From Elusimicrobiota bacterium (GTDB lineage: Bacteria > Elusimicrobiota > Elusimicrobia > JACQJP01), in NCBI GenBank assembly GCA_016204975.1, contig JACQJP010000002.1:1-38398 (forward strand): a DNA stretch of 38,398 nucleotides, read 5' to 3'. Under the pieces are notes generated by a model, which saw only the letters and a program-made list of their open reading frames with translations, was not told the DNA's origin and did no database searches. Positions 1 to 38,398 of this stretch are shown one piece after another. Every line of letters begins with the position of its first letter. Position 1 is the stretch's first letter. The position numbers and the translations under genes were made by a program.

Positions 1-203
1 GACGAGGGCAGCCAATTTGTACTCGTTTCAAAATGTGCCGAGAATTGGTCAACCATCATGAAGCCATTGGAGGGGCTGTTAGCCTATAGCATGTAGACGT
101 CTTTAGAGAGGCCGCGGCATTGGCGAATATATTGGGACGGACCATTGACTGCGGCTTTGCAAATTGATTCAATATGGTGTCGCTAGGGTTTAAATAAAAG
201 GGG

Positions 204-229
204 TCCGGAAATTTTGTTTTGTTTCCGGA
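204..229 (+). repeat. Perfect 8-bp inverted repeat TCCGGAAA / TTTCCGGA with a 10-nt T/G-rich loop
   Basis: TCCGGAAA at 204-211 is the reverse complement of TTTCCGGA at 222-229; first of three adjacent hairpins. Confidence 0.6.
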
Positions 230-246
230 GGACTTGGATGGTCGGG

Positions 247-286
247 CCGCCATCCTGCCTGTCAGGATAGGCGGTCTTTTATTTTT
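247..286 (+). terminator. Rho-independent terminator-like hairpin
   Basis: CCGCCATCCTG (247-257), loop CCTGT, CAGGAT, bulged A, GGCGG (263-274), followed by TCTTTTATTTTT. Confidence 0.6.
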
Positions 287-291
287 GCTAG

Positions 292-328
292 ATCGCCTCC
301 CCACGCCGCGGGATGGCGATTTTTGTTT
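292..328 (+). terminator. Second terminator-like hairpin in tandem
   Basis: ATCGCCTCCC (292-301), loop CACGCCGC, GGGA-T-GGCGAT (310-320), followed by TTTTGTTT. Confidence 0.55.
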
Positions 329-427
329 ATCCTTGAAGATAAACATGATGACGACTGTCAGCGCAGTTGTTGGGAGTCGTAAAAAGCGATGGGTGAAAAA
401 TAAGTCAAACGTGATCGGAGGAAAATC

Positions 428-559
428 ATGAGCGAACAAGAGAAAGTCGAGTATAAGTGCGCAGACTGCGGTAAGGTGTCCGATAGCGCCGGCGAGTGCT
501 GCGGGCAGCCTATGGTTCAAGTTGATGCGCCCAAGCAAGAAGGCGGCGAGAGTCAGTAG
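428..559 (+). CDS. Small zinc-ribbon / desulforedoxin-like protein, 43 aa, absent from the supplied ORF track
   Basis: ATG preceded by GGAGGAAAATC; translates to MSEQEKVEYKCADCGKVSDSAGECCGQPMVQVDAPKQEGGESQ*; CxxC and CCGQPM motifs; stops 5 nt before hflK. Confidence 0.75.
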   Translation: MSEQEKVEYKCADCGKVSDSAGECCGQPMVQVDAPKQEGGESQ

Positions 560-564
560 GCAAA

Positions 565-1596
565 ATGCCCGAACCCTGGGAAGACCCTCGAGAGGAAGCC
601 CGCGACCTGTTGCGCGCGCTTTCGGAGAAGTTCCGCGACAGTTCCCGCCTCCAGCGCCCCTTTCTTTGGGCTATCGCCGCCGCAGTTGGGGCGCTGGTTC
701 TCTTTAGCTCGGTCTATACGATAGAGCCGAGCGAGGAAGCCGTCATCCTGCGCTTCGGCCGTTACGTTTCCACCGAACCCCCGGGCCTGCATTTCAAGTT
801 GCCTTTCGTGGACAGGGCCATCAAGGTCAAGACCAAGGTCATCCTCCAGGAGGAGTTCGGCTTCCGCTCGGCGAGCAGGGCGGAACGGAATGTGGATGAT
901 TACACGAACAAGGTCCTCCGGGAGGAGTCTCTGACTTTGACCGGGGATCTCAACGCGGGCGACGTGGAATGGATCGTGCAGTACCAGATATCCGATCCCA
1001 AAAAATTTCTATTCAACACCCGCGAGGTCTTAAAGAACCTGCGCGACGTGTCCCAGTCCGTAATGCGCCGGGTGGTCGGCGACCGCACGGTCAACGAGGT
1101 CCTCACTACCGGACGTGTGGAGATCGCCGACGAGGCCCACCGCCTGACCCAAGAAGTGCTGAATCGCTACGATATCGGCTTGCGCATCGTCACGGTCAAG
1201 CTGCAAAATGTAAACCCCCCGGAACCGGTTAAGCCCGCCTTTAACGAGGTCAACGCCGCCAAGCAGGAGCAGGAGCAGGCCATCAACCAAGCGGAGCGGG
1301 AATACAACAAGGTCATCCCTGAGGCCCGGGGTAAGGCGGAGCAGACAATCCGCGACGCCCAAGGCTACGCCACGGCCGCGGTGAACCACGCCGAGGGCGA
1401 CGCAGCCCGCTTCCGCTCCATGCTCGCAGCCTACCGCACCGCCCCTGCGGTCACGCGCACACGGCTTTATCTGGAGGCGATGGAGGAACTCTATGGTCGC
1501 TTCAAGGCTCTGACCATCGTGGACAAGGGAATCCAGGGCCTTCTGCCTGTGTTCCCCCAGAAAAACCAACAGCCGGCGGCCGGAGAGACGCCATGA
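565..1596 (+). CDS. hflK: FtsH protease modulator HflK (SPFH/band-7)
   Basis: N-terminal TM segment, YTIEPSEEAVILRFGRYV...PGLHFKLPF, long SPFH coiled coil; adjacent to hflC. Confidence 0.9.
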   Translation: MPEPWEDPREEARDLLRALSEKFRDSSRLQRPFLWAIAAAVGALVLFSSVYTIEPSEEAVILRFGRYVSTEPPGLHFKLPFVDRAIKVKTKVILQEEFGFRSASRAERNVDDYTNKVLREESLTLTGDLNAGDVEWIVQYQISDPKKFLFNTREVLKNLRDVSQSVMRRVVGDRTVNEVLTTGRVEIADEAHRLTQEVLNRYDIGLRIVTVKLQNVNPPEPVKPAFNEVNAAKQEQEQAINQAEREYNKVIPEARGKAEQTIRDAQGYATAAVNHAEGDAARFRSMLAAYRTAPAVTRTRLYLEAMEELYGRFKALTIVDKGIQGLLPVFPQKNQQPAAGETP

Positions 1597-2567
1597 GAAA
1601 CGGTGTCCTCGCCGCCCCGATCCTCCTCGGCATCTTGGCCCTCTTCTTCGTCGTCAACGCCTCCGTCTATACGCTCCCGGAGTGGCAACAGGCCGTCATC
1701 ACCCAATTCGGCCGTCCGGTCGGATCCGCGGTCACCAAGGCCGGTATGCACTTCAAGCTGCCTCTCATCCAGAAGGTCCATCGCCTGGATAAGCGCATCC
1801 TCAACTGGGACGGCGACCCCAACCAGATCCCCACCAAGGACAAAAAATACATCTGGGTGGATACGACCGCCCGCTGGCGAATCGTGGACCCTTTGCTTTT
1901 TATCCAGACCGTGCAGACCGAAGCCGGCGCAGAAAGGCGGCTCAACGGCATTCTGGACTCCGCCACGCGCGACACGATCTCCAACCACAACCTGGTCGAG
2001 GCGGTGCGCAATTCCAATGCTCTTCTGGATAAGATAAAAACAAAGCTGGAAGTGCAGAAGAAGGGCGAAATTTTGCCCGGAGCCGAGGAAGAGGTGACCG
2101 GCGAGATCGAACCCGTTTCGGTCGGGCGGGAGGAACTGAGCAACATCATCATCCAGAAGGCCAAGAGGGGCCTCAAGGAGTTCGGCGTCGATCTCATCGA
2201 TGTGCAACTGAGGCGCATCGCCTACGAGGCCAGCGTGGAGGCCAAGGTCTACGAGCGCATGATTTCCGAAAGGCAGCGTATCGCGCAGAAAATTCGCTCC
2301 GTGGGTCTGGGTGAGCAGGCCAAAATCCAGGGTAAGATCAACAAGGACCTCCAGGGCATCGAGTCCGAGGCCTACCGAAAGGCCCAGGCGATAAAAGGAG
2401 AGGCGGAAGGCCGGGCCATCCGCATTTACGCCCAGGCCATGAACACGGATCCGGAATTCTACGAATTCATCAGGACTCTGGAAGCCTATAAGAAGGGCAT
2501 CCCCCAGGACAGCACTTTAATCTTGTCCACGGATAGTAAATTCCTGGAACTGCTTCGGAAGAAGTGA
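1593..2567 (+). CDS. hflC: FtsH protease modulator HflC (SPFH/band-7)
   Basis: ATGA overlap with hflK; YTLPEWQQAVITQFGRPVG...GMHFKLPLIQKVHRLDKR; DLIDVQLRRIAYEASVEAKVYERMISERQRIAQKIRSVGLGEQAKIQGK. Confidence 0.92.
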   Translation: MRNGVLAAPILLGILALFFVVNASVYTLPEWQQAVITQFGRPVGSAVTKAGMHFKLPLIQKVHRLDKRILNWDGDPNQIPTKDKKYIWVDTTARWRIVDPLLFIQTVQTEAGAERRLNGILDSATRDTISNHNLVEAVRNSNALLDKIKTKLEVQKKGEILPGAEEEVTGEIEPVSVGREELSNIIIQKAKRGLKEFGVDLIDVQLRRIAYEASVEAKVYERMISERQRIAQKIRSVGLGEQAKIQGKINKDLQGIESEAYRKAQAIKGEAEGRAIRIYAQAMNTDPEFYEFIRTLEAYKKGIPQDSTLILSTDSKFLELLRKK

Positions 2568-2589
2568 AGGCCCCCCGCCCTCCCTATCC

Positions 2590-3831
2590 ATGGACACCTC
2601 ATTAGTCATCATCTTCATTGGCGGCCTGGTGTTTTTGGCCCATTTACTGTCTGCCCTGTTCGAAAAGACTCAGGTGCCGGACGTACTGCCGCTTGTTTTT
2701 TTGGGACTTCTTGTCGGCCCCATCCTGCATCTGATCACTCCCGAGGATCTCGGGAAGGTGGGAGGCGTATTTGCTGTCATCACCCTGATCATTTTGCTGT
2801 TCCAATCGGGGCTGGATTTAGACCCTGCCGCACTGATTTGGTCGATGGCCAGCGGCACTATGTTGACGATTACCAGCTTTGCGGCCTCCGCGGTGGTCAT
2901 GACACTAATCGCGCCGGTGATTCTTGGGCTTACTTTTGCGGAGGGCCTGATGCTGGGAGCTATCCTAGGTGGAACCTCATCAGCGATCGTCATCCCCATG
3001 GTAGGCCGGCTTGGGTTCCAACCACGGTCGCGCACGGCGCTACTTCTGGAGTCCACATTGAGCGATGTGCTGTGTATCGTGGTCACCCTGGCCATCCTGC
3101 AAGCCCTCTCTGCTGAAAACCAATCGGTCAATCCGGGAAAGATGCTTGGCCGTATTCTGGCAGCGTTTCTTCTGGCTTCGGCTATTGGCGCGGCGGCCGC
3201 TGTCTTTTGGTCCACGATCTTGGAGAAAGTTCGGAATCTGGAGAACAGCCTTTTCACGACCCCCGCTTTCGTGTTCATTGTCTACGGCTTGTCGGAACTC
3301 TTAGGCTATAGTGGGGCCATTTCCTCCCTGGCCTTCGGAATCGTATTGGGCAACGCGTCCAGATTGAACCTTCCTTTGTTGCCAGCGCTTAAAGTCGTGA
3401 AACTTAACGAGACGGAAAGGGCGGTTTTTGCGGAAATCGTGTTTCTTTTGAAAACATTCTTCTTCCTTTATATCGGCCTATCCATCAAACTCAACAATGC
3501 CTTGCTGGTCTTTGTAGGATTAGCCGTCACTCTGCTCCTGCTGGTCCTTCGGGCTCCCGTGGTATATCTGAGCATGGGCCGATCCACTCCCCGGCTGGAT
3601 GCCTCTTTGGCAGCTGTGATGATCCCGAAGGGCCTTGCGGCCGCGGTTCTGGCCTCCCTGCCTCTCCGGGCGGGGTTTGCATCAGGCACCGTCATCCAGG
3701 ATGTCACCTATGCAGTCATACTGTTCAGCATTATCGCCACGGCGACGATGACCCTCCTCCTTCGGAAGGGATTTTTGGAAAAGCCCTATGTCTGGTTCTT
3801 CTCCAAAAATGTCGGGGAGGGGAACGCATGA
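2590..3831 (+). CDS. Cation:proton antiporter (CPA/KefB-NhaP type)
   Basis: Multi-TM; VLPLVFLGLLVGPILHLITPEDLGKVG and GGTSSAIVIPMVGRLG motifs. Confidence 0.85.
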   Translation: MDTSLVIIFIGGLVFLAHLLSALFEKTQVPDVLPLVFLGLLVGPILHLITPEDLGKVGGVFAVITLIILLFQSGLDLDPAALIWSMASGTMLTITSFAASAVVMTLIAPVILGLTFAEGLMLGAILGGTSSAIVIPMVGRLGFQPRSRTALLLESTLSDVLCIVVTLAILQALSAENQSVNPGKMLGRILAAFLLASAIGAAAAVFWSTILEKVRNLENSLFTTPAFVFIVYGLSELLGYSGAISSLAFGIVLGNASRLNLPLLPALKVVKLNETERAVFAEIVFLLKTFFFLYIGLSIKLNNALLVFVGLAVTLLLLVLRAPVVYLSMGRSTPRLDASLAAVMIPKGLAAAVLASLPLRAGFASGTVIQDVTYAVILFSIIATATMTLLLRKGFLEKPYVWFFSKNVGEGNA

Positions 3832-3896
3832 GCTTGGCAGATCATCCCCTCGCCAAAAGCGAGCCGGAAGGGGCAGGCTAAGGAGAGCGATTGGGC

Positions 3897-4964
3897 ATGC
3901 CGAAGCATTTTTATCCATGGATCGGGCCGGCCGCTATCCTAATTTCTGCGATTACCTGTGGCTATCTTGCCAAGTCCCTGTTCTTGAAGCGTCTAAAATT
4001 ATGGGTTGAGCGAACCGAAAGCAGCCTGGGCGATCTTCTTCTAGATGCGATGAGCCGACACCTGCTCCCATGGTTTATGTTGGGAGCCGCCTCCGCGGCC
4101 GCCCAGGTTTCCCCTCTGGCAGACAACCACCAAGCTCTAATTCACAAAATCGTAGTCGCCGGTTTCTTCATATCGGTCACATTGGCGGCCTCCAGGTTTG
4201 CTCGCGGATTGGTGCGCATCTATTCCGTGCGGTTCACGGCCTCCGCCGCGGCGACCACGCTCACCGAAAACCTGGCGCGGCTGGCTGTCTTGGGGATGGG
4301 AACCCTGCTTCTTCTTTCCAATCTTGGGGTTTCAATCGCCCCCATTCTGACGGCCCTGGGCGTAGGGTCATTGGCCGTGGCCTTGGCGCTCCAGGACACC
4401 TTATCCAACCTCTTTGCCGGAGTCCACATCGTGGCCAGCCGCTTGGTGGAGGTGGGCGACTACATCAAGCTCGACAGCGGACAGGAAGGCTACGTGGTGG
4501 ACGTGGGCTGGAGGGCGACCCGCATCCGGGAGCTTCCCAACAACATCGTCATCATTCCTAATTCCAAGTTATCGCAGGCAGTGGTCATCAACTACCACCA
4601 ACCCGACAAGGAACTGGCGGTCTTAGTCCAGGCGGGCGTTTCCTATGACAGCGATCTCGGTTTGGTGGAAAGAACGACCATCGAGGTGGCGCGTGAAGTG
4701 ATGCGAGACGTGGCAGGGGGGGTGCCTGATTTCGAGCCTTTCATCCGCTACCACACGTTCGGGGATTCATCAATCAATTTTACCGTTATTCTGAGAGCCA
4801 AAGAGTTTGTGGACCGTTATCTGCTCACCCATGAGTTCATCAAAAAGCTTCACGCACGATACAAGAACAAAGGCATCGAGATCCCGTTTCCGCAAAGGGT
4901 GGTTCATCTCAAGGGGCAGGCGCGCGCCGGAAACGCAACGCGCGCATCCGAGTCGTCACCATGA
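3897..4964 (+). CDS. MscS-family mechanosensitive ion channel
   Basis: ALGVGSLAVALALQDTLSNLFAGVHIVASRLVEVGDYIKLDSGQEGYVVDVGWRATRIRELPNNIVIIPNSKL; start either TTG 3891 or ATG 3897. Confidence 0.9.
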   Translation: MPKHFYPWIGPAAILISAITCGYLAKSLFLKRLKLWVERTESSLGDLLLDAMSRHLLPWFMLGAASAAAQVSPLADNHQALIHKIVVAGFFISVTLAASRFARGLVRIYSVRFTASAAATTLTENLARLAVLGMGTLLLLSNLGVSIAPILTALGVGSLAVALALQDTLSNLFAGVHIVASRLVEVGDYIKLDSGQEGYVVDVGWRATRIRELPNNIVIIPNSKLSQAVVINYHQPDKELAVLVQAGVSYDSDLGLVERTTIEVAREVMRDVAGGVPDFEPFIRYHTFGDSSINFTVILRAKEFVDRYLLTHEFIKKLHARYKNKGIEIPFPQRVVHLKGQARAGNATRASESSP

Positions 4965-5530
4965 CGGGAATATTAAATCGCCTCCTGCGCGGCTCGGTCT
5001 CCCGGATGGAACGGGAGCATTTGACGCCGCAGCTCATGCGCTTGCCTTCTTCATTGGCTGACCTGGATACGAAGCGTCGGCGCGAACTCGAAGAATTGGT
5101 GATCCTGGGCGTGCTCCTAAGCCGCGTGGCTCGTGCGGATGGGGCTTTGTCGCCGGAGGAGGAAAAATGCCTGAAAGAAGCGTTGTCCGCCAAGGGAGGA
5201 AAGCCCCAGGAAGCGGCTTGGGTGATTGCGGCTGCCCGCGAGGCCGCCGAGTGGTCAATGCCGTTCCAGTTTGAAGCCCAGCCTGAACCAGACCGGACAG
5301 AGCAAGAGGCCGACGGCAATGTTGCCCCAAACCCACAGTGCCGGCGAGGGGCAAAGCGCCGGTGGCGGGCTGCCGACCAGGACGGATCCCGCACCGACCA
5401 GCAGGCAGAACACGGAAGCGCCTGCTGCCAGCATGGCTCCGACCGAGACCATGAGCCGCCGGGCGCCCTCATGCTCGTGGTCGCCGCAGTCCACGGCTAC
5501 CGGATGCCAGAAGCCTTTGGGTCGAACTAG
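4961..5530 (+). CDS. TerB-like (tellurite-resistance TerB domain) ORF, probably truncated; C-terminal half is antisense to the SSS gene
   Basis: Residues ~30-97 (ELVILGVLLSRVARADGALSPEEEKCLKEAL...AAREAAEWSM) resemble the first half of TerB; after ~5257 the frame reads the complement of the convergent SSS gene and is low complexity. Confidence 0.5.
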   Translation: MTGILNRLLRGSVSRMEREHLTPQLMRLPSSLADLDTKRRRELEELVILGVLLSRVARADGALSPEEEKCLKEALSAKGGKPQEAAWVIAAAREAAEWSMPFQFEAQPEPDRTEQEADGNVAPNPQCRRGAKRRWRAADQDGSRTDQQAEHGSACCQHGSDRDHEPPGALMLVVAAVHGYRMPEAFGSN

Positions 5531-7156
5531 GTTGTAGAAACGTGCCAGATGGTCTTTGGGCTCCGGACCGAATAAAAATATCGCCGCTAAGGAAGCGGCG
5601 GCGGAGAGTCCGCCCATGATCAACAGGCGCAGGGCCTGGTCCGGCACCCAGAGCAGAAGCGGCACGGCCGTCAAGCCTGAAATGGTGATAGCCGCTATCT
5701 CGGACCAGGCGTTGACGCGCCACCAGAGCCAGCGCATGACCAGGATCGGCCCCATGCCCGCGCCCAACAGAAGGCTGGCCTGCCAGGCCTGGTTGATGGA
5801 GGAGAGCTTGGTCATGATGATCAGCGCGACGGCGATGAGCATGACGTTGGAACCGCGCGCCACCCAGACCAGGGCCCTGCCGCTCGGCTCGCGCTTGAGC
5901 CAAGCCCGGCAGAAGATGCGCTTGAACAGGTCGTTGGCCCAGTAGGAGGAGCCCCAGTTGATGTGCGTGTCCACGGTGGAGGCCAGCGCAGCCAGCATGC
6001 CGGTGATCATTAGTCCTTTTACGCCTACCGGCAGCAATTCGGCCATCCCCCTTACGTAGGCGCCTTCGCGGTCAGCCTGCAGCAACTCCCCGGTCAAGTC
6101 GGCGACGGGCGGAAAAAGCACCAGAAGCCCCAGGCCCAACGGCAGCCACAGCAGGCTGCGAAGCAGCACTTGCGTGCCGGTGAAGACGAGCGCCGCCATT
6201 TTGGCGTGCCTCTCATCCTTACAGGCCATCGAGCGCTGGGCCAGATAGCCGGTGCCGTCGGAATTGAGTTGGATGATCCACTGTAGGGCGAAGAGCGCCA
6301 GCAGCGGGAAGGTCGCGTTGTAGGCCCGGTCAGGGGTGAAGGCCAGAATCTGCGAGGGCTGGATGCCCCCGAGGGCCCCGGCCGAGAAGAGAACTTGGAG
6401 CTTCTCATGCATGCCGCCGAGCCCCCCCGCCTTCATATAGACGATGATGGAGAAAAGCAACGTGGCGATAAACATGATCCCTACCTGTATCACGTCCGTG
6501 TCCACCACGCTGCGCAAGCCGCCAGTGGCGGAATAGAAGGTGGTCACCAGCAGTATCGATAGCACTGAGATGAGGTTGTTGGCGGAAAGCACCCATACGT
6601 TCACCGTGTCGGGCGACGCGGTGGTCAGCTTTAGCCCGGCCGCCTGCGCCAAAGCGAGGAAGGGATGGAACATCCAGGCGGGCAGCCATTCGTTCCAGGG
6701 CAGGAAGGGCTCGGCGATACGCGAGGCGGCGAAGAACACCCAGGCCAGCACGACGCAGTTGAAGAATGTGCCGAAATAGAGGGCCTTGAAACCGCGCAGC
6801 AACAGCGCCTTGCCGCCGCTGTAGCGCATCTCGGTCAGTTCCGCGTCGGTGATGACCCCGGCGCGCCGCCAGTGCGAGGCCAGCACGAAGCCCACCATTA
6901 GGAAAGACAGGGCGTATATCCACATTTGCCATAGCGCGAAGATACCGGAGACGGCAATGATACCCGTGACCAGGAGCGGGGTGTCCGCGGCGAATTGCGT
7001 CGCCGCCATGCTGAGCCCGGCCTTCCAGCCGGGAAGCGAGCGCCCGGCGAGAAAATATTCCTGCAGGTCCTTGGAGGCCTTATCCTTATTGCGGAAGCCG
7101 GAGTAGATGGAATAGACGATGAAGGCCAGGATGATTGCGATGTCGAGGCTTGCCAT
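5255..7156 (-). CDS. Sodium:solute symporter (SSS family)
   Basis: Multi-TM; EYFLAGRSLPGWKAGLSMAATQFAADTPLLVTG; ATG at 7156 preceded by AGGAG on the minus strand (ORF extends to 7195). Confidence 0.88.
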   Translation of the reverse strand: MASLDIAIILAFIVYSIYSGFRNKDKASKDLQEYFLAGRSLPGWKAGLSMAATQFAADTPLLVTGIIAVSGIFALWQMWIYALSFLMVGFVLASHWRRAGVITDAELTEMRYSGGKALLLRGFKALYFGTFFNCVVLAWVFFAASRIAEPFLPWNEWLPAWMFHPFLALAQAAGLKLTTASPDTVNVWVLSANNLISVLSILLVTTFYSATGGLRSVVDTDVIQVGIMFIATLLFSIIVYMKAGGLGGMHEKLQVLFSAGALGGIQPSQILAFTPDRAYNATFPLLALFALQWIIQLNSDGTGYLAQRSMACKDERHAKMAALVFTGTQVLLRSLLWLPLGLGLLVLFPPVADLTGELLQADREGAYVRGMAELLPVGVKGLMITGMLAALASTVDTHINWGSSYWANDLFKRIFCRAWLKREPSGRALVWVARGSNVMLIAVALIIMTKLSSINQAWQASLLLGAGMGPILVMRWLWWRVNAWSEIAAITISGLTAVPLLLWVPDQALRLLIMGGLSAAASLAAIFLFGPEPKDHLARFYNLVRPKGFWHPVAVDCGDHEHEGARRLMVSVGAMLAAGASVFCLLVGAGSVLVGSPPPALCPSPALWVWGNIAVGLLLCPVWFRLGFKLERH

Positions 7157-7423
7157 GGCCGCTCCTGTCGAATGCTCGACTGAGATCATGCGCATGCCGT
7201 ATTGTACTAATCTACGGGCTTAGGTTAGTTGCAAGCGTAGGCTGGGTCGAGGCCCTCTTCCCGCGCCTTTCAAGAATTACACCGTATCCGGCAAAATGCC
7301 ATAATGTGAACGGCTTTTTAATTCTCGGCGTATTTTGAAACGAGTCGGACGCGGACAGCCAATTTTACTTCTGAGCTGTGCCACGTTTTGTGCAATGTGG
7401 CTTGAACCTGAGACAAAACGGCC

Positions 7424-8887
7424 ATGACCCAAGACAAGGATGCGGAGCGACTGAAAGCGCTGGGCTACACCTCGCACTTCGAACGCAGCATGAGCCTCTG
7501 GGAGAACTTTGCCCTGGGCTTCACCTACCTCTCGCCTGTGGTCGGCGTTTACTCGGTATTCGCCATGGCTCTGCGAGCGGGAGGCCCGCCGATGTTTTGG
7601 AACTACATCCTGGTGGGCCTGGGCCAGCTTCTCGTCTGCCTGGTGTTCGGGGAGATCGTCTCGCAATATCCCATCGCGGGGGGGCTCTATCCCTGGTCCC
7701 TGCGGTTGACGGGAAAACGCTGGGCATGGATGGCGGCCTGGGTCTACGGCTGGGCCCTCTTCACCACGATCGCGGCGGTGGCGGTAGGGGGCGCGCCGTT
7801 CATGAGCCAGCTGCTCGGCATGGACTTCCAAGTTTCCACCTCCACCTATATCGCGGTGGCGATGATCGGCCTGACCACGCTTTTGAACATCAGCGGCACC
7901 CGGCTTTTGAGCCGCGTTGCCATGTTCGGCTTCATCTGCGAGCTGATCGGAGCGGTCCTGGTCGGCGGCTACCTGTTGCTCTTCGCCCGCCACCAGCCCC
8001 TGGGCGTCTTGTTCGACACAGGCTCCTTCGGCCAAGGCATGAGCTACCTCCCCGCCCTCCTGGCCTCCTCCGTCGCGGCCATGTTCTGCTACTACGGCTT
8101 CGAGGCCTGCGGGGACGTGGCCGAGGAGACCCCCAATCCCGACGTCGCGATCCCGAAATCCATGCGCATGACGATCTACGTGGGCGGGGGCGCCGCGACT
8201 TTCATCTGCCTGGCCCTTCTGCTCGCCCTGCCCGATTTAGGAGGCGCGGTCTCCGGTACAGATGCCGATCCCGTCGGCACCACGCTCAAGGCCGCCCTGG
8301 GGGAGACGAGGTTCCGGATGGTGATCGCCGTGGTGATGGTCTCCTTCCTCTCGTGCCTCTTAAGCCTGCAGGCCGCGGCCAGCCGCCTCCTCTTCTCCTT
8401 CGCGCGGGACAGGATGATCTTCGGAAGCGCCACCTTGAAACGGATGTCTGTCAGGACCAGGGTGCCCGTCAACGCGCTCTTGGCCACGGGGCTCCTCCCC
8501 GCCCTGATCGCGGTCGTGGGCCTGTGGCTTCAGGATGCGGTGAACACCATCATCAGCTTCGCCGCGATAGGCATCTACATCGCCTTCCAAATGGTGGTAT
8601 TGGCCGCCCTCGCCGCCCGCATCCGAGGCTGGAAACCCTCCGGGGCCTTCCGCCTGGGACGCTGGGGCTGGCCGATCAATATCGCGGCTTTCGCTTACGG
8701 AACGGGGGCGGTGATCAACATGCTCTGGCCGCGCACACCGGATGCGCCCTGGTATGTGAACTATGCCATGCCCGTGACCACCGCGGCCACGATCGCCAGC
8801 GGATTCCTTTATCTGTACATGGGCAAGCCGCACCGCGGCGCGACCGCCCCCACTCCTGCCGGCGTCGAAACCGCGGCCCTTCCTTGA
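7424..8887 (+). CDS. Amino acid permease (APC superfamily)
   Basis: Multi-TM; FALGFTYLSPVVGVYSVFA, FGEIVSQYPIAGGLYPWSLRLTGKRWAW, YYGFEACGDVAEETPNPDVAIPKSM. Confidence 0.87.
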   Translation: MTQDKDAERLKALGYTSHFERSMSLWENFALGFTYLSPVVGVYSVFAMALRAGGPPMFWNYILVGLGQLLVCLVFGEIVSQYPIAGGLYPWSLRLTGKRWAWMAAWVYGWALFTTIAAVAVGGAPFMSQLLGMDFQVSTSTYIAVAMIGLTTLLNISGTRLLSRVAMFGFICELIGAVLVGGYLLLFARHQPLGVLFDTGSFGQGMSYLPALLASSVAAMFCYYGFEACGDVAEETPNPDVAIPKSMRMTIYVGGGAATFICLALLLALPDLGGAVSGTDADPVGTTLKAALGETRFRMVIAVVMVSFLSCLLSLQAAASRLLFSFARDRMIFGSATLKRMSVRTRVPVNALLATGLLPALIAVVGLWLQDAVNTIISFAAIGIYIAFQMVVLAALAARIRGWKPSGAFRLGRWGWPINIAAFAYGTGAVINMLWPRTPDAPWYVNYAMPVTTAATIASGFLYLYMGKPHRGATAPTPAGVETAALP

Positions 8888-8963
8888 AGGTCTTCCCGTT
8901 ATCTGTTATCTTACTCCCCATGTCTCGCCCGCGCTGCAAAGCCAATGGATCCGACCCGCCGCC

Positions 8964-9776
8964 ATGGTGAGCGAATGGTTCGTCTACATTGTCGAGTGCG
9001 CCAATGGCTCTTACTATACCGGCGCCACAGATAGCATTGAAGACAGGGTTAGGGCGCATAACGCTAAAAAAGGGGGGCGCTATACCCGGTCTTTCGGCCC
9101 AGTGCGTTTGCTTTGGGCCGAGGCCCAATCAAGCTACGGCGTTGCCCTCAAACGCGAATCCCAAATCAAACGCCTGACTCGAGCCGAAAAAGAAGCATTC
9201 GTTAAGGGTGATCCGGACCGGGGCGGATACCGGGGGATGCGGGCTGCTTTTGCGGCCGGCCTTGTTTTGCTTGCGGCTTCGGTGCAGGGATTTAGCGCGG
9301 GGCTGCCGGCCCGGACGGTCCAGGTCCGCATTGGAAACAATTTTCTGATCGTCGGAGAGGCCAATCCCGGCGCGGACCGCTACCTGGATTGCCCTGAAAG
9401 CTCGGTGCAGCACACCATCCGAAGATGCCAGCTCAAGGAGCGTTGGGTCTCTTCGGCGTCCAGCCTCGGCCATGCGATCAAAAAGGTGACGCTCAACATG
9501 CACTTTCAAGGTACCATCGTCAACATGGGGATCGAATACGCCCCCGGCGTCGCAGCGGACCTTCTCATACATGAATGCAAGACGCTGTTCGCCAGAGAAC
9601 CCAAGATTGAATATTGGGCGGACGAGGCGCACCTCTACGCTTCCTATATCTGGATCGATGAGGACACCGAGGTGGAAATTTCAAAAACGATCCGGGGCGG
9701 CAGCGACGGAGAAGCCAAGCTCTACGTCTCTAATCTCTCGGGGAACCGGCCCCTTCACCCCAAAGACGCACCCTGA
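8964..9776 (+). CDS. GIY-YIG nuclease domain (YhbQ-like) followed in frame by a signal-peptide-bearing hypothetical domain
   Basis: N-term WFVYIVECANGSYYTGATDSIEDRVRAHNAKKGGRYTRSFGPVRLLW is GIY-YIG; internal ATG at 9237 starts MRAAFAAGLVLLAASVQGFSAG, a signal peptide. Confidence 0.7.
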   Translation: MVSEWFVYIVECANGSYYTGATDSIEDRVRAHNAKKGGRYTRSFGPVRLLWAEAQSSYGVALKRESQIKRLTRAEKEAFVKGDPDRGGYRGMRAAFAAGLVLLAASVQGFSAGLPARTVQVRIGNNFLIVGEANPGADRYLDCPESSVQHTIRRCQLKERWVSSASSLGHAIKKVTLNMHFQGTIVNMGIEYAPGVAADLLIHECKTLFAREPKIEYWADEAHLYASYIWIDEDTEVEISKTIRGGSDGEAKLYVSNLSGNRPLHPKDAP

Positions 9777-9839
9777 CCGGGTTTTCCGGGCAACGTAGCC
9801 GCGGCGATCCGGGACATTGAGGAGAAAATAAAATAGGAC

Positions 9840-9869
9840 TTGAAAATGTTACAGATTTCTGCCTATACT
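9840..9869 (+). promoter_or_regulatory. Sigma-70-like promoter for the metal-efflux operon
   Basis: TTGAAA (9840-9845), 18-nt spacer, TATACT (9864-9869), 24 nt upstream of the first ATG. Confidence 0.6.
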
Positions 9870-9892
9870 CATTGTAGTAGGGGGGTAGGCCT

Positions 9893-10285
9893 ATGAAGGG
9901 ATTTGTTTCCTTGGCTTGCCTGGGTGGCGCGCTGTTGTTGTCCTGGAACAGCTGCTCGAGGGCAAGCCATTTCCGATCGGAATCCGCTCTTAGCTGTTGC
10001 CCTCAAGTCCAGGGCGAACGGCATTGCCCGTCGCCCTCGGCGCGGGATGGCGAGAAAAACAGGGGTTTTCTCTGCTGCGATGAGGCTCGCGTCGGGACGA
10101 TCCCTTCCCTGCCTCGCCTCGAGCCGGACTTAGGGATAGGTCCGGTCGCTTTGCTTCCTGTCTCGACCTCCCTTTCCCAAGCCGTTCGCTGGGGGTCAGT
10201 TTCCGCTGTATCCGATCCAGACCCCTCTCGAGATACCCATCGCCTTTCTCCTCCCACCCGGGCTCCGCCCTTCCCTACGGCGTAA
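9893..10285 (+). CDS. Small exported Cys-rich protein, hypothetical, at the head of the metal-efflux operon
   Basis: MKGFVSLACLGGALLLSWNSCSRA signal/lipobox-like N-terminus; several Cys (CC, HC, CC); GGGGGGTAGGCCT upstream of ATG; good promoter. Confidence 0.5.
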   Translation: MKGFVSLACLGGALLLSWNSCSRASHFRSESALSCCPQVQGERHCPSPSARDGEKNRGFLCCDEARVGTIPSLPRLEPDLGIGPVALLPVSTSLSQAVRWGSVSAVSDPDPSRDTHRLSPPTRAPPFPTA

Positions 10286-10319
10286 TCCAAGTCGTGCTCA
10301 AAGCTGAACTATTGAACTG

Positions 10320-10341
10320 CGCCGGATATTGTTCTCCGGCG
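10320..10341 (+). repeat. Perfect 7-bp hairpin CGCCGGA-N8-TCCGGCG between the leader ORF and the cusC-like gene
   Basis: CGCCGGA 10320-10326 and TCCGGCG 10335-10341 are reverse complements. Confidence 0.5.
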
Positions 10342-10448
10342 AATACGCGCCTTGTGATGAGGGCCTCGCGTAAAAGGAAGGTTCCATGACGAGAAGCATC
10401 CACGTAAGTTCTGGACTTTTGCAAATGTATTTAATTCCATTCCGAGCC

Positions 10449-11702
10449 ATGAAGGACATCCAGGTCCTCCTGATCGCCCTATGGGTGGGCTTGGCCCCCG
10501 GGCTCCGGGCTCAACCAACGGGCCGTGTCTCGTCCGGGACCCTCTCGCTTCGAGAGGCGCTTGAGTCCGCGGGGCGCGACAATCCAGAGATCCTGGCGGC
10601 GCGCAAGCGCTGGCAGGCCGTCTCGAAGCGGGTCATCCAGACCACCACACCGGACAAGCCGCGGCTCGACATCGAGAAGATGTACGCCCCATCCGGCAAA
10701 AACACCCTAACCGAAGCGGACGAGAGAAACGTGGCCATAAGCCAGGAGATTCCGTTTCCCTCCACCCTTTACCTGCGGCGCGGCGTGGCGGCCAAGGAGG
10801 CCGCGATGGCGGAGCAGGCCTACCGCGCCAAGGTCCGCGAGGTTCTGGCCCGGACGCGCTCCACCTACGCCATGCTTTATCTGGCGCACAAGAGCCTAGA
10901 CATCTTCAACGAGAACATCGATCTGATGCGGCGCTTTGCCAAGGTGGCTGAATCCAAATACGTGGCCGGACACGCCTCCCAGTCCGACGCGCTCAAGGCC
11001 CAAGTGGAGTTGACCAAGATGCTCAATATGGGCGTGATCCTGGCGCAGGACAAGGAGACCGCCGCGGCCATGCTCAACGCCCTGATGAACCGTGATTCCG
11101 GGGAGGCGCTCGGAACTCCGGCGGAGCCGGACATCCCGAAGCTCGATTGGAGCCTCGAGTCGGTTCATGCCCTGGCCCTTGCCGAGCGGCCCGAGCTTAA
11201 AGAGGCTCTCCTTAACGCGCAGCGCGCGAAAAAGTCTCTGGCCGTCGCTCGCTCCGAGTATCTCCCCGATTTCATGCTCCAGTACCGGCAGCGCAGCGAC
11301 CCGATGCGGGGCGGGAGCCGGGACGCGATCCTCGGCCTTTCCATCCCGCTCTGGTTCTGGAAACCGGCGGCCATGGCGGCCCAGGCCAAGGCCGAGCGTG
11401 AGATGGCCGAGGCGGAGCTGCAGGGCATGCGGGTCATGACCTCCGCCGAGGTCAAGAGCGCCTGGGTACGAACTCAGACCGCCAAGCGCCTAGCCGACAT
11501 TTATCGCACCAGCGTCCTACCTCAGGGAGAGGCGGCGCTCAAGGTCGCCGAGGCCGGCTACCAGGCCGAGAAGACAAGCTTCCTCGATCTCCTGGATGCC
11601 CAAAGGTCGTTGCTCAATTTCAGGCTGGAGTATTATCAGTTCCTCGCCGACTACGAGCAGCGTCTGGCCGAGCTCGAACGCATCGTGGGAAGGGGGTTGT
11701 GA
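10449..11702 (+). CDS. TolC-family outer membrane efflux protein (CusC/CzcC-like)
   Basis: MKDIQVLLIALWVGLAPGLRAQ signal peptide at the internal start; LREALESAGRDNPEILAARKRWQAV; AEAGYQAEKTSFLDLLDAQRSLLNFRLEYYQFLADYEQRLAELERIVG; longer ORF starts at 10386. Confidence 0.85.
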   Translation: MKDIQVLLIALWVGLAPGLRAQPTGRVSSGTLSLREALESAGRDNPEILAARKRWQAVSKRVIQTTTPDKPRLDIEKMYAPSGKNTLTEADERNVAISQEIPFPSTLYLRRGVAAKEAAMAEQAYRAKVREVLARTRSTYAMLYLAHKSLDIFNENIDLMRRFAKVAESKYVAGHASQSDALKAQVELTKMLNMGVILAQDKETAAAMLNALMNRDSGEALGTPAEPDIPKLDWSLESVHALALAERPELKEALLNAQRAKKSLAVARSEYLPDFMLQYRQRSDPMRGGSRDAILGLSIPLWFWKPAAMAAQAKAEREMAEAELQGMRVMTSAEVKSAWVRTQTAKRLADIYRTSVLPQGEAALKVAEAGYQAEKTSFLDLLDAQRSLLNFRLEYYQFLADYEQRLAELERIVGRGL

Positions 11703-11706
11703 CGCC

Positions 11707-13101
11707 ATGAAAAGAAAATTCTTGATCCTCGGAGTTTTCGCCGCGCTCCTGGTTGGGGCCGGCTTCGCGGTCCGCTGGTACCGCCACTCCCACCATGCCG
11801 ACATGCGGCAATCGGCCGCGCCGGTCAAGTACTACTGCCCGATGCATCCGAGCTACACCTCGGACAAGCCCGGCGACTGCCCCATCTGCAATATGAAGCT
11901 CGTCCCGATGGAAGAAGCCGGCCCCGCGAAATCAGATGGAACAGGGACTACGCTCTCCGGCAGGCGGGTTTGCCTGCTCCACAAATGCAAGATGGCCAAC
12001 TGCCTCATGGAGCTGCCCCTTAAGGTCGGCCAGAAAGTTTTCTGCCCGGTTTGCGGAACCCATGTGGCCGAGGCTGCGGAAGTATCCACAGGCGTCCCCC
12101 TTTACTATCGGCATCCCATGCGGCCCGAGGTGACCTCCCCCGCGCCCAAGAAAGACGAGATGGGCATGGATTACGTCCCGGTCTACAGCGAGGAGAAGTC
12201 CGAGGTGCCGGTCTCCGGCCAGGCTAGCACCGTTATCTCGGCCGAGCGCCGCCAGATGATCGGGATGAGATCCGAGGCGGTTGAGCGCCGCGACCTGGCC
12301 GTCACCGTGCGCGCCAGCGGCCGGGTGGCCTATGACCCGGACCTCTACAACGCCATCGCCGAGTACCGCGAGGCCGTGAAAACCCGGGACAAGGTCAAGG
12401 ACAGCCCTTGGCCCGACGTTCATGAACGCGCCGAGGCCCTGGTCCGATCCTCCATGCTTAGGCTTCGGCAGATGGGCCTCTCCGAGTCGCAGATCGAGCA
12501 GCTCGCCACCTCCGGAGAGCAGTCCACAAACCTCCTTCTCGGCGGCGCGGGCGGGACGGTCTGGGTCTACGCCCAGATCTATGAGTACGAGATCGGCTTG
12601 GTCAAACCCGGCCAGAAAGTCGAGATGATATCTCCGGCCTATCCAGGACGCAAGTTCCGAGGCATGGTCAAGGCGGTGGACCCCATCCTCTCCGCCGAGA
12701 CGCGCTCGCTGAAAGTCCGCATCGAGGTCCCCAACCCGGAGGGGATGTTGAAACTGGAGATGTACGTCAACGCCGCCATCCGCGTGGATTTGGGTTCGAG
12801 GCTGGCCATCCCCGAAGAGGCCGTGCTCGAAACCGGCGAGCGCAACGTGGCCTTCGTGGACCTCGGGGAAGGCCGCATCGAACCCCGAGAGGTCAATGTG
12901 GGGAGGGAGGCGGACGGCTACTACGAACTCCTCTCCGGCATTGAAGAGGGCGAGAAAGTGGTGACCTCGGCCCAATTCCTCATCGATTCGGAGTCCAGGC
13001 TTAAGGCCGCCCTGTCCAAAACCGGCGCAAAGCCCGAGAAGGGCGAAAAGTCCAAGGAAGGCTCTGAGAAGGAGCCGATGCCGTCGGGGGATCGGCACTG
13101 A
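11707..13101 (+). CDS. Heavy-metal RND efflux periplasmic adaptor (CusB-like) with N-terminal metal-binding modules
   Basis: MKRKFLILGVFAALLVGAGFAV; YYCPMHPSYTSDKPGDCPICNMKLVPM; YYRHPMRPEVTSPAPKKDEMGMDYVPVY; GGTVWVYAQIYEYEIGLVKPGQKVE. Confidence 0.9.
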   Translation: MKRKFLILGVFAALLVGAGFAVRWYRHSHHADMRQSAAPVKYYCPMHPSYTSDKPGDCPICNMKLVPMEEAGPAKSDGTGTTLSGRRVCLLHKCKMANCLMELPLKVGQKVFCPVCGTHVAEAAEVSTGVPLYYRHPMRPEVTSPAPKKDEMGMDYVPVYSEEKSEVPVSGQASTVISAERRQMIGMRSEAVERRDLAVTVRASGRVAYDPDLYNAIAEYREAVKTRDKVKDSPWPDVHERAEALVRSSMLRLRQMGLSESQIEQLATSGEQSTNLLLGGAGGTVWVYAQIYEYEIGLVKPGQKVEMISPAYPGRKFRGMVKAVDPILSAETRSLKVRIEVPNPEGMLKLEMYVNAAIRVDLGSRLAIPEEAVLETGERNVAFVDLGEGRIEPREVNVGREADGYYELLSGIEEGEKVVTSAQFLIDSESRLKAALSKTGAKPEKGEKSKEGSEKEPMPSGDRH

Positions 13102-13109
13102 GTATCGCC

Positions 13110-16100
13110 ATGATCGAGAAACTCATCGCCTGGTCGTCTCGAAACAAGTTCATCGTCCTGATCATGGTTGCCGCAGCGCTGGCCGGCGCTGTCTATAGCA
13201 TCCAGAACGCCCGCTTGGACGCCATCCCCGATCTTTCGGATACCCAGGTCATCATCTACTCGCGCTGGGACCGCTCGCCAGACATCCTCGAGGACCAGGT
13301 GACCTACCCCATCGTTACCGCCATGCTGGGGGCCCCCAAGGTCAAGGCCATCCGCGGCTTCTCGGATTTCGGGTTTTCCTACGTCTACGTCATCTTCCAA
13401 GACGGAACCGACATCTATTGGGCGCGCACGCGGACTTTGGAATACTTGAGCAAGATCCTCCCGCAGCTCCCCGAGGGAGTCAAAACCGAGCTGGGGCCCG
13501 ATGCGACCGGCGTCGGCTGGGTGTACCAATACGCGCTCCGGGACATAAGCGGCCGGCACAGCTTGGCCGACCTGCGCACCTTTCAGGATTGGTACTTGAG
13601 GTATTACCTCCAGTCCGTCCCGGGCGTGGCCGAGGTGGCCTCCATCGGGGGCTTTCAAAAGCAGTACCAAGTCAATCTCGATCCCAACGCCCTCGTCGCC
13701 TACAACATCCCGCTTATGAAGGTGCTGGACGCCGTCCGGGACGGCAACAACGACGTGGGTGGCCGCCTGGTCGAGTTCACCGGCAGGGAGTACATGGTGC
13801 GCGGCCGGGGTTACGCCAAGTCGGTCTCCGATATCGAGAATATCGTGGTGGGCCGGGACAGGAAGGGCACGCCGATCCTGGTCAAAGCCCTGGGCAGGGT
13901 GTCGGTGGGCCCGAATATCCGCCGGGGCATCGCGGAGCTGGACGGCGAGGGCGACGCCGTGGGCGGCATCGTGGTGATGCGCTACGGTGAGAACGCTTTG
14001 AACGTCATTGAGCGGGTGAAAAAGAAGATCTCGGAGCTTAAGCCCTCGCTTCCCCAGGGGGTGGAGCTGGTCACTACTTACGACCGCTCTGAACTGATCA
14101 AACGCTCCATTGATACGCTCAAGGAGGAATTGCTCCTCCAGCTCATCATCGTCAGCCTGGTCATTCTCGTCTTTCTCTGGCACATCCCGACCGCCATCAT
14201 CCCAATCGTCACCATCCCGGTCGCGGTCATTCTGGTTTTCATCCCCATGTACTTCATGGGCCTGACCTCCAACATCATGTCCATCTCCGGCATCGCGATC
14301 TCCATCGGTGTGCTCGTGGACGGCGCCATCGTGGAAGTGGAGAACGCCTATAAGAAGCTTGAGCGTTGGATCGAGGGTGGGCGCAAAGGCGATTTCCACG
14401 AGGTGCGCCTCAAGGCCCTACAGGAGGTCGGCCCGGCCGTGTTCTTCTCGCTTTTGGTGATCGCGGTTGCCTTTATGCCGATATTCACCTTGATGGACCA
14501 GGAGGGCCGGCTCTTCAAACCCTTGGCTTACACCAAGAATCTGGCCATGGCCATCGCCGCGGTCCTGGCCGTCACCTTCGACCCGGCCATGCGCATGATG
14601 TTTTCGCGCATGGACTATTTCACTTTCCGTCCGGCTTGGCTGGCCTGGCTCGTCAACCAAGTCACGGTCGGCAAGTACTACCCCGAGGAACAGCACCCGG
14701 TCAGCAGAGTGTTGTTCAAGTTCTACGAGCCCGCCTGCCGCTTTGTCCTGAGACATCCTTACAAGACGATCGGCGCGGCCGTGCTCTTGGTGCTTTCGAC
14801 GGTGCCCGTTTATATGAGGCTCGGTTCGGAGTTCATGCCGCCCTTAAACGAGGGGACCTTCCTTTATATGCCGACCACCCTGCCGGGTCTCTCGGTCACC
14901 GAGGCCCAGAGCCTGCTCCAGACCCAGGACCGGATCCTGAAGAGTTTCCCTGAGGTGGAGAGCGTGTTCGGTAAGGCGGGCCGCGCCGAGACCTCGACCG
15001 ACCCGGCCCCCTTTTCCATGATGGAGACGACCGTGGTGCTCAAGCCTCGGGAGCAGTGGCGCAAGAAGGAGCGGTGGTATTCCTCTTGGATGCCGGAGCT
15101 TTTGCAGCGGCCTTTGCGCCACCTATGGGACGATCGGCTCAGTTGGGAGGAGCTGGTGGCTGAGATGGATGCCAAGATGCGGTTTCCGGGGGTCGTCAAC
15201 GCCTGGACCATGCCGATCAAGGCCCGGATCGACATGCTCACCACGGGCGTGCGAACGCCCGTCGGTATCAAGATCTTCGGGGCCGATCTCAAGGAAATCG
15301 AGCGGGTCGGAAGGGAGCTGGAGGAGGTCCTCCAGACCATCGACGGCACGCGAAGCGTCTATGCCGAGCGGACGGCGGGAGGCTATTTTCTGGACTTTGA
15401 TTTGAAGCGCGAGGAGCTGGCCCGCTACGGCCTGACGATCAAGGAAGCGGAGATGGTCATCGTGTCGGCCATCGGCGGCGAATCGATCACCACCACGGTG
15501 GAGGGCCGCGAACGCTATTCGGTCAACGTGCGCTATGCCCGCGAGCTGCGCGATACCCTCCCTAAGTTGAGAAGGGTACTGGTCCCCACCATGGGTGGAG
15601 CCCAGGTGCCCCTGGCGCAGCTCGCGGATATCGAGCTGAGGCTGGGACCAGCCATGATCCGCAACGAGAACGGGCTCCTGGCAGGCTATGTCTACGTGGA
15701 TGTGGCGGGCCGGGACATCGGCGGCTACGTGGAAGAGGCCAAAAAGAAAGTGACCCAAGCCATCTCGCTTCCCGCCGGCTACTCGATTGCGTGGAGCGGC
15801 CAGTACGAGAACATGGCGCGGGTCAGGGAGCGGCTCAAGGTCGTGTTGCCGCTCACCCTCTTTATCATCCTGTTTCTGCTCTACATGAACACGAAGTCGT
15901 GGGTAAAAACCGGCATCGTGATGCTGGCCGTCCCCTTCTCGCTTGTCGGCGCGGTCTGGCTGCTCTACGGCTTGGATTACAACATCTCTATCGCGGTCTG
16001 GGTCGGCATGATCGCGCTTATGGGTTTAGACGCCGAGACCGGCGTCTTCATGCTCCTCTATCTCGACTTGGCCTATTACGACATGGTCCGGCAAGGGCGC

Positions 16101-16391
16101 ATGCGCACGGCGGCGGACCTGGATGAAGCTGTGATCCACGGAGCCGTCAAGCGGGTGCGGCCCAAGATGATGACCGTGGCCTGCGCCTTCATGGGATTGG
16201 TGCCCATCCTGTGGTCTTTGGGCGCCGGAGCGGACCTCATGAAGCGCATCGCCGCGCCCATGATCGGCGGGCTTTTCACGAGCTTCATCATGGAATTGCT
16301 GGTCTATCCCCCGATCTTCTTTCTGTGGAAATGGCACTACGAGATGAGGAAGGGAACGGTGGATGTTTCCACCGGGCTGTCCATTCGGTAG
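13110..16391 (+). CDS. CusA/CzcA-family heavy-metal RND efflux pump
   Basis: 1093 aa; NARLDAIPDLSDTQVIIYSRWDRSPDILEDQVTYPIVTAMLGAPKVKAIRGFSDFGFSYVYVIF; MIALMGLDAETGVFMLLYLD. Confidence 0.95.
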   Translation: MIEKLIAWSSRNKFIVLIMVAAALAGAVYSIQNARLDAIPDLSDTQVIIYSRWDRSPDILEDQVTYPIVTAMLGAPKVKAIRGFSDFGFSYVYVIFQDGTDIYWARTRTLEYLSKILPQLPEGVKTELGPDATGVGWVYQYALRDISGRHSLADLRTFQDWYLRYYLQSVPGVAEVASIGGFQKQYQVNLDPNALVAYNIPLMKVLDAVRDGNNDVGGRLVEFTGREYMVRGRGYAKSVSDIENIVVGRDRKGTPILVKALGRVSVGPNIRRGIAELDGEGDAVGGIVVMRYGENALNVIERVKKKISELKPSLPQGVELVTTYDRSELIKRSIDTLKEELLLQLIIVSLVILVFLWHIPTAIIPIVTIPVAVILVFIPMYFMGLTSNIMSISGIAISIGVLVDGAIVEVENAYKKLERWIEGGRKGDFHEVRLKALQEVGPAVFFSLLVIAVAFMPIFTLMDQEGRLFKPLAYTKNLAMAIAAVLAVTFDPAMRMMFSRMDYFTFRPAWLAWLVNQVTVGKYYPEEQHPVSRVLFKFYEPACRFVLRHPYKTIGAAVLLVLSTVPVYMRLGSEFMPPLNEGTFLYMPTTLPGLSVTEAQSLLQTQDRILKSFPEVESVFGKAGRAETSTDPAPFSMMETTVVLKPREQWRKKERWYSSWMPELLQRPLRHLWDDRLSWEELVAEMDAKMRFPGVVNAWTMPIKARIDMLTTGVRTPVGIKIFGADLKEIERVGRELEEVLQTIDGTRSVYAERTAGGYFLDFDLKREELARYGLTIKEAEMVIVSAIGGESITTTVEGRERYSVNVRYARELRDTLPKLRRVLVPTMGGAQVPLAQLADIELRLGPAMIRNENGLLAGYVYVDVAGRDIGGYVEEAKKKVTQAISLPAGYSIAWSGQYENMARVRERLKVVLPLTLFIILFLLYMNTKSWVKTGIVMLAVPFSLVGAVWLLYGLDYNISIAVWVGMIALMGLDAETGVFMLLYLDLAYYDMVRQGRMRTAADLDEAVIHGAVKRVRPKMMTVACAFMGLVPILWSLGAGADLMKRIAAPMIGGLFTSFIMELLVYPPIFFLWKWHYEMRKGTVDVSTGLSIR

Positions 16392-16433
16392 TAATATTGG
16401 GGTTGTGGTTTCCACCTATTCTTAAAGAAGTCC

Positions 16434-17558
16434 ATGGGGATGCCCATTCTCTTATCTCTGGCCGCCTGCTTTCTGGCCTATTCCAACGGCGCCAACGACA
16501 ACTTCAAGGGGGTGGCGACGCTGTTTGGAAGCGGAACCACCAACTACAAAGGCGCCTTGGGCTGGGCGACTTTCTCGACATTGGCCGGATCGCTTGGCTC
16601 CATTTTTCTGGCCCGATCCCTCCTGCGGACCTTTTCGGGCCAGGGCCTGGTGCCGGATGCCGTTGCCGGCTCCCCGGATTTTCTGTTGCCGGTCGCCGTG
16701 GGGGCGGGGCTGACGGTGCTGCTGGCGACCCTGACCGGATTTCCCATTTCGACTACCCATAGTTTGACCGGGGCGTTGCTGGGGGCGGGGCTCATGGCGG
16801 TTGGGCTGCAGGTGAACTTCGCGGTTCTTGGGCAGAAATTCTTCCTGCCCCTTCTTCTGAGTCCTTTGCTGGCCTTGACCCTTGGGGCGGCGGTCTATGC
16901 GTTGTTCCGGTATCTCCGCATTCAGCTCGGGATCACGAAGGAGTGGTGCCTCTGTGTGGGCGAGACGGAAAGGATTATCCCCATCCCCCAGCCGGCACCG
17001 GTTCTTCGCTTAAGCTGTATCCGTGCCATCGAGCCTGCCCTGGACAGCTCCGAAAACTGCGTCCAACGCTATTCGGGCAGCTTTGTGGGGATCCGCTGTC
17101 AGAGGGCGTTGGATCTGGCGCATTACGCCAGTGCGGGGCTGGTGAGTTTTGCGCGGGGATTAAACGACACCCCAAAAATCGCGGCTCTGTTGCTTTCCAT
17201 CGAGGCCCTGGGTATCCCTCATGGCATATTGGCGGTGGCGTTGGGGATGGCGGCGGGGGGCCTCCTCAATGCGAGGCGGGTGGCGGAGACGATCGGCAAA
17301 AAAATCACGCCCCTCAACTGCGGCCAGGGCTTCAGCGCCAACCTGGCGACCGGCATTTTGGTCGTCTTCGCCGGCCATTGGGGGATGCCGGTTTCCACGA
17401 CCCACGTGTCCGTGGGGTCTCTCTTCGGGATCGGAACCTTGACCGGCAGGGCGGATGCGCGCCTGATGGGTAAGGTCATCTTGTCGTGGGTTCTGACCCT
17501 GCCCGTTGCGGCTCTCCTGGCTTGTGCCGCCTACCTCACCCTGCCTTGGCTTACCTGA
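16434..17558 (+). CDS. Inorganic phosphate transporter, PiT family
   Basis: YSNGANDNFKGVATLFGSG; TGFPISTTHSLTGALLGAG; GLNDTPKIAALLL; GMPVSTTHVSVGSLFGIG. Confidence 0.9.
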   Translation: MGMPILLSLAACFLAYSNGANDNFKGVATLFGSGTTNYKGALGWATFSTLAGSLGSIFLARSLLRTFSGQGLVPDAVAGSPDFLLPVAVGAGLTVLLATLTGFPISTTHSLTGALLGAGLMAVGLQVNFAVLGQKFFLPLLLSPLLALTLGAAVYALFRYLRIQLGITKEWCLCVGETERIIPIPQPAPVLRLSCIRAIEPALDSSENCVQRYSGSFVGIRCQRALDLAHYASAGLVSFARGLNDTPKIAALLLSIEALGIPHGILAVALGMAAGGLLNARRVAETIGKKITPLNCGQGFSANLATGILVVFAGHWGMPVSTTHVSVGSLFGIGTLTGRADARLMGKVILSWVLTLPVAALLACAAYLTLPWLT

Positions 17559-18448
17559 AGCCCTTCGCGATCGATCTCTAAGAGTAGAAAGCGGCTGGGG
17601 ATTTGGAATTTTCGGAAGGCCTTCACCATAGCCACCCCGACCTGAGGCCCCTTCGGCCGGCTACAGAGCCCCAGGACGGAGGGTCCGGCGCCGGAGAGGG
17701 CCGATCCGAAGGCTCCCGCTCGGACCGCGCTTTTGCAGACGTGACTTAAGCCTGGGATGAGTTTTTGGCGGTAGGGTTGGTGCAGGCGGTCCTGCATGCC
17801 CCGGGTGAGCCAGCCCGCGTCTCGGCGCAGAAACCCATACAGGAATCCCGCCACCGACATCAGGTTGGAGACGGCGTCTTGGAGGCGGACCTTTTTGGGA
17901 AGGACCGCCCGGGACTTTGGGGTGGAGAGAGTTCGGTCGGGGAGGCAGACCGCCGCAATCCAGTGGGAGGGGGGGCGGATGGAAAAATACCTCAGCTCCC
18001 GGTTGCTCCACAGGCTGGCGCACATCCCTCCCCGGTGTGCCGCCACGACGTTGTCTGCATGGCCCTCTGCGAGGGCGGCGCGCTTTAAGAGTTCCTCTTG
18101 GGATAGGGGTTTTTTCAGAAAGGCGTTGGCCGCCGCCATGGCCGCCAACCGCGCGGCTGCGCTGGAGCCGAGCCCCTTCTTTAAAGGGATTTGATTCTTC
18201 ATCTCGAAGCTCCAGGCGTAGCGGTTCCAATCCGGCCCCAAGATTTTGGAAAATGTCCGGACGACCAGATTGGAGCGGTTCCGGGGCAGTTCCTGCGCTC
18301 CTTCTCCGGCGATGGAGACCTGGAGCCCCCGGCCCTTTTTTCGTTGAACCCACAGGGTGTCATACAACTTCAGCGCCAGCCCCAGGACGTCAAACCCGGC
18401 TCCCAGGTTTCCGCTGCTGGCCGGCACCCGAACCAGGACTGTTTTCAT
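17531..18448 (-). CDS. thrB: Homoserine kinase (GHMP kinase)
   Basis: MKTVLVRVPASSGNLGAGFDVLGLALKLYDTL; PLKKGLGSSAAARLAAMAAAN; EGHADNVVAAHRGG; 28-bp convergent overlap with the PiT gene. Confidence 0.87.
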   Translation of the reverse strand: MKTVLVRVPASSGNLGAGFDVLGLALKLYDTLWVQRKKGRGLQVSIAGEGAQELPRNRSNLVVRTFSKILGPDWNRYAWSFEMKNQIPLKKGLGSSAAARLAAMAAANAFLKKPLSQEELLKRAALAEGHADNVVAAHRGGMCASLWSNRELRYFSIRPPSHWIAAVCLPDRTLSTPKSRAVLPKKVRLQDAVSNLMSVAGFLYGFLRRDAGWLTRGMQDRLHQPYRQKLIPGLSHVCKSAVRAGAFGSALSGAGPSVLGLCSRPKGPQVGVAMVKAFRKFQIPSRFLLLEIDREGLQVSQGRVR

Positions 18449-18458
18449 CAGGTCTTAC

Positions 18459-19820
18459 TCATCGGCGCAGCCATCCCGCGCCCCACAGCGCCAGGGCCGC
18501 CAGGAGCCCCGGGAAGATGGCGTAGTCCCTCCAGGCGCCTCCTGCCAAAACCGCCAGGGTGGAGGCTCCCCATCCGGTGACCATGGAACGATAGGCCCAA
18601 GGGGCCGGTGTCCTCAGGGCGGGGAGGTAGCTGGAGAGGACCGGCAGCAGAAGCCCCGGGATGGTGCTGGCTCCCACCACATACCACAGCCCCACCACCG
18701 AAGGAAGCCACCAGCTTAAAAGGATCGAGAATATCCCCACCCCCACCAGCCCCCAGCGCACCCAGGCCAGCTCCTCTGTCTGGGAGAGGTGACGAAATCG
18801 CGCCCAGACGTCTTTTCCTAGACTCATGGCGGAGAGTAGAGCCAGGCTATTGAGGGTGGACATCGCCGTGGCCAGCATGCCGACCCAGAAAACCCCCAAT
18901 AGCCCCGCCGGCAAAACCGCACTGGCCAGCCGGGGATAGGCCTGAACCGGCTCGGAGAGATCGGGAAAGGCGGCCCGGGCATAGAGCCCGGAGGCGGTGG
19001 TCAGCCCATCGAAGAGAAACCAAAAAAGAACGGCGATCCCTATGCCCCTGCGGGCGATGGCCGGATGCCGGGCGGCGGAGCATCTTTGGTGAAATCCCGG
19101 ATCCACAAAGGTCCATAGGGCGATCAGGTACCAGTTCACGGTCAGTCCCCAGCCGAGCTTTCCGGGGAATGCGAGATGGCTCTCCGGCAGGTTGGTTTTC
19201 AAAAACTCGATCCCCCCCAACGCCTTTCCGGAAAAAACCAGCAGGAGGGACATTCCCGCAAACATCAAGACGAACTCCAGCCCATCCACCCAGACATCGG
19301 CTCGGAACCCGCCGCGATAGAGATAGAACAAGGTGAGGGCGGTGCCCAGGGCGACGCAGAGCAAGAGTGGCCAACCGGTCAGCCACTCCAGAAGGACCCC
19401 CAGGATCAAGACGTAGGGAGCCGGGGTGGTGATCAAGAAGGCCAGCCACCCGCCGAAAAGAGCCGCTTTTCTGCCGTAGATTTTTTCCAGCCGGTCCGGG
19501 ATAGTCAGGGAGTCTTCCTCTGAACGGATCCTGCCTGCCAACAGAAAGGCATACAGAAAGGCAAAGAGGTAGTAGGGAAACCCCAGAACCATCCAGTTGG
19601 AAATCCCGTAGGCATAGGAGAACTCCCCCACCCCCAGGATGCCTCCGTACCAGGTGGAGACCAGCGTGGCCACGAAGAAGGGCAGGGTCAGGGTCCGCCC
19701 CGCCAGCAGGTAGTCCTCGCGTCCGGCCCGGGCTTTGCGGGCGGACCAGGCCCCGATCCCTATGACGGCCAGTACGTAGCCTGCCACCACCATCCAATCC
19801 CCAGCCGACAATGTCGCCAT
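18459..19820 (-). CDS. Sodium:solute symporter (SSS family)
   Basis: REDYLLAGRTLTLPFFVATLVSTWYGGILGVGEFSYAYGISNW; multi-TM. Confidence 0.87.
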   Translation of the reverse strand: MATLSAGDWMVVAGYVLAVIGIGAWSARKARAGREDYLLAGRTLTLPFFVATLVSTWYGGILGVGEFSYAYGISNWMVLGFPYYLFAFLYAFLLAGRIRSEEDSLTIPDRLEKIYGRKAALFGGWLAFLITTPAPYVLILGVLLEWLTGWPLLLCVALGTALTLFYLYRGGFRADVWVDGLEFVLMFAGMSLLLVFSGKALGGIEFLKTNLPESHLAFPGKLGWGLTVNWYLIALWTFVDPGFHQRCSAARHPAIARRGIGIAVLFWFLFDGLTTASGLYARAAFPDLSEPVQAYPRLASAVLPAGLLGVFWVGMLATAMSTLNSLALLSAMSLGKDVWARFRHLSQTEELAWVRWGLVGVGIFSILLSWWLPSVVGLWYVVGASTIPGLLLPVLSSYLPALRTPAPWAYRSMVTGWGASTLAVLAGGAWRDYAIFPGLLAALALWGAGWLRR

Positions 19821-19834
19821 AGGCAGTAAAGTTT

Positions 19835-20812
19835 TTAGTTACGAGTGATCCAGAATGAGCCCGGGGTTTGCCTCGACATTTCCTCCCCTAAGATGGGGAA
19901 TCGCAGAACTATCTCCTCCGGAAAACGGAGCTTAAGAAAGTTCAAAGCACCGAGGATGCGGAATTGCGCATTGAAGGATAGAAAGGCCTCTAAAAGGTAC
20001 TGCTCGTTGAAAAACCGGAGTTCGTCGGCATGTATCCGTCGCGGATAGTCCTGCGGGCTGAAGATATCGTGGAAGTGTATAAAACTGCCCGGAGCCATTC
20101 CGGGCAAGATATTTAGAATCTCATAGAGAACGTCTCCATTGGGTTTGATGACATGTGAAGAGTCTACAAAGAGGATATCGTTTCTTTTTAGGGTTTTGAA
20201 CAGTTCGCCTCCTACCTCCTCCACCCGCTTGCGGCGGACCTCTATGCCCAACCGTTCCAGCCATGGATTCTGGTAGGGTTCGATACAGGTGATGTGACAT
20301 TCATAGCCGGGGCGCTCCGCCTGATTCTTTTTGACGGCCTCCAAAGTCATCAACGTGGAATACCCGCTTCCTATTTCGATGAGCCGGGCAGGTTTGACGT
20401 GGCGTATGAAACTGTACAGATATTCCGCATCTCCGGATTCAAACCATCCATTGTGATAATAGTATTCCAAACGATTCGTTGGGTCGATGGGCAAGCAAGC
20501 CAGCTCCTGGTTATAGTGAAAGGCGCGTAGAATCTTTAGCTGTTCATCCACATTCCAATCGATTCCCGGGAGGTCCCTCTTTTTCCCGCTTTCTTCCAAC
20601 TTTTTTGGGTCAAAATAAGGGTCGAGATAGTGGTCCACAATGGGATAAACGCCGGTAACGAAGAATAACTTGCGACTCATCCGCATGCGATGGAGCCCCA
20701 CCTTTCGCGTCAACTTCAAATACATGCATCCCAACCAGAGAAGTGGAGAAAAAATGAAATCGATGGCTGGGGCGATAACTCTCAAAGCCTGTTTTATAGC
20801 AGAAGAGAACAT
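19835..20812 (-). CDS. Class I SAM-dependent methyltransferase
   Basis: RLIEIGSGYSTLMTLEAV; ITCIEPYQNPWLERLG; NDILFVDSSHVIKPNGDVLYEILNILPGMAPGSFIHFHDIF; start taken as MFSSAIKQ, ORF-track extension looks non-coding. Confidence 0.8.
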   Translation of the reverse strand: MFSSAIKQALRVIAPAIDFIFSPLLWLGCMYLKLTRKVGLHRMRMSRKLFFVTGVYPIVDHYLDPYFDPKKLEESGKKRDLPGIDWNVDEQLKILRAFHYNQELACLPIDPTNRLEYYYHNGWFESGDAEYLYSFIRHVKPARLIEIGSGYSTLMTLEAVKKNQAERPGYECHITCIEPYQNPWLERLGIEVRRKRVEEVGGELFKTLKRNDILFVDSSHVIKPNGDVLYEILNILPGMAPGSFIHFHDIFSPQDYPRRIHADELRFFNEQYLLEAFLSFNAQFRILGALNFLKLRFPEEIVLRFPILGEEMSRQTPGSFWITRN

Positions 20813-20814
20813 TT

Positions 20815-21438
20815 CTAGTACTGGCGGAAGGCCCAGACCCAACCTCGATGAACCTGGAGGGATACGGTCTTGGCGTTCGCCAGATTGCTGACCCCCCGGG
20901 AACCTGCCGGGAGCCACTGGCGCCGTAGGGGGTAGAGAACCCCGGATAGACTCACCTGGGATTTTTCCGGCCCGGAGATGAGGGCAACTCCCCGCTTCTT
21001 TTTTGAGCGGAACCTCCATCTTTTCCCCACCAGCCTCAGTTCCCCGTCCCTGGCCCAAAAAGAGATCTCGAAGGAGCCTTTGAAGTTTTCTGCCGCCTTG
21101 AGATTTCCCAGGCTGTGGTCCGTCCGTCGCCCCAGGGCTCCCAGGACCCACACCTGGAGGGGCCGGAGCCGCCGCCTCAAAAAATCAAAGGCCTTTTCCA
21201 GGTCCGAACGGTCAGGGTCCGGCTCATAGACCCATAGGGTCCCCGGCCGCCCCCCTTCGGGGCCATAGGAATCCAGATCCCCCAGAATCCATCGAGGGAC
21301 AATTCCAAACCGCTTTGCCTCTCGGGCTCCCCCGTCCACCGCAAGCGCCGCGTCCGCTTCTTTCCAGACCCTTCGGACGATGGGGGCGGGGGGATACTCT
21401 CCATTCGCAAAAACAAGAATACGGCGAAGGCTGGTCAC
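20815..21438 (-). CDS. Thiamine pyrophosphokinase-like protein
   Basis: ILVFANGEYPP; ALAVDGGAREAKRFGIVPRWILGDLDS; PDRSDLEKAFDFL; VLGALGRRTDHSLGNL; GTG start at 21438. Confidence 0.72.
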   Translation of the reverse strand: MTSLRRILVFANGEYPPAPIVRRVWKEADAALAVDGGAREAKRFGIVPRWILGDLDSYGPEGGRPGTLWVYEPDPDRSDLEKAFDFLRRRLRPLQVWVLGALGRRTDHSLGNLKAAENFKGSFEISFWARDGELRLVGKRWRFRSKKKRGVALISGPEKSQVSLSGVLYPLRRQWLPAGSRGVSNLANAKTVSLQVHRGWVWAFRQY

Positions 21439-21935
21439 GGTTTTTTGGATCTGGGAGCGGGCAGTTTGCGGATTTTTTTTATAAGGCCGGTGGTGGAAAA
21501 TCCAGGGACCCACGGCGCTCGAACCACGCGATCGGCAAATTCTCGGCCCACGATCTCCCCGGGACGGTAGTCCGCCCCCTTGACCAGCACCTCCGGCCGG
21601 ATCGTTCTAAGCAGTTTTTTGGGAGTTGTTTCCGGAAAGATGGTCACATAATCCACGCAGGCCAGGGCTGCCAAGAGCCTCCCACGCAGGTCCTGGCGGA
21701 TGAGGGGCCGCCCCCGGCCCTTCAATTTCCGAACGGAGGAGTCCGAGTTGACCCCCACCACCAGAATCTCGCCGCAGGTCTTGGCTTTTTGAAGGGTCGC
21801 AATGTGTCCGATGTGCAGCAGATCGAAACACCCGTTGGTAAAGACGATGCGACGTCCACGCCGGCGGTGGGCTTTCAGTTTTTTCAACAAGGCGGGGAGG
21901 GGGAGAACCTTTGAAAAAGAGCTCAGAGTGTTCAA
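21435..21935 (-). CDS. rfaE2: D-glycero-beta-D-manno-heptose 1-phosphate adenylyltransferase-like (RfaE C-domain)
   Basis: RIVFTNGCFDLLHIGHIATLQKAK; ILVVGVNSDSSVRKLKGRGRPL; VLVKGADYRPGEIVG; TTG start overlapping the gmhA stop as TTGA. Confidence 0.87.
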   Translation of the reverse strand: MNTLSSFSKVLPLPALLKKLKAHRRRGRRIVFTNGCFDLLHIGHIATLQKAKTCGEILVVGVNSDSSVRKLKGRGRPLIRQDLRGRLLAALACVDYVTIFPETTPKKLLRTIRPEVLVKGADYRPGEIVGREFADRVVRAPWVPGFSTTGLIKKIRKLPAPRSKKP

Positions 21936-22573
21936 GGGAAGAGGGCCTGTTCCACGAAAGCACAGATGGCGTGAATGGCCGCGATGTGGCTTTCCTGAAT
22001 GCGCTCGGTGGCCTCGGAGGGGACACAAATGCAGAGGTCAACCCGCGCCTTGAGTTTGCCTCCGCTTCGGCCGGTCAGGCCGATCACCCGGGCCCCGCAC
22101 CTTTTGGCCTCCTGGGCGGCTTTCAGGACATTGGGGGAGTTGCCGCTGGTGGAAAGCACAAAGAGCAAATCTCCCGCCACCACATGCGCCTGGACTTGAC
22201 GGGAGAACACCTCCTCGAAGCTGAAGTCATTGCCGATGGCGGTCAGGTCCGAGGTGTTGACGGTCAAGGCCAGGGCGGGAAGGGCGCGCCGGTTTTTCTT
22301 GAAACGCCCCACCAGCTCCGCCGCAAAATGCTGCGAATCCGCCGCGCTGCCGCCATTGCCGCAAATCACGAGTTTCCTTCCCTGCCGGTAGGTTTCCACG
22401 GACCACCGGGCGGCTTGCAGTATCTGGGAAGCGGACTCCGAGGAAAATTTTTCCAAGGTTTTTGCGCTGTCCTTGAGTTGGGTCTCGATCTCCTCCGCAA
22501 TACCTGCCGATAAGGTGTACTTCCTTTCGGCAGGTACCTGGCGCACTATATTGCGCCGGGTATGCTTAGTCAT
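21932..22573 (-). CDS. gmhA: Phosphoheptose isomerase (SIS domain)
   Basis: LVICGNGGSAADSQHFAAELVGRFKKNRRALPALALT; LLFVLSTSGNSPNVLKAAQEAK; ESHIAAIHAICAFVEQALF; ATG overlaps accC stop. Confidence 0.9.
   Translation of the reverse strand: MTKHTRRNIVRQVPAERKYTLSAGIAEEIETQLKDSAKTLEKFSSESASQILQAARWSVETYRQGRKLVICGNGGSAADSQHFAAELVGRFKKNRRALPALALTVNTSDLTAIGNDFSFEEVFSRQVQAHVVAGDLLFVLSTSGNSPNVLKAAQEAKRCGARVIGLTGRSGGKLKARVDLCICVPSEATERIQESHIAAIHAICAFVEQALFP
22501..22536 (-). repeat. Palindromic element within the gmhA 5' coding end
   Basis: TACCTGCCGA (22501-22510) and TCGGCAGGTA (22527-22536), perfect 10-bp inverted repeat; loop contains AAGG/CCTT; read as VPAERKYTLSAG. Confidence 0.7.
22540..22557 (-). 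repeat. Second perfect inverted repeat abutting the first in the gmhA 5' end
   Basis: GGCGCA (22540-22545) and TGCGCC (22552-22557), 6-nt loop. Confidence 0.6.
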
Positions 22574-23958
22574 GGGTGGGGCTCCTTTGGTAAGATCGGG
22601 TCCATGGGAACCGTGTGATTGAGGAACTCCTGTTCCACAAAACCGGTGTGGACCTTCCCCCTCTGAAACGCCTCACACTCCAATATCCTGCGGTGAAGGG
22701 AAAGGGTCGTGTCGATGCCTGCGATTTGGAATTCCTCCAGCGCATTTCGTGCCCGGGCCAGGGCCGATCTTCGATCTTTCCCGCAGCAGATGAGCTTGGC
22801 GATCAGGCTGTCGTAATAGCTGGGGACACAGTAGCCCTCATACACATGTGTGTCCACTCGGACTCCTTGACCTGCGGGCGGGCGCCACTTGGAAACCCGG
22901 CCCGGGGAGGGAGAAAAATTCCTCTCCGGATTTTCGGCGTTGATGCGGTGCTCGATGGCGTGCCCCAGGATCTTCACGGGCCGGCGCCGCATGGGACGGC
23001 CCTGGGCGATACGAATCTGCTCGCAGACCAGGTCTATGCCGGTCACCATCTCCGTGACCGGATGCTCCACCTGCAGGCGGGAGTTTACCTCCATAAAATA
23101 GAATTTTCCTTCGGGGCTTAGGAGAAACTCCACCGTCCCCAAGTTGCTGTATCGGACGGCGCGCGCCACCCGGCAGGCCGCCTCCTGAAGCGAGCGGCGC
23201 AGGCGGGGCGAAACCGCCGGCGAGGGAGACTCCTCCACCAGCTTCTGGTGCTTGCGCTGCAGGGAGCAGTCCCTTTCGGGAAAGGCGAGGACGCGGCCTT
23301 CCAGATCGGCCGCGATCTGGATTTCCACATGGCGGGGTCTTTCCAGGTATCTCTCCAGATAGAGGGAGCCATCCCCGAAGGCGGCCTGGGCCTCGCGGCC
23401 GGCGGTTTCCCAGTCCGTCAAAAGCCCACGGGGGTCCCGCGTCAAACGTATTCCCCGCCCGCCCCCTCCTGCGGCGGCCTTGATCATCAAGGGATAGCCG
23501 ATCGAGGCGGCCAGCTTCTGAAGCGCGGCCTGGGAGAGGGTACGGAAGGCCCCCTCGGTTCCCGGAACCACCGGTACTCCGTTGGCCTTGGCCAGAACTC
23601 TGGCCACCGCCTTGTTTCCGGATTTTTCAATGGCCTCCTCCGTTGGGCCGATGAAGACCAACCCCGCCTCTCGGCAGGCCCTGGCAAAACGGGAATTTTC
23701 AGAAAGGAAACCGTAACCGGGATGCACCGCTTGCGCGCCGCTTAAACGGGCCGCGGAGAGGATTGCCTCCACGCAAAGGTAGCTCTGGGCGGAAGGCCCG
23801 GGGCCGATGCACCAAGCCTCATCCGCCAGGCGCAGATGCAGGGATTCCCGATCCGCCTCGGAGTAGATGGCCACCGTCTGAAGGCCCAGGCGGCGGCAGG
23901 CGCGGATCACCCGCACCGCGATCTCACCCCGGTTGGCCACTAAAACCTTTTTAAACAC
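22570..23958 (-). CDS. accC: Acetyl-CoA carboxylase biotin carboxylase subunit
   Basis: MFKKVLVANRGEIAVRVIRACRRLG; MIKAAAGGGGRGIR; FMEVNSRLQVEHPVTEMVTGIDLV; HRINAENPERNFSPSPG. Confidence 0.95.
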   Translation of the reverse strand: MFKKVLVANRGEIAVRVIRACRRLGLQTVAIYSEADRESLHLRLADEAWCIGPGPSAQSYLCVEAILSAARLSGAQAVHPGYGFLSENSRFARACREAGLVFIGPTEEAIEKSGNKAVARVLAKANGVPVVPGTEGAFRTLSQAALQKLAASIGYPLMIKAAAGGGGRGIRLTRDPRGLLTDWETAGREAQAAFGDGSLYLERYLERPRHVEIQIAADLEGRVLAFPERDCSLQRKHQKLVEESPSPAVSPRLRRSLQEAACRVARAVRYSNLGTVEFLLSPEGKFYFMEVNSRLQVEHPVTEMVTGIDLVCEQIRIAQGRPMRRRPVKILGHAIEHRINAENPERNFSPSPGRVSKWRPPAGQGVRVDTHVYEGYCVPSYYDSLIAKLICCGKDRRSALARARNALEEFQIAGIDTTLSLHRRILECEAFQRGKVHTGFVEQEFLNHTVPMDPILPKEPHP

Positions 23959-24346
23959 CCGTGGGAACCTCTATTAGAAACAAGGGTTGGCCGTAATGCA
24001 CCGCCTCCCCTTCCTGGATCAAAACCCTGCGGAGCCTTCCCGCAGCGGGGCTTTCCACCGGTATGACCTTGCGGCCCATCTCGATCCACCCGAGTTTTTC
24101 GCCTTTTTTCAAATCCCTGCCTTCCGTATCGTCGCAGCCGGGGTACCCCGGTTTTCCCAGCCGGAAAACCCCCACCGCAGGGGAGGCCACGGCCCTCCAG
24201 GGCTTGGAGGGCAGGCGGGTCCCGGAGGAGGAGAGCTCCTGCGACTTTTTAAAGTGAAAGCGCTCCTGGCCCTTTTCCCAGTAGACCTCCATCAGATCGG
24301 TGGAGTCAATGAAATCTATGATTTGCTTCGCTTGTGAAAGGTCCAT
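23951..24346 (-). CDS. accB: Biotin carboxyl carrier protein-like (AccB fold) lacking the canonical biotinylation motif
   Basis: VASPAVGVFRLGKPGYPG...LKKGEKLGWIEMGRKVIPVESPAAGRLRRVLIQEGEAVHYGQPLFLIE aligns ungapped with the AccB C-terminal domain; adjacent to accC. Confidence 0.82.
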   Translation of the reverse strand: MDLSQAKQIIDFIDSTDLMEVYWEKGQERFHFKKSQELSSSGTRLPSKPWRAVASPAVGVFRLGKPGYPGCDDTEGRDLKKGEKLGWIEMGRKVIPVESPAAGRLRRVLIQEGEAVHYGQPLFLIEVPTGV

Positions 24347-24358
24347 AGCGAGGAACGG

Positions 24359-24790
24359 CTACCTTTCCGGCCGGAACCTTTTGAACGGGAACGGAAGAAT
24401 CTCCGGCACCGTCTTGCGAGAGAAGGCCTTCCGGCCGTTCGACCGGACGCTTAAAAGCAAAAGCTCCGCCCTGGGGCCGAACTCCTGCAAAACCTGTCGG
24501 CAGGCTCCACAAGACTCTACCTCCCGGCCCACAATGGCGATTTTTTTAATCCGTCTTTCCCCGCAGCTGAGAGCATTGAAGATGGCCACGCGCTCCGCGC
24601 AGCAGGTCAGCCCAAAGGAGACATTCTCCACGTTGCAGCCCTCATAAATTCTCCCTGAGGAGGCCAGGACCGCCGCGCCCACCGGATAGCGGGAATAGGG
24701 GCAATAGGCCTTTTTGCGGCATTCTGTGGCGCGTCGAAGGAGCTGCCTTTCCAGCGAGCTCAGCACGACGTCGTGCGCGAGAATACCCAT
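24359..24790 (-). CDS. cdd: Cytidine deaminase
   Basis: AYCPYSRYPVGAAVLASSGRIYEGCNVENVSFGLTCCAERVAIFNAL; ESCGACRQVLQEFG. Confidence 0.92.
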   Translation of the reverse strand: MGILAHDVVLSSLERQLLRRATECRKKAYCPYSRYPVGAAVLASSGRIYEGCNVENVSFGLTCCAERVAIFNALSCGERRIKKIAIVGREVESCGACRQVLQEFGPRAELLLLSVRSNGRKAFSRKTVPEILPFPFKRFRPER

Positions 24791-25660
24791 CTAGCTTCTC
24801 CGGGGGGAGGGTTTCAGATGCCTGCCGATCAGAAGCTCGAGTTTCCGACGGGCGGCAGGGGCCATGGCCTGCGCCCGGGTAAAGACGGCGTTCGCCAGGG
24901 CCTGACCGCAGCCGCAGCTTCTGGGCAGGCCGGCCACCCTGGGTAAAGCGGTCCGGATGAGCTTCTGGACGTTACGAACGTTGACACTGAGATTTTCCAG
25001 CACCTTCTCCATGGTCACCTCTTCCCCATCCTTCCAGACGTCGTAATCGGTTACCAGCGAGATGCTGGAGTAGCACAGCTGGGCCTCCCGGGCGAGCTTC
25101 GCCTCCGGAGCGGCGGTCATTCCGATCACGGAGTATCCCGCGCGCCGGTGGTCCTGGGATTCTGCGCGGGTGGAGAAGGCCGGTCCCTCGATGCAGACGT
25201 AGGTTCCCCCCGCATGGGCCGAGAAGCCCAGCCGGCTAGCCTCTTCGTAAAGAACTCCAGACAGCTCCCGGCAGAAGGGATCCGCCAAACCGACGTGCCC
25301 CACGATCCCTCCTCCGAAGAAGGTGGATATCCGCCTGGTCTTGTCCACCAGCTGATCCGGGAAGACGATATGCCGAGGCGCCAGCTCCTCCTTCAAAGAG
25401 CCCACCGCCGCCACCGAGAGGACCCGCTCCACCCCCAAGGACTTGAAGGCATACAGGTTGGCCCGCGCGTTGATCTCGGAGGGTAAGAGGCGATGACCGC
25501 TGCCATGCCGAGGCAGAAAGGCGAAGCGGACGCCGTCCAACTCCCCGATCTGAATCTCATCCGAGGGGGAGCCGAAGGGAGTCTTGGCCTTCACCCGCTC
25601 CAGGGGGCGGACCCCTTCGAAGCAGTAGAGACCGCTCCCTCCCAAGACCCCGATTCGCAC
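24791..25660 (-). CDS. mtnP: S-methyl-5'-thioadenosine phosphorylase
   Basis: IGVLGGSGLY; FLPRHGSGHRLLPSEINARANLYAFKSLGVERVLSVAAVGSLKEELAPRHIVFPDQLVDKT; VIGMTAAPEAKLAREAQLCYSSISLVTDYDVW; GTG start at 25660 is a choice, ORF extends to 25714. Confidence 0.9.
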   Translation of the reverse strand: MRIGVLGGSGLYCFEGVRPLERVKAKTPFGSPSDEIQIGELDGVRFAFLPRHGSGHRLLPSEINARANLYAFKSLGVERVLSVAAVGSLKEELAPRHIVFPDQLVDKTRRISTFFGGGIVGHVGLADPFCRELSGVLYEEASRLGFSAHAGGTYVCIEGPAFSTRAESQDHRRAGYSVIGMTAAPEAKLAREAQLCYSSISLVTDYDVWKDGEEVTMEKVLENLSVNVRNVQKLIRTALPRVAGLPRSCGCGQALANAVFTRAQAMAPAARRKLELLIGRHLKPSPRRS

Positions 25661-25697
25661 GGAAGGAGGCTTGTCTCGTCGCTTGTGCACTGGGCAG

Positions 25698-25706
25698 ATT
25701 ATATCA
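25698..25706 (-). promoter_or_regulatory. Extended -10 promoter (TGATATAAT) reading towards mtnP
   Basis: Minus strand TG-A-TATAAT in the divergent intergenic region. Confidence 0.45.
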
Positions 25707-25790
25707 AAAAACAAGTTTTTTCATCCTTTTCCCACTTTTTGATAGAATGCTTGCGGCAGCGGCAACCTGCTGATCTGAGGAGGTGGTGGG

Positions 25791-26735
25791 ATGACGAAAT
25801 CCCTGATTACCGGCGTGACCGGCCTCATCGGCTCGCACCTGGCGGAGTTTCTTTTACGCAAGGGGCACCGGGTTTGGGGGCTCTACCTCAAAACCCACCC
25901 CATGCATGTCCCCGTCCTGAGAGACAAGAAAATCCACTACATTCTGTGCGATTTAAACTCCAAGCGCAGGCTGCAAAATCTGATCCTTAGGATACGTCCG
26001 CGGTACCTGTTCCATCTAGGAGCACAATCTTATGTGCGCCCTTCCTGGGAGGACCCGGAATATACGCTGCGCACCAACATCTTAAGCACCCTCTGGATTC
26101 TGGAAGCCGCTCGCAGGCTGCGTCCTTCTCCCACGGTGGTTTTGGCCAGCTCCTCCGCCGAATACGGCTCGAATCTCCCCTCCGAGGTCCCGATTCGGGA
26201 AAACAAGGAGTTTCGCCCCTCCTCTCCTTATGCCGTCAGCAAGGTGGCCTCCGATATGTTGGGGTATCTCTATGCCCAGGCCTATCCCCTGCGCATCCTG
26301 CGCGCCCGCTACTTCAACACCACCGGTCCCCGCAAGGTGGCCGATGCCTGCTCGGATTTTGCCTTCCGGATCGCCCAGGCGGAGAAGAGGTCCTTCTCCA
26401 AAATCCCCGTGGGCAACCTCCGGCCCATCCGGGACATCACTGATGTCCGGGATGTGGTCCGCGCCACCTGGCTTATCGCCCAGAAGGGAAAAAACGGCGA
26501 GGCCTACAACGTCTGTTCCGGGAGGGCCATCTCGGTGGGCAGGATTTTGAAAATATTGCTTTCCTTGTCCAAAGGCAAGATCCACATCTTCAGGGATTCA
26601 AAACTCCTCCGTAGGATGGACGATCCTATTTTTGTGGGTGATTGTGCCAAGCTGCGAAAATTGGGTTGGAGGCCCCGCATTCCCATCCAACAAACTCTGA
26701 AAGACTTGCTGAACTTCTGGAGGCAGAGGGTGTAG
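25791..26735 (+). CDS. NAD-dependent epimerase/dehydratase (GDP-mannose 4,6-dehydratase/reductase-like)
   Basis: SLITGVTGLIGSHLAEFLLRKGHRVWGL; RPRYLFHLGAQSYVRPSWEDPEYTLRTNILSTLWILEA; YAVSK; GAGGAGGTGGTGGG upstream. Confidence 0.87.
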   Translation: MTKSLITGVTGLIGSHLAEFLLRKGHRVWGLYLKTHPMHVPVLRDKKIHYILCDLNSKRRLQNLILRIRPRYLFHLGAQSYVRPSWEDPEYTLRTNILSTLWILEAARRLRPSPTVVLASSSAEYGSNLPSEVPIRENKEFRPSSPYAVSKVASDMLGYLYAQAYPLRILRARYFNTTGPRKVADACSDFAFRIAQAEKRSFSKIPVGNLRPIRDITDVRDVVRATWLIAQKGKNGEAYNVCSGRAISVGRILKILLSLSKGKIHIFRDSKLLRRMDDPIFVGDCAKLRKLGWRPRIPIQQTLKDLLNFWRQRV

Positions 26736-26736
26736 A

Positions 26737-27462
26737 ATGGTTGCGGTCATCGTGGCGGGGGGAAGGGGAGAAAGAATGCGGGCCCTGGCGCGCGGAATTC
26801 CTAAGCCGATGCTGCCCATAAACGGCCGACCCCTCCTGGAACACCAGCTGCGGTGGCTTCGCAAAAATGGCTTTCGCCGCATCTTTCTATGTCTGGGCTA
26901 CCGGGGCAACAGCATCCGCCGGCATTTTAAAGATGGCGGGGCCTGGGGGGTATGCCTGCGGTACCGCTTGGAAAAGCGCCCCCTGGGGACGGCAGGCTGT
27001 GTGAGACCGCTCTCTTCACAACTTCGCCGGAGCTTCTTGGTGGTCTACGGGGATCTCTATGCCCGTATGGGCCTCGATGCGCTGCAGTGTGCCCACCAAA
27101 AAAACCGGCGGGACCCCCGCTGCCTCGGGACGCTGGTTTTAAAGAATACCGACCATCCCTCAGACAGTGATCTGGCGGCAGTCAATTCCCGGGGCCGGAT
27201 CCTCCGTTTTTTCAATAAACCCCATGCCCATCCGCCCCGGACCCGCCTGGCCAACGCGGCGGTCTATCTCCTGGAACCCAAAATCTGTTCGCTCATTCCC
27301 AGCGGGCGCTCCTCGGATTTCGCCCGGGACATCTTTCCCAATGCCCTGGCCCGGGGGCATCGGCTTTATGGGCACCGCACCCGAGGACTGCTTCAGGACA
27401 TTGGGACCCCGGGACGCTATCGGGAGGCGCAGAAGACGGCACAGAGGAGGGGTTTGGGGTGA
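26737..27462 (+). CDS. hddC: Nucleotidyltransferase, D-glycero-alpha-D-manno-heptose 1-phosphate guanylyltransferase-like
   Basis: MVAVIVAGGRGERMRALARGIPKPMLPINGRPLLEHQLRWLRKNGFRRIFLCLGY; adjacent to hddA. Confidence 0.8.
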   Translation: MVAVIVAGGRGERMRALARGIPKPMLPINGRPLLEHQLRWLRKNGFRRIFLCLGYRGNSIRRHFKDGGAWGVCLRYRLEKRPLGTAGCVRPLSSQLRRSFLVVYGDLYARMGLDALQCAHQKNRRDPRCLGTLVLKNTDHPSDSDLAAVNSRGRILRFFNKPHAHPPRTRLANAAVYLLEPKICSLIPSGRSSDFARDIFPNALARGHRLYGHRTRGLLQDIGTPGRYREAQKTAQRRGLG

Positions 27463-28445
27463 TTATTTCCAAAACCCCCTTTCGCATCAGCTTCGCCGGG
27501 GGCGGCACGGATCTTTCGGCCTTCTACGAGGAGGTGCCGGGGGCGGTGGTCTCCACCGCCGTCAATAAGTATATGTACCTGACCGTCAACCACTACCTGG
27601 AGCCCAAATATCTATTGAAATATTCCAAGACGGAGCTTGTGGGCCGTCCGGAACAGGTCCAGCACCCCATCCTCCGGGAGGTCCTTATGCTTCTGAAGGT
27701 CCCCCCCCATATCGAGATCACCTCTATGGCGGACATCCCGGGGGGCACCGGCCTGGGTTCCTCCAGCAGCTTCACGGTGGGTCTGCTGCATGCCCTGCAT
27801 GCCTATGGGGGGCAGTTTCAATCCTCGGAGGAGCTGGCCCGTCAAGCCTGCGAGGTGGAGATCGAGAAGCTTGGGGAGCCCATCGGCAAGCAGGACCAGT
27901 ACATCGCCGCCTACGGGGGACTGGAATTCATACAGTTTAATCCGGATGGGTCGGTCTTCGTTAGCCCCATCATCTGCTCCCCTGCCACCAAAGAGGCGCT
28001 CCAGATGCGGCTGCTCCTTTTCTACACCGGGAAAAAAAGGAGCGCCGCCAGCATCCTCACCCAGCAAAAAGAAGACACCGGAAAGAAAAAAGAAATCCTG
28101 AAAAAAATACTGCAACTGGCGCAGGACCTGCGTTGTGAACTCCAGAAGGATCATCCCGAAGCGCTGGGCGAGATTTTGAAGGCGGGCTGGAGCTATAAAA
28201 AGCAAGTTGCCAGCAAGGTTTCCGCTCCGGAGATTGACCAGGCCTACGAGGCGGCGCTGCGGGCAGGGGCGGCGGGGGGAAAAATTTTGGGAGCTGGCGG
28301 GGGGGGATTTCTTCTGTTATACTGTGACGAAAATAGACAGGAAGCGGTCCGCCGAGCCCTAGAACCCGCCCTTAAAAAAATTCCCTTTCAACTGGAGCCC
28401 CAAGGGAGCAAGATCATCTATGTGGAGCCGGAGCAGGTGGAGTAA
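27459..28445 (+). CDS. hddA: GHMP kinase, D-glycero-alpha-D-manno-heptose 7-phosphate kinase-like
   Basis: IISKTPFRISFAGGGTDLSAFYEEVPGAVVSTAVNKYMYLTVN; IPGGTGLGSSSSFTVGLLHAL; GEPIGKQDQYIAAYGGLEFIQFNPDGSV; GGKILGAGGGGFLLLYC. Confidence 0.88.
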   Translation: MIISKTPFRISFAGGGTDLSAFYEEVPGAVVSTAVNKYMYLTVNHYLEPKYLLKYSKTELVGRPEQVQHPILREVLMLLKVPPHIEITSMADIPGGTGLGSSSSFTVGLLHALHAYGGQFQSSEELARQACEVEIEKLGEPIGKQDQYIAAYGGLEFIQFNPDGSVFVSPIICSPATKEALQMRLLLFYTGKKRSAASILTQQKEDTGKKKEILKKILQLAQDLRCELQKDHPEALGEILKAGWSYKKQVASKVSAPEIDQAYEAALRAGAAGGKILGAGGGGFLLLYCDENRQEAVRRALEPALKKIPFQLEPQGSKIIYVEPEQVE

Positions 28446-28451
28446 TTAACC

Positions 28452-29030
28452 ATGGAGAGTGTGGAAGCGGAAGCTAAAAAATATTGGTCCGAGTTGAAGT
28501 CCTGCGCGGACAAAATTGACTTGGCCGCATTGGAAAAAATCGTGCGCCTCTTTCAGGAGACCTATGCGCAGGGGGGGAACGTCTATGTGATGGGCAATGG
28601 GGGGTCGGCGACCACCGCCTCACATCTGGCCTGTGACTTAAACAAAACCGCCTCCAGCCCCGGAAAGAAACGCTTCAAGGTGGTCGCCTTAAACGACAAC
28701 ATCCCGGTGATGCTGGCCATCGGCAACGATATCCACTTCGAGCAGATCTTCGCAGAGCAGCTGCGGAATTTTTTGACCTCGCAAGACGCCCTCCTATTTC
28801 TTTCCGGCAGCGGAAACTCCCCCAACGTGCTGAAAGCGGCGGAGCTGGCCCGCGCCCTCGGCTCCAAGACGGCGGCCTTCCTGGGATTTCGCGGAGGCAG
28901 GCTCAAGGCCTTGGTGGACTATCCCCTGGTCATTGAGAGCGATCACTACGGCATCATTGAGGATCTCCACCTCTCCCTCTGCCACTTCCTGACCTTTTAT
29001 TTTAAAAAGGCGATCGCGCAACAACCATGA
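28452..29030 (+). CDS. gmhA: Second SIS-domain phosphoheptose isomerase-like protein
   Basis: VYVMGNGGSATTASHLACDLNK; ALLFLSGSGNSPNVLKAAELARALG; directly after hddA. Confidence 0.82.
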   Translation: MESVEAEAKKYWSELKSCADKIDLAALEKIVRLFQETYAQGGNVYVMGNGGSATTASHLACDLNKTASSPGKKRFKVVALNDNIPVMLAIGNDIHFEQIFAEQLRNFLTSQDALLFLSGSGNSPNVLKAAELARALGSKTAAFLGFRGGRLKALVDYPLVIESDHYGIIEDLHLSLCHFLTFYFKKAIAQQP

Positions 29031-29068
29031 GAAACCGGCAGGGCGCCTCAGAGAAGTCCGGCGACTGA

Positions 29069-29797
29069 ATGAGGCTTTCGATCCTGATTCCCATCTACAA
29101 TGAACGCGCTACCGTCTCCAAAATTCTGGACCAGATCCTGGCTCAGCCGCTGCCCGGTGGCCTGGAGAAGGAGTTGATTCTTATAGAAAGCGGTTCTGCG
29201 GATGGGACCCGCCGGATCGTGGAGGGCTACCGCAGCCGGCCGGGCGTCAAGATCATCTATGAGGACCGGCCCAGGGGCAAAGGGGCCGCCTTGCGGCGCG
29301 CCATTCCGGAAGCCACAGGCGAGATCCTCCTGATTCAGGACGCAGACCTTGAATACACCCCGGAGGATTATCCGGCGGTTTTGGAGCCGATTCTGTCGGG
29401 ACGCGCGGATGCCGTCTATGGATCGCGCATCCTGGGGCATGGCCACTGGCAGTTTCGAAAATACAAAGGGATCTATCGTCTATTCGCCCTGGCAATCAAC
29501 GTGGGGGGGCTCCTCTACACCAAGCTCTTCAACCTCCTCTATGGGGCGCGCTTTACCGATGCCGCCACGATGTATAAGGTGGTGAAGGCGGATATTTTAA
29601 AATCCTTCCACCTCACCCGGAATTATTTTGATCTGGACTGGGAGATCACCGCGAAACTGGTGAAGGCGGGCTGCCGCATCGAGGAGGTTCCGGTGCGCTA
29701 CAGCGCCCGCTCCCACCGGGAGGGGAAAAAGATACGATTTTTCCGGGACGGCCTCACGGTTTTTTGGTCCATCCTGCGCTTCCGTTTTTCGGCATGA
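29069..29797 (+). CDS. Family 2 glycosyltransferase (DPM1-like)
   Basis: LSILIPIYNERATVSKILDQI; DGTRRIVEGY; GKGAALRRAIPEATGEILLIQDADLEYTPEDY. Confidence 0.88.
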   Translation: MRLSILIPIYNERATVSKILDQILAQPLPGGLEKELILIESGSADGTRRIVEGYRSRPGVKIIYEDRPRGKGAALRRAIPEATGEILLIQDADLEYTPEDYPAVLEPILSGRADAVYGSRILGHGHWQFRKYKGIYRLFALAINVGGLLYTKLFNLLYGARFTDAATMYKVVKADILKSFHLTRNYFDLDWEITAKLVKAGCRIEEVPVRYSARSHREGKKIRFFRDGLTVFWSILRFRFSA

Positions 29798-30834
29798 TGC
29801 ATAAAAAATCCATCGGCATCGGTCTCGCCGGCCTCGGACACTGGGGGCCGAATTACCTTAGGATTTTCAGCCAACTGGGCGACAGCCAAGTCGTCGCCTG
29901 CTGCGACTCAGATCTCAAAAAATTGGACGCCCTGAAGAAGCCCTATCCCCAGCCGCGTTACACCCCAAACTTTAAGGATCTGCTTTCCGACCCCCGCATT
30001 GAGGCCCTGGTCGTTGCCACCCCCACCCGGACCCATGCCTCCTTGGCCCACCAGGCTTTGCAAAGCGGCAAGCACGTGCTGGTGGAAAAGCCCCTGGCTC
30101 TGAGGAGCCGTGAGGCGCGGGAACTGGCCCGAACGGCCAAGCTCAAAAGAAAAATACTCATGGTCGGCCATACCTTTCTCTACAACCCGGCGGTTCTCAG
30201 AATCCGGCAGATTTTGAAGGCCCGCGCCCTGGGCCGCATCCACTATTTTCACGCCATGCGCACCAACCTGGGGCCCATCCGGACCGACGTCAACGCCATG
30301 CAGGACTTGGCTCCCCACGACATCTCCATCCTTCTCTATCTTCTGGGGGATATGCCGGAGGCGGTGCAGGCCCGGGGGGCCCGTTTCCTCGATGCCAAAA
30401 GAGACGACATCGCCAGTTTGATCCTCCATTTTCCCGGCAACGTCAAGACCTTCCTGCACGTCTCGTGGCTGGAGCCGGTCAAGATCCGCCGCCTCACCAT
30501 CATCGGAGACAAGAAAATGCTGGTCTTTGACGACACGGATCTCCAGGAGCCCCTGCGCCTCTATGACAAAGGGGCCGACATAAAAACGGACTACTCGCAC
30601 AAACGTTACCGGGACTTCGGGGAGTTTCAACTGGTGATTCGGGAAGGGGACATCCACATCCCCAAGGTGAAAATGGAGGAGCCTCTGCGCCGGCAATGCT
30701 GCGCTTACCTCGAGGCGATTCGAAGCGGCCGCCCCCCCTTGAGCTCCGGAGCCTTCGGCTGGAAAGTGGTCCGGGTCCTCGAAGCGGCTCAGAAATCTTT
30801 GGAACGCAAAGGCGCCTTCGTTCGAATTCCTTGA
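29794..30834 (+). CDS. Gfo/Idh/MocA-family oxidoreductase (WlbA-like)
   Basis: IGIGLAGLGHWGPNYLRIF; VVATPTRTHASLAHQALQSGKHVLVEKPLALRSREARELA; MVGHTFLYNPAV; ATGA overlap with the GT2 stop. Confidence 0.88.
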   Translation: MMHKKSIGIGLAGLGHWGPNYLRIFSQLGDSQVVACCDSDLKKLDALKKPYPQPRYTPNFKDLLSDPRIEALVVATPTRTHASLAHQALQSGKHVLVEKPLALRSREARELARTAKLKRKILMVGHTFLYNPAVLRIRQILKARALGRIHYFHAMRTNLGPIRTDVNAMQDLAPHDISILLYLLGDMPEAVQARGARFLDAKRDDIASLILHFPGNVKTFLHVSWLEPVKIRRLTIIGDKKMLVFDDTDLQEPLRLYDKGADIKTDYSHKRYRDFGEFQLVIREGDIHIPKVKMEEPLRRQCCAYLEAIRSGRPPLSSGAFGWKVVRVLEAAQKSLERKGAFVRIP

Positions 30835-32414
30835 TCGGTTCTTCCAGACATTACCCGGCCCTGCTCTTCGTTCTCCTGATCGCCACAGCGCTGCGAGTCT
30901 GGGGCATCCCCTGGGGGCTCCCCTCCAAGAATGGAGCCCTGACCAGCTATCATCCCGACGAAGCCATCACCTTCTACTCCCTGGAACGGATGCGGCGCGA
31001 ACGCAGCCTCTACCCTGGAGATGCCCTTTTCTGGGGCAGCCTCCATACCTATGTCATAGGAACGCTCTGCCTGACCGCCCAGGCTATCGGCCTCGTAGAA
31101 ATCCGCTCCCGCGGGCATCTGATCCAAAATCTCCGGCAGGCAGACCGGCTTTATCTTCTCGGAAGACTGTTTTCCATTTTCTGCGATCTTTTCAGTGTCC
31201 TGCTCATCTTCCGCATTGGAAAAAGGGAGTTTGGGGTCCGGGCCGGACTTCTCGCCGCCTGCCTGTTGGCTCTGGCTCCGGCCTCCATCGCTGCGGGGCA
31301 CTTCGTCAAACCGGACGCCATGCTTTTGGCCATGATCCTTTTGTGTCTGTGGTGCGCTCAAAACCTGGCCGAAAACGTCACCGCTAGAAGAACCTGGATT
31401 TGCGGTCTTTGCGTCGGCCTAGCCGCAGCCACCAAATACAATGGAGGTCTCTTTCTCGTAGCCCCTCTTTTGGTGCTTTGGGAGAGGCGTCCTCGAGTGT
31501 TTCGGTTCTATCTCTATCTTTTGCTCAGCGCTCTCCTAGGGTTTGTCATCGGATGCCCCTCCTCGCTGCTGAACTGGAAAGCCTTTTTGCGCTACCAAGA
31601 GCTCAACTGGGGACTGGCTCGCTCCTGGGACGCTTCGAGTTCCTTTCTGGGGCTAGGCGCGGCGCAGATGCTTTTCTATTATCTTCCCTTCGCCGCCGGC
31701 TGGCCGACCACACTGGCTGGGCTGGGAGGAACCCTCTTGGCTTTCTATAGAAGGCAAGGGCTAAGTCGTTGGATGGGGCTCACCGCCCTCATCATTTTCC
31801 TCTCCGTGTCCGTGCCCAAGACGTGGCTCGCGATATGGACCTTTCCCGTCCTTCCCTTTCTCCTCCTTTTCGGCGCCCGATTGATTCTTTTCCTTTGGGA
31901 ATATCCGCTCAGGCGCCGGCAGTTGAGGGCCCTCTGCTTGACCTGCCTTCTGGGACAGGCGGCCTACGCAGCGGCCTTCAGCCGGCTCTTTTCCGTCTCC
32001 AATCCCCGAGAAGAGGCCTCCGCTTGGCTCAGGCAACACGTTCCCTCTTTCAGCCGGGTCGGCATCGTGCGGAGTTATTTCTGGACTCCACCCATCTTGA
32101 GACGTGCCGACACCCCTTACCGGGTGACGCCTGGAGCCGGCAATGAAGTCGGCCTGGAAGAGGCGGTGAAGGGCGTCCTGGCTTGGCACGCTCCCCCTCC
32201 ATTTTTTGTGCTCAGCGAAAATGAGCTGAGAGGGCATCCTGAGCTGAAAACCTGGCTCCAAAATTATAAACTAAGAGCCGCTTTCGCTGCGTCCCCTCGG
32301 CTGGGTCCCTGGCGCTTCTGGAGGCGTCCCCCTCCGTGGGATTTTTTATACATCGCCCCTCAGATAGAGATTTATGAAAACCGGCTCGCTTTCCATCAGC
32401 ATTCCGGCCTATAA
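30831..32414 (+). CDS. Family 39-type membrane glycosyltransferase (ArnT/PMT-like)
   Basis: YHPDEAITFYSLERM with multi-TM profile; TTG start at 30831 overlapping the upstream TGA; ORF track starts at 30696. Confidence 0.75.
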   Translation: MIGSSRHYPALLFVLLIATALRVWGIPWGLPSKNGALTSYHPDEAITFYSLERMRRERSLYPGDALFWGSLHTYVIGTLCLTAQAIGLVEIRSRGHLIQNLRQADRLYLLGRLFSIFCDLFSVLLIFRIGKREFGVRAGLLAACLLALAPASIAAGHFVKPDAMLLAMILLCLWCAQNLAENVTARRTWICGLCVGLAAATKYNGGLFLVAPLLVLWERRPRVFRFYLYLLLSALLGFVIGCPSSLLNWKAFLRYQELNWGLARSWDASSSFLGLGAAQMLFYYLPFAAGWPTTLAGLGGTLLAFYRRQGLSRWMGLTALIIFLSVSVPKTWLAIWTFPVLPFLLLFGARLILFLWEYPLRRRQLRALCLTCLLGQAAYAAAFSRLFSVSNPREEASAWLRQHVPSFSRVGIVRSYFWTPPILRRADTPYRVTPGAGNEVGLEEAVKGVLAWHAPPPFFVLSENELRGHPELKTWLQNYKLRAAFAASPRLGPWRFWRRPPPWDFLYIAPQIEIYENRLAFHQHSGL

Positions 32415-33081
32415 CGAGGAGGCGACGATCGAGGAGTTGGTCCGGAGGAGTCTGGAGACGCTCAGCAACAGGGTTTCCGACTGGGAGGTCCTGGTGATTG
32501 ACGACGGGAGCCGGGATGCCACCCCAGCCATCTTGGAGCGCCTCGCGCGCGAGGACTCGCGGCTTTGCGTCCGGCGCCATGAGGTCAATCTGGGCTTCGG
32601 GGCGACCCTGAAGGAGGTCTTTCAAATTCCATCCAAGGAAGCTATCTTTTTCATCCCCGGCGACGCCCAGATCGCCCCGGAGGAGCTGGACCGGCTCCTT
32701 CCGGCATTGGGCACCTTCGATCTCATCTTGGGCCGGCGCGAGGAGCGTCGGGATGCGTGGCTCCGAACGGTCCTTTCTCACGGATACAATCTCCTCATCA
32801 GCCTGCTCCTGGGCCGGCGCGTGCGTGATGTGGACAGCGTCGTGCTGGTCAAGCGCGAGGTCATACGCGCTATTCAATTTTCGGCCGACAGCGCCTTCCT
32901 CCACGCAGAGCTGCTGCTCAAGGCGGCTCGGGCGGGCTTTTCCTGGACCGAGATTCCCATCTCCCACCGCCCACGGACGGGGGGTGCCTCCACCGTCTTG
33001 AAAGCGCGCACCATCCTCCCCGCACTTCGGGACCTTTTCCGTTACCTTTTCGCAACAGCGGAGGGCGAGCGGCGTGTCTAA
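32374..33081 (+). CDS. Family 2 glycosyltransferase
   Basis: LSISIPAYNEEATIEELVRRSLETL; WEVLVIDDGSRDATPAILERLA; NLGFGATLKEVF. Confidence 0.88.
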   Translation: MKTGSLSISIPAYNEEATIEELVRRSLETLSNRVSDWEVLVIDDGSRDATPAILERLAREDSRLCVRRHEVNLGFGATLKEVFQIPSKEAIFFIPGDAQIAPEELDRLLPALGTFDLILGRREERRDAWLRTVLSHGYNLLISLLLGRRVRDVDSVVLVKREVIRAIQFSADSAFLHAELLLKAARAGFSWTEIPISHRPRTGGASTVLKARTILPALRDLFRYLFATAEGERRV

Positions 33082-33697
33082 ATCCCCGCAGAGGATGAAA
33101 AAAATTAAATACCGAGATGCCGACGTCCTGATCGGGTATCCCTCGCCTCGTTTGAAAAAGAGACTTCCCCTGCGCCTGGGCTCCGGGGCCTATCTGCGGT
33201 CGGGAACGGTGATCTACGAGGGATCCCGGATCGGCAAAAACTTAGAGACCGGCCATCACGTCGTCATCCGGGAACAGAACTCGATCGGAGAAAACTTTCA
33301 GATCTGGAACAACTCCACGATGGACTATGGGTGCCGCATCGGGAAAAACGTCAAGGTTCACTGCAACGTTTACATCGCCCAGTACACCCGGCTTGGGGAT
33401 GCCGTCTTTCTGGCCCCGGGGGTGACCATCGCCAACGACCTCTATCCCGGGCGCAAGCTCTCGGCCAAGCTCATGCGGGGGCCCGTTCTGGAAAAAGGAG
33501 TCCAGGTGGGGGTCAACGCCACGATCCTCCCCTATGTGCGCATCGGACGGGGCAGCCTGATTGGGGCTGGGGCCGTGGTTACCCGCAACGTCGGGCCCCA
33601 CAGCGTGGTGGTGGGAAACCCCGGACGCCTTCTCGCAAAAACGGATTCCATCGGTAGGCAGCTCAAGAAAAAAATTCTTTACAAGCTGCAGTCGTAG
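33074..33697 (+). CDS. Left-handed beta-helix acyltransferase (WlbB-like hexapeptide repeat)
   Basis: Hexapeptide repeats (IGENFQIWNNSTMDYGCRIGKNVKVHCNVYIAQYTRLGDAVFLAPGVTIAND); IGAGAVVTRNVGPHSVVVGNPGRLLAK. Confidence 0.85.
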   Translation: MSKSPQRMKKIKYRDADVLIGYPSPRLKKRLPLRLGSGAYLRSGTVIYEGSRIGKNLETGHHVVIREQNSIGENFQIWNNSTMDYGCRIGKNVKVHCNVYIAQYTRLGDAVFLAPGVTIANDLYPGRKLSAKLMRGPVLEKGVQVGVNATILPYVRIGRGSLIGAGAVVTRNVGPHSVVVGNPGRLLAKTDSIGRQLKKKILYKLQS

Positions 33698-33707
33698 AGG
33701 TGGTGGG

Positions 33708-34922
33708 GTGAGGTTCCTGGCCAAAGAGAAAATCCTTGTCGGAGCTCTTTTGGGAATCGGGTTTCTGGCGCGCCTGGCCTACGCCCTTTACTACTTTCAA
33801 TCCGGTGCGCCCTATTCGCTCAATATCGACACCTACGCCTCGCTGGCCCACAACCTCCTGCGTCACTGGGAATACTCCGTCATAGTGGGGCAACCCGATC
33901 TGGTTCGGGAACCCGCCTATCCCATCTTTCTCGCCTTGGTATTTTTCCTTTTCGGGGAAAGCCGCTGGAGCGTGGCGCTCTCCCTGAACCTCATCAATCT
34001 TTTGACCTGCTTTCTCCTCTACCGTTTTTCCAAAGAACTCTTCGGCTCCAAAACGGCAAAAATCGCCCTGGGGATCGGCTGTCTCTATCCCTATTACATC
34101 TACTATGCCCTGCACCCCTACCGGGAAACCCTTCTTTCCCTGCTGAGCCTGGCCACCCTCTATTCTTTATGGAGATACCTGAAAACTCAAGGCAGCCTCT
34201 CAGCCTGCCTGGGCGGCGCGCTCACCGGTATAACCGCTTTGTGCAAGGCCACCGCCCTTCCATTCGCGGGATGGAGCTTCCTGGCGATTTTATGGATATC
34301 CAAAAACTGGAAGCAGGCCGGCCTGTATCTTCTGTTTTTTTCGCTGACCTACTCCCCCTGGGTCTTAAGAAACCGGCTCACCTTCGGGTTTTGGATGCTT
34401 ACCACACCTTCCGCGGCCGGGCACTTCTATCTCAATTTGGTGACTCCCCAGGATCAATTTGGAAAGGAGGGGGAACATCGGGTCCTCGCCACAGATCCCG
34501 TCATTCAAAAGGCGGCAGCCCTTCCCCCTGAAAAAAGCTCGGCCCTCTACTACCGGGCGGGAATCCAGTGGATTTCTCAACATCCCCGGTCATTTTTAAA
34601 AACCCGCATCCAGAAGTTCATTAAATTCTGGCGGTTTTACCCGCCGAACAGAGATTTTGAGTGGACGACCCTCTCCTATGTCCAACTGAAATGGATCAGT
34701 CTCCTTTCCGATGGGCTTTTGATTCCCTTGGCGGTTCTGGGCTGCTTTCTTCTAGCACGTTGGGATCCTACGGCTTTTATTTTCCTGTTTATCGCCAACG
34801 AAACCTTGGCGCACATGCTGTTTCACTCCAGCATTCGTTTTCGCCTCCCCCTCATGGCCTTGGTGATTGCGCTGGCTGCTTTTGCGCTCACCCATCAGAA
34901 AGGTTTGCGGCCGCAGAGATAG
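33708..34922 (+). CDS. Membrane glycosyltransferase, family 39-like
   Basis: Multi-TM; SLNIDTYASLAHNLLRHWEYSVIVGQPDLVREPAYPIFLALVFFLFG; GTG start at 33708; ORF track starts at 33561. Confidence 0.72.
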   Translation: MRFLAKEKILVGALLGIGFLARLAYALYYFQSGAPYSLNIDTYASLAHNLLRHWEYSVIVGQPDLVREPAYPIFLALVFFLFGESRWSVALSLNLINLLTCFLLYRFSKELFGSKTAKIALGIGCLYPYYIYYALHPYRETLLSLLSLATLYSLWRYLKTQGSLSACLGGALTGITALCKATALPFAGWSFLAILWISKNWKQAGLYLLFFSLTYSPWVLRNRLTFGFWMLTTPSAAGHFYLNLVTPQDQFGKEGEHRVLATDPVIQKAAALPPEKSSALYYRAGIQWISQHPRSFLKTRIQKFIKFWRFYPPNRDFEWTTLSYVQLKWISLLSDGLLIPLAVLGCFLLARWDPTAFIFLFIANETLAHMLFHSSIRFRLPLMALVIALAAFALTHQKGLRPQR

Positions 34923-35596
34923 TACTGCCCGCCGAAAGGAAGCCAGGAGAGAGCCGGCTCCAACCGCCGAAACACCTTGAGGAATTTTGGAAAAAACGCG
35001 ATGAAGCGCACCTGGGGAGTTTGAAAGCCTGCTAGGCGATAGGCGCGCCGGATCTGTAGCGCGCTGTACAGGGTGACGCCGGCATCCAGCGGACAGTGGG
35101 AGACCACCCACCGGGTCAGGGGGTTCCACGGATTGTGCTCAAAGATAAAAATCCAGCCCCCGGGTCTCAGCACCCGGCGCATCTCGTGCAGCATCGCCAG
35201 GTGATGATCCTGGGAGGAATGGTGAAAGATGCAGGTGGAGAGGACGAGATCGAAGCTTGCCTCCGGAAAGGGGAGCTTTTCGGCCTGGCCCCGGTGAAAA
35301 GTGTCCCGGGGCAAGGGGCGCTCCTGCGCACGGGCCAGCATTCCAGCGGAGGGCTCCACCCCTTGGACCCTTCGGAAGCTTTCAGAGAGCAGCTCCACGA
35401 TGCGACCGGTGCCGCAGCCGACATCGAGAGCCTCCCGTTCGGCGGGATCTTTCCCTAGCCGCCTGAGGTGACGAACGATCTCATCCGCTTTGAGGCGGAG
35501 GTAGTAATCTGAAGATTCGCCTCCAAGGGCAGCCACTGCCTCATCCACCATCTCTTCATAGTGACTGCTTGCTTCGTCGAAGTCAGCGGGCGCCAT
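34895..35596 (-). CDS. Class I SAM-dependent methyltransferase
   Basis: ALDVGCGTGRIVELLSESFRRVQGVEPSAGMLARAQE; FDLVLSTCIFHHSSQDHHLAMLHEMRRVLRPGGWIFIFEHNPWNPLT. Confidence 0.88.
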   Translation of the reverse strand: MAPADFDEASSHYEEMVDEAVAALGGESSDYYLRLKADEIVRHLRRLGKDPAEREALDVGCGTGRIVELLSESFRRVQGVEPSAGMLARAQERPLPRDTFHRGQAEKLPFPEASFDLVLSTCIFHHSSQDHHLAMLHEMRRVLRPGGWIFIFEHNPWNPLTRWVVSHCPLDAGVTLYSALQIRRAYRLAGFQTPQVRFIAFFPKFLKVFRRLEPALSWLPFGGQYYLCGRKPF

Positions 35597-36458
35597 GGAG
35601 CAGTTCCTCGAAGGGGCGTTGCCGGAATCCCAGGTCCCGCACCGCTTCCCGGGAGTCCTCTTCCTTGGCCATCGTCAATCGGCCCACCTGATCCGGCATG
35701 ACATAAGGAAAAAAAGGCCACACGCTGTTTAAGCGGCAGATCCCCTTGACCAATCCCAGGGGTACGGGAATCGGCCAGGTTCCAGGCAGAACCTTCCTTA
35801 AAGAGCGCCACAGCTCATAGGGGGTATATCCCCGGGGACCGGCCAGGGTATAGGTTTTTTTTAGGCACTGAAGATTCAACGCGCAGCGCGCGATGGCCTC
35901 CGCGACGTCCTCGATGCCCACCGGGGCCAGGGTCACCCTGCGCAAGGTCAGCAGGACAGGGAAGATTCCCCAGTGCCTCGCCCAGGTGATCCATTGGGTG
36001 ATCCCGCGGCCTCGCCTCTCCCCGACGACTTCGGCGGGTCGAAAGATGGTCCATGGGACGCCGCTGCGGCGCACCCATTTCTCCGCCAGATGTTTGGAGT
36101 GGCTGTAGCCGCCGCCCGTGCGCCCCAGACAACGGGTGCTCACATAGATGAAGTGCTTGAGCTGGGTGCGGTCCAGTGCCCGCAATAGGTTGGCCGTTCC
36201 TTCCGCATTGATCTCGAAATAGGTCTGGGGTTTCCTGGCGTGAGTGGCCGCAGCCAGATGGAGAACCATCTGGATAGTGGGAAGAGGCGGCAGGTTCCCC
36301 AGCGACCCCGTCACCACCTGGTCCCCGGCAGCGGCCTCCACGGGGTTTCTGTGCTGCAGCAGAATATAAGAGGCGCCGGCCAGGCGGGAGGAAGATTTTA
36401 ATTGACGGTAGAGGCGGCAGCCCAGCTCGGAGCTCGCCCCGGTGATCAGGATGTTCAC
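35583..36458 (-). CDS. NAD(P)-dependent epimerase/dehydratase
   Basis: MNILITGASSELGCRLYRQL; VLHLAAATHARKPQTYFEINAEGTANLLRAL; FIYVSTRCLG...YSHSKHLAE. Confidence 0.87.
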   Translation of the reverse strand: MNILITGASSELGCRLYRQLKSSSRLAGASYILLQHRNPVEAAAGDQVVTGSLGNLPPLPTIQMVLHLAAATHARKPQTYFEINAEGTANLLRALDRTQLKHFIYVSTRCLGRTGGGYSHSKHLAEKWVRRSGVPWTIFRPAEVVGERRGRGITQWITWARHWGIFPVLLTLRRVTLAPVGIEDVAEAIARCALNLQCLKKTYTLAGPRGYTPYELWRSLRKVLPGTWPIPVPLGLVKGICRLNSVWPFFPYVMPDQVGRLTMAKEEDSREAVRDLGFRQRPFEELLHGAR

Positions 36459-37204
36459 GCCCTTTGGCTACCGAAGCGATACTCCCACAGGTTCTTTAGG
36501 AACTCCAGGATGGCTCCCAAGCGCACAAAGGAGTGGCGCCCCCGAAGCTCGTTGAAGTGGATGGGAATCTCGGCCACCCGCAAGCCAAGACGCGCCGCCG
36601 CAATCATGATCTCGGCATCGATGAACCAGCCGTCGCTGCACAGATTCAGCATCCGGTAGGCGGAGCGCCGGATGAACTTGGGTTTGGAGTTGATATCAAA
36701 GAAGCGTTGTTGCGGGAAGAGAATCCGAAAAAAAAGGTTATAGTGGAAAGAGAGAAACCGGCGCAGCCACCCGTCTCCTCGGAGCACACGGTAGGTCTTT
36801 ACCAGATCCACCTCATCGTGGAGCAGGCGGCCGATGCAGGCATTGATGGCTTCATGGGGAAACTGGCCGTCCCCGTCCACGACTCCGAGATACTCTCCCC
36901 GGCATGCCTCCAGCCCGGTGCGCATATCCCACCCCATCATCCCCTTCTTCTCCAGCGCGATGTGACGAATATGGGGGAGCCTCTCGCAGAGATTTGCGAC
37001 CACCTCCGGGGTGCGATCCGGAATGCCTTGTAAGTAGTTGGCGACTAAAACGAGCTCCCAGGGAAAATTGTAATCCGATAGGATGGCGTGCATCTTCTCC
37101 ACAAAGGGGATGACTGCATCCTCGGTGCGGTAACAGAGGACGGCCAGGGAAATTTTCGGTTGGAGAACTTGTGGACTCTGAGACGCAGGCACTTGTGGCG
37201 GCAT
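36455..37204 (-). CDS. Family 2 glycosyltransferase
   Basis: SLAVLCYRTEDAVIPFVEKMHAIL; GYDMRTG-like GWDMRTGLEACRGEYLGVVDGDGQFPHEAI; ORF track extends to 37303, start taken as MPPQVPAS. Confidence 0.83.
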   Translation of the reverse strand: MPPQVPASQSPQVLQPKISLAVLCYRTEDAVIPFVEKMHAILSDYNFPWELVLVANYLQGIPDRTPEVVANLCERLPHIRHIALEKKGMMGWDMRTGLEACRGEYLGVVDGDGQFPHEAINACIGRLLHDEVDLVKTYRVLRGDGWLRRFLSFHYNLFFRILFPQQRFFDINSKPKFIRRSAYRMLNLCSDGWFIDAEIMIAAARLGLRVAEIPIHFNELRGRHSFVRLGAILEFLKNLWEYRFGSQRA

Positions 37205-37282
37205 TTTAACAGAAACAACACCCTCAGGCAAACCGGACCTCCCTCTCTTGCCTGTAAGAGGGATGGAAAAAGCTAAAATAAA

Positions 37283-37482
37283 GTAGAGGCTGGACTTTTG
37301 CAAATATATAGGGGGGGTGGCCAGGGAATGCCTGGAGAAAACCCTGTTTGGCTTGGCCCTGGGCTACGAGCGAAGCGAGAGCCAAGCCAAACTCGGGAGC
37401 GAGCCTCGCAAATGGCGAGCGTTTTTCGAAAGGCAACCCTGGACAGGACCCCAATTCCATTTTGCAAAAATCCGGTAGAGGT
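37283..37482. mobile_element. MITE-like element (~184 bp, 37291-37474) with imperfect terminal inverted repeats and candidate 7-8 bp target duplication
   Basis: Left TGGACTTTTGCAAAT, right ATTTTGCAAAAATCCG; GTAGAGG at 37283-37289 and 37475-37481; perfect internal 12-bp inverted repeat GTTTGGCTTGGC / GCCAAGCCAAAC; no transposase ORF. Confidence 0.65.
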
Positions 37483-37484
37483 TT

Positions 37485-38398
37485 ATGAAAAAGCATGATC
37501 AGCAGGATGAATCTGCTGGGATTGCCGGCGAAAAGCGCCCTTGGCGGGATTTCCTGCGTGGAAGCGCCTTGCAGGCTGTTTTCCTGGTCCTCTACCTCCA
37601 CATTCCACTTTTCACCACCGGAGTTTGGGTCTTCGATCCTATGCGGATCGATCCCCAGCAGGGGCTGGCCGGGGTCGGCGAGCCCAACTATCAGATTATC
37701 CCCGCGTTCTACATCGCTTCCAGAAGCCTAAAAAACGGATTCCTTCCCACCTGGAGCCCCTTCGCCGGCGGGGGGATCCCTTTTATCGCCAGACAACACT
37801 CCTGTATCTTTTCGCCCTCGCGCCTTCCGTTTTTTATTCTTCCGGAAAAAATCTTTCCCTATCTTTGGCTGCCCACCCTCTTTCTATGGCTTTATCTCGC
37901 CTGGGCCTGCGTTTATCTCCTCGCCCGCGCTTGGGACCTTCCCCACTGGCTCTGCGTCTTCGCCGGAAGCGTCTACTCCATGAGCTTCTTGATTTTGCCG
38001 CTCCGGCTCTACCCCAGCGCCGAAGCCTCGGTTCTTGCCCCGGCGATGATCCTACTGGCCGACACCTACCTCAACACGCGATCCAGAAAAGCCCTGCTGC
38101 TGCTCCCCTGGGTGGTCCTCCACCCCCTCCTGGCCGGGCATTTTGAAACCGCGTTTCGGATGTATTTTGCTACGGGAGCCTTTTTCCTCCTGAGGCTCTG
38201 GAAAGAGCAAAAGTACACCCTTAAAGAAAGCCTCCGAATGATTTTTCACTTCACCGCCTCCGCTGCCGCCGGGCTTCTTATCGGCTTCTTCCAGATTGCC
38301 TCGGCCATGGAATATCTTCACCACAGCTACATCAACGTTTGGCGAAACCTTCCTCAGTTTGCCTTCTATCTCCACAACCTGTCTAAAAAACTCTCTGC
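37485..38398 (+). CDS. YfhO-like multi-TM membrane protein, partial at window end; correct frame absent from the ORF track
   Basis: ATG at 37485 (MKKHDQQDESAGIAGEKRPWRDFLRGSALQAVFLVLYLHIPLF...) is open to the end; FLPTWSPFAGGGIPFIARQHSCIFSPSRLPFFILP motif. Confidence 0.8.
   Translation, partial: MKKHDQQDESAGIAGEKRPWRDFLRGSALQAVFLVLYLHIPLFTTGVWVFDPMRIDPQQGLAGVGEPNYQIIPAFYIASRSLKNGFLPTWSPFAGGGIPFIARQHSCIFSPSRLPFFILPEKIFPYLWLPTLFLWLYLAWACVYLLARAWDLPHWLCVFAGSVYSMSFLILPLRLYPSAEASVLAPAMILLADTYLNTRSRKALLLLPWVVLHPLLAGHFETAFRMYFATGAFFLLRLWKEQKYTLKESLRMIFHFTASAAAGLLIGFFQIASAMEYLHHSYINVWRNLPQFAFYLHNLSKKLS

What the first reader, a model, noticed from the sequence alone, without database searches (positions are those of the whole stretch)
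23951..24346. AccB-like carrier whose biotinylated lysine position is Arg (IEMGRKVIPVE in place of IVEAMKMMNQIE)
The C-terminal ~75 residues align without gaps to the AccB biotinyl domain as I know it from E. coli. In that alignment the modified Lys of EAMKM falls on Arg92 (codon CGC at 24071-24073), with Lys93 one residue later; the canonical AMK triplet reads M-G-R. Flanking structural residues (VxSPxVGxF, GxxLKKG, EGxxVxYGQPLF) are kept, and the gene overlaps an apparently intact accC. Either the modification site has shifted by one residue, or the protein is an unmodified partner of AccC, or a sequence change removed function. The thumb segment and the hairpin both look otherwise intact, so this is not an obvious frameshift.
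Basis: partly seen in the sequence, partly recalled or inferred. Interest (0 to 1): 0.72.

Follow-up and report, generated by a model that had tools for sequence, protein, structure and literature searches.

The report
Non-biotinylated AccB paralogue paired with AccC
A small protein made together with a fatty-acid-synthesis enzyme subunit (AccC) looks like the biotin-carrying subunit AccB but has lost its biotin attachment site; it is no error, because this gene position has lost that site about seven times in one bacterial phylum while a normal AccB is kept elsewhere in the genome, so it probably works as a structural partner like the plant BADC proteins.

Summary
Window 23951-24346(-) encodes a 131-aa AccB-like protein (AlphaFold: helix, hairpin, BCCP barrel) whose aligned biotin-lysine is Arg92 (EMGR for EAMK). 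The gene overlaps accC by 8 nt. It is neither an error nor a decaying gene. The genome belongs to the phylum Elusimicrobiota, where genomes carry two AccBs. AccB1, typically beside pnp, has EAMK in 75 of 75 sequences, including this genome's. AccB2, beside accC, is the window gene. In 42 AccB2s from lineages with split AccA/AccD, 35 keep the lysine and 7 have Arg or Gln (EAMR/ETMR/VAMR/EAMQ). In the window's clade none of 73 AccB2s has EAMK, yet dN/dS is mostly 0.01-0.35. On an AccC tree the motif state changes at least 7 times. In the window's clade AccA/AccD are also absent and a one-chain MmdA/PccB-type carboxyltransferase is present (one phylogenetic event). Seventy control AccBs from outside the phylum all keep the lysine. 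Best reading: AccB2 is a non-catalytic AccC partner, a bacterial analogue of plant BADC, possibly bridging AccC to the replacement carboxyltransferase. Shown: motif loss, conservation, operon coupling, canonical second AccB. Inferred: AccC binding and function. Novelty: new variant of a known kind.

The parts
23951..24346 (-). accB2: AccB-like protein of 131 aa lacking the biotinylation motif
   Evidence: ORF; Pfam Biotin_lipoyl 27.3 bits, over its cut-off of 22.1; TIGR00531 BCCP 38.5 bits, far below its cut-off of 115.2; conserved family A1
24245..24346 (-). N-terminal domain, residues 1-34: helix plus beta-hairpin, with TDL (residues 16-18) invariant in alignment A1
   Evidence: AlphaFold secondary structure H3-14, E18-24, E29-34; alignment A1
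24200..24244 (-). short flexible linker, residues 35-49
   Evidence: pLDDT < 50 at residues 36-45
23969..24199 (-). C-terminal BCCP-fold barrel, residues 50-126
   Evidence: pLDDT mostly > 90; Foldseek best hit 1bdo (E. coli biotinyl domain), TMt 0.88, and 4hr7 chain G TMt 0.89
24071..24082 (-). E89-M90-G91-R92, in the place of the biotinylation motif E-A-M-K
   Evidence: codon read; alignment to E. coli K122
22570..23958 (-). accC, biotin carboxylase, the only copy in the genome; overlaps accB2 by 8 nt
   Evidence: NF006367 645.8 bits; single match in the genome
21932..22573 (-). SIS-domain (GmhA-like) gene downstream of accC; also found downstream of accC in several relatives
   Evidence: PF13580; synteny
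21435..22028 (-). cytidylyltransferase-like (RfaE C-domain type) gene, also linked in relatives; the listed start may be too far upstream
   Evidence: PF01467; synteny
24359..24790 (-). cytidine-deaminase-family gene, upstream neighbour also seen in relatives
   Evidence: PF00383; synteny
24791..25714 (-). nucleoside (MTA-type) phosphorylase, upstream neighbour also seen in relatives
   Evidence: PF01048; synteny

Best explanation
The gene is accB2, the accC-linked of two ancient AccB paralogues in Elusimicrobiota. It has lost biotinylation and is kept as a non-catalytic subunit. AccB1, encoded beside pnp, carries biotin. AccB2 is co-translated with AccC, most likely binds it through its conserved N-terminal helix-hairpin and barrel, and holds or tunes the AccC-AccB1 assembly, as BADC does for the plant plastid enzyme. 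In the window's clade, where AccA/AccD are replaced by a one-chain MmdA/PccB-type carboxyltransferase and the free AccC has no BC-CT linking domain, AccB2 may also help dock AccC to that carboxyltransferase. Shown: motif loss, conservation, purifying selection, operon linkage, a canonical AccB1, the carboxyltransferase swap. Inferred: binding to AccC, the assembly role, the docking role.
For: (1) None of 73 AccB2s of the window's clade has EAMK, and most lack Lys; AccB1 has EAMK in 75 of 75. (2) At least seven changes of motif state on the AccC tree, including EAMR, ETMR, VAMR and EAMQ in lineages that keep AccA/AccD. (3) dN/dS between close relatives is 0.01-0.35 in 19 of 20 pairs; the one exception, 0.48, has dS of only 0.10. 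(4) accB2 lies upstream of accC on the same strand in 105 of 115 cases, 80 of them within 150 nt or overlapping. (5) The window genome has only four PF00364 matches: AccB1, AccB2, a lipoyl E2 and GcvH, so AccB1 is its only canonical biotin acceptor. (6) Full AccB architecture predicted: N-domain, linker, BCCP barrel. (7) Plant BADC is a characterised precedent: BCCP-like, lacking the motif, binding BC and BCCP (PMC11926652). (8) AccA/AccD are replaced by a one-chain carboxyltransferase in every clade genome where one was found, 49 of 49, against separate AccA/AccD matches in 47 of 47 others.
Against: No physical interaction was tested or modelled, since complexes could not be predicted here. 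The link with the carboxyltransferase swap is one phylogenetic event, so it may be coincidence, and lysine loss also occurs in AccA/AccD lineages. Eighteen of 73 clade members keep a Lys at the site in an altered context (EMNK, EVGK, EAGK) and might still be modified. In some families a zinc-ribbon gene lies between accB2 and accC.
Confidence: 0.66

Rival explanations
1. AccB2 is mainly an autoregulator: its N-terminal domain controls expression of the accB2-accC operon, as AccB is reported to do in E. coli, and the barrel is vestigial.
For: The N-terminal domain is well conserved (TDL invariant in A1), the gene is first of the pair, and E. coli AccB is known to autoregulate accBC (own knowledge, not checked here).
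Against: The C-terminal barrel is also strongly conserved (VxYGQPLFFIE) and predicted well folded; no DNA-binding feature was found.
Confidence: 0.12
2. AccB2 is a competitive brake: it occupies AccB sites on AccC and lowers ACC activity, the inhibitor model first proposed for BADC.
For: Coupled synthesis with AccC and an intact fold; the inhibitor model exists for plant BADC (PMC11926652).
Against: A constitutive inhibitor made with every AccC seems costly; the 2025 BADC study favours the assembly model.
Confidence: 0.1
3. The biotinylation site has shifted: Lys93, or another lysine near the hairpin, is biotinylated.
For: Lys93 follows Arg92; 20 of 73 clade members have Lys at the next position and 18 of 73 at the site itself.
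Against: Neither position is conserved; EAM is gone; an AccB1 with a perfect motif is present.
Confidence: 0.05
4. AccB2 is a decaying duplicate kept by chance next to accC.
For: A functional AccB1 makes it potentially redundant; the motif is eroded.
Against: Low dN/dS, retention across nine families of the clade with an open frame, invariant positions.
Confidence: 0.04
5. Sequencing or assembly error at 24065-24085.
For: The source is a metagenome-assembled genome; reads were not available.
Against: All 73 orthologues of the clade lack the motif in different sequence contexts and genomes.
Confidence: 0.01

Closest known systems
BADC (biotin attachment domain-containing) proteins of plant plastid heteromeric ACCase
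   Same: BCCP-like fold, about a quarter to a third identical to BCCP, no AMK biotinylation motif, coexists with a biotinylated BCCP; a non-catalytic subunit binding BC and BCCP is the proposed role here too
   Different: Eukaryotic plastid origin; here the gene belongs to an accC-linked AccB2 branch of Elusimicrobiota, so it is most likely an independent analogue. Interaction is shown for BADC, not here. The window's clade lacks AccA/AccD, which BADC's enzyme has.
Canonical AccB/BCCP (E. coli AccB, PDB 1BDO, 4HR7)
   Same: N-terminal helix-hairpin, linker, biotinyl-domain barrel, accBC gene order
   Different: No EAMK motif, thumb Tyr lost, score far below the TIGR00531 cut-off
AccE (epsilon) subunit and BT domain of acyl-CoA carboxylases
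   Same: Possible functional parallel: a non-catalytic element linking BC to a one-chain carboxyltransferase (PMC3199775)
   Different: No sequence relation found; AccB2 is BCCP-derived, and the bridging role is conjecture

Membership tests
AccB/BCCP biotin carrier (TIGR00531) | Biotinylation motif E-A-M-K with the target lysine | tested here: not met
   EMGR in the window; 0 of 73 EAMK in its clade
AccB/BCCP biotin carrier (TIGR00531) | Score over the curated cut-off of 115.2 bits | tested here: not met
   38.5 bits; note that the genome's own AccB1, with the motif, also falls just short at 109.7 bits
AccB/BCCP biotin carrier (TIGR00531) | BCCP fold with AccB-type N-terminal domain | tested here: met
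   AlphaFold model; Foldseek to 1bdo and 4hr7
AccB/BCCP biotin carrier (TIGR00531) | Carries biotin in vivo | not testable with these tools
   needs blot or MS
Plant BADC | BCCP homologue lacking the biotinylation motif | tested here: met
Plant BADC | Coexists with a catalytic, biotinylatable BCCP | tested here: met
   AccB1 with EAMK in the same genome
Plant BADC | Binds BC and BCCP in the ACCase complex | not testable with these tools
   no complex prediction or assay possible
Plant BADC | Descends from the plant/plastid BADC lineage | tested here: inconclusive
   No BADC sequence was put in the trees. The domain tree without motif columns places the clade's AccB2 as one branch among Elusimicrobiota AccBs, and AccC and synteny agree, which makes an independent origin likely
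Acyl-CoA carboxylase AccE / BT domain | Sequence or fold relation to AccE or BT | tested here: not met
   Pfam, NCBIfam and Foldseek give BCCP/biotinyl domains as the best hits

The most novel reading that the evidence does not exclude
Elusimicrobia of this clade run a rearranged acetyl-/acyl-CoA carboxylase: bacterial-type AccC plus biotinylated AccB1 plus a one-chain MmdA/PccB-type carboxyltransferase, held together by the non-biotinylated AccB2, which replaces the BT domain or AccE subunit used elsewhere. A carrier protein would have been turned into an obligate bridging subunit.
Probability: 0.28. Interest if true: 0.77.

Novelty: new variant of a known kind. Interest (0 to 1): 0.62.

Why it matters
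BADC-type subunits are described as unique to the plant enzyme (PMC11926652), and whether they are inhibitors or assembly factors is disputed. A bacterial analogue that arose independently, with about seven separate losses of the same lysine, gives a natural replicated experiment: it implies that an AccC-bound, non-carrier AccB copy is useful in itself. It also bears on a gap noted in 2011, that the Elusimicrobia genome then known has an ACC-type biotin carboxylase but neither AccA nor AccD (PMC3199775, Table 1), and it makes a simple reconstitution test possible. Annotation that calls this gene accB would wrongly take it for the biotin carrier.

Tried and rejected
First genome-contig scan with A1: not conserved enough; A2 worked. 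Shifted lysine: rejected, not conserved. Miscall or pseudogene: rejected. Strict link of lysine loss with the carboxyltransferase swap: rejected as a general rule, because six of the changes fall in AccA/AccD lineages. Natural fusion of AccB2 to AccC: long open frames in high-GC genomes looked like frame read-through upstream of the start, not fusions (judged by eye). birA in the window genome: not found with TIGR00121 or PF03099; the MAG is 87% complete, and four clade relatives checked have ligases over the TIGR00121 cut-off. Literature searches for a bacterial non-biotinylated AccB paralogue gave none in the open-access library. One alignment with an out-of-frame member failed and was redone.

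Full report
What was checked. The ORF at 23951-24346 on the minus strand is intact, 131 aa. Its C-terminal domain aligns to the E. coli AccB biotinyl domain with K122 on Arg92 (codon CGC, 24071-24073), followed by Lys93. Pfam recognises a biotin/lipoyl domain over the cut-off, while the BCCP equivalog model scores far below its cut-off, 38.5 against 115.2 bits. The gene overlaps accC by 8 nt. AccC is a normal biotin carboxylase by NCBIfam and the only one in the genome.

The genome. The window is contig C3 of a 1.5-Mb, 55-contig MAG, 87% complete. Named records carrying the closest relatives of the gene are Elusimicrobia/Elusimicrobiota; the genome therefore most likely lies in that phylum. 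The genome has four Biotin_lipoyl matches. One is a second AccB with a perfect EAMKVFNE motif, on another contig between pnp and an ftsK-like gene. The others are the window gene, a lipoyl E2 and a GcvH. So the biotin carrier role is filled by the other AccB, called AccB1 here.

Two AccB paralogues across the phylum. I read 190 AccB-like sequences: 75 AccB1 and 115 AccB2. AccB1 is typically beside pnp and has EAMK in 75 of 75. AccB2 was found upstream of accC on the same strand in 105 of 115, and within 150 nt or overlapping in 80. In 42 AccB2s from lineages outside the window's clade, the lysine is kept in 35 (EAMK, ETMK, ECMK) and lost in 7 by what look like point changes: EAMR in G148, G149, G153; ETMR in G173, G178; VAMR in G168; EAMQ in G006. 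Each of these seven genomes has an AccB1 with EAMK. In the window's clade (families f1, f2, f3, f8, f9, f10, f13, f14, f15) 0 of 73 have EAMK; the residue at the site is Ser 24, Lys 18, Ala 11, Gly 7, Arg 3 and others. Seventy AccBs outside the phylum, found by the same search, all keep the lysine: 69 EAMK, 1 EALK.

Tree and selection. On a maximum-likelihood AccC tree of 73 rows (quick search) the window's clade is one branch (SH-aLRT 96), and the motif state needs at least seven changes. G000 itself is a long branch, so its exact place within the clade is unsure. A domain tree without the motif columns separates AccB1, other AccB2 and the clade's AccB2, but it has few columns and many unresolved forks. 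dN/dS of AccB2 between close relatives is 0.01-0.35 in 19 of 20 pairs, usually higher than that of AccC but clearly purifying.

Structure. AlphaFold with 23 sequences gives mean pLDDT 81: helix 3-14 and hairpin 18-34, a disordered linker, then a BCCP barrel at pLDDT mostly over 90, with R92 at the hairpin turn where biotin-lysine normally sits. Foldseek's best hit is the E. coli biotinyl domain 1bdo; Arabidopsis BCCP1 (9a87) and E. coli BCCP from the AccB-AccC complex (4hr7) also rank high. The relative orientation of the two domains is not reliable (pTM 0.58).

Carboxyltransferase swap. Among genomes searched for PF01039, every one of the window's clade with a match (49 of 49) has only one-chain carboxyltransferases of about 520 aa or fragments of them, and every other one with a match (47 of 47) has the short separate matches of AccA and/or AccD; three of the latter also have a one-chain form (counted by hand from the tables). 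NCBIfam places the one-chain enzyme nearest MmdA. In the window's genome it neighbours a methylmalonyl-CoA-epimerase-like gene and MeaB. In f10 and f14 genomes it neighbours a phosphopantetheinyl-transferase-like gene and a large ORF, which fits the 'Type R' lipid synthase cluster described for Elusimicrobium minutum (PMC3098273). The absence of AccA/AccD agrees with Table 1 of PMC3199775 for its single Elusimicrobia genome. Because the clade is one branch, this co-occurrence is a single event and cannot be tested statistically. Lysine loss also happened about six times without it.

Interpretation. Repeated loss of exactly the modified lysine, with fold, gene and operon position preserved and a separate intact carrier present where checked, is what is expected if AccB2's useful role does not need biotin. 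The best-known precedent is plant BADC, a BCCP-like, motif-less subunit that binds BC and BCCP, argued to be either a glue or an inhibitor (PMC11926652). I therefore propose a BADC-like AccC partner (confidence 0.66). A bridging role towards the one-chain carboxyltransferase is attractive, since free AccC lacks the BT domain and some acyl-CoA carboxylases need AccE instead (PMC3199775), but it is conjecture. Rivals are autoregulation, inhibition, a shifted site, decay and error.

Limits. No reads, no complex prediction, no assay. birA was not found in the window's MAG; clade relatives have it. AccB1 and AccB2 were both read in 70 genomes; in the rest one of the two was not fetched or lay at a contig end. 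The literature search covers open-access papers only.

Noticed in passing
L160:2759-4396(-), L171:4812-6812(+), L146:2526-4148(-), L135:3584-5239(-): In several families (f13, f14, f15, part of f8) a gene of about 430-720 aa starting with a double zinc ribbon, in one case with TPR repeats, lies between accB2 and accC; possibly a further regulator of the pair.
   Followed up: partly
L156:4520-4795(+), also L172 and L169 beside accB1: A small ORF of 85-91 aa without any Pfam match lies next to accB1, between it and an ftsK-like gene in several genomes (not seen in the window's genome, where the ftsK-like frame follows directly).
   Followed up: partly
L309, L310, L312, L315, L316: The one-chain carboxyltransferase sits beside a phosphopantetheinyl-transferase-like gene and often a very large ORF in f10 and f14 genomes, as expected for a dedicated malonyl-CoA supply to a Pfa-like lipid synthase.
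   Followed up: partly
G000 (whole genome): No biotin protein ligase (TIGR00121, PF03099) was found in the window's MAG, although relatives have one; probably in the missing part of the genome.
   Followed up: partly
window 10386-16391: An outer-membrane-factor, membrane-fusion and RND-pump set resembling a Cus-type heavy-metal efflux system, read by eye from the translations.
   Followed up: no
window 25791-29030 and 21435-22573: Two separate SIS-domain (GmhA-like) genes, a GHMP-type kinase, a nucleotidyltransferase and an epimerase, looking like a heptose-nucleotide and surface-sugar cluster on both sides of accB2-accC.
   Followed up: no
L173 (G019), L152 (G002), L157 (G011), family f3: In family f3 the AccC stem branch is very long (1.39 changes per column) and accB2 is strongly diverged, with EAVK, EGAA or AGED at the motif; AccC may have changed partner or function there.
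   Followed up: no
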